Assembly (NCBI RefSeq): GCF_000504205.1
Contig: NZ_AZAJ01000001.1
Span: forward strand, 1,400,879-1,464,878
Origin: Methanolobus tindarius DSM 2278
GTDB lineage: Archaea > Halobacteriota > Methanosarcinia > Methanosarcinales > Methanosarcinaceae
Length of the DNA stretch: 64,000 nucleotides
Reading direction: 5' to 3'
Shown here: piece after piece, positions 1 to 64,000 of the stretch
Position numbering within the stretch: the stretch's first letter is position 1
Layout: each line of letters starts with the position of its first letter
Notes under the pieces: model-generated
The model's input: only the letters and a program-made list of their open reading frames with translations
Database searches by the model: none
Told to the model about the DNA's origin: nothing
Made by a program: the position numbers and the translations under genes

Positions 1-19
1 CGAAGAAGGCACTAAAGAT

Positions 20-766
20 TCAGTCTGATATAACTGCAAATTTATTATTGTTGTCCTGAATTGCCGATAAATTACTTGCAGGATAATATTTCCTAAACCT
101 TCCATCTTTTTCATCACGTATCATATTTTCATCTTTCAACCTGGTTATGTGCCAGTGAATAGTGCTCTTGTCAACCCCGATTTTTTCAGATAATTCCTTA
201 CCAGTCACACCTGGTTCATCACATATTGTTTCCAGGACACACTTTCTGGTATCACCTTGCATATTAGAACCTGCAGCTTGCAGATCGTTCTCATTGGAAT
301 TCCCTTTGCTGAAGTAATTAATAAATCGCCCCTGCTTTAGAGCAATAAGTAGATTTGAAAGCTGAAGCTTATCAGCATGATACCTGAAGGTTCCTCTTTT
401 CATCTTCAGTTCTGAAAGAACATCACTCTCTGAGCACCCAGGATTTTCTGATACATATGAAAGTATCTTTTCCCTGTTCTTTTCACCTTTTGTACATGCT
501 ACTTTTCCAAGAAGCAACGGGATGAATTTACCTATTGAAACTATGATGAACCAGATGGTACAACCTATCCATATGAATTTGAAATATAAGGGAAGATCCC
601 AGAAAGTCAGAATTCCATCTGAACCTGTATTATGGATATTCTCCGGAGGAATGTCTTCTGGAGGTTCAAAGGTGACATAAACTTCGGCACTTGCAACATA
701 ACAATTGCAGATAATCAAAATCAAAAAAATTATTATTTTCAAGGTGTCGTGTAACTTTAATTTCAA
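20..766 (-). CDS. Membrane-anchored double winged-helix transcriptional regulator
   Basis: The 248-residue protein has an N-terminal signal or anchor segment (about 8-27), a short extracytoplasmic stretch, a membrane helix (about 61-87) and two winged-helix DNA-binding domains (about 95-155 and 172-230, ArsR/MarR-like). This layout suggests a regulator held at the membrane that senses outside the cell and binds DNA inside. The start is TTG at 766, preceded by a GGTGG-containing ribosome site. It is divergent from the secreted-protein/ABC block, so control of that block is an inference from position. A decayed copy of its 5' half lies at 7536-7690. Domain type is fairly sure; the targets are not known. 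Confidence 0.8.
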   Translation of the reverse strand: MKLKLHDTLKIIIFLILIICNCYVASAEVYVTFEPPEDIPPENIHNTGSDGILTFWDLPLYFKFIWIGCTIWFIIVSIGKFIPLLLGKVACTKGEKNREKILSYVSENPGCSESDVLSELKMKRGTFRYHADKLQLSNLLIALKQGRFINYFSKGNSNENDLQAAGSNMQGDTRKCVLETICDEPGVTGKELSEKIGVDKSTIHWHITRLKDENMIRDEKDGRFRKYYPASNLSAIQDNNNKFAVISD

Positions 767-1028
767 GTAATGGACCCCACCATCACATCATTTGTAGATA
801 CGTACTACGTTTAAACAAACTTCAGCTTGAAGATAACAAATATGTGATATATAGATTATGGCCAATCATTCCAACTAATTTCAAAATACTATTTTACCAT
901 ACATAACCCACTATTTGATACAGAGAAGAAAAAAGTAGAAAACGCCACATACAGGCAGGATTATTAATCAATCCTTTAACATAAATATTACAAATATAAA
1001 TATAATTCATATTTTTGCATACTCAGTT

Positions 1029-1058
1029 TAAACGATGGCCACAATAGTTAAGTATTTC
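1029..1058 (+). promoter_or_regulatory. Shared promoter/operator motif, copy A
   Basis: TGGCCA (1036-1041) is followed by a TTAAGTATTT stretch that can serve as the TATA box. The same arrangement occurs at 8054, 11458 and 13679, always before a plus-strand gene. A TATA box here would put the transcription start near 1078, exactly where the foldable leader begins. Confidence 0.6.
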
Positions 1059-1077
1059 AAAAAATAATTTTACGATG

Positions 1078-1200
1078 TCACATTGGAATAATGTGGAGTG
1101 GGGTCCAAACTAAACTTGCAGAGTCGGCTTGAACCCCGAAACGCCCTAAGGCAAGGTTATGGTTGGTTTTGATAGTGTTTAAGGTTTGCGTAATCTTGCC
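1078..1200 (+). ncRNA. Candidate structured 5' leader RNA, copy A
   Basis: Three helices can be drawn: CACAT/ATGTG (1078-1082 with 1090-1094), GGGGT/ACCCC (1099-1103 with 1132-1136) and GGCAAGGTT/AATCTTGCC (1149-1157 with 1191-1199, one G-U pair). A nearly identical core occurs at 8097-8222 and a diverged relative at 13714-13830, each in a 5' leader. It fits none of the riboswitch classes I could recall. A cis-regulatory role is inferred. Confidence 0.5.
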
Positions 1201-1233
1201 TCAGGAGTAATTTGAAACGAGGTAAGAAAGAAA

Positions 1234-1647
1234 ATGAAAACTAGCATAATTGCAAAGATAGGAATTTCGATGTTAGTAATGTTGATAGCCGTTGGAACAG
1301 CATCTGCATCAGGAGGGGGATCGTATGCGACCGCAGAAGAAATAGAGGTTGCAGACGGAGATTTTGAAATGATTCGAGGTACTTACAGTGCAGATGACTG
1401 GTATGTTTTTGAGGAAGTTGGCAATGGTGATACAATTTATGTTGACATACAAGAATCATTTACAGATGCAGGTGGTTTCTTGGACTTGCATGACGACGGT
1501 CAGGGAGATATAGAGATACATCTGCCTAATTCTAATGATGACCAAGAAACAAGTGTTACATCAGACCCACTGCCTCGTATTTATGTTGAAGCAGGAACAC
1601 AGTTTTCTTATAAATACTTGGTTGCAAGGAATAGTCCGCTATTCTAA
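1234..1647 (+). CDS. Small secreted PPC-like domain protein
   Basis: This 137-residue protein has a signal peptide (about 1-26, ending ASA) and then a compact beta-rich domain with the spacing of bacterial pre-peptidase C-terminal (PPC) domains, including a YSADDWYVFEEV segment and acidic repeats. It has no other recognisable domain. It starts at ATG after GAGGTAAG. It is the first gene after the foldable leader and has its own terminator before the exporter genes, so it may be made at higher level than they are. It could be a surface or exported partner of the ABC system; that is inference. Confidence 0.7.
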   Translation: MKTSIIAKIGISMLVMLIAVGTASASGGGSYATAEEIEVADGDFEMIRGTYSADDWYVFEEVGNGDTIYVDIQESFTDAGGFLDLHDDGQGDIEIHLPNSNDDQETSVTSDPLPRIYVEAGTQFSYKYLVARNSPLF

Positions 1648-1661
1648 GAATAAAATTTGGA

Positions 1662-1700
1662 TGGAAGGATTAAAATGCAGAATCTTTCCTACTTTTTTTA
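1662..1700 (+). terminator. Hairpin plus T tract after the PPC-like gene
   Basis: GGAAGGATT (1663-1671) pairs with AATCTTTCC (1681-1689), nine pairs with one G-T, followed by seven T residues. It lies between the PPC-like gene and the beta-propeller gene. Confidence 0.6.
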
Positions 1701-1733
1701 TAATGGTGAATTGACTTTTAGATAGAGGATCGA

Positions 1734-3341
1734 ATGAATAAGCTCGTAATTTCAACATTGATATTAATTACATTATGTAGCATGTCCCAATCTACTGCTG
1801 CAAATGAGGAATTGGAAATAAACATCACTGCCATTGCTGATTTAAATCAAACAATCGGAAAAGATGTTATGAGTTTAGTAGATTCTAATGGTCTTATTAT
1901 TGACAATGCCCCATTGTTTACCACATTATGGAGTCTTGATGAAAAGCATATGTTGATTTACGTATATATGAGTGCACATCAAAAAAGCAAGGGAGCCTTT
2001 AGGGGTAGCGGTATTTATGCGCTCTACATAACAAACGTCAATTGTTCTGAAATTACACGAGTTAATTGGAAAGAATACACGTCTGCTGATGGGAGCACAA
2101 TATCATCTCCTGAATGGAGTTTCTCTGGTGATTATTTTTCATATTTGGAAATAACAAATACAGCAAAAGTGAGTTCAACACAAAGTTCTTCTACACTTTA
2201 TGTTATGTCAAAAAATCTAGACATTATTCGAAAAATAAACTGTGATCCAGAGAAAATTAAAAAATGGAAAAACAAATGGTCTCCTAAAGAAGATAAAATA
2301 AGTTTTATTGAACAGAGTACTAATCTAAGTATTTATGATGTTAATGATAATTGTAGCCTTCGTTTTGATTTACATGATGATTACACATACTTAGACGACG
2401 GAGCATGGTCCCCTGATGGAAGCAAGATTAGCTTTACAAAAGATCAAAACGAAATTATTATATTAGATATTGAAAAAAAAGGACTTAATACAATTTATTC
2501 GGCCAGTACTGCTGGCATGGTAAATGGTAAACAATGGAGTCCTGATAGTAAAAAATTATTTTTTTATGCCATAACAGGGTCCGAAAAAGAAGGTACGCTC
2601 TTGTATGACATATACGTGATGGAAGAATATACTAAGTGTCCATTAAAAGTTATATCTTATAAATCCCCTTCATCAGCAATATTTCAATGGTATCCAGATA
2701 GTGAAAATTTGTTATTAATGCATCATAATCCGGACTCGAATTCATATGAATTAGATTCGTTATCAGATAGTGGAAGCACAAAAGAACTATTTACATGCAA
2801 TCAGCATCTTTATGCAAGTATTGGACCCAATGATTATATTCTGGCCACCAATTCGAATCCAACTCTTAATCGAATTGAAAACCACTTCCATGCATACGAC
2901 TTATTTTTGTTTAATGATTCAAAAGAATTTTGTTTTGAAAATATCACATATTACACATGGAAAGATGACAATTTACTATTTGTTTCAGAAGGTAAAATGA
3001 AGATTTTTGAACCGGATAGTGAACAGATATTGGAAACACCTATAGTGACAAAAGAATTTGAGACCATTCGCTTATCTCCAAGCGGGGATTTCATTTTTTT
3101 GGGCAGTACAATTATGGGATTTCAAAAACAAGAAGATCATACAGATTACAATATGAATATTAGCTCGACCCCAGAAGTTATAATAAAAAATCCAGAAAAT
3201 GAACCAGACCCAACAAAAACAACTGCTGAAAAAAAAAGCACAGGCTTCAGTCGCAATACTTGTTTTTTAATTATAGGCATTACAATCATATTTTCATGGA
3301 TTATAATCAAGCTTACTTTTAATAAATATATAAAAAGATAG
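1734..3341 (+). CDS. Membrane-anchored TolB/WD40-like beta-propeller protein
   Basis: The 535-residue product starts with a signal peptide (about 1-22) and ends with a membrane helix (about 508-527) and a basic tail, so the body faces outside. The body carries repeated W-S-P-D-G/S-K motifs typical of TolB/PD40 propeller blades (for example WSPDGSKISF and WSPDSKKLFF). A GAGG ribosome site precedes the ATG. It is followed 10 bases later by the first ABC permease, so it is probably an accessory or substrate-recognition part of that exporter. It is AT-rich and has no close named relative that I recognise. Confidence 0.75.
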   Translation: MNKLVISTLILITLCSMSQSTAANEELEINITAIADLNQTIGKDVMSLVDSNGLIIDNAPLFTTLWSLDEKHMLIYVYMSAHQKSKGAFRGSGIYALYITNVNCSEITRVNWKEYTSADGSTISSPEWSFSGDYFSYLEITNTAKVSSTQSSSTLYVMSKNLDIIRKINCDPEKIKKWKNKWSPKEDKISFIEQSTNLSIYDVNDNCSLRFDLHDDYTYLDDGAWSPDGSKISFTKDQNEIIILDIEKKGLNTIYSASTAGMVNGKQWSPDSKKLFFYAITGSEKEGTLLYDIYVMEEYTKCPLKVISYKSPSSAIFQWYPDSENLLLMHHNPDSNSYELDSLSDSGSTKELFTCNQHLYASIGPNDYILATNSNPTLNRIENHFHAYDLFLFNDSKEFCFENITYYTWKDDNLLFVSEGKMKIFEPDSEQILETPIVTKEFETIRLSPSGDFIFLGSTIMGFQKQEDHTDYNMNISSTPEVIIKNPENEPDPTKTTAEKKSTGFSRNTCFLIIGITIIFSWIIIKLTFNKYIKR

Positions 3342-3351
3342 GGAGATCAGA

Positions 3352-4251
3352 ATGAATACAATGCAAAGTGTGTTTGTGATTTCAGAAAAAGAATTTGCAG
3401 ATAATATATGGAGTCCTAAATTATTGGCATTGATAGTTATAATTACATCCTCAATATTCTCCAGAACTTACCTTTCCGGAATAACACAAAATTCTGATTT
3501 ATTGGGAGGGTTTCTTGATGTTGCAAAAATAATATCTCTTTTTCTTCCACTCGTAGGAGTTGTCCTTGGGTTTGATGCAATAAGCAAGGAGAAGGATAGT
3601 GGAGCTCTTAATGTACTTTTAACACATCCTGTGTACAGGGATACAATTGTAGCAGGAAAAACACTAGGTGCAATGGGTACATTGGCGCTTATTGTTTTTA
3701 TATCAACTATCACTGTAATTGGAGCAAGATTGATTTCTTCAGGATTAGAATTAAATTCATTAGCCATTAGTAGACTTCTTATTTTTTCAATTCTTACATA
3801 CTTTTATTTATCCATATTCATTTCCTTTGCGATGTTCAGTTCAATAATAACAAATAATTCTACAAATGCACTAATTTACAATATAGCAACATGGCTAATA
3901 CTGTGTATTGCTTTTGGAATGATTGCGGCAACAGCTGCTTCTTTTGTAACAGATGAAAAACCTCTGGACTTGAGTGACAATAATAATTTTTTGATTATGA
4001 ATGCAAATTTGCAACAATTATCTCCTTCTCACCATTATTTAATGGCTGTATCCGGTAACCCCAGTCCTGGGTGGTCAGGAGTTTCAAGTGGTAGACCAGA
4101 GGTAGATGGTATATTTGATACAAAACACACCCTTCATCAGTGGTGGAACGAACTTGGAGTGAATGTTATAATATTGATAATTAGCCCTGTTTTTTTGACA
4201 ATAATAACATATATAGTATTTTTGCGTAAGGATTTGAGTAATGTGGGGTAA
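3352..4251 (+). CDS. ABC-2 type permease (NosY-like), first copy
   Basis: A 299-residue integral membrane protein with about six hydrophobic segments and the cytoplasmic loop SGALNVLLTHPVYRD typical of ABC-2/NosY permeases. It is clearly paralogous to the next gene, which has SGSLNVLLTHPVYRD at the same place, so the pair arose by tandem duplication and probably forms a heterodimeric channel. It has a GGGAGATCAG ribosome site and sits in an operon with the ATPase at 6331. The transported substrate cannot be read from sequence. Confidence 0.85.
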   Translation: MNTMQSVFVISEKEFADNIWSPKLLALIVIITSSIFSRTYLSGITQNSDLLGGFLDVAKIISLFLPLVGVVLGFDAISKEKDSGALNVLLTHPVYRDTIVAGKTLGAMGTLALIVFISTITVIGARLISSGLELNSLAISRLLIFSILTYFYLSIFISFAMFSSIITNNSTNALIYNIATWLILCIAFGMIAATAASFVTDEKPLDLSDNNNFLIMNANLQQLSPSHHYLMAVSGNPSPGWSGVSSGRPEVDGIFDTKHTLHQWWNELGVNVIILIISPVFLTIITYIVFLRKDLSNVG

Positions 4252-4255
4252 TTAA

Positions 4256-5119
4256 ATGAACAACAAAAACATATTCGTGATTGCTAAAAAGGAAGCTAAT
4301 GACTACCTTCATGACAGTGGTTTCTTAATAATACTTTCAATATGTACAGTGATAATATTCGCTTCTACATACATCCCAGCCTCCATGACAACCGCAACAA
4401 CAGTTTTGAGCAGTATAAATGTTAAAATGATATCACAGTTTATTCCATTAATTGGTATAGCTCTTGGTTTTAATACAGTAGTAAAGGAAAGAATATCAGG
4501 ATCATTGAACGTCTTGCTGACCCATCCAGTGTATAGGGACAACATCATTACAGGAAAAATAGTTGGAACAATCCTGGTGTTAGCTGTCATAATCGTATTT
4601 TCAGTTTTAGTATCTACTGGTGCAGTAATCATTTTTTATGGGAGGGCAGTTGAATATATGGAATTGGAACGCATATTTATATTAACTATATTTACATTTC
4701 TTTATGCTTGTATATATTTATTTATATCTGTTTTTATTTCAATCAATGTTAAAACATCTTCAGAAGCTTTAATATACAACATAATAATCTGGCTTGCAAC
4801 TTGCGTATTATTTGGTTCACTGCTTAAAACTACTGTTTTTATACTGACTGAGCAGACATCGGTTGATAGTGTACTGATAATGCAACTTTTGAATCTGTCA
4901 CCAATACACCATTATGCCCAAGCAATTGGTGGCTCTGCAGACTATGGTTTTGGAGGAGTTAATGCAAAAGCTGCCATTTATGGATTTTTTGATACCCGGT
5001 ATACACTCACTCAAATATTCAACGAATTCTGGGTAAATATTGTAATACTAATAATAACTCCAATAATCCTTCTTGTTGCAACTTTCATTACATTTCTGCG
5101 GAAAGATATTACACTTTAA
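4256..5119 (+). CDS. ABC-2 type permease (NosY-like), second copy
   Basis: A 287-residue membrane protein, paralogous along its whole length to the preceding gene and starting 4 bases after it. It keeps the conserved loop and a C-terminal hydrophobic segment ending in FLRKD, as does its twin. It should pair with that permease and the ATPase at 6331 as an exporter or membrane-remodelling ABC system. Direction and substrate are unknown. Confidence 0.85.
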   Translation: MNNKNIFVIAKKEANDYLHDSGFLIILSICTVIIFASTYIPASMTTATTVLSSINVKMISQFIPLIGIALGFNTVVKERISGSLNVLLTHPVYRDNIITGKIVGTILVLAVIIVFSVLVSTGAVIIFYGRAVEYMELERIFILTIFTFLYACIYLFISVFISINVKTSSEALIYNIIIWLATCVLFGSLLKTTVFILTEQTSVDSVLIMQLLNLSPIHHYAQAIGGSADYGFGGVNAKAAIYGFFDTRYTLTQIFNEFWVNIVILIITPIILLVATFITFLRKDITL

Positions 5120-5128
5120 AAGGATAAC

Positions 5129-6328
5129 ATGATTTCTATAAAACATATGACTATTGGGGTTACTTTTTGTCTTATATTAGCATCTTCATATGCAAGTGCA
5201 GACTGGTCATCAGTATGCGTAAAAAACCAAATCACTGGGAAAGTGGTCTACCCCGGAGATATTGTTGAGTTTCCTATAACCATAGAGAAAGGGTACAATG
5301 GCACTGATGATTCGTGGTGCACCATGCTAGTAAAAAGTAAGCCTGAGGGGTGGACTGCTGGATTTTATGAAGATAATGACCAGATAACTAACATCTTCTT
5401 TCCTGAGGATGAAAGTGACCCTGTAGATGTTGTTTTGAAGGTGAAAACACCTCAAAACGTATCAGATGGAATTTATTCCATATGGGTAGATATCAAACCA
5501 GATGATGGCGATATCATTTCTAGAGAATTTGCGATTACTGTAGATACCAAAGCTGAACCTAACATTGAGATATACTCAAGTACTCCTGGAATAGAAACAC
5601 GATCAAATGATCCGGTAAAATATCTCCTTACCTTGGAAAACAAGTATGATCATAGGATAACAGTTAATCTGGATACTATTGGTAAATCGGAAAATTTGAG
5701 CGTTGAATTCCTGCAGGAGATCGATGATGAAGAATTCAGACTTAAAACGCTGTCATTAGCTGCAAACTCTCAGTATGATATTCTTATGGGAGTGAAGCCA
5801 TCTATAAATCTAACAGATGGAACATATTCATTCAAGGTCCAAGCGGTACCGGAAAATGGAGGAAATGGCGTTTCACTGAATTTGAATCTGATAATCAATA
5901 ACAATTTAGAAACTGAGGAAATGCTGACTATATCGCAAAGTACATCCAGTCTAGTTCTCAATCCTGGTTCTTCGAAAGAGATCTATGTTACTTTAAGGAA
6001 TAATGGTGATGAGACACTTACAAATATTGATCTAAAAGTACAGGATGTTACAGGAATTACCGCTGAAGTAAGAAGCTTTGGTACAATTGATGAACTTGAA
6101 CCAGGAGAGTCGTGGGATACTTCAATAGAGATTACCGCGCGTGCGGACGCAAGTCCTGGTACTAAAGACCTTCTAATGAGGGCTGTTAGCGATGACACTC
6201 AAAGCCAAGACGGAAGAGTAGAGATAATAGTGGAAAAGTCAGACAGTGGAGGATTTATTGGGATAGGGATGGTCGTGGTTTCTATACTTTTGTTAATAGT
6301 AATTGTACGTAAGTTTGGAAGGCGATAA
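5129..6328 (+). CDS. Surface-anchored NEW3/Ig-like repeat protein
   Basis: The 399-residue protein has a signal peptide (about 1-24), three beta-sandwich units (about 35-130, 145-255 and 270-370) resembling NEW3/COG1470 domains, and a C-terminal membrane helix (about 376-394) with a basic end. It would sit outside the membrane, anchored beside the permeases. It lies in the operon between the second permease and the ATPase, and proteins of this type accompany NosDFY-like exporters in methanogens. Its binding partner is unknown. Confidence 0.75.
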   Translation: MISIKHMTIGVTFCLILASSYASADWSSVCVKNQITGKVVYPGDIVEFPITIEKGYNGTDDSWCTMLVKSKPEGWTAGFYEDNDQITNIFFPEDESDPVDVVLKVKTPQNVSDGIYSIWVDIKPDDGDIISREFAITVDTKAEPNIEIYSSTPGIETRSNDPVKYLLTLENKYDHRITVNLDTIGKSENLSVEFLQEIDDEEFRLKTLSLAANSQYDILMGVKPSINLTDGTYSFKVQAVPENGGNGVSLNLNLIINNNLETEEMLTISQSTSSLVLNPGSSKEIYVTLRNNGDETLTNIDLKVQDVTGITAEVRSFGTIDELEPGESWDTSIEITARADASPGTKDLLMRAVSDDTQSQDGRVEIIVEKSDSGGFIGIGMVVVSILLLIVIVRKFGRR

Positions 6329-6330
6329 AC

Positions 6331-7326
6331 ATGGAAATAATTAGTAGAGAACAGGAACAAAGCCAAATTATGGAAAGAACCAAGGAATTAGCTATAGAAA
6401 CCATCAATCTAAGTAAATCATTCGGAAAAGAGAAGAAAATACACGCCGTAGATAATCTGAATCTGAAAGTAAAAAAAGGTGAAGTTTTTGGTTTTGTCGG
6501 ACCAAACGGGGCAGGTAAGACAACAACTATGAAAATGCTTATAGGCTTACTGGAACCTACATCTGGAAGTGGAAAAGTGGCAAAATACGACATATTGCAT
6601 GAAATAATCAACATCAGAGAAGAAACAGGAGTCTTACCTGAACCTGCTGGATTTTATGATTACCTAACTGCAAGACAAAATTTACGCTTTTATGCAAAGC
6701 TATATGATATAGATTCTAATGAAAGAGAGAAAAGAATCGAGAACTTACTTGAAACAGTTGGCCTGTCGCGTGCAATCGACCAAAAGATAGGAGGTTTTTC
6801 CACGGGAATGCGAAAGCGTTTTGGGCTTGCTCAAGCCCTAATCAATGAGCCAACAGTACTTTTCCTTGATGAACCTACAAGTGGGATCGATCCTCTTGGT
6901 GCTCAAATGATGAGGAATCTAATAAAAAATCTAAATAAAAGTAAAAGTGTGACAGTATTTTTGAGTTCACACTCAATGGAAGAAGTTGAAGAAATCTGTG
7001 ACAGAATTGCAATTATTGCTAAAGGTAAATTGCTGGCAGTTGGCTCAGTTGAAGATTTGAGAAGTGTGGTAAGGGAAAAGGAAGGAGTACATTATCTACT
7101 TGAAGTTCAGGATATCATACCTTCAGAAGCTGTAGAAATTGTAAAGGATGTAGACGGTGTAGAAGAGGTTGAGATACAATATCCTACACTGAAAGTGCAT
7201 TCTAATTTTAAAAATGGAGCTGAAATTGCAAAAGCATTAGCGAAGACAGGAGGCACTATATCTTTATTAGAAGAACAGGAATTAACTCTGCAAAAATTGT
7301 TCCTCAAGATTATTGAAGAAGCATGA
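6331..7326 (+). CDS. ABC transporter ATP-binding protein (exporter type)
   Basis: The 331-residue protein has Walker A GPNGAGKTT (57-65), signature FSTGM in a GGFSTGMRKR context (about 155), Walker B VLFLDEP and the H-loop SSHSMEE, followed by a C-terminal regulatory extension typical of NosF/CcmA-like ATPases of ABC-2 systems. It starts 2 bases after the NEW3 gene. An alternative ATG lies 13 codons in (MERTKE). It drives the two permeases at 3352 and 4256. Confidence 0.9.
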   Translation: MEIISREQEQSQIMERTKELAIETINLSKSFGKEKKIHAVDNLNLKVKKGEVFGFVGPNGAGKTTTMKMLIGLLEPTSGSGKVAKYDILHEIINIREETGVLPEPAGFYDYLTARQNLRFYAKLYDIDSNEREKRIENLLETVGLSRAIDQKIGGFSTGMRKRFGLAQALINEPTVLFLDEPTSGIDPLGAQMMRNLIKNLNKSKSVTVFLSSHSMEEVEEICDRIAIIAKGKLLAVGSVEDLRSVVREKEGVHYLLEVQDIIPSEAVEIVKDVDGVEEVEIQYPTLKVHSNFKNGAEIAKALAKTGGTISLLEEQELTLQKLFLKIIEEA

Positions 7327-7535
7327 TCTAATGAGGTAAGATATATTGATAGTTGTTCCTAAAGAGTTTGTGTTAAAAGATTTGCTAAAATTTCGGCTTT
7401 GTAGAATTTCTGTTAATCTGAGTGACACAAACATTGCTCTTTTTCTTTCCACAAAAACAGTCTGTGAACTAAATCAGATAAATGATAAATAATCCGATTC
7501 TGTTCTTTTCATCTTTATTGCGTGATGCTTTTCCC

Positions 7536-7690
7536 ATTAACAGCGTATGAATTTATCGATTGAAATCATGATAAAACAGATAGTACAACTCACCCATATA
7601 AATTCGAGTTTAAGAGGAGATCTCAAACAGTAAGTATTCCATCTGAACTTTTATTATGCACTTTTCTGGAAGGAACATCTCTTTCCAGCT
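7536..7690 (-). pseudogene. Decayed fragment of the membrane-anchored winged-helix regulator
   Basis: Read on the minus strand, this stretch matches codons of the regulator at 20-766 from about residue 35 to 82, at roughly two bases in three. The motif SDGILT is intact. The next W codon has become TGA and one base is lost a few codons later, so it cannot encode the protein. Both DNA-binding domains are missing. It marks the left end of the duplicated cassette in front of the protease gene. Confidence 0.75.
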
Positions 7691-8045
7691 TAAAGAATCG
7701 CATGAGTTTCAGAACTTACAATAAAGCAAAGGTATATAATCAAAAAATAATACATACTATTTTCAAAGAGTTTCTTAACCTGAATAACAATCTATGGAAT
7801 TCTTTCCATCACATAATTTACAAATACATTATAATAAACTTCTTTTTGAAGCAGGTAAATATGCGATATATAGATTATGGTCAATCATTCCAACTAATTT
7901 TTAAATACTACGTCACGAAACACACCCTATTATTTTACACAGAGATTCAAAGTGAGAAACGTAATCTATGGGCCTAATTATGAAATAAACAAATTAGGCA
8001 TGTATTAAATATCTACTCATAAATTATATTTTCTACATACTCCGT

Positions 8046-8078
8046 TTTAACGATGGCCACAATTGTTAAATAAAATAG
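8046..8078 (+). promoter_or_regulatory. Shared promoter/operator motif, copy B
   Basis: TGGCCA (8054-8059) followed by GTTAAATAAAA, in the same arrangement as copy A at 1036. It lies about 190 bases before the protease start, and the predicted transcription start falls at the beginning of the foldable leader. Confidence 0.6.
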
Positions 8079-8096
8079 CAAGTAATTTTGCAATGT

Positions 8097-8222
8097 CACA
8101 TAGTAATAATGTGGAGTGGGGTCCAAACTAAACTTGCAGAGTCGGCTTGTACCCCGGAACGCCCTAAGGCAAGGTTCTGGTTGACTTTGGTAATGCTCAA
8201 AATTTGCGTGATCTTGCCTTTT
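8097..8222 (+). ncRNA. Candidate structured 5' leader RNA, copy B
   Basis: The core from 8110 to 8175 is nearly identical to 1093-1157, whereas the flanks are more diverged. The same helices form: CACAT/ATGTG, GGGGT/ACCCC and a longer outer helix AGGCAAGGTT/GATCTTGCCT (8167-8176 with 8210-8219). Two bases differ in the closing stem relative to copy A yet pairing is kept through G-U pairs. It ends about 25 bases before the protease ATG. Confidence 0.5.
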
Positions 8223-8246
8223 GGGACTAAACAAAAGGTGAAATCA

Positions 8247-9620
8247 ATGAGAAATAAACAAACTATAGCTATTTGCTTTGTAATAGCAATCATTTGTTCG
8301 ATGGCTGCAAGTGCTGAAGCAGTAGAAGCGTCAAATGATAATTTACAGGCATCTGTAGAATCTGATACACTGAATGAACACTTTGAAAAAATTAGTATTG
8401 ATAAAAGTGATAGACTTAATTTACGCAGCTTTGATTCAATAAAGAAATATGATTTTGTAACCGTTGATCCTATAGCTTTTCAAAAGGATGCGAATTCAGG
8501 TGAAATTACGATAGAGATAGCAGGGGAAGATTTCAAATTAGAGTTAGAACCTGCTATATATATTAATGAAGGAGATACACTCGCCATTCATAATGAAACC
8601 GGCCTATATGAAATTGAAATGCCAGAAATATATACCTACAATGGAAAAGTTGTCGGCTATCCTGAAAGCAAGACTCGTTTTACCGTGTCGGACACAGGAC
8701 TTGTTGGTAGGGTGGAAATCGGTGACATAAAATACATAATTGAACGAGCAGGGTATATCGAAAGAGATGGAAAAAAAACAGCAGTTAATGTTGTGTACAG
8801 TAATGTAGATATATCCCCTAGTGGAACTCTTCCTAGTTCAGATGACCTAGTTTATGATAGTACTGAGACAAGTGATACTTTTACAAGTGGTGAATTATCC
8901 ACGCAAGCTATTGCAAGTAGCATGATATCTACACAAAGTACTAAATCAGCTACTACTGTAGATTTATTAGCAATATATGATGGAGAGTTTAGAGATATCT
9001 TTGGAAACTATGATGACTGTTGCAATGAAATATATGACATGATGGAGACTGTGAATGAAGTATATTCTTCATCTGATATTGGTGTTAACTTGGATATTAC
9101 ACACGTGGTTCGCGATACAGGGTTGGATGAGACAAATGGGACTGCCCTATTAAACGAATTCAGGGACAGGGATGATTTTGTAAAAGAATATTACAACTGT
9201 GACATAGCTTTCTTATACACTGGAAAAGAAATTGACGATAATGTAATAGGAAAAGCGTATAAATATGATACTACACCTAATAAAGCATATGCATTAGCAC
9301 AAATGACACCTGGTAACTCAACATATACTGCAGATTTAGATGATAGATCTATGGTAGTAGCACATGAAATCGGTCATGTATTCAACGCACATCATGAAGA
9401 CTATAATGAAACTCCTATTTATGCGAAGGCCACCCAATGGACCTACTTGCAGGTATGGGATAGATATTCTATTATGTACAGTCAATTCCAAGGAATTGGT
9501 TATTTAGGAGGGATGCAATTCGAATTTTCCACCAATACATCTACTGGCAATGGTGATGCAGACCACGATAATGCAAGATCAATACGTGAGGTAAAAAACA
9601 TAGTAGCAGCATTTGAGTAG
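8247..9620 (+). CDS. Secreted metzincin-type zinc metalloprotease
   Basis: The start is ATG 8247 after GGTG. The longer open frame to 8088 runs through the RNA leader and is not credible. The 457-residue product has a signal peptide (about 1-24), a long prodomain, the zinc site HEIGHVFNAHH (H373, E374, H377, H383) and a Met-turn SIMYS near 409. These are the marks of reprolysin/M12B-like metzincins. It probably acts outside the cell after removal of the prodomain. It shares its promoter and leader type with the PPC-like gene at 1234. Its target is unknown. Confidence 0.88.
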   Translation: MRNKQTIAICFVIAIICSMAASAEAVEASNDNLQASVESDTLNEHFEKISIDKSDRLNLRSFDSIKKYDFVTVDPIAFQKDANSGEITIEIAGEDFKLELEPAIYINEGDTLAIHNETGLYEIEMPEIYTYNGKVVGYPESKTRFTVSDTGLVGRVEIGDIKYIIERAGYIERDGKKTAVNVVYSNVDISPSGTLPSSDDLVYDSTETSDTFTSGELSTQAIASSMISTQSTKSATTVDLLAIYDGEFRDIFGNYDDCCNEIYDMMETVNEVYSSSDIGVNLDITHVVRDTGLDETNGTALLNEFRDRDDFVKEYYNCDIAFLYTGKEIDDNVIGKAYKYDTTPNKAYALAQMTPGNSTYTADLDDRSMVVAHEIGHVFNAHHEDYNETPIYAKATQWTYLQVWDRYSIMYSQFQGIGYLGGMQFEFSTNTSTGNGDADHDNARSIREVKNIVAAFE

Positions 9621-9670
9621 GAGCATTAGCGAATTGAGATAAGAATAGATGATAGATGTGGCTCGATAAC

Positions 9671-9700
9671 AGAGGAAGTAACTTTACTTCCTCTTTAATT
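9671..9700 (+). terminator. Hairpin plus T-rich tail after the protease gene
   Basis: GAGGAAGT (9672-9679) pairs perfectly with ACTTCCTC (9686-9693) around a six-base loop, followed by TTTAATTT. Confidence 0.6.
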
Positions 9701-9719
9701 TCAGCTATGGGGATCAAAC

Positions 9720-10112
9720 ATGATATCAAGTAATAAAAAACTTATAATCGGATTAATTTTGCTGATTATGGCGGGAACAATCGTTTATGCTATTTACTCC
9801 GACCATGAATACGTAATAGAAAATCATGTCAGTTTTTCTTTGCATAACGACGACGAAATCAAACATGAGGTCTTAGTCGAAATCTTTGATTCAACCAACA
9901 CGTCCGTATTCAAAGAAACATATATAGTGGCTCCTGGTGATGAAATATATCCTGCTCGACTCAAAAAGGAAGAGGGTGCATATAGAATAGAAGTAACTTT
10001 GGATGATAATACTAATAATACATATATTGGAGAGCTTTATTCAGAGTATCATGATTACATACACATTACAGGCGTTTCTGATCAGCCTTTTATGGTTGAA
10101 ACTGCAGAATAA
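9720..10112 (+). CDS. Small membrane-anchored beta-sandwich-like protein
   Basis: This 130-residue protein has one N-terminal membrane helix (about 8-25) and an outside domain of about 100 residues rich in alternating beta strands, resembling a carboxypeptidase-regulatory or Ig-like fold. I do not recognise the family. It starts at ATG after GGGGATC, 26 bases past the protease terminator. The stop lies in a run of seven AAT units that gives seven consecutive in-frame stop codons. A link to the protease is suggested only by position. Confidence 0.6.
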   Translation: MISSNKKLIIGLILLIMAGTIVYAIYSDHEYVIENHVSFSLHNDDEIKHEVLVEIFDSTNTSVFKETYIVAPGDEIYPARLKKEEGAYRIEVTLDDNTNNTYIGELYSEYHDYIHITGVSDQPFMVETAE

Positions 10113-10129
10113 TAATAATAATAATAATA
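10108..10129 (+). repeat. AAT trinucleotide microsatellite
   Basis: Seven perfect AAT units overlap the stop codon of the preceding gene and encode only further stop codons in frame. Confidence 0.9.
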
Positions 10130-10175
10130 GATCAGAGACGATATTTTATTATTTGCTTATTCAAGAGACTGAAGA

Positions 10176-11360
10176 GTGATATTCAATATAAATCATGTTA
10201 ATCATAAACACATTCTCATAGCAGTTTTAATACTAGTTGCACTAACAATAATAGGATCAATAGCTTCAGAACACGAATGGACTAGTATTACTAAAGAAGA
10301 ACATTCAAGCCATTCAAATTATCTAAATCCTGATACAACACAAGTAAATATAACTTTAGAAGAAGCAAAAGACATACTGACATCCACAGATTCAGATATA
10401 GATAGTGATTCTGTAGATGGAGAACTAATTAACGAAAGCGAATTTGGAATAATATGGCAATTGACATCTAAAACTATCTATAATGAAAGTATTGTAGCAT
10501 CAATTGATCCTTATGATGGAACTCTGTTATGCACAGTCACTACAAAAGGAGACAGAGTTGATTCCAAATATCTTGACCCTAACACAACTGAAGTAACTGT
10601 AAGTTTGGAAGAAGCTAAAAATATATTACTAGCTGAAAATCCAGACCTTGAAGTTGATTCTATCAATGGACAACTTCTTAATGATGACGATTTTGGAATA
10701 ATATGGCAACTTACATCAAAAACCAGCAATGATAGGAGCGTTCTTGCTGGAATAGATGCTGATGATGGAAATTTAGTCTTTATCTATGATGGTTCAAAAG
10801 AGACATTTTCTGATGGTAAAGTGAGTGAAGAAGAAGCTCTGGAAATATCAGAAGAATATATGGAAACAAAGCTTACGGATGAGCAGTTGAATAAAATAAG
10901 ATTTGAATTTATTAATTATCGGGAGAATGCAGATGACCTTCCGGGATTCTACCACATAAAATACATCAGGATAATTAACGGTGTTCCTCTCATATCGGAT
11001 GGAGCGACAATAAGCGTAAATTCAGAAACTGGAGAAGTTTCAAGCTACAGGGAACACTGGGAAACATTGAACGAAAATAATTATACAGTAGATAATGAAT
11101 CAATTCTAACTGAAGAAGAAGCTGCCGAATACTTAAAAGAATTCATAGAAGAGCAAGCATACGAGGGTAAGGTTTCGAATAGTATAGAAGTAATATCATC
11201 TAAACTTATCTGGAAATATACTGAAACTGATGAAATTCGTCTGGCATGGTGGATGAAGTTTACTGACCCAAACCTTGGACTTGGTGAAAGTCTTCCAGGA
11301 CTTGTTATTATTGATGCAAATACTGGTGAAGTTCTCATAGCAGACTTTACTATCGGCTGA
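10176..11360 (+). CDS. Membrane-anchored PepSY-repeat protein
   Basis: The 394-residue protein begins at GTG 10176, has an N-terminal membrane helix (about 13-32), and then two tandem repeats of about 75 residues (each with T-LEEAK-IL ... FGIIWQLTSKT ... DG-L) that match PepSY folds. A C-terminal region resembles YcdB/PepSY domains. PepSY domains occur in protease propeptides and inhibitors, so placement after a secreted metalloprotease hints at control of that enzyme outside the cell. That role is inferred. Confidence 0.75.
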   Translation: MIFNINHVNHKHILIAVLILVALTIIGSIASEHEWTSITKEEHSSHSNYLNPDTTQVNITLEEAKDILTSTDSDIDSDSVDGELINESEFGIIWQLTSKTIYNESIVASIDPYDGTLLCTVTTKGDRVDSKYLDPNTTEVTVSLEEAKNILLAENPDLEVDSINGQLLNDDDFGIIWQLTSKTSNDRSVLAGIDADDGNLVFIYDGSKETFSDGKVSEEEALEISEEYMETKLTDEQLNKIRFEFINYRENADDLPGFYHIKYIRIINGVPLISDGATISVNSETGEVSSYREHWETLNENNYTVDNESILTEEEAAEYLKEFIEEQAYEGKVSNSIEVISSKLIWKYTETDEIRLAWWMKFTDPNLGLGESLPGLVIIDANTGEVLIADFTIG

Positions 11361-11447
11361 TATAAAGTCATCAACCTTCTATTTTCTTTTTCAAACTGGC
11401 TTATTACTGGTGTTTTTTGCGTTAAAAATTGAACTATGGTATTTTTA

Positions 11448-11480
11448 GTTTGAGCTCTGGCCATAATAGCTAAATAAAAA
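11448..11480 (+). promoter_or_regulatory. Shared promoter/operator motif, copy D
   Basis: TGGCCA (11458-11463) followed by TAATAGCTAAATAAAAA, the same layout as copies A, B and C. It lies about 105 bases before the 11568 gene. No foldable leader of the A/B type follows. Confidence 0.6.
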
Positions 11481-11567
11481 TGATAAGAGTACATACTAAT
11501 AAAAAATACACATAGGCCATATAAGATTGTAAAGTTATATCGACTCAAAAAAGAAAACGGGAAATCA

Positions 11568-11936
11568 ATGAACAACAAACACCTATTTCTAATAGTGATA
11601 TTCACAGGACTTACGTTTCTTGGAATAGCCAACGCCTTGAATAAAAGCGTAATTAGCTTAGGAATCTTAATTGCCATCATAACAGGAATAGTGCTGGGCA
11701 TAAAAATGGATAGAGACGCTCAAAAATACACTTTTTTAGCAGTGTCCACATATAGCATAATTGCATGGGTCTTGATGTTATTATTAACTAAAGACGGAAA
11801 AATTGTATTAGAATCAGGTATCGCAGCCACATCACTTTTAAGTGGGTTTGCAATTATGAATTTTTTATTCAATGCAATAGTTGGATCATTTGCAGCATTT
11901 GTCGCATGCAACATCAGTGACAATAAAACGGACTGA
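11568..11936 (+). CDS. Small four-helix membrane protein
   Basis: The 122-residue protein consists of about four membrane helices (roughly 5-23, 30-46, 55-73 and 85-112) with short loops. I do not recognise the family. It starts at ATG after GGGAAATC and ends 4 bases before the ABC-2 permease, so it is likely the first gene of the second ABC operon and may be an accessory or immunity-type subunit. Confidence 0.65.
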   Translation: MNNKHLFLIVIFTGLTFLGIANALNKSVISLGILIAIITGIVLGIKMDRDAQKYTFLAVSTYSIIAWVLMLLLTKDGKIVLESGIAATSLLSGFAIMNFLFNAIVGSFAAFVACNISDNKTD

Positions 11937-11940
11937 TAAC

Positions 11941-12690
11941 ATGAATATATCAAAAATAAGAATTGTTGCCCAGGACGAGATATTAAGAGGGGTAAAAAGC
12001 AGGCATGTATGGTTTTTCAGCAGTGCCTTAGCATTCATTTGTATTCTGGCAATGCACTACAGCACATCTTTAGCATTCCTGTTTTCAGATCAGGGTAAAA
12101 TTCCGTTCACATATATTTCTTTCATGATAATACTGATTATCGGACCTTTTTTCATACTTGTTACAGCATTTGACAGCATAAGCAACGAAGTTGAGAATGG
12201 AACGATCAGATATATAATTTCAAAAATTGACAGGGCATCTTTTGTGCTTGGCAAGTTTTGTTTTTTATTCCTGATATTTGCACTCCTTACTTTAGTTGTT
12301 GCAATTGTAGGACAGGTAGATAATTTCATATCAGGCAATGCCTTTGACCTGGAAAAAATGATATTATTCTGGCTATTTTCAAGTCTGTATCTGGGCTGTT
12401 TTATCAGTTTGTTTTCCTTCGTTTCAATTCTGTCAGGAAATAACAAAATAGCATTTACAATGTCCGCGGTACTACTGGGAATCACTATATACTTCTTCAT
12501 GCAGGGTGGCATCGAGTATTTGAAGTATTTAACTCCGCCATATTATGCTTTTGCTGTTTCAGAAACTATGAGAAATACCTCCGGAGAAAGTGACTATTTC
12601 AATATAATCAAGAACCTCTTTTCAATGCTGGTCTTTATAATTGCCACTTTATCCATTGATGTATTAGCGTTTAAAAGGAGAGATTTATGA
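11941..12690 (+). CDS. ABC-2 family permease of second exporter
   Basis: The start is ATG 11941; a longer open frame from 11881 overlaps the preceding gene. The 249-residue protein has six hydrophobic segments and the typical ABC-2 loop DSISNEVENGTIRYIISK. It is a different subfamily from the permeases at 3352 and 4256. It overlaps the downstream ATPase gene (ATGA), which marks translational coupling. It probably homodimerises. The substrate is not known. Confidence 0.85.
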   Translation: MNISKIRIVAQDEILRGVKSRHVWFFSSALAFICILAMHYSTSLAFLFSDQGKIPFTYISFMIILIIGPFFILVTAFDSISNEVENGTIRYIISKIDRASFVLGKFCFLFLIFALLTLVVAIVGQVDNFISGNAFDLEKMILFWLFSSLYLGCFISLFSFVSILSGNNKIAFTMSAVLLGITIYFFMQGGIEYLKYLTPPYYAFAVSETMRNTSGESDYFNIIKNLFSMLVFIIATLSIDVLAFKRRDL

Positions 12691-13622
12691 TGGCAACAGC
12701 AATCTCCATAAAAAACCTGCACAAAAAATATGGTCCAAGATACGTACTGGATGATCTGTCATTTGATGTGGAAAAAGGAAGTATATACGGTTTTCTTGGA
12801 CAAAATGGTGCCGGAAAAACAACTACTATCAAGATACTATCTGGACTCTCAATTTCAAACGAAGGTCAGATAATTATTGATAACATGGATTCGTCCCTGG
12901 AAGCTGAGAAAATCAAAAATATATTAGGTCTGGTTCCACAAGATTCTGAATTTTATGATGAACGCACTGCCCTTAGCCACATGAATTATTTTGCCAGACT
13001 GAAAGGTCTTAGCAAAGATGAAGGACAGGAACAATCAATGTTTTTACTGGAACGTGTTGGTCTTGCAAATGAAATGACAAAAAAAGTTGGCTCTTTTTCC
13101 CATGGAATGAAAAAGCGGCTAAGCATTGCACAAGCTCTTTTAAATGACCCTAAAATACTCATTCTCGATGAACCTACAAACGGTCTTGATCCTGTTGGAG
13201 TGCGACAGGTCAAACAGATAATCCGTGAGTGCAATGATATTGGCATTACAATCTTAGTTTCATCCCACAACCTTCTGGAAATTCAGGAGATATGCACCCA
13301 TGTAGGGATTTTGAAAAATGGCAAGCTTATCACTGAAGGAACAATTGGAGATATCCGGCGGCTTGAGTCAAATGGAGTAATTACAGTTGGAATTTACAAC
13401 ATGTCACCTGAAATAGTATCTTTAGTAGAAAACATGGAATATGTTGTAAAAACCGAATTAAAAGAGAAGAATATTCTGGAGATATATGTTAACTCTAAAA
13501 CAGATGTTAAACCCGAAATTAACAAGTTAATTGTGAACAACGGCGGAGAGGTATTCAAACTTATCGAGAACTCTCTTTCACTGGAAGATGCATACCTTAG
13601 TGCAACCGGAATGAAAGAATAA
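12687..13622 (+). CDS. ABC transporter ATP-binding protein of second exporter
   Basis: A 311-residue ATPase with Walker A GQNGAGKTT (38-46), signature FSHGM, Walker B ILILDEP and H-loop SSHNLLE, then a C-terminal extension of about 85 residues. The first ATG (12687) overlaps the permease stop, and a GGAG site lies just upstream. ATG 12690 is an equally possible start. It powers the 11941 permease. Confidence 0.9.
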   Translation: MMATAISIKNLHKKYGPRYVLDDLSFDVEKGSIYGFLGQNGAGKTTTIKILSGLSISNEGQIIIDNMDSSLEAEKIKNILGLVPQDSEFYDERTALSHMNYFARLKGLSKDEGQEQSMFLLERVGLANEMTKKVGSFSHGMKKRLSIAQALLNDPKILILDEPTNGLDPVGVRQVKQIIRECNDIGITILVSSHNLLEIQEICTHVGILKNGKLITEGTIGDIRRLESNGVITVGIYNMSPEIVSLVENMEYVVKTELKEKNILEIYVNSKTDVKPEINKLIVNNGGEVFKLIENSLSLEDAYLSATGMKE

Positions 13623-13667
13623 AGAGATTTCTGATAAAACTGTATTTTTTAGATTTTATACCCCACA

Positions 13668-13700
13668 GTTTGAATCTTTGGCCATAACAACTAAATAAAT
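13668..13700 (+). promoter_or_regulatory. Shared promoter/operator motif, copy C
   Basis: TGGCCA (13679-13684) followed by TAACAACTAAATAAAT, matching copies A, B and D. It lies about 200 bases before the 13883 gene, with a foldable leader between. Confidence 0.6.
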
Positions 13701-13713
13701 TAATGTGTTTTTT

Positions 13714-13830
13714 AGTAATAACCCCCACAAATAGAGAAAGTCCGTGGGAACCCAATGTACCAACCGCAAGGTCACACAATACCATCCGATCAAAACTCAC
13801 GTACATGTGGCCTTGCTCCCCAACTTTCTG
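13714..13830 (+). ncRNA. Candidate structured 5' leader RNA, copy C (diverged)
   Basis: It shares order and short words with copies A and B (an AGTC-G-GG-AACCC core, then GCAAGGT), but most positions differ. Pairings are CCCAC/GTGGG (13724-13728 with 13744-13748), an 11-pair helix GCAAGGTCACA/TGTGGCCTTGC (13766-13776 with 13806-13816) and a distal AGAAAGT/ACTTTCT pairing (13735-13741 with 13823-13829). The last would cross or enclose the others. Keeping the main helix with different bases supports a real RNA structure. Confidence 0.45.
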
Positions 13831-13882
13831 ATGGTACAAATTCTATCAAAATCAGATTCTACTCTGAGAAGAGATTGCTGAA

Positions 13883-14500
13883 ATGAATACAGACACCCAT
13901 TTTAAACAAAAGATGCAAGTGGATATTACTTTTGACAAAAGCATGTTGAAAGTTCTTGTTCCCATGATAGTAGGAACTTTAATACTCTATGCTCTGTGTC
14001 TGCAATCACCTGAATGCAAGGTTTTGATCTATGCAATCTGGTACATCGGATTCATCATTCTTTTTGTCAAAGAACGGACACGGGTTGAGATAAATCCCCA
14101 CATGATAATAATTCATAGACCTCTTTTCAGTCCGCTTGTGATTAACAAGAAAGAGATAAAAGATGTACAGATAAAGAAAAATAGAAACTACGCATATCGT
14201 TTATCAATGGTAGTCATATTACTTTTACTTACAGCTTATCTTACTTTCAAAGCCGTACAAGATATTCATTATGAAATAGCAGGAGTTACGTTCATGGAAG
14301 GAATAAATATATTCCTTTATGAGTTCTGGATTGTATTCCTATCAGCAGTAGTTATTATAAATCTACTAAAAAGACTTCCATATACTAATTTGCTGAGAGT
14401 GGACACTGATAAATCAAAGTTCATATTCTACTCAAAGGAACCTGATGAACTTAAACGGATAATTGAAACACAGGAAACTGCATGTCATGACTTCGGTTAA
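13883..14500 (+). CDS. PH-like domain membrane protein, paralog 1 of 3
   Basis: A 205-residue protein with two pairs of membrane helices (about 22-60 and 110-165) separated by a beta-rich segment (RVEINPHMIIIHRPLF) resembling bacterial PH-like domains. It is the first of three adjacent genes of equal length and layout. Its C terminus overlaps the next gene by 14 bases. The family is not recognised by name. It follows the foldable leader C, so it may belong to the same regulon as the secreted proteins. Confidence 0.65.
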   Translation: MNTDTHFKQKMQVDITFDKSMLKVLVPMIVGTLILYALCLQSPECKVLIYAIWYIGFIILFVKERTRVEINPHMIIIHRPLFSPLVINKKEIKDVQIKKNRNYAYRLSMVVILLLLTAYLTFKAVQDIHYEIAGVTFMEGINIFLYEFWIVFLSAVVIINLLKRLPYTNLLRVDTDKSKFIFYSKEPDELKRIIETQETACHDFG

Positions 14501-15080
14501 TTTCAAAGAGAAAATGAGTGTGGATAAAATAGGCGATTTGAGATTGCCTATTATTCTAACGTTTCCGGTGGCACTTTTACTCCTAATAATGGTACTGGGT
14601 CTGGATACTCTTACCATTGATATTATTTATTTCTCAATATGGTATCTATGCCTTGCAATAATTATGTTGCAGGATATCACTACTGTCGAAATCGAAAACA
14701 ACAACATTATTGTTCACAGATTTGTTTTGAGTCCGACTACAATAAACATGAATGATGTAAAAACAATAAAAGGTAGAAACAATATATCTCGAAAATACCA
14801 CATTTTATTCACATTAATTATGCTGGTTTTGATAGCAAGTACATCATATTTTGTATACAGGAACATGCAAAGAATGTTCACTGGAAACATATCGTCAGAA
14901 AAACGGATATTATCACTCCTTTCCAGTTCAATGCTCATAATATTTTATTTAATCATTTATTTCAATGCAGAAAAGAGAATCAGATACCCTGCATTTTTAG
15001 AAGTGCTAACCAATAAAGACAAATTCAGGTTTCACACGCACAAGCCCATAGAATTCAGAGATTTGATACTAAATGAATAA
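14487..15080 (+). CDS. PH-like domain membrane protein, paralog 2 of 3
   Basis: The start is ATG 14487, which overlaps the preceding gene; a TTG further upstream is less likely. The 197-residue protein has the same plan as its neighbours: two N-terminal helices, a TVEIENNNIIVHRFVL strand pair, two more helices and a soluble tail. It overlaps paralog 3 by 8 bases, so the three genes are translated as one unit. Confidence 0.65.
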   Translation: MTSVNFKEKMSVDKIGDLRLPIILTFPVALLLLIMVLGLDTLTIDIIYFSIWYLCLAIIMLQDITTVEIENNNIIVHRFVLSPTTINMNDVKTIKGRNNISRKYHILFTLIMLVLIASTSYFVYRNMQRMFTGNISSEKRILSLLSSSMLIIFYLIIYFNAEKRIRYPAFLEVLTNKDKFRFHTHKPIEFRDLILNE

Positions 15081-15684
15081 AATAAATGATGAAATCAAAA
15101 TGAAAGTCCCGTTGCATATTCCTGATTATGAATCCATACCAGTGATAATTGCCACGTTTTTTGTATTCGTACCCTTAACTTTGATTGACCATTTATACCG
15201 GAGTATCTGGACTTACCTTAGTGTTGTTTTAATAATATCGATAACCTTAGCAGTCATTCACCTTCGGTCATGTTATGAAATCATAATCAACAACAATGAA
15301 CTAATTGTGAAAAAGGTATTGTTCAAAGATCTAAAAATCCCTGTGGAAAAAATAGTAGAGATTTCTGATTTCAACAACACTTTAAACAAATACCGAAAAC
15401 CGTTCTTTTTAATTCTAGGACTTATTGTGTTGAGTGTTACGGTTATGGAAGTGAGTGATGGTTTTGAATCAATCGGAAAATACGGGTTTTACGAAGCCAC
15501 AAATATCTCTCTCGTATTCTTTATTCCCATAATGATGGTCATCATTTTTTACAACTCATATCGAATGACCCATTATTCTAAAGCAATCAAAGTAAAGACT
15601 GACCCCGGATTTATTGACCTTTATCCTGAAAACGAAGAGAAATACTTACTCCTGAAAGAAAAACTCGATTCGCTCCTGCGATGA
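15073..15684 (+). CDS. PH-like domain membrane protein, paralog 3 of 3
   Basis: A 203-residue membrane protein with the same arrangement (helices about 20-58, beta segment with YEIIINNNELIVKKV, helices about 110-165, soluble tail). It starts inside the end of paralog 2. Three paralogs in series suggest a hetero-oligomer. The function is unknown. Confidence 0.65.
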   Translation: MNKINDEIKMKVPLHIPDYESIPVIIATFFVFVPLTLIDHLYRSIWTYLSVVLIISITLAVIHLRSCYEIIINNNELIVKKVLFKDLKIPVEKIVEISDFNNTLNKYRKPFFLILGLIVLSVTVMEVSDGFESIGKYGFYEATNISLVFFIPIMMVIIFYNSYRMTHYSKAIKVKTDPGFIDLYPENEEKYLLLKEKLDSLLR

Positions 15685-15716
15685 TTTTAAAACCCTGACA
15701 AACATATAATTCCCCG

Positions 15717-16598
15717 ATGTCCCGGACCTTCAAAGACAAACTCTCTTCAAATGATTTCTTAATAACAGCAGAGGTCAGCCCTCCCAAGGGAACAGACCTT
15801 GCAGAGATGATTTCTGATGCTGAACTTACACGAGGATGGGTTGATGCTCTCAATGTGACTGACAATCAGAAAGCTATCATGCGTATGAGCCCGCTGGCAG
15901 TGAGTAAAGCTCTCCTTGACGGTGGTCATGAAGTTATCATGCAGCTTACATGCAGGGACAGGAACAGGCTTGCACTTCAATCCGATCTTCTTGGAGCTTA
16001 TTCTATGGGCATCAGGAACATCTGTATAATGACAGGTGACCACACAACAAAAGGCGATCATCCTAAAGCAAGACCGGTCTATGACCTTGATTCTGTGCAG
16101 CTTCTGAATATTGTCAGGAAAATGCAGAGAGGTATTGACCTTGCAGGCAATGTCATAGAGAATCCACCTCAGTTTGTTGTTGGAGCTGTGACAAATACCG
16201 ATCCTTCCAGAAAAGCACAGATGATGAAACTGCGAAAGAAAGTCAAAACGGGAATTGACTTTTTGCAAACCCAGGCAGTTTATGATATTTCTATGTTCGA
16301 AGACTTCATGGAATCTATAGAAGATATTGAAGTCCCGATTATTGCAGGAGTAATTCCACTCAGATCTGCAAACATGGCACGGTTCATGAACGGAAACATT
16401 CCTGGAATTAACGTACCTGATGAAATTATAGAGAGAATGGACTCCACTGAAAAACCAAAAGAAGAAGGTATGGTTATTTGTGCAGAAGCGATTAAAGAAC
16501 TGCAAAAACTCAGTCGTGGAATTCATCTTATGCCAATTGGCAAACATAACAATACACCAACCATACTTGAAATGGCCGATATCAGGAAGAAACGATAA
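15717..16598 (+). CDS. MetF-like methylenetetrahydrofolate reductase family protein
   Basis: A 293-residue TIM-barrel protein with MetF-family features: an ITAEVSPPKG start, a QLTCRDRNR strand (folate/flavin region), MTGDHTTKGDHP and a QTQAVYD segment. It would reduce methylene-tetrahydrofolate, or a related one-carbon carrier, with FAD. It overlaps the ThiC-like gene by one base (TAATG), so the two are coupled. In Methanosarcina tetrahydrofolate is used for biosynthesis, but pairing with a ThiC homolog suggests a special role. Confidence 0.8.
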   Translation: MSRTFKDKLSSNDFLITAEVSPPKGTDLAEMISDAELTRGWVDALNVTDNQKAIMRMSPLAVSKALLDGGHEVIMQLTCRDRNRLALQSDLLGAYSMGIRNICIMTGDHTTKGDHPKARPVYDLDSVQLLNIVRKMQRGIDLAGNVIENPPQFVVGAVTNTDPSRKAQMMKLRKKVKTGIDFLQTQAVYDISMFEDFMESIEDIEVPIIAGVIPLRSANMARFMNGNIPGINVPDEIIERMDSTEKPKEEGMVICAEAIKELQKLSRGIHLMPIGKHNNTPTILEMADIRKKR

Positions 16599-17845
16599 TG
16601 ACAAAAACGCAAATCGACCATGCAAAAGAGGGCACCCTCACATCTGAGATGCTGGAAATTGCAAAAAATGAGAATATTGAAGAAGAACTTGTTCTGGAAA
16701 GAGTTGCAAATGGCAGCCTTGTGATAATGACACGTAAAGGCTGTCCACCTGTTGCTATCGGCAAAGGTGCCAGCACCAAGATAAATGTTAACCTTGGAAC
16801 ATCCTCTGCCGCAATTGACCCTGAAGCTGAGATAGAAAAAGTAAAGGTGGCACAGCAATACGGAGCAGCTACAATTACTGACCTTTCAATGGGAGGAGAT
16901 ATCTCTGCCATCAGGAAGATGGTGTTTGAGAACACAGAACTCCCGGTTACAACAGTTCCTATTTACCAGACAATCGTTGAATGCGGAATGGAGAACTTAA
17001 CTATTGATGACATTCTTTCCTATCTGAAAAAACATGTTGATGAAGGAGTAAGTTCAGTACTGGTCCATTGCGTTGAAAGGAAAATGCTTGAACAGCTTAA
17101 AGGCACAGGCAGAGTCATGGGAATGGTCTCAAAAGGTGGTTCCTTTACCAGCAGTTTCATGCTTCTCAATGACTGTGAGAATCCTTTCATCGAGCATTTT
17201 GATGAGATAATGGAGATACTCAGAAAGAATGATGTTGTGCTATCCCTTGGAAATACCATGAGAAGCGGATGCATCCATGATCTGAAAGACAGTGCTCAGT
17301 TGATGGAAATTGAGACAAATGCTGCACTTGCAAAAAGAGCAAATGAAATGGGTGTCCAGGTGATAATCAACGGTATGGGAGGACATATACAGGCATCCGA
17401 TATTCCGGGTTCTGTGAAATTATACAAGGAAAAAGCTGATTTTCCACTATTTGTTGCAGGCCCGCTCCCTACTGATATTGCAGTAGGCTATGACCACATT
17501 GCAGGAGCAGTTGGTGCAAGCATGTCCAGTGGTGCAGGTGCAGATTACCTTTGTTACATTACACCGGCAGAACATCTCTCACTTCCAAACCCACAACAGG
17601 TTAAAGAAGGACTCATTGCATTCAGGATTGCAGCTCACATCGGAGATTCCATGAAATACGGATTAAATGAGGCAGATCTTATGCTTGCTGAAAAAAGAGC
17701 AGACTTTGACTGGAGAGGACAGGCAGAACTTGCTATTGACCCTGACAGGCCTTCACAAATGTGTCCTGATGAAGGACCATGCTCCATGTGTGGCGATTAC
17801 TGCGCCATCAAAATTATGAAGAATTATCTTACAGGAGAAGACTAA
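16598..17845 (+). CDS. ThiC-family radical SAM enzyme (ThiC or BzaF-like)
   Basis: The 415-residue protein shows ThiC family motifs: NLGTSSAAIDPE, ITDLSMGGD, GPLPTDIAVGYDHI and CYITPAEHLSLP, and a C-terminal cluster site CSMCGDYC. In canonical ThiC the substrate loop reads EGPGH; here it is NGMGGH, and the cluster spacing is CX2CX3C. These differences suggest a paralog, such as an AIR-rearranging enzyme of the BzaF type, rather than the thiamin enzyme itself. It overlaps both neighbours by one base. Family sure, exact reaction unsure. Confidence 0.75.
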   Translation: MTKTQIDHAKEGTLTSEMLEIAKNENIEEELVLERVANGSLVIMTRKGCPPVAIGKGASTKINVNLGTSSAAIDPEAEIEKVKVAQQYGAATITDLSMGGDISAIRKMVFENTELPVTTVPIYQTIVECGMENLTIDDILSYLKKHVDEGVSSVLVHCVERKMLEQLKGTGRVMGMVSKGGSFTSSFMLLNDCENPFIEHFDEIMEILRKNDVVLSLGNTMRSGCIHDLKDSAQLMEIETNAALAKRANEMGVQVIINGMGGHIQASDIPGSVKLYKEKADFPLFVAGPLPTDIAVGYDHIAGAVGASMSSGAGADYLCYITPAEHLSLPNPQQVKEGLIAFRIAAHIGDSMKYGLNEADLMLAEKRADFDWRGQAELAIDPDRPSQMCPDEGPCSMCGDYCAIKIMKNYLTGED

Positions 17846-18627
17846 TGCCAGAGGAGATATCATTCCCGTCCCTGCAAATGTTTGGGATTAAAACTCCGAT
17901 AATCAGACCCGGAGATAACATTGCAGAGATTATCATTAATTCGCTTAAAAAGCAAGGATTAAACGTCCAGGATAATGACATCCTGATCATTGCCGAATCA
18001 CCGCTTGCAACAGCTGAAGGACGCCTTGTTCGTCTTGATGATATAAACCCCGGTGAAAAAGCAAAAGAGCTTGCTGAAAAATACCAGCTTGATGTCAGGG
18101 AAATGGAACTCATTGTCCAGGAATGCGATGAGATATTCGGCGGCGTTCCGGGAGCAGCTCTTACTATTACAAGAGGGACACTTGCTCCTAATGCAGGTAT
18201 TGATGCTTCCAACGCACCTGAAGGATATGTTGTGCTTCTCCCTGAAAATGCACAGGAAAGTGCTGGCAGGATAAGGAGAGAAATCAAAAAGTGTTGCAAA
18301 TGCAAAATTGGAGTTATTGTTGGTGACAGCCGTACACAGCCACTGAGACTTGGTTGTGTTGGAATTGCACTTGGAACTTCCGGAATTATTCCTGTTGAGG
18401 ATGCAAGGGGAACACATGATCTCTTTGGAAAAGAGATGACTATCACCCGCAAAGCAGTTGCTGATAATCTCGTTTCTGCTGCTCAGCTCCTTATGGGAGA
18501 AGCCGGGGAAAGTGTGCCTGCTGTTCTTGTAAGAGGTTCAACTGCCCAGGTAGTTGATGATGATATCGACATGCCGCTTTTCAGCAGGGATGAGTGCATG
18601 TATTATAGTAATATCAGAAAAGCATAG
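17845..18627 (+). CDS. CofE-like (F420-0:glutamate ligase family) protein
   Basis: The start is ATG 17845, overlapping the ThiC-like stop; the longer frame from 17779 is not credible. The 260-residue protein matches the F420-0 gamma-glutamyl ligase family: LIIAESPLATAEGR near the N terminus, EIFGGVPGAALTITRGTLAPNAGID and VIVGDSRTQPLRLG. CofE adds glutamate to F420-0, but the operon with MetF-like and ThiC-like genes makes a paralogous ligase acting on another cofactor plausible. Confidence 0.75.
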   Translation: MPEEISFPSLQMFGIKTPIIRPGDNIAEIIINSLKKQGLNVQDNDILIIAESPLATAEGRLVRLDDINPGEKAKELAEKYQLDVREMELIVQECDEIFGGVPGAALTITRGTLAPNAGIDASNAPEGYVVLLPENAQESAGRIRREIKKCCKCKIGVIVGDSRTQPLRLGCVGIALGTSGIIPVEDARGTHDLFGKEMTITRKAVADNLVSAAQLLMGEAGESVPAVLVRGSTAQVVDDDIDMPLFSRDECMYYSNIRKA

Positions 18628-18857
18628 CTTTCACTTTCTTTTTTATTTTACGAGCAGTATATAGAAAAACGAGATGATGCAGCTTTGTCAAAATATATAG
18701 AAGAATATATTTTTACTTAGCTATTGTAGCTGACATTTTGTATATAGTGCTATGAATAAATAAAAAACACAATTAGGCTACATAATCTATTGGTAAAAAC
18801 TACTAATGTCTCAAATCTGAAAATCAGCCAATAACCTTGGAAGAGGTTGGTGATTAG

Positions 18858-20525
18858 ATGGATAAAAGACACAATTTATTATTTGCATTATTTGTTGTAT
18901 TCATGCTTGTTCTTGGAAGTGCAGCACCTGCTGTAGCTGCCAACAACAGCGACAACAAACCGAATGATGGAAACTCAAACAAAAAGATCAATAATGTTAT
19001 TGTAATGGTACCTGATGGATGTGACCAGAACATCCAGACCCTTGCACGCTGGTACAGTGGAGAAGAGCTCCAGCTTGACAGTATGTATACCGGAATGGTT
19101 TCCACAAACATGGCAAACTCTGTTATCACTGGATCTGCTGCTGCTGCAACAGCTTTCGCAACCGGTGAAAAGACAACAGTCAGATTCCTTGGTGTCGGAC
19201 CAAGAGCTGAAGACTTGCTCTCAATTTATGATGCAGAAGACATGGCTGAACCTTATGTACCACTGGCAACTGTCCTTGAAGGTGCAAAGCTTGAAGGAAA
19301 GGCAACCGGTCTTATAGCAACATCAAGCATAACCCATGCAACACCTGCAGCATTTGCAGTTCACGTTCATGACAGAGGAATGGACAGTGAAATCATGGAG
19401 CACATTGTCTACCAGGATATTGACGTAGTATTTGCAGGTGGAGAGCAGTATCTTGACAGCGACCGTAACGATGGAGAAGACCTCAAACAAGTACTTCTTG
19501 ATGAAGGATACCAGTACGTTACTACAACTGATGAAATGGAAGCTGTAACAACCGGACAGGTATGGGGTATGTTTGCAAGCAAGCACATGCAGCCAGAGAT
19601 GTCACGTGAAACTACAGAAGAACCTTCAATTGTTGAAATGACAGAAAAGGCAATAGAACTCCTCTCAGAAGACGAAGATGGATTTTTCCTTATGGTTGAA
19701 GGAAGCCAGGTTGACTGGGCAGGACATGCAAATGACCCTGAATACATGGTAACTGACTTCCTTGCATTTGACGAAGCTGTAAAAGCAGCTGTAAACTTTG
19801 CAGAAGAAGACGGACACACACTTGTAATTGTTTTCCCTGACCACAACACCGGTGGTATGACAATCGGAAACTATGACACATCCTATACAGACCTTACAGT
19901 TGAAGAACTTGTAGACCCTCTTAAGGGAGAAGAAGGTACAGTGGAAATCGGATGGACAACAGGTGGACATGCTGGTGGAGATGTCCCTCTCTGGGCATAC
20001 GGACCAGATAAACCAACCGGACTTCTTGACAACACTGAACTTGCAACATGTGTTGCTGATGCATTCGGATTCAACCTTGAAGATGTAGGCGAAGAACTCT
20101 TCGTAGAAGTTGATGAGGCATACCCTGGAATATGGTCACTTGATTTAACAGACAGTGACAATCCTGTTGTTGTAATCGAAAGGAGAGGTGTTGTTGCAGA
20201 ACTTCCTGTTAGCAAGGATATCCTGATAATTGATGATACAGAATACGACCTTGAAGGTGTTGTTGTTGGTGTTCCAATGGCTGACGGAAATTCTGTACTT
20301 ACAGCAGATGATGATTTCTACATCCCTCAGGAAGCAGTGGATATCATAGATGAGAAAATATCAGAAGGTTTTTCCGGTAGATGGTCACTTGACTTATCAG
20401 ACAGTGAGAATCCTGCTATTGTATTTGACAATGATAGTGTGGTTGTAAAGTATCTTTATACCCAGAACATTCTGATTATCGGAGATGAGGCATTCGACCT
20501 TATCGATATCCTTGGTTCTATTTGA
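18858..20525 (+). CDS. Secreted alkaline phosphatase with two C-terminal repeats
   Basis: The 555-residue protein has a signal peptide (1-27) and the alkaline phosphatase fold: metal ligand in VPDG (D53), nucleophile region TGSAAAATA (S93), EGSQVDWAGHANDP, FPDHNTGG and GGHAGGDVPLWAYGP. The residue before the serine is Gly rather than the usual Asp. After the catalytic domain come two repeats of about 70 residues (WSLDLTDSDNPVVV and WSLDLSDSENPAIV) of unknown role, perhaps for surface binding. GGTGATT precedes the ATG. It releases phosphate from esters outside the membrane. Confidence 0.9.
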   Translation: MDKRHNLLFALFVVFMLVLGSAAPAVAANNSDNKPNDGNSNKKINNVIVMVPDGCDQNIQTLARWYSGEELQLDSMYTGMVSTNMANSVITGSAAAATAFATGEKTTVRFLGVGPRAEDLLSIYDAEDMAEPYVPLATVLEGAKLEGKATGLIATSSITHATPAAFAVHVHDRGMDSEIMEHIVYQDIDVVFAGGEQYLDSDRNDGEDLKQVLLDEGYQYVTTTDEMEAVTTGQVWGMFASKHMQPEMSRETTEEPSIVEMTEKAIELLSEDEDGFFLMVEGSQVDWAGHANDPEYMVTDFLAFDEAVKAAVNFAEEDGHTLVIVFPDHNTGGMTIGNYDTSYTDLTVEELVDPLKGEEGTVEIGWTTGGHAGGDVPLWAYGPDKPTGLLDNTELATCVADAFGFNLEDVGEELFVEVDEAYPGIWSLDLTDSDNPVVVIERRGVVAELPVSKDILIIDDTEYDLEGVVVGVPMADGNSVLTADDDFYIPQEAVDIIDEKISEGFSGRWSLDLSDSENPAIVFDNDSVVVKYLYTQNILIIGDEAFDLIDILGSI

Positions 20526-20561
20526 GGAAAGGGAATAATTTCAGGTTACTTAATTAGATGA

Positions 20562-20594
20562 CTGAGAACCAGGGTTCTCTTCATCCTTTTTTTT
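20562..20594 (+). terminator. Hairpin plus T8 after alkaline phosphatase gene
   Basis: GAGAACC and GGTTCTC (20564-20579) form a stem with a short loop, followed by TTCATCC and eight T residues. Confidence 0.6.
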
Positions 20595-20744
20595 ACAATT
20601 GCCCTTATTTTCACTCGAGTGTGGTATTATATAAAATTAGAATACACAATAGTCACTGATTTTATAAAAATAAAAAGAAAATTCATTTTTGAGCTTATTT
20701 TGTCAAAATCAAACATAATAAAGCTCATTTCTACTGGAGTTAAA

Positions 20745-20765
20745 CGATACATTAATATAGGGTCG
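20745..20765 (+). promoter_or_regulatory. Probable promoter of the glycine-betaine transporter
   Basis: A TATA-like ATTAATATAG (about 20751-20760) lies some 65-75 bases before the ATPase start and after the phosphatase terminator. Confidence 0.4.
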
Positions 20766-20824
20766 CCCATTCAAAAATAGAAGTAGTTAATTTAAATTAT
20801 CGTTATTCAAATTGAGGTATTACA

Positions 20825-22033
20825 ATTCATAGAAAAAAGAAAATAGAAGTTCGTAATCTTGTCAAGATTTTTGGCAAAAACCCTCAAAAAGCAATCTCTT
20901 TGGTCGAGCAAGGCGTCTCTAAACAGGAAATATTTGAAAGGACAAAACAGACAGTTGGTTTGTATAATGTCAGTTTCGATGTTTATGAAGGGGAAACATT
21001 TGTGCTTATGGGACTTTCCGGCTCAGGAAAATCTACTCTTTTACGCTGCCTTAACCGTCTGATTGAACCAAGTGACGGTCATATTCTGATTGACGGCAAT
21101 GACATTGCCACCATGGATGATAAAGAACTCCGGGAAACCAGAAGAAAAAAGTTAAGTATGGTATTCCAGAGTTTTGCACTTCTTCCTCATCGAACTGTTA
21201 TCGATAATGTGGCTTTTGGACTTGAAATTCAAGGTGTATCAAAAGAGGAAAGATATCCAAAGGCAGAAGTGGCAATCGAAAAAGTAGGACTTAAAGGTTA
21301 CGAATCCAGCAAAACATCACAACTAAGCGGAGGAATGCAACAAAGAGTAGGACTTGCAAGAGCTCTTGCTACTGACCCTGACGTCCTGCTTATGGATGAA
21401 GCATTCAGCGCACTTGACCCTCTTATCAGATCTGAAATGCAGGATGAATTAATTGCACTTCAGGATAAGATGAAAAAAACTATTGTCTTTGTTTCACACG
21501 ACCTTGACGAGGCACTGAAACTCGGTGACCGTATAGCCATCATGAAAGATGGTATAATCGCCCAGATAGGTACTGCAGAGGAGATACTTACAGACCCTGC
21601 AGATGACTATGTTTCTGAATTTGTTGCCGGTGTTGACAGGACTAAAATACTTACTGCTGAGAACGTGATGAAAAGACCTGAACCTGTTGTTTCAATCAAT
21701 TCAGGGATTAAAGTGGCGCTTCAGCTTATGAAGAAACATGGAATATCATCGATATTTGTTGTTGATCCTGACAAAATTGTCAAGGGAATACTCTATATTG
21801 ATGATGCCGTTGCGGCTGTGAAAGAGAAGAAAACAATGCAGGATGTTTTGATTACAGATATTCTGTCTATAAAACCGGACGTGCCTATCAAGGAAATAAT
21901 TCCAATGATTGCCGAATGCACATGTCCGATTGCAGTGGTTAATGATAATAATAAACTCATAGGAGTTATTGTCAGAGGCAGCATACTTGGTGCTCTGGCT
22001 ATCACGGAGGATGATCAGAATGGTCTTACCTGA
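20825..22033 (+). CDS. opuAA: Glycine betaine/proline ABC transporter ATPase with CBS pair
   Basis: The protein (about 402 residues) has the N-terminal NLVKIFGKNP segment, Walker A GLSGSGKST, signature LSGGMQQR, Walker B VLLMDEAFSALD and a C-terminal CBS pair, the layout of OpuAA/ProV. No ATG, GTG or TTG opens the conserved N terminus. An ATT at 20825 lies six bases after GAGGT and is the best start. TTG 20900 would remove the first strand and the A-loop. It energises osmolyte uptake with the permease (22020) and binding protein (22921); the CBS pair usually senses ionic strength. Confidence 0.9.
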   Translation: MHRKKKIEVRNLVKIFGKNPQKAISLVEQGVSKQEIFERTKQTVGLYNVSFDVYEGETFVLMGLSGSGKSTLLRCLNRLIEPSDGHILIDGNDIATMDDKELRETRRKKLSMVFQSFALLPHRTVIDNVAFGLEIQGVSKEERYPKAEVAIEKVGLKGYESSKTSQLSGGMQQRVGLARALATDPDVLLMDEAFSALDPLIRSEMQDELIALQDKMKKTIVFVSHDLDEALKLGDRIAIMKDGIIAQIGTAEEILTDPADDYVSEFVAGVDRTKILTAENVMKRPEPVVSINSGIKVALQLMKKHGISSIFVVDPDKIVKGILYIDDAVAAVKEKKTMQDVLITDILSIKPDVPIKEIIPMIAECTCPIAVVNDNNKLIGVIVRGSILGALAITEDDQNGLT

Positions 22034-22853
22034 ACTTCCCATAGGGGAAACAGTAGAATCAGGAGTTTACTGGCTGAATGACAATTTCGGTTTTTTGATG
22101 GATATCTTCAGTGATATCATCGATATGCTAATATCCGGTTTTAAGGATGTTTTGTTATTTTTACCACCTTTTGCATTTATTATTGTGGCTGCGATTCTTG
22201 TTTACCTGCTTTCCGGAAAAAATACCAGACTTGCAATAGGAAGCATAGTCGGGCTTTTGCTAATAGATAGTATGGGCCTGTGGACACTTTCAATGGAAAC
22301 GATTGCTCTTGTATTATCGTCGGCCCTTGTGGCATTGCTAATTGGAATTCCAACAGGTATCATGGCTGCCAAAAATGAAACAGTATTCCATATTGTCAAA
22401 CCAATACTGGATTTCATGCAGACAATGCCTTCATTTGTTTACCTGATACCTGCAGTCATATTTTTCGGACTTGGAAATGTACCGGGTCTTGTGGCAACCA
22501 TTGTGTTTGCAATGCCACCTGCAATCCGTCTGACAAACCTTGGTATCCGTCAGGTTCCTGTTGAACTTGAAGAGGTTGCAAGTGCTTTTGGAACAACAAC
22601 GCTACAAAAACTTTTCAAGGTAGAACTTCCCGTTGCTTTGCCCACAATAATGGCCGGTGTGAACCAATGTATCATGCTCTCACTCTCAATGGTTGTTATC
22701 GCTGCAATGATAGGTGCACGTGGACTTGGTTATCAGGTACTTGTAGGTATCCAGAGAGTAGATATTGGACAGGGATTCGAGGCTGGTCTTGCAATTGTTA
22801 TCATTGCTATAATTCTTGATAGACTTACACAAAATCTAACTCCTAAAAAATGA
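22020..22853 (+). CDS. opuAB: Glycine betaine ABC transporter permease
   Basis: ATG 22020 follows an ideal GGAGG site and overlaps the ATPase stop. The 277-residue protein has six to seven membrane helices and the OpuAB/ProW permease region (LDFMQTMPSFVYLIPAVIFFG, then the EAA loop ELEEVASAFGTT). It forms the channel for betaine import together with the 20825 ATPase. Confidence 0.92.
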   Translation: MVLPELPIGETVESGVYWLNDNFGFLMDIFSDIIDMLISGFKDVLLFLPPFAFIIVAAILVYLLSGKNTRLAIGSIVGLLLIDSMGLWTLSMETIALVLSSALVALLIGIPTGIMAAKNETVFHIVKPILDFMQTMPSFVYLIPAVIFFGLGNVPGLVATIVFAMPPAIRLTNLGIRQVPVELEEVASAFGTTTLQKLFKVELPVALPTIMAGVNQCIMLSLSMVVIAAMIGARGLGYQVLVGIQRVDIGQGFEAGLAIVIIAIILDRLTQNLTPKK

Positions 22854-22920
22854 TTCAAAATTTACAAATTCAAATTATTGACCATCCGGTCTTTATTATT
22901 ACATAAAATGTTGTGATAGA

Positions 22921-23814
22921 ATGAAAAGTCAAATAAAAGTACTTTCAGTGATTTTAGTGCTTGCCATACTTGTTATGGTAAGTGGATGTGCCGATCAGGG
23001 CACTACAGATACAGGAACAGAAGAAGGAACAACCGATGAAGTAAAGGAAGCAACAATTGGATATGTACTCTGGGATGGAGAGATAGCCAGTACCAATGTC
23101 ATGAAACTTGTCCTTGAAGAGGCAGGCTATGATGTTGAGATAATTGCTGTTGATGCAGGTGCACTCTATCAGGGACTTGCAGACAGCCAGTTCGATTTTA
23201 CAACTTCCGCATGGCTTCCACAGACCCAGAAGAATTACTGGGAACAGTATGGAGATGACATTGACAGTGTTGCAGTAAATCTTGAAGACTGCCGCATTGG
23301 ACTTGTTGTTCCAACATATGTAACAATTGATTCCATTGATGAACTCAATGATAACAAGGATATGTTCGATGGTGAAATCATTGGAATTGACCCAGGGGCT
23401 GGAATTATGTCTACCACAGAAACTGCAATCGAGAACTACAGTCTTGATTATGAGCTTGTATCAAGCAGCAGTGCAGGAATGACAGCTGAACTTAAGAGCG
23501 CAATTGCAGACGAAGAATGGGTTGTTGTAACACTCTGGTCACCTCACTGGGCATTTAACAGTTTTGATCTGAAATATCTTGAAGATCCAAATGGAGTCTA
23601 TGGTGAAGCAGACCACGTAGAGACCCTTGCAAGAGTAGGACTCGCAGAAGATGATCCTGAGCTTTATGGAATAATAAGCAGATTCAACTGGACACATGAT
23701 GACATCCAGTCTGTAATGTCTGACCTTGCAGATGGTGTACCTGAGGAAGAAGCTGCTCAGAAATGGGTAGATGCAAACCCGGACAAAGTCAACGAATGGA
23801 TAGGAGAGAACTAA
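22921..23814 (+). CDS. opuAC: Glycine betaine-binding lipoprotein
   Basis: The 297-residue protein starts with a lipoprotein signal (lipobox VSGC, Cys about 23) and an acidic Thr-rich linker, followed by an OpuAC-type domain: IGYVLWDGEIASTNVMK, FTTSAWLP and VTLWSPHWAFN, whose Trp residues form the aromatic cage for quaternary ammonium compounds. It captures betaine outside the membrane for the transporter encoded just upstream. Its T-rich 3' end suggests transcription stops after it. Confidence 0.92.
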   Translation: MKSQIKVLSVILVLAILVMVSGCADQGTTDTGTEEGTTDEVKEATIGYVLWDGEIASTNVMKLVLEEAGYDVEIIAVDAGALYQGLADSQFDFTTSAWLPQTQKNYWEQYGDDIDSVAVNLEDCRIGLVVPTYVTIDSIDELNDNKDMFDGEIIGIDPGAGIMSTTETAIENYSLDYELVSSSSAGMTAELKSAIADEEWVVVTLWSPHWAFNSFDLKYLEDPNGVYGEADHVETLARVGLAEDDPELYGIISRFNWTHDDIQSVMSDLADGVPEEEAAQKWVDANPDKVNEWIGEN

Positions 23815-23859
23815 AGTTCTCTCATACTTTCTATTTTATTTTTTGTTACTCTCTTTTAA

Positions 23860-25293
23860 TTACTCTGCTTCTTCAAGTCCGTAAGCCTGCATTATCATAT
23901 GATATTCATTGAGTGGAACTCTTGAATAAAATGCTCTTTTGATGACCTCACTAAGTGAAGGGTGAATGTCCATTGCATACATTATCGGACTGGCATCCTG
24001 GCCTTCAGTGTACAAAAGCGGGATTATCTGATGGATGAGCACTGAAGCTTGCGGACCTATTATATGAGCACCAAGAATTTTTTGAGTCTGCCCTTCAAAT
24101 ATAACTTTTACAAACTCATCCTCAAGGGACATGGCAATTCCTTTTGCAGTTTCCTGGAAACGATAAAAACCAATAATGATATTGTCTTCTCCATACTCTT
24201 CAACTGCCTGCCTTTCTGTCATTCCGACTCCGGCAATTTCAGGATATGAAAAAACAGCATACGGAACTGCATGATAGTCTGCTTTTATTTTCTTTTTCAA
24301 TATTGCATTGTAGTAAACAACACTGGATTCATGGTTTGCAACATGCTTGAAAAGATATTTTCCGTTTGCATCACCAAAAGCCCAGACATCTGGCTGTGAG
24401 GTTTCAAGATGTTCATTTACTTTAATCCAACCGTGTTTATCGGTTTCAATTCCTGCAAGTTCAGGTTTCAGAATATCAGTATTAGGACTTCTTCCGGTTG
24501 CCACTAGTATTGCAGATGCAACAACCTCTTTTTCTTCGCCGGTTTCACGGTCTTTTGCAACTACAAGCTTTCCTTCTGATGAGTTCTTTACTTCAATGAC
24601 TTCGCAGTTGGTTAGAATATCCATATATTCTGACATCATTTTTTTTGCCAAGACTGATATCTCTGGTTCCTCTTCAGGAATAATTCGGGCATTTCTGCCA
24701 ATTATCGTGACCTTAGAACCCATTGATGAGAAGAAATGGCCATATTCTGCTGCAATGTAGCCACCTCCGATTATGGCAAGGCTTTCGGGAAGCTCTGTAA
24801 GTTTCAGGACATCATCACTTGTTAGATAATCTACTTCTTCCAGTCCTTTTACCGGCGGAATTGCAGGTTTAGAGCCAGTGCACAGGAATATCATTTTAGC
24901 AGTAATGCTTTCCTCCCCTACTCTCATTGTGTAGGGTGAAACGAACTCTGCCGCCTCATTATAGAAATCCAGACGTGGCATATATGTATAGCCTTGCTTT
25001 ATGCCTTCGATATCTGATGATATTGTCGAGCGCATCCTGTCCATTATAGTTTTGAAGTCAATATTATTGATTGAAGCCTTTATTCCAAATTTTCCTGCTT
25101 TTTCAATGTCTCTTACAAGTTCTGCAGGATAGAGAAGCATCTTTGAAGGGATGCACCCTCTTGTAAGACATATTCCCCCTGGTTCGTCTTTATCTACCAA
25201 GGCAACTTTCATTTCAGGATTTGCATCAAGCATTGCATTCACGTAATTCATACCTGAGCCAGAGCCAATTACTATCAGATCATATTCTTTCAT
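23860..25293 (-). CDS. Dihydrolipoamide-dehydrogenase-like flavoprotein
   Basis: ATG 25293 has GGGGAATT upstream; the open frame to 25512 is an untranslated extension. The 477-residue protein has an N-terminal FAD motif (VIGSGSGM), the redox pair CLTRGC, a NAD(P) motif IIGGGYIAAEYG, the ATGRSPNTDIL stretch and the C-terminal active-site HPSLSE. It transfers electrons between NAD(P)H and a disulfide. Methanogens lack 2-oxoacid dehydrogenase complexes, so the physiological disulfide is uncertain; mycothione- or mercuric-reductase-like roles are other options. Confidence 0.85.
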   Translation of the reverse strand: MKEYDLIVIGSGSGMNYVNAMLDANPEMKVALVDKDEPGGICLTRGCIPSKMLLYPAELVRDIEKAGKFGIKASINNIDFKTIMDRMRSTISSDIEGIKQGYTYMPRLDFYNEAAEFVSPYTMRVGEESITAKMIFLCTGSKPAIPPVKGLEEVDYLTSDDVLKLTELPESLAIIGGGYIAAEYGHFFSSMGSKVTIIGRNARIIPEEEPEISVLAKKMMSEYMDILTNCEVIEVKNSSEGKLVVAKDRETGEEKEVVASAILVATGRSPNTDILKPELAGIETDKHGWIKVNEHLETSQPDVWAFGDANGKYLFKHVANHESSVVYYNAILKKKIKADYHAVPYAVFSYPEIAGVGMTERQAVEEYGEDNIIIGFYRFQETAKGIAMSLEDEFVKVIFEGQTQKILGAHIIGPQASVLIHQIIPLLYTEGQDASPIMYAMDIHPSLSEVIKRAFYSRVPLNEYHMIMQAYGLEEAE

Positions 25294-25775
25294 GGAATTC
25301 CCCACATGCGATATCCTGTAAACATTGATCTTTACCCGTATAATTACTTCCGATAGATTGGAACGTATCAAAAGAGGTGATATGAAGTAAAATGAATAAA
25401 TAAAAGTGCAACATCTATTACCAATTTTTGTAATCAAGAATGTAGAACTGCTCGGAAAAGCACAGTTTACTAAAAAAGAAAATGAGGGCTGTTGAGCCCC
25501 ATTTTTGAACAAGAGAGAAACAATTTACCTACTGACTTTATGCTATAAAGGTGCTTTTGAGTATATTATTGTATATAATATAATAAGTTATAATAAAACC
25601 AGTACCGCTATTTTACGGATATACAGTAAAAATAGTAGAATATTGCTAACTGTGCATTGATTAATGTAGAATCAATCATTTTAGATTACCAAAATAAACA
25701 GCCAAAACTGTAAGTTTAGTTATTTGTAATAGAAAAGAATTGTAGAAAATAGAATTTAGAAATCATGTGTGAGTG
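25294..25775. other. Gene-free AT-rich spacer between flavoprotein gene and 5S rRNA
   Basis: About 480 bases with no credible gene. It would contain the end of the rRNA transcript and the promoter of the minus-strand flavoprotein gene. Several TATA-like stretches exist near 25550-25600 but none stands out. Confidence 0.5.
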
Positions 25776-25898
25776 AGATGGCAGCGTTCCATATTTCCCA
25801 AAGACTCTCATACTTTAGTACAGTATAGAACGCAGGCGGGCTTATCTTCTGTGTTCGGGATGGGTACAGGAATTGCCCCGCCGCTATGGCCGCCAAAC
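25776..25898 (-). rRNA. 5S rRNA
   Basis: The minus strand carries archaeal 5S signatures (GGCGGCCATAGCGGCGGGG, CCCATCCCGAACAC, GATAAGCCCGCC). The gene is bracketed by a perfect nine-base pairing GTGAGTGAG/CTCACTCAC (25769-25777 and 25898-25906), which probably serves as processing stem. Ends are accurate to a few bases. Confidence 0.92.
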
Positions 25899-25924
25899 TC
25901 ACTCACGATGAACGATAAAGTTTA

Positions 25925-25996
25925 AGCCAAGATCCGGATTCGAACCGGAATGGAATCGCTCTGCAGGCGATTGCGTAGCCGCTCCGCCATCTTGGC
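25925..25996 (-). tRNA. tRNA-Cys (GCA)
   Basis: A full cloverleaf of 72 bases on the minus strand: acceptor GCCAAGA/TCTTGGC with U73, anticodon loop CTGCAGA giving GCA, and TTCGAATC in the T arm. It lies between 23S and 5S rRNA, whereas in halophilic archaea the Cys tRNA is distal to 5S. Confidence 0.93.
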
Positions 25997-26063
25997 AATG
26001 AGCGATACATGGATGGAACCATTGTATAAATACTTTATCAATGAATCGTGAATACTCTCATAC

Positions 26064-29053
<2,990 letters not shown>

Positions 29054-29140
29054 ATGCATATACACGATTTCATAGCAGCTGTTGTTGCTTCAGCCGCTTC
29101 ATCCTTCCCCACAGACGTTACTCTGTGAGTGCACTAATAA

Positions 29141-29213
29141 TGGACTTGCAGGGATTCGAACCCTGGGCCTTCGCCTTGCAAAGGCGACGATCTTCCAACT
29201 GATCTACAAGCCC
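29141..29213 (-). tRNA. tRNA-Ala (TGC)
   Basis: A 73-base cloverleaf on the minus strand with acceptor GGGCTTG/CAAGTCC plus A73, anticodon loop TTTGCAA (TGC) and T-arm GGTTCGAATCC. It sits in the 16S-23S spacer as in most euryarchaea. Confidence 0.95.
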
Positions 29214-29271
29214 ATAGAAGATTCACTTATTGAATCTTGCCTTTTTTCTTGAATCTGACAGTTTTTCGATT

Positions 29272-30932
<1,661 letters not shown>

Positions 30933-31300
30933 TTAACCGAACTGCCAAATCCAACGTCAGACAGAAAAAACTTCTGTCTCCACTTGTAAGGCGGTGATTG
31001 TAAGTGTTTTCGCGCGATTTGCGCGGACTCTTTCAAAGGTTACCATCGTATATAAGGCTTTCGAACACCCGGTTCGAAGCCAAAGGATGGACCTTTGAAC
31101 ACACCTGCCTGATGAAATGAAATTTGTTACTTCATCTTTTGCTCTGATATAAGCTCATTTTCGTGATGCGTTGGCCGCATCACCGGGCTCCTCACGAGCA
31201 CCCTTACATAACAGGCTTACTATATAAGCGTTGCGGAGGAACGGATTAGTATTCCATCCATGAAAGATATTTAGAGAAAGATTCATCTCCTTTGCGGAGA

Positions 31301-31310
31301 ATATTTATAA
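31301..31310 (+). promoter_or_regulatory. TATA box of the LeuA-family gene
   Basis: ATATTTATAA lies about 28 bases before ATG 31338, which would make the transcript leaderless or nearly so and supports that ATG as the true start. Confidence 0.5.
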
Positions 31311-31337
31311 GATAAGTTATAAGGCAATGTGATTATC

Positions 31338-32901
31338 ATGAATTCAACCGTAGAACTGAGGGATCGCTTTTTACAGCGATAAACCGCTTATAGATAAACA
31401 CAAGACTATTTTTGACACGACACTGCGCGACGGTGAACAAACACCTGGCGTATCACTCACCAACGAGCAAAAACTTAAGATTGCCCAGCAACTGGACAAA
31501 CTTGGTGTTGATGTGCTCGAAGCTGGTTTCCCAGTCTCTTCGGAAGGCGAAAAGCAAAATGTTCGAGCCATAGCCAACGAAGGACTCAGTCTCGATGTCT
31601 GTGGTCTTGCCCGCGTCCTTACCAAAGATCTGGATGCATGTATAGATTGTAATGTTGATATGATACACACCTTTGTATCCACATCAGACATCCAGAGGAT
31701 ACATACTATAAAGAAAAGCAGGGAAGAAGTGCTTTCAATGGCTGTCAACGCTGTAGACTACATCAAGGACCACGGTGCAAAATGTATGTTCTCAGCCATG
31801 GACGCTACAAGGACAGATCTCGATTATCTGATAGAAGTGTACAAAGCCGTAGAAGAAGCAGGTTGTGATATCGTAAACGTACCCGATACAGTCGGAGTAA
31901 TGTCACCGTCCTCAATGTACGAGCTCATAAGGAATATCAACAGTGAAATAAACATACCTATAGACGTACACTGTCATAACGACTTCGGAATTGCAGTTGC
32001 AAACAGCCTTATGGCTGCAGAAGCAGGCGCTAGCCAGATTCAGGTAACAGTGAACGGAATAGGAGAACGTGCAGGAAATGCAAACCTCGCTGAAGTAGTA
32101 ATGTGTCTGCACTCGATATATGGAGCAAAAACCAATATCAAGACAGAATATCTCCTTGAAACAGCAAAAATGGTGGAAAATTATTCAGGAATACACATGC
32201 CGGCCAACACACCAATTGTTGGAGATAACGCATTTGCGCATGAATCCGGAATTCATACCCACGGAGTCCTTGAAAAAGCTGACACCTTTGAGCCCGGCAT
32301 CATGACCCCAGAGATGGTAGGTCACAGACGTCGTATTGTTGTTGGAAAACACGCAGGAAGACATGCTGTCAAAAAATCCCTGGAAGAGATGGGCATCGAA
32401 ACCAACGAGGAACAGCTGGATGAGATACTTACCAGGATAAAGGATATTGCAAACAGAGGCAAGCGCATCTGTGACGCAGACCTGCGGGCAGTCGCATCAA
32501 CCGTGCTCGGCAGAAACCTCGGCAGCGAGACCATCGTCCTGAAAGAATTCTCTGTAATGACAGGCAACCTCACAACACCAACGGCAGTTGTCAGGGCAAA
32601 GATCGGAGACGAAGAAGCTGTAGCATCCAATTATGGTGTTGGGCCAATCGATGCTGCACTCAAAGCAGTAGAACATATGATCGGCGGATACACCAAAGTA
32701 AAAGTGCGCGACTTCAGTCTAGAAGCAATTACAGGTGGAAGTGATGCGCTTGCTGAAGTAACGATTTCAGTCCAGGACGAAGAAGGACGTGTTGCCAGTG
32801 CACAATCCGCCAGCACAGACATCGCAACAGCATCAGTAGATGCACTCATAACTGCCATCAACCTGCTTCTTGATAAGAAGAAACTCTGGAACATGGAATA
32901 A
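31338..32901 (+). CDS. 2-isopropylmalate/citramalate synthase family, 5' frame broken
   Basis: The protein carries the [16 protein letters not shown] catalytic motif, HCHNDFG, the GERAGNA segment and a C-terminal LeuA regulatory domain (about the last 115 residues), so it condenses acetyl-CoA with a 2-oxoacid in leucine or isoleucine synthesis. The only well-placed ATG (31338) runs into TAA after 14 codons. The catalytic frame is one base over and opens upstream of the catalytic motif without any ATG, GTG or TTG; the first GTG (31513) comes after that motif. Dropping one T from the T5 run at 31368-31372 would join the two frames. This is a sequence error, a true frameshift or programmed slippage. 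Confidence 0.85.
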
Positions 32902-32913
32902 ACTGGTTTTAAC

Positions 32914-32944
32914 TGAACCGTGAATTCACGGTTCTACTTTTTTT
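32914..32944 (+). terminator. Palindromic terminator after LeuA-family gene
   Basis: A perfect 20-base palindrome (32915-32934, arms GAACCGTGAA/TTCACGGTTC) followed within three bases by a T7-T8 tract. Confidence 0.7.
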
Positions 32945-33054
32945 AACATATGGTGCCGCAATGAATTTGCTATTAAAATCACTGAAATGAAATTTTCTTC
33001 TTCAATACATACACCATATTTTCAGGGACTGCCTGAATAAATATCACAAAAAAG

Positions 33055-33092
33055 ATAATTTTATATATAAATATATTTGTATAATTTATGTA
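33055..33092 (+). promoter_or_regulatory. Probable promoter of the chemoreceptor gene
   Basis: A strong A/T stretch with TTTATATATAAATATA lies about 100 bases before the chemoreceptor start; the intervening leader is AT-rich. Confidence 0.45.
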
Positions 33093-33173
33093 TGCTTATT
33101 TGTTGCACAAATATGCACATTTAGTTTACACAACATAACATCGCTTAATGCGGAAATTGGGAGAGGATCTTTA

Positions 33174-34640
33174 GTGGATATATTAAAAAACATGATGATA
33201 GGAAGAAAATTGGCCATCGTTATGCTATTGGCAAGTCTCATTCCTTTATTAATAGTCTCAGCAATCAGTTACACTCAGGTAAGTTACGCAATTGAAAATA
33301 ATTCATACGAAAACCTGACGACCCTTAAAAATATGTATATAGTTAGTCTGATAATTTCAGGAATTGCCGTTGCTTACATTGCACGCTATTTTGCCAAAAC
33401 AATGACAAAACCCATTGAAGACATGCTTGATGTTACAGAAAAAATATCATCCGGTGATCTTACAGTTGACATAGAAACAGATTCAACAGACGAACTTGGT
33501 TTGCTGGCAGAATCAGTAAAGTCAATGCAAAACAATCTAAAAGGGCTCATTGGTGATGTATACTCGAGCTCATCGCTTCTTTCCAGAACTGCAGAAGAAA
33601 TATCATCATCCTCTGAAGGCATATCTGCATCAAGTAATGAAATATCAGACTCTATACAGGAAATATCAAATGGCACCACTATTCAATCGACCAAATCCGA
33701 AGATGTGGCAAAAGCAATGTTTGACCTGACTGAAGCCGTTCAGGAAGTAGCTAATAATTCCCAAAAAGCTGCAGATGACGCAAAAGGATGCAATGATGTA
33801 ATTGGCAGCCTTAAAACCATCACAGAAGATCTGTTGTACAAAATGGACAAAATCAAAACATCATCATCTGAATCTGCAGAAACCATTATGAATCTGGACA
33901 GTAAATCCAAGCAGATAGGGGAGATAGTCAATCTTATTACAAGTATTGCAGACCAGACAAACCTGCTTGCGCTAAATGCTGCCATTGAAGCCGCACGTGC
34001 AGGCGAACATGGCAAAGGTTTTGCTGTTGTTGCCGATGAAGTCAGAAAACTTGCAGAAAACTCAGGAAATGCTGCAAACCAGATAGCAGACCTTATACAT
34101 GAGATACAGGAGGGCACAAATAATGCAGTGGAGTCTATGCAGCATGGGACTGAAGAAGTATCAAATGGTGCGGAAGCGCTGAATGAAGCAGCCACTGTAA
34201 TTGAACAAGTAGTGGAATCAGGAAATAATATTGCAATCCTTGTGCAGGACATAGCAGCAGCAGCACAGGAGCAGTCCGCATCCATACAGGAGATATCCTC
34301 ATCCATTGATGAGGTTGCATCAATAACACAACAATCGGCATCCGGAACAGAGAATACTACTTTTGCAATACAGCAACAGAATGAGACAATGGAAGAACTT
34401 GCACAATCTGCCCGGCATCTTTCCGGCATGGCTGAAAAACTTATGAACACAATTACAAAGTTCAAAATCGAAGATTTGCACCATGAGAACAAAGAAGCAA
34501 TCAAATATTCAGAACTAGATATTCCTGAAATAGAAGATTCAACAAAAGATGTTCTTGATGAAGAACACATTGAATTAAGAGAATACTCCGAAGAAGAGTT
34601 AGAGCTTGAACTTGAAAATGCAGAAAAGATCCATATTTAA
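33174..34640 (+). CDS. Methyl-accepting chemotaxis protein lacking a sensor domain
   Basis: The start is GTG 33174 after GAGAGGATC. The 488-residue protein has TM1 (about 12-33), only about 20 residues outside, TM2 (about 54-71), a HAMP domain (70-122) and a long signalling coiled coil with the conserved tip [20 protein letters not shown]. Typical receptors have 100-250 residues between the helices, so the ligand domain is almost wholly absent. It may sense membrane state or a partner protein. An acidic C-terminal tail follows. No other che genes are in the window. Confidence 0.9.
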
Positions 34641-34770
34641 AAAATACTCTCTTGTTAAAGGAGGGTATTTCAAATCCTTCTTTTTTCTCTCTTATTTTAA
34701 TGTACATGCAATTAAAAATGTCATATCCATAGTATCTATATAATGAACTCATAATTCTGAGCAGATACAC

Positions 34771-35529
34771 ATGAATTATGAAGTTATAGATTCTCACTGT
34801 CACCTTGATTTTCCTAAATTTAACAAGGACAGACACGAGACAATCATGAGGGCAAAAGACAGCAGAGTAGCTTTAATGATAAACTCCGGCATCGACTACA
34901 AAACCAATGCCAATTCACTGGAACTTGCAAAAAAGTACGATTTTATCCATGCGACCCTGGGTCTTAGCCCCCAGATGGTTCCCGAGGCAAACGATGAAAA
35001 AATTAACCAGATACTTGCCCAGATAGAACGCAATGTTGACAAAGCAATTGGAATCGGCGAAGCCGGACTTGACTTTTACTACTGTACTGATGAAGCAGGA
35101 AAACAGAAACAAAAAGAAGTATTCCAAAAAGTCATTGATATTGCAGACAGGTACAACAAAACCCTTGTAATACACGGCAGGGACGGAGAAGAACTTGCGC
35201 TTGAGATGACAAGGGATCTTGAAAGAGTTGTATTCCATTGTTACGGCGGTAGCATTGAGACCATGAAAGACATCGTTGATGCAGGCCACTATGTTTCAGT
35301 TCCAACCCTTGTGTGCTTTTCAGATCATCATAAAGAAATAGCAAAGAATCTGCCTCTTGAGAATATGCTCATTGAAACTGACAGCCCATACCTTTCACCA
35401 CGCAAAGGGCGCAATGAACCTGCCTTTGTCAGAGACTCGGTTCCTGCCATATCACTAATAAAAGGAATAGACGAAGCTGAAATTGCTAAGGCGACAATGC
35501 AAAATACCCGCAGGGCATTTGAGCTCTAA
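34771..35529 (+). CDS. TatD-family metal-dependent hydrolase
   Basis: A 252-residue TIM-barrel amidohydrolase-like protein with the TatD metal motifs DSHCHLDF (N terminus), GEAGLDF, HGRDG and ETDSPYLSP. Family members are Mg-dependent DNases or D-aminoacyl-tRNA-type hydrolases acting in the cytoplasm. It precedes the MBL hydrolase by about 50 bases. Confidence 0.85.
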   Translation: MNYEVIDSHCHLDFPKFNKDRHETIMRAKDSRVALMINSGIDYKTNANSLELAKKYDFIHATLGLSPQMVPEANDEKINQILAQIERNVDKAIGIGEAGLDFYYCTDEAGKQKQKEVFQKVIDIADRYNKTLVIHGRDGEELALEMTRDLERVVFHCYGGSIETMKDIVDAGHYVSVPTLVCFSDHHKEIAKNLPLENMLIETDSPYLSPRKGRNEPAFVRDSVPAISLIKGIDEAEIAKATMQNTRRAFEL

Positions 35530-35579
35530 ATTTAAGCTTTTAAGCTATAAAATAGACTTTTCTGTACAGGAGAATACAC

Positions 35580-36218
35580 ATGCAAGTCAAACATTTTATC
35601 ATCGGACTTTATGATGCTAACTCATACCTCATCAACGGAAAAATACTGATAGATACCGGGATGAGCACAGATGGACTTATCTCTGCTATCAAAGAAAACA
35701 TTGACATCGAAGATCTCGAACTCATTATTCTTACACATTGTCACTACGACCATACGGCATCTGCACAGGCAATAGCAGACATGAGTGGTGCAAAAATAGC
35801 AATTCACAAAGACGATGAGCCGCTTCTGAGCAATGACACAATCAGTGCAGCAGCAATGTTTGGAAATAAAGCACCTGCAATAAAACCGGACAAGATTCTG
35901 GAAGAAGGCGACAGGATACCCATAGGAAATAATGAGGAACTGGAAGTCATCCACACACCCGGACACACACCGGGAGGAATCTGCCTCTATGAAGCAAATT
36001 CAAAGAGCCTTTTTTCAGGTGACACAGTATTTCCAAATGGCAGCATAGGCCGTACTGATTTTCAGGGTGGCAACCGCAACCATTTAACAAATTCAATTAA
36101 CAAACTTGTAGAACTGAATGTCAAAACACTTTATCCGGGACACGGTGAAGTGACATCAAATGACGTAAACACACAGATACAACTCTCCCTGCGCATGTCT
36201 AAAAGTATGTTGATGTAA
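35580..36218 (+). CDS. Metallo-beta-lactamase-fold hydrolase (glyoxalase II-like)
   Basis: The 212-residue protein has the zinc motif THCHYDH, TPGHTPGG, FSGDTVFP and YPGHG, the usual order for glyoxalase II-like MBL enzymes. It would hydrolyse a thioester or related substrate; the exact one is not readable. It ends 9 bases before the YgiQ gene. Confidence 0.85.
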   Translation: MQVKHFIIGLYDANSYLINGKILIDTGMSTDGLISAIKENIDIEDLELIILTHCHYDHTASAQAIADMSGAKIAIHKDDEPLLSNDTISAAAMFGNKAPAIKPDKILEEGDRIPIGNNEELEVIHTPGHTPGGICLYEANSKSLFSGDTVFPNGSIGRTDFQGGNRNHLTNSINKLVELNVKTLYPGHGEVTSNDVNTQIQLSLRMSKSMLM

Positions 36219-36227
36219 GGATAAAAT

Positions 36228-38096
36228 ATGAAACATAAAAGAAATAAGAGTGGCAAGAAAGACAAAATGGCAGACCCTTCCAAATTTCTGCCCATGAGCC
36301 TTGAAGATGCAAAAAAGAAAGGCTGGGATGAACTTGATGTTATTATTGTCACAGGTGACGCATATGTGGACCATCCCGGATTTGGAACCAGCATTATTGG
36401 CAGAGTCCTGGTAGATGCAGGCTACAGAGTAGGAGTTATTGCACAGCCAAAATGGGATGATGTTGAAGATTTCAGGAAACTTGGAAAACCACGACTATTC
36501 TTTGCTATAAGTGCCGGAAATACAGATTCGATGGTGAGTAACTACACACCATCAAAACGACTCAGACATGATGATGCATATTCCCCCGGAAACAAGGCAG
36601 GACTAAGACCTAACCGCGCATCAATTGTTTACTCCAACCGTCTGAAAGAAGCTTACCCCGATACTCCGAGAATCATTGGAGGGATTGAAGCTTCACTTCG
36701 CCGTTTTGCACAATACGACTACTGGTCTGACAAAGTACGCCAGTCAATACTTGCAGACGCACCGGCAGACCTGATTGTCTACGGAATGGGAGAGCTTCAG
36801 ATAGTTGAAATTGCAGACAGGCTCAACAAAGGAATTCCTGTTTCAGATATTACAGACATTGACGGAACTGTCTGGAAAATGGATATCAAAACATGGAAAG
36901 AGAAAAAAGAGAAGTTGCTTGAGACCCGCATAGAAATACCACCTTATGTTGAAGTTTCAAAGAATAAGGAACTCTACGCAAGCACATTCAAGACTGTTTA
37001 CCATGAACAGAACCACATTAATGGACATGCCATAATCCAGGTTCATCCTAAAACAGTTATTATACAGAATAAACCCATGCGTCCACTCACGACAGAAGAA
37101 CTGGACCACGTTTATGAACTTCCATTTACCAGAGAGTCTCATCCTTCATATGACGAACCAGTTCCTGCGCTTGATATGGTAAGATTCTCTATCAACACTC
37201 ACAGAGGTTGTTTCGGTGCATGTTCTTTCTGTGCCATTGCACTGCACCAGGGAAGGATGATACGCAGCCGCAGCATGGAATCTATCCTCAGGGAAGCAGA
37301 AAGATTCACCAGAATAAAAGAGTTCAAAGGAACTATAAACGGACTTGGCGGCCCGTCTGCAAATATGTATGGAATGGACTGCAAGAACTGGGAAGACAAA
37401 GGAGTATGCAAAGAGAAGATATGCATCTATCCGAAAGCATGTCCATCACTTAATACAAGCCACAAGAAACTCATCGAGCTTATGCGCAGGCTCAGGGAAC
37501 TTCCGGGAATCAAAAAGGTTTTTGTCGGCTATGGTGTGCGATATGACCTCGCACTTCTTGATGAAGAATACATGGAAGAGCTATGTGCCCATCACGTCAG
37601 CGGGCAATTGAAGGTTGCACCTGAACATTACTGTGACAGAGTCACTGATTCCATGAAGAAACCTGACAGGGAAGTGTTCGAGAGATTTGAAGAGAAATAC
37701 AAAGAAATAAACAAGAAACTTGGCAAGGACCAGTATCTTGTAGCTTTTCTCATGTCAAGCCACCCAGGATGCACACTAAATGATATGATAGAAACTGCCG
37801 AATACATCCGGGACACCGGCCGCTATACCAAACAAGTTCAGGATTTCACACCCACGCCTATGACAGCGGCAACATGCATGTTCCACACGGGAATCGATCC
37901 GTTCACAGGGAAGAAGATATACGTGGCAACTTCCCAGAAAGAAAAGAGTATACAAAGAGCAATGCTTCATTACCGTGAACCCGGAAATTATAATCTGGTC
38001 TATGAAGGACTGAAACGTGCTGATAGGCTTGACCTTGTGGGAAACTCATGGAACTGCCTTATAAGCCGTAAGAAAGGAGGGAAACGTGGGTGGTAA
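36228..38096 (+). CDS. YgiQ-family radical SAM protein
   Basis: A 622-residue protein with the N-terminal B12-binding-like YgiQ region (VTGDAYVDHPGFG) and a radical SAM core with the cluster motif CFGACSFC at about residue 330. A second cysteine group (CKNWEDKGVCKEKICIYPKAC) follows. UPF0313/YgiQ proteins are widespread but their reaction is not settled. It is probably co-transcribed with the MBL gene. Confidence 0.88.
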   Translation: MKHKRNKSGKKDKMADPSKFLPMSLEDAKKKGWDELDVIIVTGDAYVDHPGFGTSIIGRVLVDAGYRVGVIAQPKWDDVEDFRKLGKPRLFFAISAGNTDSMVSNYTPSKRLRHDDAYSPGNKAGLRPNRASIVYSNRLKEAYPDTPRIIGGIEASLRRFAQYDYWSDKVRQSILADAPADLIVYGMGELQIVEIADRLNKGIPVSDITDIDGTVWKMDIKTWKEKKEKLLETRIEIPPYVEVSKNKELYASTFKTVYHEQNHINGHAIIQVHPKTVIIQNKPMRPLTTEELDHVYELPFTRESHPSYDEPVPALDMVRFSINTHRGCFGACSFCAIALHQGRMIRSRSMESILREAERFTRIKEFKGTINGLGGPSANMYGMDCKNWEDKGVCKEKICIYPKACPSLNTSHKKLIELMRRLRELPGIKKVFVGYGVRYDLALLDEEYMEELCAHHVSGQLKVAPEHYCDRVTDSMKKPDREVFERFEEKYKEINKKLGKDQYLVAFLMSSHPGCTLNDMIETAEYIRDTGRYTKQVQDFTPTPMTAATCMFHTGIDPFTGKKIYVATSQKEKSIQRAMLHYREPGNYNLVYEGLKRADRLDLVGNSWNCLISRKKGGKRGW

Positions 38097-38202
38097 TACT
38101 AATTACCATTTACATTACAAGATAAAATCGTTATCTTTTTAAGCAATATAAGTTTACTGTACTTCATACGTATATATTTTAAAGAAAAATGGAAGTTATA
38201 CT

Positions 38203-39051
38203 ATGAAGTATAAGTTGTTGGTACCAATATTGATATTGTTACTTATTATCCCGGCATCTGCCTCTACGGCGAGCCCGGTAATAAGCATTGATGAGACTGT
38301 GACCGAGAGTATGTTCTATGCCAAATCGTACACCAATCCTGATAGCATAGAAGCACATCAGATTGTAGTCTACAGCGAGGACGGTGAACATTCACAAATA
38401 CACCTGCATTATAGACTTACTCCAAGAACAACTATAAGTCCGGATGGCAATTACAGCGTTTATAAAAAGGCACTGGATTCGGACGGGGGAGTGGGTATTG
38501 AAGATTTTGTCATAAACTCTACTGTTACAGGAACAGAGACCAATATTAAGAACATAATTACAAAGGGCTATTATGGAGTTGCTTTTTCACCAGACAGTAA
38601 GATGTACGCAGCACCCAGGGCAGTTTTCTTCGAAGGTGGAAGAAATGCCCGGTATGCAATAGATATCTGTTCTGTTAATAATAACACTCTACTTCACAGA
38701 GAACTCACTCCCTTCTATATAGAAAGTACTAAAGCTACACCAATGGAGTGGGAGAAGTCAATAATGTATGAAGTCTACTGGTCAGATGATGGTTCCTGCA
38801 TAGTTTATGAAGTTCTGGGAGGAAACACCGAGTCCGGGCAATATCCTGCATATCTTGTGAGTAAAAGACTGAACCTTGATTATTCAGAGCTTAGAGAGAT
38901 GAACGGATACGAGGATACAGAACTGGAATCAGTACAGGAAGATATTGAAGAGACGAGTACTGCTGCTGAAAACAGTCTTCCAACTCCGGGATTTGGTGCT
39001 TTAGGAGCAGTGTTTGCCCTGGTGCTAGGAAGGAAGATTAAGAGAGCATAA
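38203..39051 (+). CDS. Secreted protein with PGF-CTERM-like sorting end
   Basis: The 282-residue protein has a signal peptide (about 1-20), propeller-type repeats (ISPDGNYSVYKK, FSPDSKMYAAP, WSDDGSCIVYEV) and a C-terminal PTPGFGALGAVFALVLG segment followed by basic residues, as in archaeosortase-processed PGF-CTERM proteins. It is therefore probably anchored at the S-layer. It resembles the propeller protein at 1734 in repeat style only. Function unknown. Confidence 0.75.
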   Translation: MKYKLLVPILILLLIIPASASTASPVISIDETVTESMFYAKSYTNPDSIEAHQIVVYSEDGEHSQIHLHYRLTPRTTISPDGNYSVYKKALDSDGGVGIEDFVINSTVTGTETNIKNIITKGYYGVAFSPDSKMYAAPRAVFFEGGRNARYAIDICSVNNNTLLHRELTPFYIESTKATPMEWEKSIMYEVYWSDDGSCIVYEVLGGNTESGQYPAYLVSKRLNLDYSELREMNGYEDTELESVQEDIEETSTAAENSLPTPGFGALGAVFALVLGRKIKRA

Positions 39052-39075
39052 ACTACATGCTCTTAATCTTTTTTA
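39042..39075 (+). terminator. Hairpin plus T tract overlapping a stop codon
   Basis: AGAGCAT (39043-39049) pairs with ATGCTCT (39057-39063), followed by a TTTTTT tract. The stop codon of the secreted protein lies in the loop. It also separates this gene from the convergent GlcF-like gene. Confidence 0.55.
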
Positions 39076-39117
39076 AAAATTAGATTTTCAAAAATAGTTA
39101 AAAGAAAACTAAAATGG

Positions 39118-40176
39118 CTATTCCATAGCCATTTCAAGCAGGTCGATAATATCGAGCACATCAACCCTTGGTCCGCCACGTTTAAGATTTGTGCGGCAAA
39201 GCGGGCATGCAGTTACAAGATAATCAACGTCTTTTGGAATCTCTTCAAGCCTGTTCTTTGAGAGCTCAAGTGAGAGTTCAGGATAACCTTTTAAGACTCC
39301 ACCACCTGCTCCGCAACATTTGGATTTCTCCCTGTTGCTTTTCATCTCCTCAAGATAACAGACTGCTTTTATTAGCTGCCTTGGGGCATCGAATACACCA
39401 TTGCACCTTCCAAGATGACATGGATCATGATAGGTGACTTTCAGGTCAAGTTTCTTCAGGTCCATTTCAGAAAGGCGGTCTGCAAGGAACTCCGTCACAT
39501 GGAGAACATTCAGCTCTTCAGGGAAATCGTTTTTCAGGGTTGTGTAACAACCTGCACAGCCTGTGATAACCGTGTGGGCACCTATCTTTTTGATCTGCTC
39601 AAGGTTCTTTGACATAAGCTCGGATGGGTCAGAGCCAGTTCTCAGAAGAGGAGAACCACAGCAAACCTCTTCCTCAAGTACGGTTACTCCGAACTTCCTC
39701 AGGATATCGAAAGTTTTCTTCGTTATTTCAGGATAGCGGTAAGATGCAAGACAACCTGCAAAGAATACGTATTCTGACTTCTCTTGAAGATCGTTTCTGG
39801 AATCTCCGAGCCATGCCATCCTCTCTTTGGATTCACCAAGCGGGTTTCCTTTTTCAAGTGCATCTGCACGTATAAGCTTCTGTGCATCCGTCATTTTACC
39901 CTGAAGCACAAGCTGGTGCCTGATATTTTCTATAACATTTACAGGAGATGCTCCTGATGGGCATATTTCCTCACAAAGCCCGCATGTCGTACACGTGTTA
40001 ATACTATCCAGAACACCCTGGTCAACTTCAAGTCCCTGGGATATTCCATGAGCTACAAGCATGCGACCACGGGATCCTGATGATTCCCAGCCGTTCACGT
40101 CAAAAACAGGGCACACTGCACGGCATGTACCGCAACGTACACATTTCAGTATTGAACGCATGTCTTCATCGTTCAT
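39118..40176 (-). CDS. GlcF/HdrD-like iron-sulfur oxidoreductase subunit
   Basis: The 352-residue protein has two ferredoxin-type 4Fe-4S sites near the N terminus (CVRCGTCRAVCPVF and CTTCGLCEEICP) and two cysteine-rich CCG domains (FFAGCLASYRY...EEVCCGSP and HDPCHLGRCN...KCCGAGGG). This is the layout of GlcF and of HdrD-like electron-transfer subunits. It starts 2 bases after the GlcD-like gene and would pass electrons from that flavoprotein to a membrane carrier such as methanophenazine or to a disulfide. Confidence 0.88.
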   Translation of the reverse strand: MNDEDMRSILKCVRCGTCRAVCPVFDVNGWESSGSRGRMLVAHGISQGLEVDQGVLDSINTCTTCGLCEEICPSGASPVNVIENIRHQLVLQGKMTDAQKLIRADALEKGNPLGESKERMAWLGDSRNDLQEKSEYVFFAGCLASYRYPEITKKTFDILRKFGVTVLEEEVCCGSPLLRTGSDPSELMSKNLEQIKKIGAHTVITGCAGCYTTLKNDFPEELNVLHVTEFLADRLSEMDLKKLDLKVTYHDPCHLGRCNGVFDAPRQLIKAVCYLEEMKSNREKSKCCGAGGGVLKGYPELSLELSKNRLEEIPKDVDYLVTACPLCRTNLKRGGPRVDVLDIIDLLEMAME

Positions 40177-40178
40177 TT

Positions 40179-41561
40179 TCAGACCCCCATTTTACCCGGG
40201 TTCATAATACCCTTCGGGTCCAGTGCGTTTTTAATCAATATCATTACATCAAGTGCCTTTCCAAGTTCAAGTTCAAGGTAGTCTGCCCTGGCACTGCCAA
40301 CTCCATGCTCGGCAGTAACTGTTCCACCAATACCTATAGCAGTGCGGTGAATCTTGTCTGCAGCCTTGTTCAGCTTCTCCCATTCTTCATCACTGAGCAC
40401 ATCGATGCACATTCCTGTGTGAAGGTTTCCATCTCCTATATGACCGTAAGTCATTATAGGAAGTTTGAACTCTTCTGAAATCTCTCGTACCTTGTGAAGC
40501 ATTCCGGGAAGCTCTTTTATCGGGACACCGATGTCCTCTCCTACATAAACACGTGTGCGTAGTGGATCCAGCCTTGAAACTGCCGCACCAACAAGTCTTC
40601 TGGCAGCCCATATCTCATCTCTTTCCTTCTTGTCAGAAGCTGCCCTGATGCTTGTTGCAAGGGTGCTACACGCATCCTTAATCATCTCAATTCCTTCACG
40701 AACCGTGTTCTCGGTTCCATCTACCTCGAACATCAGGATGGCACCTGCTTTTGGCAAGCCGATTTTAGGATCAAATGTGTTAATTGCCTCTATAATGTTC
40801 CTGTCAAGAATTTCACATGCAGAAGGAACAATTCCTGATGAGAGGACTTTTACTACTGCCTGTCCGGCCAGTTCAGGATCTTCAAAGGAAGCAAGCAATA
40901 CAGAGCGCTCCTTTGGAAGTGCCCTGAGCCTTAATGTTGCTTTTGTGATAATTCCAAGTGTGCCTTCAGAACCTACAAATAAGTCAGTTAGTGAATAACC
41001 TGCAACTGATTTTGATGCTTTGGAACCTGTATTGATCACAGTACCGTCTGCAAGGACAACTTCAAGTCCAAGAACATAATTACGGGTAGTGCCGTATTTT
41101 ACAGATCGCATTCCACTTCCGTTATTTGCAATAAGCCCACCAAGGGTACACATTGCTGAACTTCCAGGATCTGGTGGGAAAAAAAGACCGGATGGTTCAA
41201 GCGCCTGATTTAATTTTTCCTGGACAATACCTGGTTCGATAGTCACTTGAAGGTTGTCAAGGTCTGTTTCAAGTATTCTGTTCATGGCTGACATATCAAG
41301 TACAATGCCGCCTTCTACCGGAACAGCTCCTCCGGCAAGTCCTGTACCTGCGCCTCTTGCGGTTACAGGAATCTCATTCTCATTTGCAAGCCTGACTATA
41401 TTTGATATCTGTTCAGTACTTACAGGCCTGATTACAAAATCTGGCATGCCTCTTATCTGCGAGGCGTCACATGAATAACAATAAAGTTCTGCAGCAGATG
41501 CGGAAACATGTTCATCTCCTACTATTTCCTGCAGTTTTTTAAGTAAATCGGATTTTTGCAT
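40179..41561 (-). CDS. GlcD-like FAD-linked D-lactate/glycolate oxidase subunit
   Basis: A 460-residue FAD-binding type 4 (VAO/GlcD) protein: the PVTARGAGTGLAGGAVP flavin motif, the GSEGTLGIIT segment and a C-terminal domain with GHIGDGNLHTGM and EHGVGSARADYL. It oxidises a 2-hydroxy acid, most likely D-lactate or glycolate, and hands electrons to the iron-sulfur partner downstream. Such a pair is unusual for a methylotrophic methanogen but known in some Methanosarcina. Confidence 0.9.
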   Translation of the reverse strand: MQKSDLLKKLQEIVGDEHVSASAAELYCYSCDASQIRGMPDFVIRPVSTEQISNIVRLANENEIPVTARGAGTGLAGGAVPVEGGIVLDMSAMNRILETDLDNLQVTIEPGIVQEKLNQALEPSGLFFPPDPGSSAMCTLGGLIANNGSGMRSVKYGTTRNYVLGLEVVLADGTVINTGSKASKSVAGYSLTDLFVGSEGTLGIITKATLRLRALPKERSVLLASFEDPELAGQAVVKVLSSGIVPSACEILDRNIIEAINTFDPKIGLPKAGAILMFEVDGTENTVREGIEMIKDACSTLATSIRAASDKKERDEIWAARRLVGAAVSRLDPLRTRVYVGEDIGVPIKELPGMLHKVREISEEFKLPIMTYGHIGDGNLHTGMCIDVLSDEEWEKLNKAADKIHRTAIGIGGTVTAEHGVGSARADYLELELGKALDVMILIKNALDPKGIMNPGKMGV

Positions 41562-41646
41562 GGAATCGTTTTTTAAGTGGGATAGGATAATTTATAGTTT
41601 TTGGTGAGGGCAAACATTTACATCTAACTAGATCTATTACACAGCA

Positions 41647-43491
41647 ATGACACGATACTTTGAGGTACAGCAACGGGACGGTGCTGCAAGGATAGGAAAG
41701 TTCCTTTTAAAGGAAGATATCCGGACACCTTATATTATAGATACCAGAAGCCTGGATAAGTCCGAAAGCCCAATCATTGACGGAGGTTCACTATGGAAAT
41801 ATCCGAGTTTAGAAGAGGCCAAGGATCATCTCAGGGAAATCAGACAAAAAGCCGGAGAGGATTCTCTTATTATACTCCCACATCAGGATCTTACACCGGA
41901 AGCTCCAAGGAACTTGACAATTAAAATGGCTGAAGGAGCAGAAGAAATACAGGATGCAGGTGCAACCGGAGCTATTTACATCCCCGGACAGCAGGTAAAA
42001 GAACATGACCTGTACGTCATGGAAGGAGTCGGGTGCTTTGAGAACAATGCACGAAATCTACTCAGCCTGCTTTTTGAAATTAAAAAAGACATAGCTCCTG
42101 ATACTGCAATTTATGCACCTAACATAGCCACCCCTGAAAATCTGGCAATGCTGATTTACCTCGGAATCGATGTCTTTGATAATACTAAAGCAATCGTTGC
42201 CGGACACAACGACATTTACCTTACAACTGCCGGCCAGTTCTATCTTGATTCGCTTGCAGAACTACCTTGCAGATGCAGTGCTTGCTCATCCACTGACCTT
42301 ATAAGCCTCAGGGAAATGGATAAAAAAGGCCGGGCGGAAATTCTGGAAAAACACAACATCAATGCTATGGAAGCAGAAGCTGCACTTGTTCGGGAAAGAA
42401 TACGTGCAGGGACCTTGCGCGAGTATATTGAAGGACAGTGCAGAATGCACACATGGCTTACAGCACTTATGAGACTTGCAGATGATGAGTATAACTTTGT
42501 GGAAAGCCAGAATACTATTGCAAGGAATAATACACTGGTAGCCACTTGCGGAGAATCACAGAACAGAGCAGAAATTGTGAGATTTGCTAAAAGGATTCAG
42601 GAAAGATACACACCGCCTGCATCAGACGTATTATTATTACTGCCATGTTCCGCGAGGAAGCCATATTCCACGTCCAATTCACACTGGAAATTCATCAATG
42701 CGCTTGGCAAGAGCAGAAAATTTGTTCATGAAGTGATAATCACATCCCCGCTTGGAATAGTGCCAAGGGAGCTGGAACTCACATATCCTGCTGCTCACTA
42801 TGACACAACGGTTACAGGTTACTGGGATGCAGAGGAAAGAGGATGGGTAGCATCCTGTCTTGAGAATTACCTTATCCAGCACAAATACACGAGTATAGTT
42901 GCACATGTTGAGGATGCTTACCGTGTAATATGCGAGATGGTTGCAGAAAAGCTTGGTATAGATATAATATATACAAGCCTTGGAAATGTGTCATCACCGG
43001 AATCACTGAAAAGTCTCAGCAATACTGTATCAGAACTTTGCACCGGAAGAAAGCGTAGTCATGAGCAGACACAGAAAGACCTTATGAAAGCTGTTTCAGA
43101 CTACCAGTTTGGCAAAGGCTCTGGAGAGATTCTTGTTCCGGAAGGATCAACTGTTAAAGGACCATTCCCAAAACACCAGATATTTGTCGGGAAAAAGCAA
43201 CTAATAACACTTATACCACAATATGGAACACTGGCCATTACCATAGAAGGTGCAAAAGCCCTTGTTGGCCAGGGCAGGTATATCGTTAAAATAGATGATT
43301 TTGTTCCACGTGGCTCTCTTCTGGCACCTGGAGTAATAGATGCAGATCCTTTGATAAGGCCAAATGATGAGGTTATAATCACCGGAGAGAGAGCAATTGC
43401 AGTCGGAAGAGCAAATATGAACGGAGATGAGATGAGAAGATCTAGTCGTGGAGTTGCAGTTGACCTGCGCCATGTAAAAAAGCTCGAATAA
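41647..43491 (+). CDS. arcS: Archaeosine synthase (tRNA modification)
   Basis: The 614-residue protein resembles archaeal TGT paralogs: an N-terminal TGT-like barrel without the full catalytic set, the ArcS motif LPCSARKPYSTSNSH (about 335-350) and a C-terminal PUA domain (about the last 75 residues) for tRNA binding. It converts preQ0 at position 15 of tRNA toward archaeosine. Start ATG 41647. It is followed 12 bases later by an acetyltransferase gene. Confidence 0.88.
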   Translation: MTRYFEVQQRDGAARIGKFLLKEDIRTPYIIDTRSLDKSESPIIDGGSLWKYPSLEEAKDHLREIRQKAGEDSLIILPHQDLTPEAPRNLTIKMAEGAEEIQDAGATGAIYIPGQQVKEHDLYVMEGVGCFENNARNLLSLLFEIKKDIAPDTAIYAPNIATPENLAMLIYLGIDVFDNTKAIVAGHNDIYLTTAGQFYLDSLAELPCRCSACSSTDLISLREMDKKGRAEILEKHNINAMEAEAALVRERIRAGTLREYIEGQCRMHTWLTALMRLADDEYNFVESQNTIARNNTLVATCGESQNRAEIVRFAKRIQERYTPPASDVLLLLPCSARKPYSTSNSHWKFINALGKSRKFVHEVIITSPLGIVPRELELTYPAAHYDTTVTGYWDAEERGWVASCLENYLIQHKYTSIVAHVEDAYRVICEMVAEKLGIDIIYTSLGNVSSPESLKSLSNTVSELCTGRKRSHEQTQKDLMKAVSDYQFGKGSGEILVPEGSTVKGPFPKHQIFVGKKQLITLIPQYGTLAITIEGAKALVGQGRYIVKIDDFVPRGSLLAPGVIDADPLIRPNDEVIITGERAIAVGRANMNGDEMRRSSRGVAVDLRHVKKLE

Positions 43492-43503
43492 TAGTGATTT
43501 CAG

Positions 43504-43962
43504 ATGTTAGTAATAAGGAACTTTGAACCATCCGATTTCGAAGAGGTTCTGGAGATTGAGTCACAGGCTTTCTCCGAGCATAATCCCTTTCTTTATATGA
43601 ACTTCTACGAAATGAACAGCGAAGGGTTCCTTGTTGCAGAATACAACGGTTACATAGCAGGTTTTGTTGTAGGATATAAACTATCTGAAACCGAAGGACG
43701 TATCTTTTCTCTTGCCGTTAGAGAAGGATTCAGAAGCATGGGAATTGGTGCCCGGCTTATGGATGCTATTCTTTCAGTGTTTGTGTGTAAGTTTCTGACA
43801 TTTGCAAGTCTTGAAGTAAGAATTACAAATACAAGAGCTCAGGAATTTTACAAAAGAAAAGAATTTATAGCCTGTTGGATACAACACGGCTATTATTCTG
43901 ATGGGGAGGATGGCATCATAATGAAAAAGCGCCTGACACCATCAATATCATTATCCCTTTAA
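43504..43962 (+). CDS. GNAT N-acetyltransferase (RimI/Ard1-like)
   Basis: A 152-residue GNAT protein with the acetyl-CoA motif FRSMGIGARLM (motif A) and ITNTRAQEFYKRKEFI (motif B). Such enzymes acetylate protein N termini or small amines. GTGAT lies just before the ATG. Substrate unknown. Confidence 0.85.
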   Translation: MLVIRNFEPSDFEEVLEIESQAFSEHNPFLYMNFYEMNSEGFLVAEYNGYIAGFVVGYKLSETEGRIFSLAVREGFRSMGIGARLMDAILSVFVCKFLTFASLEVRITNTRAQEFYKRKEFIACWIQHGYYSDGEDGIIMKKRLTPSISLSL

Positions 43963-44021
43963 CTACAGCTTTAATTCTTTGTCTCCGAGTAGAAGTAAAG
44001 GTAAGTTAAAGGAGGAGTTAC

Positions 44022-44306
44022 TTAGTTAGTATTTACCAACTGGCTGCCTGCCTTCATAGCGAGCTCATGCATCCTTTCTGATGTCCTCCCTATTCCGGAA
44101 GTATCATCCTGGGAAAGAGCCGCTGCAATGTCGTTTCCAAGAACGAAGATTGCATGTTTATGCTCTGCCTTGCTCCTGTGAACATGCAGAGGACTTATGG
44201 ATAATGAGTCATACTCCGTGAATGAATTATCCACGCCCATGTGCTCAAAGTGTCTTCTAATCTGTGCCATTAATGTGTGCAACTGTATTAATTCATCTTT
44301 ATGCAT
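44022..44306 (-). CDS. UPF0058 family protein
   Basis: A 94-residue helical protein starting MHKDELIQLHTLM, the hallmark of the archaeal UPF0058 family. ATG 44306 is preferred over an upstream TTG because family members start there. It has one histidine-rich stretch (SPLHVHRSKAEHKH). No function is established. Confidence 0.85.
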   Translation of the reverse strand: MHKDELIQLHTLMAQIRRHFEHMGVDNSFTEYDSLSISPLHVHRSKAEHKHAIFVLGNDIAAALSQDDTSGIGRTSERMHELAMKAGSQLVNTN

Positions 44307-44577
44307 ACCAACCAACCTGTTTTGAAAATTAAATATTTGCTGTTCTTTTGTGCACTCTTAAAAATAATGCACTAATGGTAGTTGGTAAATTTACTAATAA
44401 AGGCATTTCCCCCGGAAAAGACTTCCTCATATATAGTAAATAAGGTTTTCGTAATTATGTCAATGATTAATCATGATTAATTACAAGAAATACTCCCAAA
44501 TAAAATAGAAACATACAAAAATAAAATCAATAAAAAATAATAAATATATATACTGTGCGCAAGCACAGTACATGAAA

Positions 44578-45948
44578 TTACAATGAAGAAGCAGTAAGCA
44601 CTTTTACAGAAGCAGGTCTTTTGGTAACACTACCTACTTTTGCACCTATAAGGCGTTCTATGCCTTTATCTGCAGCGATATCAAGTATCCTTTGAGTGAC
44701 CACTCCGTCAAATACGACAGTTTTGACTTCAGACTCATAATCCTTAAGAGTACTTACAAGATCCCTGACTGCAGTCTCATTGACAACATTATCCCCGCCA
44801 TCAAGGAAACGTGCACTAAAAGTACCTATCAGATCATTTGCGTGGTTCTTGAACCTTTTATTCTCAGGGGAAGTTGGAACTTTTGATTTAGGAACTACTG
44901 GTTTCTTTTCAGTTGTCTCCCTATCTTCGCGTGGTTTCTGATCTCTTGGACTCTTCTTTCTGTTATCCCTTCCACGGGTCTCCCTTGGAGCTCTTTTTAC
45001 AGCAGAAGTACCAACACGCTTTACTTCAGAAGCAGGCGCAGAGGAAGGAGTAGCTCTTCTTTCCTTGCGTTTTGGTAAACGCTGCACACGACCATTGTCT
45101 TCTGCAGCCTGATCCTTGACAACATACTTGTCAATTACTTGCTCAACAGGAACTTTCTGCCTGAGGGATCTGACGATCTCTTTCTGTACAAGATCCTCGA
45201 CACTCTTTCCATCAGGTGCCCTTGCAATGTAATCAATGTTAGCAACCTGTACAAGTTCCTTGATGATGAGTTCTCCTCCGCGATCGCCATCAGTGAAAGC
45301 AGTCACAGTATCCTTCTTTCTTGTAAATTCAGCAACTTCAGGAGGAACATTTGTACCGCCGACACAAATTGTGTTCTTAATACCGTATTTCAAAAGGTTA
45401 AGAACATCAGCACGACCTTCAACTACGATAATAGCATCAGAATCAAACACAGTAGGACCACATGGAATCTTATTCTTTCCATAGTACTGCATCTCCTCCA
45501 CCCTTACGGACTGACGTACTTCATCAGCGATCTCCTGGGATTCCGGAAGATTCTCATCGAACATACCTTTGAAAATAAACTTGGCCCTCTCAATTATTTG
45601 ATGGCGCTTGGTAGCCCTGACATCTTCTATATGAGTTACCTCTATCTTTGCACTGCATGGACCAACTCTGTCTATGGTCTCAAGTGAAGCTGCAAGAATT
45701 GAAGTCTCAACCTTGTCAAGACTTGAAGGAATAAGGATGGTACCCTTGGTCTTTCCACCTTTTGCATTAACAACAACTTCTATCCTGCCGATCCTTCCTG
45801 TTTTCTGAAGATCGCGAAGATCAAGATCAGAGCCAAGAAGACCCTCGGTCTGACCAAAGATGGCACCTACTATATCAGGGCGTTCTATTATTCCATCTGC
45901 GCTAATTTTAGAATGAATTATATATTTTGTAGTATCTGCATTTTGCAT
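44578..45948 (-). CDS. dnaG: Archaeal DnaG primase-like protein
   Basis: ATG 45948 follows GGAGATTATC; the 26-codon extension upstream is not coding. The 456-residue protein has the archaeal DnaG N-terminal region ([20 protein letters not shown]), a Toprim domain ([15 protein letters not shown], then [12 protein letters not shown]), a long basic Pro/Arg/Lys linker (about 280-370) and a C-terminal domain. Archaeal DnaG is linked to the exosome and RNA tailing/decay as well as priming. Confidence 0.92.
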
Positions 45949-46568
45949 ATGATAATCTCCGAATTTGTGATGATGACACTGGAACAATTCGGAATACAAA
46001 AATAGAAAAGTTGTATTGACTACCAAAAGTCATCGTCGCGAAGGTCTGAATTGTGAAACCTGAATTAAAATAACTCAAACTCCAACTTCAATGAATAAAC
46101 ATGAAGATTTCCACTTAATCCAAACCAACGCCAAGCTAATAACAACAGTAGTGTAAGTACCATGCAACATATGCATCTACTACTGGAGCTGTTTAATGGC
46201 ATGGCCAATAAGCAGTATTTCCAAATCCCTCATTGAATACCTGCAGCTTTTGACCTGTAAGCACCTTGTGATGTTATGAATACCTTTTAGGTAGATAATT
46301 CTTTTTGAATCGTAGTGATTACGAATGACTAAACTATATTTGTATTATTGAAAGATACCCTCGTTCACAGTATCTATATTATATCGAACATGTAGGCATA
46401 TAATCATGACTACATTAAGTAATAGATTTCAAACTCTTATAAACTTATGGGTCGACATTTTCTACATATTGTTGGATATTTTAAACGTAAAACACAAATT
46501 TTTTTGATTACTAATCCCGATTTTGCTCAGGGAACATAGTTAATATTCATGCGAGCTTATAAAAGAGC
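45949..46568. other. Long gene-free spacer with one clear inverted repeat
   Basis: About 620 bases with no credible gene between the divergent DnaG and flavoprotein genes. It holds an inverted repeat CAGTAGT/ACTACTG (46146-46152 with 46179-46185) with an inner ATGC/GCAT pairing, less AT-rich than its surroundings. This could be a small RNA or an operator. Confidence 0.4.
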
Positions 46569-47936
46569 ATGCCGGAAAAAAAGAATGATGAAAATAAAAA
46601 AATAGTAATAATTGGTGGAGGTGCAGTCGGCATGGCTGTTGCCACAAGCCTCACACGCCACAGCGATTACTCAATAAGCGTATTTTCTGCAGATGTTCAT
46701 ACTGCCTACAGCCAATGTGGTATGCCTTTTGTCATCAGCGGGGAAATAGACAGTTTTGAAACACTTCTGCTTAGAGACAACAAATTCTTTAAGGACATGG
46801 GTATCGATCTGCACCTTAAAACAAGGATAGACTCAATAAACATCTTGAAGCGCACCGTAACAACTGGTAAACAAGACTATCATTTTGACAAATTGGTAAT
46901 TGCAACAGGTAGTAAACCAAAGATACCTACCAATGTCCCAGGAACCTCCCTAGGAAATGTGTTTACCCTCAGAACACTTACAGATGCCATGAGAATAGAA
47001 GAAGCACTCAAAAATGCGTCCTCAGTTGTTATTATAGGAGGAGGCTCCATTGGTGCCGAACTGGCAGCTGCAACCACGCGAAGGAACATAAATACAATAC
47101 TTTTGAACAGGAGTTCCTCAATACTGTCTCACAATGTGGACCCTGACATGGCGGAAGCCGTGCAGGAACATCTTGAATCCCTGGGTGTGAATGTCATCAC
47201 CGGATACGTTCCCACTTCACTTAACGGTGAAGAGAAGGTCAGCTCCGTAACAATAGGTTCAACTGATTTTCCGGCAGATATTGTGATATTCTCCACAGGA
47301 GTAAGTCCTGAAAATGAACTTGCACTGAACGCAGGAATTGACATTGGAACTACCGGAGGAATAATAGTTGATGAGTATCTCCACCCATCAGTCTCAGGCA
47401 CATTCCACCCTGACATCTATTGTGGAGGAGAATGCATCGAAGTTCCGGAACTCATTACAGGAAAGCCAATGTTAAGCCAGGTAGCAAGCACTGCGCGGAG
47501 GATGGCAGGAACAATCACACAAAACCTTACTTCAAAACCAGTCAGATTTGAACCGATACTGAATCCCTGGGTAGCGGTAATCGGAGAAGTTCAAGTCGGA
47601 ACAACCGGGATAACATCAAAAAAAGCGGCAGAAAATGATATCAAAATAGTAACCGGTCTTGCAACCGGTGCAACAAGGGCTGAATACTATCCGGGAGGAA
47701 GCAAAATTTTCATCAAACTCATATTCAGGGATGAATATCTAATAGGTGCTCAAGTCGTAGGAGGAGAAGGCGTCAAGGAACGCATTGATGCTCTCACACT
47801 TGCCATAAAAAAGAGAACAACGGTTCAGGAGCTTGCAAACATAGAGACCTGCTATGCTCCACCGGTTTCCGCACTTCAGGATCCTACAGGGTTTGCTGCA
47901 AAAGGTGCGCTTAAAAAGATGAGAAAGAAAGCATGA
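46569..47936 (+). CDS. CoA-disulfide reductase/NADH oxidase-like flavoprotein
   Basis: A 455-residue pyridine nucleotide-disulfide oxidoreductase with an FAD motif (IIGGGAVGMA), the single redox cysteine in YSQCGMPF (C50), the NAD(P) motif IIGGGSIGAELA and a dimerisation domain. Single-cysteine members reduce CoA disulfide, polysulfide or oxygen. It overlaps rtcA by 4 bases. A role in oxygen or sulfur defence is likely but not proven. Confidence 0.85.
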   Translation: MPEKKNDENKKIVIIGGGAVGMAVATSLTRHSDYSISVFSADVHTAYSQCGMPFVISGEIDSFETLLLRDNKFFKDMGIDLHLKTRIDSINILKRTVTTGKQDYHFDKLVIATGSKPKIPTNVPGTSLGNVFTLRTLTDAMRIEEALKNASSVVIIGGGSIGAELAAATTRRNINTILLNRSSSILSHNVDPDMAEAVQEHLESLGVNVITGYVPTSLNGEEKVSSVTIGSTDFPADIVIFSTGVSPENELALNAGIDIGTTGGIIVDEYLHPSVSGTFHPDIYCGGECIEVPELITGKPMLSQVASTARRMAGTITQNLTSKPVRFEPILNPWVAVIGEVQVGTTGITSKKAAENDIKIVTGLATGATRAEYYPGGSKIFIKLIFRDEYLIGAQVVGGEGVKERIDALTLAIKKRTTVQELANIETCYAPPVSALQDPTGFAAKGALKKMRKKA

Positions 47937-48949
47937 TAGAAATAGACGGTTCATACGGCGAGGGAGGAGGTCAGATACTCAGGACAGCCGTGGCTCTTTC
48001 TGCAATTACAGGAGAGGACATTCATATAACAAACATACGCCGAAACCGTCCAAAGGAAGGGCTAAAACCTCAACATTTAATGTCCATAGAAACTGCTGCA
48101 ATGTTATGCGATGCCGATATCAGGGGAGCTTTTCCCGGTTCAACTGATATATACTTTTCTCCATCGGAAATAAGGGGGATTAACGATACTATTTCCATCG
48201 GAACTGCCGGAAGCATCCCTCTTCTTATGCAGGCAATCATGCCTGTAGCTATCTTTGCAAAAGAAAGAACAAAAATACTCATTTCCGGCGGAACTGACGT
48301 TGCATGGTCTCCTTCCATAGATTACCTCAGGCAAGTGACATTAAAAGCACTGGAAATGATGGGATACCAGGCGAATATAACACTCATTGAGCGTGGATAC
48401 TATCCAAAAGGAGCGGGATTTGCAGAAATTGAGATTACCCCTTCCCGGTTGAGTGGATTCTATTACACACCTGAAAACAGTAATGAAAATAACATTATTC
48501 ACGGAATATCCCACTGCTCCGGATTGCCTGAACACGTTGCAAAAAGACAGGCAAATTCTGCAATGGAGATACTGGAGGAAATTGGCAAAGAAGCTCACAT
48601 TGATGTCATTTCAGACAACTTCAAATCTACCGGAAGTGGCATCACTTTGTGGTCAGGACTTAAAGGTTCTGTCTGTATAGGAAAGAGAGGGCTGCCTGCT
48701 GAAAAAGTAAGAGAACATGCGGCAAGGAAAATACTTGATGAACTTTTATTCGGGGCTGAAGTCGATGTACACCTTGCCGACCAGTTGATCCCTTACATGG
48801 GACTTGCAGGAGAAGGTTTCTTCACAGTAAAGGAAGTATCAAAGCACTGCCTTACAAATATGCATATAACTGAGAAAATGCTTGATGTAAGGTTTGACAT
48901 CAACTATGGTGATAAGAAAAAAGGTCCGGTGGAGATTACCGTGGAATAA
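47933..48949 (+). CDS. rtcA: RNA 3'-terminal phosphate cyclase
   Basis: The 338-residue protein has the RtcA hallmarks: IDGSYGEGGGQILRTAVALS at the N terminus, RNRPKEGLKPQHL, and a C-terminal region with the histidine-bearing VDVHLADQLIPYMGLAGEG. It converts RNA 3'-phosphate ends to 2',3'-cyclic phosphates using ATP. It starts inside the end of the preceding flavoprotein gene and converges on kptA. Confidence 0.93.
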   Translation: MIEIDGSYGEGGGQILRTAVALSAITGEDIHITNIRRNRPKEGLKPQHLMSIETAAMLCDADIRGAFPGSTDIYFSPSEIRGINDTISIGTAGSIPLLMQAIMPVAIFAKERTKILISGGTDVAWSPSIDYLRQVTLKALEMMGYQANITLIERGYYPKGAGFAEIEITPSRLSGFYYTPENSNENNIIHGISHCSGLPEHVAKRQANSAMEILEEIGKEAHIDVISDNFKSTGSGITLWSGLKGSVCIGKRGLPAEKVREHAARKILDELLFGAEVDVHLADQLIPYMGLAGEGFFTVKEVSKHCLTNMHITEKMLDVRFDINYGDKKKGPVEITVE

Positions 48950-48951
48950 GA

Positions 48952-49590
48952 TTATTCCCCGGATTCTTCTACAACGCTGATATACTCAGGCGGAATGCCT
49001 CTTGCAAGAACAATGTCATCGTTTACAGTAACGATATCAACTCCGTCCTGCTGTGCTGTTTCTGCATCAACTTCAAGTATTACCGGATTATCGGTGTGGA
49101 CTGAAGCAGCCTCTTTTGCCTTATCAAATGAAGTACTCAGGTGCACATAGCATTGCCTGATTGGATAAATTCCATTATCAAGGAGCATATCTGCTTCTTC
49201 CTGGCTTACGCCGTAATATAGATAAGAAAGATCATTTTCGGGGTATTCGGATATCAGGTCGACTTCCACTGAGTGACCATATCTTGCCCTGATAAAATCA
49301 TCATCAATTTCGTAGCGCCCTTTCCTGTCAGACTCAACAAGAGAAATAAGACGCTCCATTGTACCCCACTTATAACGCTTTTTCATGACATCGCAGAGCT
49401 GGTTCAGTTCAACCCATCCCTGCGGGTCCATCTCAATACCCACATCTTCAGGGAAGTGTCTAAGCGCACCGGAAATGAATCTCCCAAGCCTCTCTTCCCG
49501 ATCATCATCCAGCACATAACGTCCTTCGTCTCCACAGTCAGGGCAGCTTTCTCCCCTGAAATAGCCATGCTCTTTACATTTACGGATCAT
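48952..49590 (-). CDS. kptA: RNA 2'-phosphotransferase
   Basis: The 212-residue protein begins MIRKCKEHGYFRGESC with a zinc-ribbon-like CPDC, then the KptA/Tpt1 core (GALRHFPE, GWVELNQLC, RYEIDDDFIRARYGHSVEVD, HLSTSFDKA). It removes an internal RNA 2'-phosphate with NAD. ATG 49590 lies about 28 bases after a TATA-like box on the minus strand, so the transcript may be leaderless. It is convergent with rtcA, two bases apart. Confidence 0.9.
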   Translation of the reverse strand: MIRKCKEHGYFRGESCPDCGDEGRYVLDDDREERLGRFISGALRHFPEDVGIEMDPQGWVELNQLCDVMKKRYKWGTMERLISLVESDRKGRYEIDDDFIRARYGHSVEVDLISEYPENDLSYLYYGVSQEEADMLLDNGIYPIRQCYVHLSTSFDKAKEAASVHTDNPVILEVDAETAQQDGVDIVTVNDDIVLARGIPPEYISVVEESGE

Positions 49591-49856
49591 GATATCTTGC
49601 AAATACATCTCATAATTAATATAAGTTATTAAAATAACGCAAGAAATGCTCAAGTCTCTTAATAAAATAAGACAGACAAGCCTACTAAAGACATCTTAAA
49701 AATGCAGTCTATTTTGAAGATTTACAAACGTTTTCGTTACATTAATTTATCTGGAGGAATACTTAGACTAGTTTAACATAAAAGAATGATATTTAAAATA
49801 TAATAGAATACTTTATTCGGTTTCCATATTATTTTATTCATTTTCAGGGTATTATC

Positions 49857-50987
49857 ATGGACGAGATAAACGATATATATGAAAAACTCGGTGGCGTCAT
49901 CAGCAAAGATGACTTTACACGCAAGGTGGAAGAAAAAGTAGAGCAGATGAGCGGACTCTGTGATACAAGGACAGCAGCTATGCTGGTCGCACATGACCTT
50001 GGCGTCAGCGATACAGATTCAGAGCAGCAAATACAGAAAATATCAGGCATTACCCCAAACAGCGGTAACGTGAAGATCATAGCCAAAGTAATGACTGTTT
50101 ATCCTGCAAAGGAATTCAACAGGAACGATGGTACAGTTGGCAGGGTTGCAAATCTTATTGTTGCTGATGAGACAGGTTCTATACGCCTCACATTATGGGA
50201 TGACAGGGCAGATCTTGTAAAAAGTGGTGAGATTGAGATTGGACAGACATTCCAGATAGCAGGATATGTAAAAGAAGGGTACTCCGGTGTTGAAGTTAAT
50301 GTTGGTAACAATGGGGTGTTCTGCGAAAGCGATGAGAAAATAGAAGCCCGCATCGAGTCCAAACAGATCAAGGATATCGTAAATGGCATGGGTGACATCA
50401 ACATGCGTGCAAGGGTACTTGACATTTCAGACATCAGGACATTCAACAAAAGAGATGGTGGTACAGGCAAGGTTGCAAACCTCCTCATTGGTGATGAGAC
50501 AGGAAAAATAAGGGTAACCCTCTGGGATGAACTTACGGACTTCACACAACAGATTGAAATCGATGATACTGTAGAGATTATCAATGCCTATGCAAGAGAG
50601 AATAACTTCAACCAGCAGGTTGAGATGCAGGTAGGAAACCGTGGAACTATCAAAAAAACAGACGATGAAGTTGAATTCAAGGAAAGCTTCACTTCAATCT
50701 CTGACATTATTCCAGGTGAATCATATTCCATTTCGGGACAGGTTTCAGGTCTTGGAGAAATAAGAGAATTTAACCGTGATGATGGAACAGTGAACATGGT
50801 ATCCAACATCTACGTATCAGATGACACCGGAAGGATACGCATCGCACTCTGGGGAGATCATGCACTTCTTGTAGATGAGCTTGATATCGATACTAACATA
50901 GAGATAATCGATGCATACTCAAAATCCGGATTCAACGATGAGATTGAACTCAGTGCAGGAAACCGTACAAGAATAAACGTTCTTTAA
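49857..50987 (+). CDS. Replication factor A (ssDNA-binding, three OB folds)
   Basis: The 376-residue protein has an N-terminal helical segment (1-60) and three OB folds (about 62-155, 170-262 and 280-375), each with a variant of EFNRNDGTVGRVANLIVADETG...LTLWDD. No C-terminal zinc finger is present. It matches the multi-OB RPA homologs of Methanosarcina, which protect single-stranded DNA in replication and repair. Confidence 0.9.
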   Translation: MDEINDIYEKLGGVISKDDFTRKVEEKVEQMSGLCDTRTAAMLVAHDLGVSDTDSEQQIQKISGITPNSGNVKIIAKVMTVYPAKEFNRNDGTVGRVANLIVADETGSIRLTLWDDRADLVKSGEIEIGQTFQIAGYVKEGYSGVEVNVGNNGVFCESDEKIEARIESKQIKDIVNGMGDINMRARVLDISDIRTFNKRDGGTGKVANLLIGDETGKIRVTLWDELTDFTQQIEIDDTVEIINAYARENNFNQQVEMQVGNRGTIKKTDDEVEFKESFTSISDIIPGESYSISGQVSGLGEIREFNRDDGTVNMVSNIYVSDDTGRIRIALWGDHALLVDELDIDTNIEIIDAYSKSGFNDEIELSAGNRTRINVL

Positions 50988-51124
50988 TAATTTTATTAAA
51001 CTTTATTCCGGATGTAGATGTTTATAAATAATTCATCCGGAAACTCTCTTATTTTAAAAACACAATCATTAGAGCTTTTTTTCTAAGATTTTTGGCCATA
51101 TGTGTGGTGCTTGAAATCCACGAA

Positions 51125-51140
51125 CACCTATATATACAAT
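51125..51140 (+). promoter_or_regulatory. Probable promoter of the CBS-domain gene
   Basis: CTATATATAC lies about 80 bases before the 51211 gene. A hairpin AGTCC...GGACT follows in the leader. Confidence 0.45.
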
Positions 51141-51210
51141 AAAAGTCCAATTTTATTTAGTGGACTATAGGTAATCGATTCCTTTAATCCAGGATTCTGG
51201 GGTACGTCTT

Positions 51211-51819
51211 ATGGTCTTGAATGCTCATGATGACATGGAAACCGATGTCTCCATAATGGAGATTGAAAATGAGATGTCGGTCAGGGAAATAATGTCAAAG
51301 GAAATTTTTGACATTGATACCACTGCCAGTGTTCTCGATGTTGCGAACAGGATGGCAGAAAGTGGTACTGGCAGCATTGTCGTTACAGAAAATGGTGACA
51401 GTATAGGTATCATTACTGAGCATGACATTCTGGTGAAAACCGTTTCCAGAAATGTACTACCCTCTGAGATGACAGCCAGAGAAATAATGTCATCACCTAT
51501 CATAGCAACAAAGCCTACTACGAATATAATTGAGGCTGCCGGAATGATGGTCAAGTCTGACATCAGAAGGCTTGCTGTGATGGAAGGAGACAAAATAGTG
51601 GGAATGATAACGGACAGGGATATACTAGCCATAGCTCCGGGTCTGAACACTATTCTGGAAGAAATGATCGAACTTCATCATGAAAACAACATTCAGCATG
51701 AGCCGGAACTTGAGCGTGGCATTTGCCAGCGTTGCGGAGCTCTGGTAGACAGCCTGACGGATGTTAACGGATTGATGCTGTGCGAAGACTGCAAAGAGGA
51801 AGAAGGTTACTATGACTAG
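51211..51819 (+). CDS. CBS-pair protein with C-terminal zinc ribbon
   Basis: The 202-residue protein has two CBS motifs (about 25-80 and 90-145) and a C-terminal CQRCG...LMLCEDC four-cysteine ribbon. CBS pairs bind adenosyl compounds and the ribbon could bind nucleic acid or protein. It is the first of three CBS-domain genes here. Function unknown. Confidence 0.85.
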   Translation: MVLNAHDDMETDVSIMEIENEMSVREIMSKEIFDIDTTASVLDVANRMAESGTGSIVVTENGDSIGIITEHDILVKTVSRNVLPSEMTAREIMSSPIIATKPTTNIIEAAGMMVKSDIRRLAVMEGDKIVGMITDRDILAIAPGLNTILEEMIELHHENNIQHEPELERGICQRCGALVDSLTDVNGLMLCEDCKEEEGYYD

Positions 51820-51865
51820 TTCTGACTGGTCAGCTGATTAAGGACACTTCAAGTTGGTGAAACAA

Positions 51866-52018
51866 ATGTCTGTCCCGATATATCTTAAAAGAAAAAATGT
51901 ATCGATATTCAAAGCAACACCTGTATTTAGGCCGGGAAAAATTGTGAGTTCCTGGATTTTCGTGTTTGCTGGATTAACTGTTACTGAAGACAGGCACAAA
52001 ATATTAACTGCGTTTTGA
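51866..52018 (+). CDS. Possible 50-residue protein or pseudogene start
   Basis: ATG 51866 follows GGTGA and opens a 50-codon frame rich in basic and hydrophobic residues (MSVPIYLKRKNVSIF start). The reading continues plausibly one frame over after 52014, which suggests a frameshifted remnant of a longer gene. I do not recognise it. Confidence 0.3.
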   Translation: MSVPIYLKRKNVSIFKATPVFRPGKIVSSWIFVFAGLTVTEDRHKILTAF

Positions 52019-52311
52019 GAAGAAATTCGCTATACCAGCAGGTAGGATCGTTTACCAAGAGGTTGGAATGTCTTTCGCAAAACATCTGCATATTATCACC
52101 AGGTAATTGCATTAATTTTGCGATGTTATGGAGCACAGTGATTTAATTGGGATTTAAATATCAGGTCGCAGAAACAAAGGAACCATCCATTCTAGGCCAA
52201 AAAGCACCATACTCCAGAGCCATAGCCATGCCTTTTGGATTTACAAACAGCAAGCATGAAAGTATTGCTGTATCAGTTGACGCTAATTGTTAATAAGGAG
52301 GTGGAGAAGAA

Positions 52312-52398
52312 AACCCGATACCAACGGGAATACCACTTAAAGTGGTAATCAAAAACATTGGACTGGTTCTCTTTGGGAGAGTACAGGTCCAAATCTAT
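52312..52398 (+). ncRNA. Cluster of three adjacent hairpins in the leader of the CBS gene
   Basis: Stems CCCG/CGGG, a perfect ACCACTT/AAGTGGT pairing and TTGGAC/GTCCAA with an inner CTCT/AGAG pairing follow each other within 90 bases, after an AAGGAGGTGG stretch. The run lies about 130 bases before the 52530 gene. A regulatory RNA role is only a suggestion. Confidence 0.3.
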
Positions 52399-52529
52399 AT
52401 CGTTAAAGCAAAGTTGAGATCAAAGGGCGGATAAAGCCAAAAAAGGTTGCGCTCTTTGCAGAATAGTCAATAGAAATATCCTGCAGGTCTGGACAATTAA
52501 AGTTCAGGCTTCCAAAAAGGAGGAACAAC

Positions 52530-53375
52530 ATGAATGTGAAAGACATTATGAGTTCACCGGTATACACCATAGCACCGGAAGAAACCGTAGCACATGCAAG
52601 AAAGCTTATGCTTAAGCATAAGATCAGCACCCTGGTGGTAGCTGAAAAGGAAGAGATGGTCGGTATTGTCACAAAGACAGACCTTGGAAAGAGGCTCGCA
52701 CAGGCCGAACCAATGTGGAGAAGGAGGCCAATTGACAAGATACCGGTGAGCATGGTAATGCACGAGAACCCCATCACGATTTATCCTGGAGCTACACCCG
52801 CCCAGGCATGTGAACTCATGATAGAGAATGGAATAAACTCACTTGCTGTTGTAAACAGAGAAGTGCTTGGAATAATTACAGGAACGGACATAATGAAGTA
52901 TTACTCCGAGCAGGATATTAAAACCAAAGTTTCAGAAGTAATAACAGATGATATTGTGTTCGTTCACAGGCACCACACAATAAACCATGTGATACACGAA
53001 ATGGAAGAAAACCAGACCAATTACGTCATTGTAAATGATGATGCAGATGAAGCGGTCGGTATGATCACAACAGCCAGTGTCGCATTCAACCAGATGGCTG
53101 ATAACGAGGGGAATCTTCCTTCAAAGAGCATTAAAATGACAAGACGCTCAACACCCGCAGGTGTGAAGGAGTACCGTTACGTAAAGGAAGTTCCTCTTGT
53201 TGCGGAAGATATCATGACAGAACTCCCACATGTAATCGACATAAACAACAAGGCAACAAACGCAGCAAGAATAATGCTCTCAGAGCACACAATAGCACTT
53301 CCGGTATCTAATGGAGGTAACATTGTAGGACTCATAAACAGGCGCGATATAATCAGGGCAGTACAGCAAGCATAA
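52530..53375 (+). CDS. Four-CBS-domain protein
   Basis: The 281-residue protein consists of two CBS pairs (about 1-130 and 135-281), starting [16 protein letters not shown] and later [21 protein letters not shown] precedes the ATG. It carries no catalytic domain, so it is probably a nucleotide-sensing regulator of a partner. It is followed 37 bases later by a paralog. Confidence 0.85.
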
Positions 53376-53412
53376 GCAGACCATAGAAACAAAACAAAGA
53401 AGAGGAATTGAA

Positions 53413-54189
53413 ATGGAAGTTAAGGAAATTATGGCAGAACCACTGGCCGTAGATAAGTCAGATACTATTTCCCATGCACTTGACATGATGGACAAGAAGG
53501 GAACAAGACGTCTTCTGGTGAAACACGATGGAAAGATGCTTGGAATACTCACAATGAGAAACCTTACAAAGGAACTTGGAACACGAAAGAAGGGAAGCAA
53601 GCCTGCTTCTTCCCTACATGTTGCAACCGCTGTATCAGATAATTTCGTAAAGGTGCTCCCTGAAACAAAAGTCACTGACGTTATAACTCTTCTCGTAAAG
53701 AATGGAGGGATAGCTGTTGTGGTTGAGAATGACCAGGTAGTCGGATGGGTCACACCTAACGAGATACTCAGGAACAACAACATCGCCGGATTTGCCGGTG
53801 AAGTAATGCAGAAAAACCCAATTGTTGCAGGGCCTGCAGACCGTGTAAGTCATGTAAGGAGAATAATGCTTGACAACAATATCGGAAGAGTCCCTATTGT
53901 AGAAGGAGACAAACTTGTGGGAATTGTTACTGAAAAGGATATTGCAAAGGCAATGCGTTCTTTCCGTGACCTTGTTGAAGGAAGTAAGCAGGAATCCCGC
54001 ATAAAGAATCTCATTGTTGAAGATATCATGAAAATGGGAGTTAAGACTGTTTACACCAATACAAGCGCAAGTGATGCAGCCAAAATTATGCTCGAAGAGA
54101 ATTATGGAGGTCTTCCTGTTGTAAATCTTGAGGGACACATGGTGGGACTTATCACCAGAAGAAGCATCATCCAGGGAATGGCGGAATAA
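53413..54189 (+). CDS. Four-CBS-domain protein, paralog
   Basis: The 258-residue protein is again two CBS pairs ([48 protein letters not shown]) without other domains. It is paralogous to the previous gene and 12 bases upstream of the RNA ligase gene, so all three may be one transcript. Confidence 0.85.
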
Positions 54190-54201
54190 AGTCCCGGGTG
54201 A

Positions 54202-55374
54202 ATGGAGATGAAAAACTCCAGAAATTCAGAACTGAATATTGAAAAGGTGGCAGAGTTTCTTGAACTCCCACCTTCTAAAATTTCAGACCTTGTTGAAAAA
54301 GGAAACCTGAAACGCAATTGGGATGAATACTACGATATTTACAGGTTTCAGGGACATGCACCACAAATGGAAGATGGGACCGTGCTCATCGACCACCATG
54401 GAACTTTTGAACTGGTGCGTGGTTTTCCAAAGATTAAAAGAGCAATGCTCCTTGAGCCAGCTCTGCTGAACAATTTCAGTGAAATCTCTTCAGTTTCAGT
54501 TGAAGAGAAAATGAACGGATACAATGTCCGCGTAATAGAATTTAGGGAAAAACTCATTGCATTTACCCGCAGCGGCCATGTATGCCCTTATTCTACTGAA
54601 CGAATACAGAATTTTCTTGAACCGGATTTTTTCAGGGAACATCCTGACCTTGTGGTCTATGGAGAAATGACAGGACCCGAAAATCCGTATGTTCAGAAAG
54701 AAGCTTATGGAATAGAATCACTGGATTTCTTTGTTTTTGACATACGTTACAAAAATACAGGAGAAGCTCTGCCGGTTCATCGACGAAGAGAACTTGCCGG
54801 AAAATATGGATTCAACCAGGTCAGACTCTTTGGAGATTTCAGAATCAATAGCGCCTCTTCTAAGATAACAGAAATAATAAAGGAACTTGGGAAAAAAGGA
54901 AGAGAAGGAGTTGTTATCAAAGATCCGGCAATGGTATTGCAACCAATGAAATACACGTGTTCTGAAAGTAATTGTTCTGATCTGAAGCAGGCATTTAAAT
55001 TCTACAATGAAGCCGGAAGAGATTATCTATATTCAAGAGTCATTCGTGAAGGATTCCAGTCACATGAGTGGAGCGAAAATGAAGAAGAATTCAGAGAAAG
55101 ATGCCTGAGACTTGGGGAAAGTATACTTCTCCCTATGAAGAAAACCATTGAACAGGTTGAAAGCGGAGAAAGAATATCCGATGAATTTCGCATACGTGTG
55201 AAAGACCGGGAAACTATTTTCAAATTCAGGGATTATCTTGACAGGTTCGGGCTCTACGTTGCACTTGGGGAAATTGAGAGAAAGGGGGACGAATACGTGG
55301 CTGAGATAAAAAAGGTGAATAAAAGCACAAATGATAAGACACTTGCAATGTTAGAAGGTCAGTTGTGGTCATGA
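54202..55374 (+). CDS. Rnl3-family ATP-dependent RNA ligase
   Basis: The 390-residue protein has the nucleotidyltransferase motif EEKMNGYN (Lys103 is the expected adenylated residue), GEMTGPENPY, the FFVFDIR strand, EGVVIKDP and a C-terminal helical dimerisation domain, as in the archaeal Pab1020-type ligases. It joins RNA ends, including circularisation. With rtcA and kptA nearby it adds to an RNA-end-processing neighbourhood. Confidence 0.9.
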   Translation: MEMKNSRNSELNIEKVAEFLELPPSKISDLVEKGNLKRNWDEYYDIYRFQGHAPQMEDGTVLIDHHGTFELVRGFPKIKRAMLLEPALLNNFSEISSVSVEEKMNGYNVRVIEFREKLIAFTRSGHVCPYSTERIQNFLEPDFFREHPDLVVYGEMTGPENPYVQKEAYGIESLDFFVFDIRYKNTGEALPVHRRRELAGKYGFNQVRLFGDFRINSASSKITEIIKELGKKGREGVVIKDPAMVLQPMKYTCSESNCSDLKQAFKFYNEAGRDYLYSRVIREGFQSHEWSENEEEFRERCLRLGESILLPMKKTIEQVESGERISDEFRIRVKDRETIFKFRDYLDRFGLYVALGEIERKGDEYVAEIKKVNKSTNDKTLAMLEGQLWS

Positions 55375-55427
55375 AAAAGACATATATCTGAATAGATTAA
55401 TTCGTAAACCACAACAAAGGTGCCTAC

Positions 55428-56465
55428 ATGACAAAGATTGCTATCATCGGAAGTGAGAAAAGCGGTAAGACCACTCTTGCCGGAAAACTTGGAAAGAAAG
55501 GTAACGTCACTGACGTAACAATGTACGATTATGCCAAGAATGACAGCATACTCACAACCATTGATGCCACCGGTTATCCGGTATCTGTTAAACCTCTTAT
55601 CACAGCACTCAATCTTTCAGATATTGCACTTTTATGCATCCCGCCTGAAGGACTCGACCCGCAGGCTGCAGAATGTATCATCGCACTTGACCTTATGCAA
55701 TACAAACATGGTATTGTAGTTCTCACAAAGGCAGATGCCACCTATCCTTTTGCTGTTGACGAACTGAAAGCTAAGCTTCAGAATCTTACTAAGGGAACAG
55801 CACTTGAAAACTGGGATTATATGTCAATTTCCACAAGTTCATTTGAAGGAATGGAAGAACTCAAAGAACTCATTTTTGAGATTGGCGCTAAAGTTGACGA
55901 AGAACAAAGGGAACTTGACGGACTTAGCCCAAGAATTATGATTGACCAGTCTTTCAATGTTACAGGTATCGGTTGTGTTGTCCTGGGTGTTGTAGAACAG
56001 GGAACTATCAACATGAAGGACAAAATGATCGCATATCCCACAAAGAAAGAGCTTGAGATCAGGTCAATACAGATGCACGATGTAGATGTAAAATCTGCTC
56101 CGGCCGGGGCCAGAGTAGGACTTGCACTGAAAGGCATCCAGTCCAAAGATATCGACAGGGGATTTGTTGTCTCAAACGAAGAGACAGTTGCAACAAACTT
56201 CGTGCTAAGCTGCAGGGTTTCACCCCTTGCAAAATCATTCAATGTAAATGATATGTTACACCTTTATGTCGGACTTCAGTCTTCCCCTGTAAGGGTTGTA
56301 GAGATCAATGAAGCTGGAAACACTGTTGATACCGCAAATCCTGGAAAGGAATACACATTAAAACTTGAAGGAAGCAAGGAAATTTCCTACATTAAAGATG
56401 ACAGGTTCATTCTTTCTAACCTGGATGAAAAACAGAGGTTCATTGCCTACGGGCATGAACAATAA
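55428..56465 (+). CDS. SelB/EF-Tu-like GTPase of archaeal type
   Basis: The 345-residue protein has a shortened G domain (GSEKSGKTT P-loop, DATG at G3, LTKAD at G4) followed by EF-Tu-like domains 2 and 3 (FNVTGIGCVVLGVVEQGTI). It is shorter than EF-1A and lacks the SECIS-binding extension of SelB. It resembles the SelB-like GTPases found in archaea without selenocysteine. The tRNA or ligand is unknown. Confidence 0.8.
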   Translation: MTKIAIIGSEKSGKTTLAGKLGKKGNVTDVTMYDYAKNDSILTTIDATGYPVSVKPLITALNLSDIALLCIPPEGLDPQAAECIIALDLMQYKHGIVVLTKADATYPFAVDELKAKLQNLTKGTALENWDYMSISTSSFEGMEELKELIFEIGAKVDEEQRELDGLSPRIMIDQSFNVTGIGCVVLGVVEQGTINMKDKMIAYPTKKELEIRSIQMHDVDVKSAPAGARVGLALKGIQSKDIDRGFVVSNEETVATNFVLSCRVSPLAKSFNVNDMLHLYVGLQSSPVRVVEINEAGNTVDTANPGKEYTLKLEGSKEISYIKDDRFILSNLDEKQRFIAYGHEQ

Positions 56466-56484
56466 ATTTTTTTTGTGTTTTTGT

Positions 56485-57000
56485 TTACTTCTTCTTAGGT
56501 GTCAGATGCTTTGCACCTTCCAGAAATGAAGGTCTTTCCACAACTTTAGCTCTTTCTATATTATCAGGAAGATCTACAAGCCTTGGCTGGCGTGTCACTT
56601 CTGATGGACCGGAAAAGTCATACTCGGCATTACTAAAACCAGACCTTTTACCGGGAACAGAATGTTCATTCTTGGTTCTTTCAATAGTAAAATTCGGAGG
56701 TACTTCCGGCTCTGCTTTACCATTAGCCATTCTGGTAAGTCCGGATTTAGTATCGCGATCCTTTGCCTTGGCACCCTCCTCTTTTCCCTGGTTGTAATGT
56801 TCTTTTACAAAATCATTGAGATCATACTGATCGGCAAAGCTGTATATCTGGACCAGCTTGTCACGTACCCATCCAATTTCTGAGTGACGATGGTAACCTA
56901 CTTCAAAGCCCAGTCTTCGCGAAGCATCTGCAAGCTGGACTTTTCCATCATGAGGAAGTTCTTTTTTCTCATCCTCTTGTTTTTTGAATATCCTTACCAT
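56485..57000 (-). CDS. Conserved archaeal protein of unknown function
   Basis: ATG 57000 is preferred over an upstream TTG. The 171-residue protein has an ordered N-terminal part (about 1-75, helical, with an LADASRRLGFEVGYHRHSEI segment) and a long low-complexity, proline- and lysine-rich tail. It is co-transcribed with the KaiC-like ATPase upstream, from which it is separated by only about 12 bases. I do not recognise a domain. Confidence 0.7.
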   Translation of the reverse strand: MVRIFKKQEDEKKELPHDGKVQLADASRRLGFEVGYHRHSEIGWVRDKLVQIYSFADQYDLNDFVKEHYNQGKEEGAKAKDRDTKSGLTRMANGKAEPEVPPNFTIERTKNEHSVPGKRSGFSNAEYDFSGPSEVTRQPRLVDLPDNIERAKVVERPSFLEGAKHLTPKKK

Positions 57001-57012
57001 AACAGACAACCG

Positions 57013-57756
57013 TTATTCTAGATAGCCTTCTACTTTCAGTCCTTTTTCTGAGAATGAAACACTTCTCATATTACAATCATGTTTTGTTCCACGCATCTTA
57101 ATAACCTGAACAGCACGTGTCATTGTCCTGTCATAAAGGAAGTTATGCATGAATATTACACCATGAGCAGCAAACTGTTCAGTAGAATAAGCAGTCGGAT
57201 CGGTCATTTCAGATAGTATCAAAGTAGTGCAACCCAGTTTTTTGAGATTGCGCATGAACCTGCTCATTTCTTTTTCCTGAAGCGACAGGTCTCTGGTTGT
57301 GAAACGGATAGCTGATACTGAATCAATAACGAGCCTTTTAACATCATATTCCGAGACATATGCTGCTATTTCCTTAAAGACCATTGAAGGAGAAGGTGCC
57401 TCAGTCTCAATTGAACTTGTTCCCACATCATAATCCGTAGTAATAAACTCGCTGACTTCGTCCATATATCCATATTCCATGCGCGGACCAAGATCAGCAA
57501 ATAAGAGCTTTTTCATCTTGATCAAACCGGGAACATTCATGTCGTAATTTGACATATCATTAATAATGTTCTGGGGGCATTCCAGCAGGGTCACATAGAG
57601 TCCAACTTCACCTGCACTTGCACCGTTGGCAAGGAACTGAACTCCAAAAGTTGTTTTTCCACTTCCGGGAGGGCCGCTTAACACATAAACCCTCTCTGTA
57701 AGCAAACCGCCCTGTACAAGGTCATCAAAACCCTCTATTCCTGTAGGTATTCGCAT
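57013..57756 (-). CDS. KaiC/RadA-like RecA-superfamily ATPase
   Basis: ATG 57756 follows GGGAAG; the first 20 codons of the open frame are not coding. The 247-residue protein has the KaiC-type start RIPTGIEGFDDLVQGG, Walker A GPPGSGKTT (28-36), Walker B in RLVIDSVSAI and a conserved C-terminal region. Archaeal single-domain KaiC-like proteins act as ATP-driven signalling modules, often with sensor kinases or motility genes. The partner is probably the 56485 protein. Confidence 0.87.
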   Translation of the reverse strand: MRIPTGIEGFDDLVQGGLLTERVYVLSGPPGSGKTTFGVQFLANGASAGEVGLYVTLLECPQNIINDMSNYDMNVPGLIKMKKLLFADLGPRMEYGYMDEVSEFITTDYDVGTSSIETEAPSPSMVFKEIAAYVSEYDVKRLVIDSVSAIRFTTRDLSLQEKEMSRFMRNLKKLGCTTLILSEMTDPTAYSTEQFAAHGVIFMHNFLYDRTMTRAVQVIKMRGTKHDCNMRSVSFSEKGLKVEGYLE

Positions 57757-57902
57757 TGATATACTTCCCAAACGTAATGAATAGTAATATACTAGAGTAG
57801 TAATATAGTAATACAATTATATAATGCATAAGGTATTTCAATGCATCGATAATTTATAAAATAGTAAAAGTGCCATACATGAGAAGTGGAGAATACAAAA
57901 AC

Positions 57903-58913
57903 ATGAACAGTTTCAGTATCGGTGCAAAGGATATCGTATGGACTTGCAAAGTATTTCTGTTATCTGTCTTTTTTGCGTTTATCCTTGCTATAGTGGCTTA
58001 CACCCTGACATTCCTTACTCCTGAACCGGAGCCTGCCAGTGAAGTAGTAAGTGAAGTAATTATGTCCACTGCTTCGGCTGCAACGTCTAAAGTTGCTGTA
58101 ACTTCCGTATATATAAACCCCATGTGGGCTATTTTTTTCTTTAACAGCCTTGCGGCATGTTGTGCAATTATCGGTACAGGTCTTTTCATGATGGTGCACA
58201 AATTGCTGATTGGTGATATTGCCATGAGACCAAAGAACAGGTATTATGCCGGTCTTTCAATTCTTATGGAAAAAACCATGATGCCCTTATATAAGGTGCT
58301 TATGCGTATCGCATCTGCACTTGACCCGGACATGTTAGAAATAAAAAGTGAGAACAACGAAAAAGTGGACACCATCTGGCAGTATTGTGGCTATGGAAAA
58401 TATGAGTACCGTATGTTCTCATATATGCTTCCATACACTGTTCCACTTTTGATACTGCTTGTCAATGGAACAATTATGGGAATCCTGCTTGCATACTTTA
58501 CTTTCAACGGGGCGCTGACCGGCTTTGAACTATTTGGTGAAAAGGGAATTGTTCTTGGACTATTCTATAATGTGGTCTACTTTTTTATCTCGATTATTCC
58601 CCATGGAATCATAGAAATCCCCGCGCTCCTTGTGGCAGCAGCAGTTGGGTATCATTTTGCGCATATCCAGGCACAGGATGTTATCAAAAACAAGCTTTTT
58701 ACCGGGGATGAGATTGAAAGTCTCCTTAAAGATACGGAATATATTTTTGAGACCACAAAAGAGTACCTTTTTTTATCATATACATGGAAAATGGCAGCAC
58801 TGATTGTATTGACACTTCTTCTTGCAGCGTATATTGAAACCTATGTCACACTTGGAATTGTAGATAAAGTAATGGGATCAATTGATGGTATTCTGGAACC
58901 ATACCTTGCCTGA
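57903..58913 (+). CDS. SpoIIM-like (DUF95) membrane protein
   Basis: ATG 57903 follows GGAGAA. The 336-residue protein has about six membrane helices and the SpoIIM/DUF95 signature PHGIIEIPALLVAAAVG. In Bacillus SpoIIM works in cell-wall remodelling; the archaeal role is not known. It is transcribed divergently from the KaiC-like operon. Confidence 0.85.
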   Translation: MNSFSIGAKDIVWTCKVFLLSVFFAFILAIVAYTLTFLTPEPEPASEVVSEVIMSTASAATSKVAVTSVYINPMWAIFFFNSLAACCAIIGTGLFMMVHKLLIGDIAMRPKNRYYAGLSILMEKTMMPLYKVLMRIASALDPDMLEIKSENNEKVDTIWQYCGYGKYEYRMFSYMLPYTVPLLILLVNGTIMGILLAYFTFNGALTGFELFGEKGIVLGLFYNVVYFFISIIPHGIIEIPALLVAAAVGYHFAHIQAQDVIKNKLFTGDEIESLLKDTEYIFETTKEYLFLSYTWKMAALIVLTLLLAAYIETYVTLGIVDKVMGSIDGILEPYLA

Positions 58914-58937
58914 TAAAAAGGAAAAATAACAGAAAGA

Positions 58938-59975
58938 TTATTCAGATGACTGCCTGAAATCGCTCATTCCCTTTGAAACATTACTCAATAGCTGAGCAGC
59001 TATTTCCTGGGAAGGCCATGCTCCAAGACCACAATCCGGACCTGCATACTTTATAGATTCTCCGAACATGGAATATGCCTTTGAAAGTCTCTTTGAGATA
59101 ATCTCCGGGGTTTCCATATCATTTATTATCTCAGGGAAATACTGGGTTTCTTTCCAGACGTTTGTGTTGTATTTGTCATTAAGAACAGAAACAAGGTTGA
59201 AAACATCTGTTCTTGCAATTCCAACCCTCATGTAAGAATCGCTGTCTTCGAGCTCCTTTTTATCAATAAGGTCAAGATATGATGGTGTGGCTGCAGATTC
59301 GACACCTATGACACTGATATTCTCGGTCTGGCAGGCAAGCTTGTAATGCAGTGGTGAATGCAGGTGAATTTCCACATCACAGCCGGCTTTTTTAGCTGAG
59401 CTGCATGCAGTGTCCATGGCTTTTATGAGATCATTGTCAGAGAACATAACCTGAGGATTTATTCCTATGCTGGGTTCGTCAATTGAAATGGTTTTAATAT
59501 TGAAATCTGTAGCAACAGAAAGTGAGTTTTGCACGAATCTGTCAACACTTTCTCCCAGAAGGTTCAGTATGTCCACATATTCGGTTCCACCAAACTCTTT
59601 AAGATAGAGTTCAAGAGGGCCGGTTACACAGACACGGACATTGAGCTTTTCTCCGTTTTCTTCCCTGTAAGTTTTTGCAACTTCAGAAATCGCTTCAAGT
59701 TCAATAATACGGGCATCTGAGACTTTGACTTTGAAAGGTTCCTCTGTGCAATCCGGATCCCTGATAATAGAAAGGAACTGCTCGTTCATATCCTGATACT
59801 GAGGATATGTTGCCACCTCAACACCAGCTTCCACTTTCATCATGAAAGCATCATTTATAACCTTAAACAGGTCTGCATCACTTTTCTTCTCAGAGAACTT
59901 TCCAGCCATCCACTCTTTGGATGTTCCTGCAGGAAGAGGAAAACTGCCAATGTCATCAAAGATTATCTCTGCCAT
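58938..59975 (-). CDS. MetE-type (core) methionine synthase/methyltransferase
   Basis: A 345-residue barrel corresponding to the catalytic half of MetE, with GSFPLP near the N terminus, IDEPSIG and PDCGLG. The zinc-site region reads IHLHSP (H204, H206) where most MetE proteins have H-x-C, so one ligand appears changed; E226 and the later Cys are kept. Short archaeal MetE proteins take the methyl group from a corrinoid protein or methylcobalamin. Methionine synthesis is the likely role. Confidence 0.8.
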   Translation of the reverse strand: MAEIIFDDIGSFPLPAGTSKEWMAGKFSEKKSDADLFKVINDAFMMKVEAGVEVATYPQYQDMNEQFLSIIRDPDCTEEPFKVKVSDARIIELEAISEVAKTYREENGEKLNVRVCVTGPLELYLKEFGGTEYVDILNLLGESVDRFVQNSLSVATDFNIKTISIDEPSIGINPQVMFSDNDLIKAMDTACSSAKKAGCDVEIHLHSPLHYKLACQTENISVIGVESAATPSYLDLIDKKELEDSDSYMRVGIARTDVFNLVSVLNDKYNTNVWKETQYFPEIINDMETPEIISKRLSKAYSMFGESIKYAGPDCGLGAWPSQEIAAQLLSNVSKGMSDFRQSSE

Positions 59976-60122
59976 GCCATTCTTATTTGCCTGTATTTAA
60001 CTTATAAGTTTTGACTGATGTTTGCAAAAACGGAGTTTACGGTTGCAAATAAGCTATTGAAAAATAAAACAAAAAATGGATACAAAACGTAAAAAAAAGA
60101 AATGAAACTGACAAAAAGTCAG

Positions 60123-60428
60123 TTATTTTCTAAGAGTTGATGAAATCTTTGAGACGTAATAATTGATGCACATCTGAGAATAGTCCAGAGATTTTGGAGA
60201 CATGTGAGAAATTATCTCATCTGCATCCCTATTTGGAGCCTGGCTGCTATCTGGCATTCCATACTTTTCACGGTGATTGGAAACTTTTTGCAGCATTATG
60301 TTCTGGAAATCAATAACATCAAGTTTCTCTTCTGCGCTAAGCTCTTCAAAGCCATTCTTTAAAGAAGTAAGCTGAGCCTTGTTCTCTTCGGTCATTTCAA
60401 TGTCTAATATAGGATTTTTCAATTCCAT
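60123..60428 (-). CDS. Small conserved helical protein of unknown function
   Basis: A 101-residue acidic, helical protein (start MELKNPILDIEMTEEN) with no recognised domain. ATG 60428 is used; a GTG three codons upstream is possible. It stands alone between two larger minus-strand genes. Confidence 0.55.
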   Translation of the reverse strand: MELKNPILDIEMTEENKAQLTSLKNGFEELSAEEKLDVIDFQNIMLQKVSNHREKYGMPDSSQAPNRDADEIISHMSPKSLDYSQMCINYYVSKISSTLRK

Positions 60429-60663
60429 GGGTACCACGGGAAAATATATTAGACTAACATTAGATATAGTTTTGGTAATTATATTTATTTAATATATACG
60501 AAGTGAATATTTACAGAATATACTGATATTTGAAATGAATATAGAAATAAATAGAAAAATAATACGGATTTCGTGATTAGAGATGAAATCAATCTTACAT
60601 AAAAAAATAATTGCTTCGGATAAAAATACCGAAGCTTAAAGTTATTAAAACTGTTTGCCGTAT

Positions 60664-62595
60664 TTAATTGTCAGAAGGTAATGTCAGCAACAATCCGACG
60701 TTTGCAAATGCCTCTGCAACCTGCTTGAAAGCAACAAGGAACTCTTTTTCACTCAGGTCAAGATCAGCTGCAAGTGGTTCTGCTGCAAACCATATCTCCT
60801 TTTCACTGTCTCCACGGGTAAGTGAAACACAGGCAAGCATATCTGCCTTGGTGAGCCTGTAAACAGAATCCCTTCCGGTTGGAGTTACCCAGGATGGGTG
60901 AATGTTTTTGAGTTCTGTTACAAACCTGTCCCAATTAATTGTTGCAGATGCTTCCAAATTGAGTTTAACACTTGCACGATCTCCTGTAACTTCCTTTTCG
61001 ATAACCTTTGAAAGCTTCTTGTATTCCGGATCTGACTCGTCAACGATCATTGCCTCCTTCTCAAGCTTCTCTGCTTCATCAGCAAAGAACGGAGCAAGGT
61101 TTACAATATCAGATGGTTTTGTTGCAAGTGAGACACCAAAGAAAGCAACTCCACTGAGAAGCATTCCTAAAATTACACCATGGTTTGAAAGAACCGGATG
61201 AACTGTATCAAGATAAGCTGTTGCAAATGGAGCGGTGTTTGCAAGATCTATAGCTGTCAGTCCAATCTGTACAACTGCACCAACAATCAGTCCTGCAAGA
61301 GCACCTTGCTTTGTTGCACGTTTCCAGAAAAGACCTCCCATGAGTGGGAAGAAGTAGGCTGCACTTGCAATAAAGGTTGCAATGTGGATTACATCAATGA
61401 TACTGTCAATGTAGAATGAAAGAACAGTTGCAAGTGCTACGATAATGAGAACACTGATCCTGTTTATTGTCATCATCTGCTTCATTGTTGCATCCGGTTT
61501 TATGTATCTCTGGTAAATATCACGTGAAATACATGAACCACCTGAAGTTGCAAATGTATCTGCAGAGGACATTGCTGCTGCTGCAAGACCAACTGCACAA
61601 AGACCGACTGCTACTGGTGAAAGAGTGCTTACAATGTAGACAAGAAGAGCCGGTTCTGCTGCTGCCATTGCACCCATTCCAATCTCTGCAAATGAAGCCG
61701 GTATCTCAGGATAAATATGGTTAAGACTGATTGCTATTGCAGTACATGCAACACCGAAGATGAGGAAAATAAGGAAGGAACCAAGGATCATACCATTTCT
61801 TGCGGATTTTTCATCCTTTGCTGCCCATATTCTCTGCCATGGATCTTGTTCTGTGATCCATCCGGGAATTATGGCAAAAATAGCTATAAGCACTGCCGGA
61901 ACACCAATTATAAACGGATTCCACCATCCTGAAGGAACATCACCAAAAAGATCTGAAGTTGTCATGGCAGGTGCATCGGCAGCCCCGGATGTTGCTGCTG
62001 TTACAACTACAAAAGCAATTATAAGTGAGAATGTAGCAAGCATGATGAATTGTATCATGTCAGTCCAGATAACTGCGGAGAAACCTCCAAGTGTTACGTA
62101 AACTGAGATTGCAAGAGCTACAATTGCCGCTGCGTATATTGGTTCAAGACCAAAGAATATGCTTAGTACAAGTGAGAAACCCTTGATATCGGCAACAGCG
62201 AAAAGAGCCATTACGATTGCGATAACAACGGCAACAGGCGCACGTATTGAACTACTGAACCTCTGTTCAAGTAATTCAGGCTGTGTGATTGCAGGCAGGT
62301 GTTTTATTTTACCTACAAGCAGAGCGATCAACAACAGTGCAATGATGTTTGGGGCTACAAAGCTCCAGATGGAGCCCATTCCAAGCAACATGTAAAGTGC
62401 AATGACTGATAGAATTCCACCAGCAGTCATCCATGAAGATGCTGCGGAGAAACCAATTCCCACTGAACTGATCTTACGGCCTGCAAGCCAGAAATCAGTT
62501 ACAGATTTTTGCTTTTTTGTAAAATATAATCCTATACCAATGAGTCCAAGCAAATAGACTGCCATTAATATAAGGAATATCTGATAACTTTCCAT
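60664..62595 (-). CDS. Sodium:solute symporter (SSS family) with C-terminal extension
   Basis: The 643-residue protein has about 13 membrane helices with the SSS features DFWLAGRKISSVGIGFSAA, a conserved GG-I motif region and the ALAAAAMSSADTFATSGGS helix, followed by a soluble tail of about 120 residues (from about 520). It starts at ATG after GAGGT. It imports an organic solute with sodium; the substrate is not readable. TATA-like boxes lie at 62654-62665 and 62689-62698 on the minus strand. Confidence 0.9.
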   Translation of the reverse strand: MESYQIFLILMAVYLLGLIGIGLYFTKKQKSVTDFWLAGRKISSVGIGFSAASSWMTAGGILSVIALYMLLGMGSIWSFVAPNIIALLLIALLVGKIKHLPAITQPELLEQRFSSSIRAPVAVVIAIVMALFAVADIKGFSLVLSIFFGLEPIYAAAIVALAISVYVTLGGFSAVIWTDMIQFIMLATFSLIIAFVVVTAATSGAADAPAMTTSDLFGDVPSGWWNPFIIGVPAVLIAIFAIIPGWITEQDPWQRIWAAKDEKSARNGMILGSFLIFLIFGVACTAIAISLNHIYPEIPASFAEIGMGAMAAAEPALLVYIVSTLSPVAVGLCAVGLAAAAMSSADTFATSGGSCISRDIYQRYIKPDATMKQMMTINRISVLIIVALATVLSFYIDSIIDVIHIATFIASAAYFFPLMGGLFWKRATKQGALAGLIVGAVVQIGLTAIDLANTAPFATAYLDTVHPVLSNHGVILGMLLSGVAFFGVSLATKPSDIVNLAPFFADEAEKLEKEAMIVDESDPEYKKLSKVIEKEVTGDRASVKLNLEASATINWDRFVTELKNIHPSWVTPTGRDSVYRLTKADMLACVSLTRGDSEKEIWFAAEPLAADLDLSEKEFLVAFKQVAEAFANVGLLLTLPSDN

Positions 62596-62934
62596 AATTA
62601 CTACCTCTTAACCTCTTATAATGATTTAAAACTCCGATACAGACTATCGAAGGCCTTTATATATGTGTTATAACTCTTATTTTAGTAAGTATATAAGGGT
62701 TTTCAAAAAATCCACTTTATGTTTAATCAATTTAATTTACCCTCACAAATTAAACATACTCTATTGATGGCTATTTTAATAAATTCATTCCAAGATACAA
62801 AATTAAATTGAGTTAATAAAATGGGATTTCCCATCTTAAATAACTAAATTGAATATTAATTCTCTGCTTAAATTCTATGATCAATTCAATACTCAATACA
62901 AAATAATATTATCATTCAGATACTATTTCCTAGC
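62596..62934. promoter_or_regulatory. Divergent AT-rich promoter region
   Basis: No gene is present. Minus-strand TATA boxes for the symporter lie at 62654-62698; the rest is AT-rich spacer before the plus-strand NurA gene. Confidence 0.5.
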
Positions 62935-64000
62935 ATGACCCTTGAGCCGGTTCACATAAAAGAGATACATGAAATAGTCGACCGTATTGATAAATGTTTC
63001 AAAAAAGATGAAAACGACAGCGATGATAATGAAAAAGTAAGAAACATACTTGAAAGGCTCAGGAAACTTGAATACAACGGCAAGGTAGTGTTAAGATCTA
63101 TCGGACCGGTCAGACGTGGAAAAGCAAGTATTGAGAGAATGCTGCATTCTGAAGATCCTTTCCCGGTATCTTATTCCTGCGACAGTGGAAGCACTACTGC
63201 CAAGACATTTGATAATGGTCTGTACATCGATTTCTGCCACTGTGCTATGGCATGTACGCCTACTGACCTTGACGTTCACAGCAAAAGGACAATTGTTGCA
63301 GCGGCTTATACTTTGAGTGATAAGGTGTATCTTAATACCAGTAACGACTGGGAATCTTTTGATGAAGGATGTGGAAGAAAAAAGATAATTCAAGTACAAC
63401 CCGGGCTGCTCAACAAAAAAGTCACTGACATATTACACGACATCGCTCTCTATCTTTCTGAATCAGAGCACATACTCTGGATGCTTGACAGCATTGGAAA
63501 TGATGATTTTTTCATAATGGATGGTCCCATTTATCCTAAAAGAATAATGTACTGGATGGTGGTCAATTCCGAAGATGTGAATATAAGCATCGACCCCAGT
63601 AGCAGGAAAATAATTCAGAATTACATTGACATAATGGACCATCATATTGAAAATATGAAGCCTCTAGTGGGTTTTGTAAAGAACCCGGAGGACATGCAGA
63701 TAATGCTGGCACTAAGGAAGCAGGAGCCTGAACTTGACCTCCCATGGCTTGTAGATGCACAATTCTTCAAGAATGCACTTTCTCTTGAAAGAACAGGTAT
63801 GAAGAGACGGGAAGCTGAGAAATATATCACCTACACAAACTGGTTCGTGCAGCCAAACCAGTTCTACGAAAAGATGCTGAAATCAACTTCGCCGCTTGTG
63901 GCGGAACTTGCCGACAGCAAATTCGATGCAGAGGATTATGCCCTTAGTTTTTTCATGGCGTATGTTCCAAAGCTTAATACAATTTTTAAAATAGAATCAC
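62935..64000 (+). CDS. NurA-domain nuclease, partial at window end
   Basis: ATG 62935 opens a frame that runs to the window edge without a stop (about 355 residues seen). It has the NurA metal-site region SCDSGSTTAK, then CHCAMA, and a later IMDGPIYPK segment. NurA works with HerA in resection of DNA double-strand breaks. No herA is visible here; it could lie beyond the edge. Confidence 0.8.
   Translation, partial: MTLEPVHIKEIHEIVDRIDKCFKKDENDSDDNEKVRNILERLRKLEYNGKVVLRSIGPVRRGKASIERMLHSEDPFPVSYSCDSGSTTAKTFDNGLYIDFCHCAMACTPTDLDVHSKRTIVAAAYTLSDKVYLNTSNDWESFDEGCGRKKIIQVQPGLLNKKVTDILHDIALYLSESEHILWMLDSIGNDDFFIMDGPIYPKRIMYWMVVNSEDVNISIDPSSRKIIQNYIDIMDHHIENMKPLVGFVKNPEDMQIMLALRKQEPELDLPWLVDAQFFKNALSLERTGMKRREAEKYITYTNWFVQPNQFYEKMLKSTSPLVAELADSKFDAEDYALSFFMAYVPKLNTIFKIES

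Follow-up and report, generated by a model that had tools for sequence, protein, structure and literature searches.

A candidate Shine-Dalgarno-masking leader RNA shared by secreted-protein genes of methanogens

Two copies of a leader in Methanolobus tindarius

The window, by which we mean the whole 64,000-nucleotide stretch analyzed here (Methanolobus tindarius DSM 2278, contig NZ_AZAJ01000001.1, positions 1,400,879 to 1,464,878), carries two copies of a leader, A (1078-1227) and B (8096-8241), which a within-genome search aligned at 89% identity over 123-124 nt (E 5e-40). Unrelated secreted-protein ORFs lie directly downstream: copy A precedes the gene for a 137-aa secreted protein (1234..1647) that has a signal peptide and is without a Pfam match, and copy B the gene for a secreted M12B/reprolysin-like metalloprotease (8247..9620; Pfam Reprolysin_5, E 3.9e-18). 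A sequence-only reading of the window had already proposed that the two unrelated genes share a structured leader, with an outer helix and a GGGGT/ACCCC helix kept in both copies and a long identical core set against a diverged spacer. All of this was borne out: the core is nearly identical, flanks, spacer and downstream region have diverged, and the GGGGT/ACCCC helix and a helix of about 10 pairs (GGCAAGGTTA/TAATCTTGCC) occur in A and B, with many compensatory changes in relatives. The same reading placed the end of the element at 1200 and 8222, about 30 nt too early, as the copies continue through the Shine-Dalgarno (SD) sequences at 1219-1227 and 8232-8241, just 5' of the start codons at 1234 and 8247. 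It also overlooked a mutually exclusive, SD-sequestering helix, the feature that suggests a mechanism.

All features of both copies and their genes lie on the plus strand. Copy A is preceded by a putative promoter (1025..1057) in which a conserved AGTTTAAACGATGGCCACAATAG block, common to the upstream regions of most relatives, is followed by a TATA-like TTAAGTATT. The leader opens with hairpin P1 (1079..1095; CACATT 1079-1084 pairing with AATGTG 1090-1095), in which 6 of 6 pairs covary among 147 sequences, and hairpin P2 (1099..1138; TGGGGTCCAA 1099-1108 with TTGAACCCCG 1129-1138), which has double changes at 10 of 10 pairs, for instance from GGGG/CCCC to GGAG/CUCC, GAAG and others. Segments 1 and 2 (1143..1159; GCCC 1143-1146 and AAGGCAAGGTTA 1148-1159) can form a local GCC-CUAA-GGC hairpin. 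They are followed by the P4 stem-loop (1163..1189; TTGGTTTTGAT..GTTTAAGGTTTGC), whose helices, numbered 4-5 in the model, show double changes at 10 of 10 pairs with 88-91% of cells paired. Segment 3 (1194..1202; TCTTGCCTC) has two possible partners, as the swap tests described below indicate: segment 2, forming P3 and leaving the SD free, or segment 4, which is the SD itself (GAGGTAAGA, 1219..1227), hidden by 9 bp of complementarity to 1194-1202. Copy B repeats this order with a putative promoter (ACGATGGCCACAAT and TATA-like TTAAATAAA, 8050..8074), P1 (8097..8113), P2 (8117..8156; TGGGGTCCAA with TTGTACCCCG), segments 1 and 2 (8161..8176; GCCC and AAGGCAAGGTT), segment 3 (8214..8223; TTGCCTTTTG) and segment 4 (CAAAAGGTGA, 8232..8241), the last two forming 10 complementary pairs that have changed in step relative to copy A. 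The TATA-like sequence of each copy precedes the 5' edge by about 25 nt, which fits a transcription start at that edge.

The copy B leader is open in frame with the protease gene (8088-9620), so that an annotation pipeline might predict a 510-aa protein whose start lies within the RNA. Besides A and B, the genome holds a third copy on the minus strand (L083, G000:C1:105283-105412) in which segment 3 has decayed and the SD is absent; this copy is likely a remnant. The stretch 13714-13830, which the sequence-only reading counted as a third copy, has no covariance model match even with all filters off and was ruled out as a family member; only promoter-like sequence is held in common. This locus carries a promoter-like block (CAGTTTGAAT..TTGGCCATAA..TAAATAAATT, 13640-13720) without the RNA element and may share only a transcription factor with the leader copies. 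ABC-2 type export operons lie 3' of both leader genes (3352-7323 and 11881-13622), and ABC-2 genes recur near leaders elsewhere. The window further contains a complete archaeal rRNA operon (16S, 23S, 5S) with two tRNAs (25776-30787, minus strand).

A structured RNA family in two archaeal orders

With copy A as the BLAST query, 21 of 100 related genomes gave matches. A covariance model, R1, built from 11 sequences and comprising 131 positions and 40 pairs, matched 67 of 112 genomes (11 of 14 genera) of the window's family and 97 of 186 genomes of its order, reaching 19 full-length copies in a single genome, sometimes in clusters, for example seven within 28 kb; of 393 genomes drawn from the phylum, only 5 outside the order matched. 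A second model, built from 150 members, matched 39 of 120 genomes of another order, presumably Methanomicrobiales, with up to 11 copies each, and in the window's own genome returned copies A and B and the decayed third copy only. The copy-rich genus is Methanosarcina, of which several complete genomes carry the leader. Within Methanolobus itself, 12 of 27 genomes gave no match, so the leader is not universal. Two apparent bacterial members, on contigs filed as Syntrophomonadaceae and Clostridia MAGs (L145, JAHDSE010000132.1; L158, QKAS01000023.1), were rejected as mis-binned Methanosarcina DNA, since over kilobases they share about 70-90% identity with loci of that genus.

The model-aligned set of 147 distinct sequences has 88.7% of its cells paired and shows double changes at 39 of the 40 pairs. 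The outcome that would have spoken against the sequence-only reading, a lack of further matches with compensatory changes, thus did not occur. The covariation score was 0.364 as against 0.189 for shuffled alignments (0 of 500 reaching it), sliding the partners abolished the signal, and the result was repeated over 34 pairs in an alignment whose sequences come mostly from the second order (0 of 500). The alignments (A5 and A7) are fitted to the model and hence favor its pairs, but the margins are large. Independent of this fit are the segment 3:4 swap tests and an RNAalifold run on a separate MAFFT alignment, in which P2 and P4 reappeared, again with compensatory changes. Four hairpin regions have covariation support, and together these data establish the family and its structure. 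From 5' to 3', the consensus reads: an optional P1; P2, GGRGUUCAA..UUGAACYCC; UGCCCNRAGGCA, the most conserved core in both orders; P4, UUgGYUUUR..UAYUUAARgYUU; and UUGCCUCNGG. P1 is probably missing from the transcript of some Methanosarcina copies, because the TATA box there lies close to P2. A pseudoknot between the P2 and P4 loops was considered and rejected, as a mutual-information scan gave no supporting covariation.

Rfam 15 at gathering thresholds returned zero matches at copies A and B and at 13 further loci with relatives. The best permissive match to copy A, ARRPOF RNA (RF02933), scored with that copy alone, reached 19 bits against a cut-off of 127, i.e., chance level, and was discarded as its identity. 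With hundreds of model matches and none in Rfam, the suggestion of a new structured leader unlike known riboswitches stands, and a literature search outside subscription journals found no earlier description.

Competing helices and the genes they precede

Segment 3 (UUGCCUCN) is complementary to two partners, the upstream segment 2 (RAGGCAA) and segment 4, the SD (NGAGGUAA). Segments 3 and 4 change in concert: GCCUC/GAGGU in copy A becomes CCUUUUG/CAAAAGG in copy B, CUCCUG/CAGGAG or CUCCUAG/CUAGGAG in Methanosarcina, and CCUCCG with UGGAGG or CGGAGG in the second order. We assessed both helices by a partner-swap test in which segments are exchanged among leaders and which makes no use of the model's 3' extension. 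In helix 3:4, own partners paired at -10.9 kcal/mol and swapped ones at -9.2 kcal/mol in 122 leaders, at -11.6 and -9.0 kcal/mol in 34 dissimilar representatives, and at -12.3 and -10.9 kcal/mol in the second order; for 2:3, the values were -17.0 and -15.0 kcal/mol in 135 leaders and -16.2 and -13.6 kcal/mol in 58 representatives, each comparison with 0 of 5000 permutations as extreme, where permutation corrects only partly for kinship and representatives reduce rather than remove the effect of relatedness. These whole-segment swaps supersede a single-nucleotide triple test based on regular expressions, which gave weaker support (p 0.0008 and 0.003).

The two folds lie close in predicted energy. 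OFF minus ON had a median of 2.9 kcal/mol and fell within 5 kcal/mol in 76 of 116 leaders. The OFF fold was the more stable in 24 of the 116 at 37 C, and ON in most; copy A favors ON by 3.1 kcal/mol, and copy B, one of the 24, favors OFF by 3.9 kcal/mol. Several leaders, in their predicted OFF fold, have a small UGCC-CNRA-GGCA hairpin made of segments 1 and 2. Covariation of both competing helices and near-equal predicted energies of the two folds are established. As ON is the more stable fold in most leaders, an effector may be needed for turning off.

An ORF of at least 60 aa lies downstream of 131 of 147 leaders, mostly starting 18-25 nt after the element. A crude test that scores membrane proteins too called a signal-peptide-like hydrophobic N-terminus in 120 of these 131 ORFs, compared with 17 of 44 long ORFs in the window. 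Of 36 leaders read in the second order, nearly all precede an exported protein, again about 20 nt downstream. The association with secreted proteins is thus established, and the mature domains, some of them unknowns, are largely unrelated: among 57 representatives, Pfam recognized M12B reprolysins, C39-like peptidases, matrixins, DUF3160, HEAT repeats and others, to which NCBIfam added a halocin C8-like domain. Four Methanosarcina leaders (L104:5809-6249, L113:2147-2587, L090:14615-15055 and L097:4376-4816) stand before a 147-aa ORF (MCEKQKSELL..) without an obvious signal peptide, possibly an exception or a truncated gene. Two leaders nearly identical to copy A (L005 and L006) precede, like copy A, mature domains that are unrelated, as though promoter, leader and signal peptide travelled together in one cassette. 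A conserved leader peptide was rejected: ATG-initiated upstream ORFs of at least 8 codons occur in 76 of 147 leaders, frames and peptides are not conserved in the sample read, and neither the 13-codon ORF of copy A nor the frame of copy B that is open into the gene is kept in relatives.

The DNA upstream is shared as well. Among 81 upstream regions, GTTNGATGAT occurs in 37 (2.2 expected) and TGGNCANAA in 52 (12.8 expected), with a TATA-like box following, and motifs this common suggest that the regulon may also share a transcription factor. In four regions (L135, L137, L138 and L140) the motif forms an inverted repeat (ATCATCCAACTG..CAGTTGGATGAT), which suggests a dimeric factor; many Methanosarcina leaders, e.g., L084 and L113, carry a second block, GTTAATCAGACTGATGAATATTCATC, in its place. 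Among the neighbors of leader genes, winged-helix regulators, FilR1-type and others, are recurrent (8 of 85). In the window, a winged-helix regulator with an N-terminal membrane segment (20-766, minus strand; HTH_24, E 9.8e-16) adjoins copy A on the opposite strand and possibly reads the shared promoter motif.

A proposed switch and its relation to known systems

On strong evidence at the level of sequence evolution, the leader is likely a cis-acting translational on/off switch that coordinates part of the methanogen secretome. Transcription would start at the 5' edge of the leader, and P1 and P2 would fold first. Four mutually complementary segments would follow: 1 (UGCC), 2 (RAGGCAA), 3 and 4 (the SD). 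In the ON state, segment 2 would pair with segment 3 in the long hairpin P3, capped by P4, leaving the SD free and translation on; in the OFF state, segments 1 and 2 would form the small hairpin with its CNRA loop, and the 3:4 helix would hide the SD and turn translation off. A protein or small molecule binding P2/P4 may set the balance in the cell, such that a set of exported proteins, among them proteases in particular, would be made together. Counting against an SD switch, archaeal translation does not always need an SD.

What might act on P2 and P4 divides the two leading explanations. The leader is quite possibly, if short of probably, an operator in which an RNA-binding protein recognizes P2 or P4, since not only the pairing but also the sequence of these helices is conserved (GUUCAA/UUGAAC, UUUR..UUAAR), which is common for protein sites, and one protein could easily deliver a common signal to many exported proteins; against this, no candidate protein has emerged. 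With somewhat more reserve we regard a strict metabolite or ion riboswitch, with P2/P4 as aptamer and segments 1-4 as expression platform. Such a switch would account for a structured domain joined to an SD-masking platform with competing helices, for a single leader type serving many genes of one genome, which is also seen in large riboswitch regulons, and for the presence of the leader in two orders. However, unpaired nucleotides, including those of the loops, are only moderately conserved, below the level of typical metabolite aptamers, and the controlled genes share export rather than a pathway, so that no ligand suggests itself. As the helix sequences are more conserved than the loops, our judgement slightly favors a protein over a small molecule.

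The leader is unlikely to serve export itself, by delivering the mRNA to the membrane or the signal recognition particle with the SD helix only tuning initiation. Signal peptides on nearly all controlled proteins, and a leader that runs straight into the signal-peptide coding region of genes otherwise unrelated, would fit such a role; yet a genome of this size should encode far more secreted proteins than it has leader copies (3 in the genome of the window, at most 19 in others), the competing helices covary down to the SD, which export alone would not need, and the 147-aa ORF behind four Methanosarcina leaders has no obvious signal peptide. Even less likely is an RNA thermometer of the simple kind, with the SD masked in cold or heat: a hairpin does mask the SD, but a thermometer could do without a conserved upstream domain, P2, P4 and the conserved core are kept over two orders, and stability usually lies with the non-masked fold. 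Duplicated promoter DNA, similar through recent copying and devoid of RNA function, would fit the shared upstream motifs and the near-identical leaders before different genes but is scarcely credible, being refuted by compensatory changes throughout, two orders and a fixed distance to the start codon.

To our knowledge, the RNA switches known from archaea are few and for the most part were found as bacterial classes extended to them; the leader described here is archaeal, can be present 19 times in a single genome and links a regulatory RNA with protein export, for which we found no obvious precedent in the literature searched. On a more speculative view, which we hold as doubtful, translational switching by the leader could amount to a new archaeal riboswitch class, unusually abundant for an archaeal genome, in which a ligand reporting nutrient or secretion state would set much of the secretome output of methanogens. 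Since the leader is present in Methanosarcina, a genus with laboratory genetics, control of methanogen extracellular proteases is directly testable.

Among known systems, archaeal ribosomal-protein leaders (S15, eL15, L4) are likewise structured leaders in methanogens, but they precede ribosomal-protein operons (PMC7247131), and the genes found here encode exported proteins. In the same genus, Methanolobus psychrophilus has been proposed to mask ribosome-binding sites in temperature-linked long 5' UTRs, by single-gene folds without a conserved domain (PMC5378194). A thermometer would also mask the SD in its most stable fold, which holds here for the 24 of 116 leaders mentioned above. Closer in architecture are trp-type attenuators, in which four segments are likewise arranged such that 1:2 and 3:4 compete with 2:3. 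Unlike in these, segment 4 is here the SD just before the start codon rather than an intrinsic terminator, there is no U-run, and no leader peptide is conserved. The leader most resembles SD-sequestering translational riboswitches, sharing with them the position in the 5' leader, an upstream structured domain that is conserved through compensatory changes at 39 of 40 pairs, and mutually exclusive helices, one covering the SD, as both swap tests and the folding energies attest. It differs from them in having neither an Rfam family nor a known ligand, and in preceding many unrelated exported proteins instead of the genes of one pathway. The family is thus new to Rfam 15 and to the literature searched and, as a kind, is a variant of known SD-masking leader switches.
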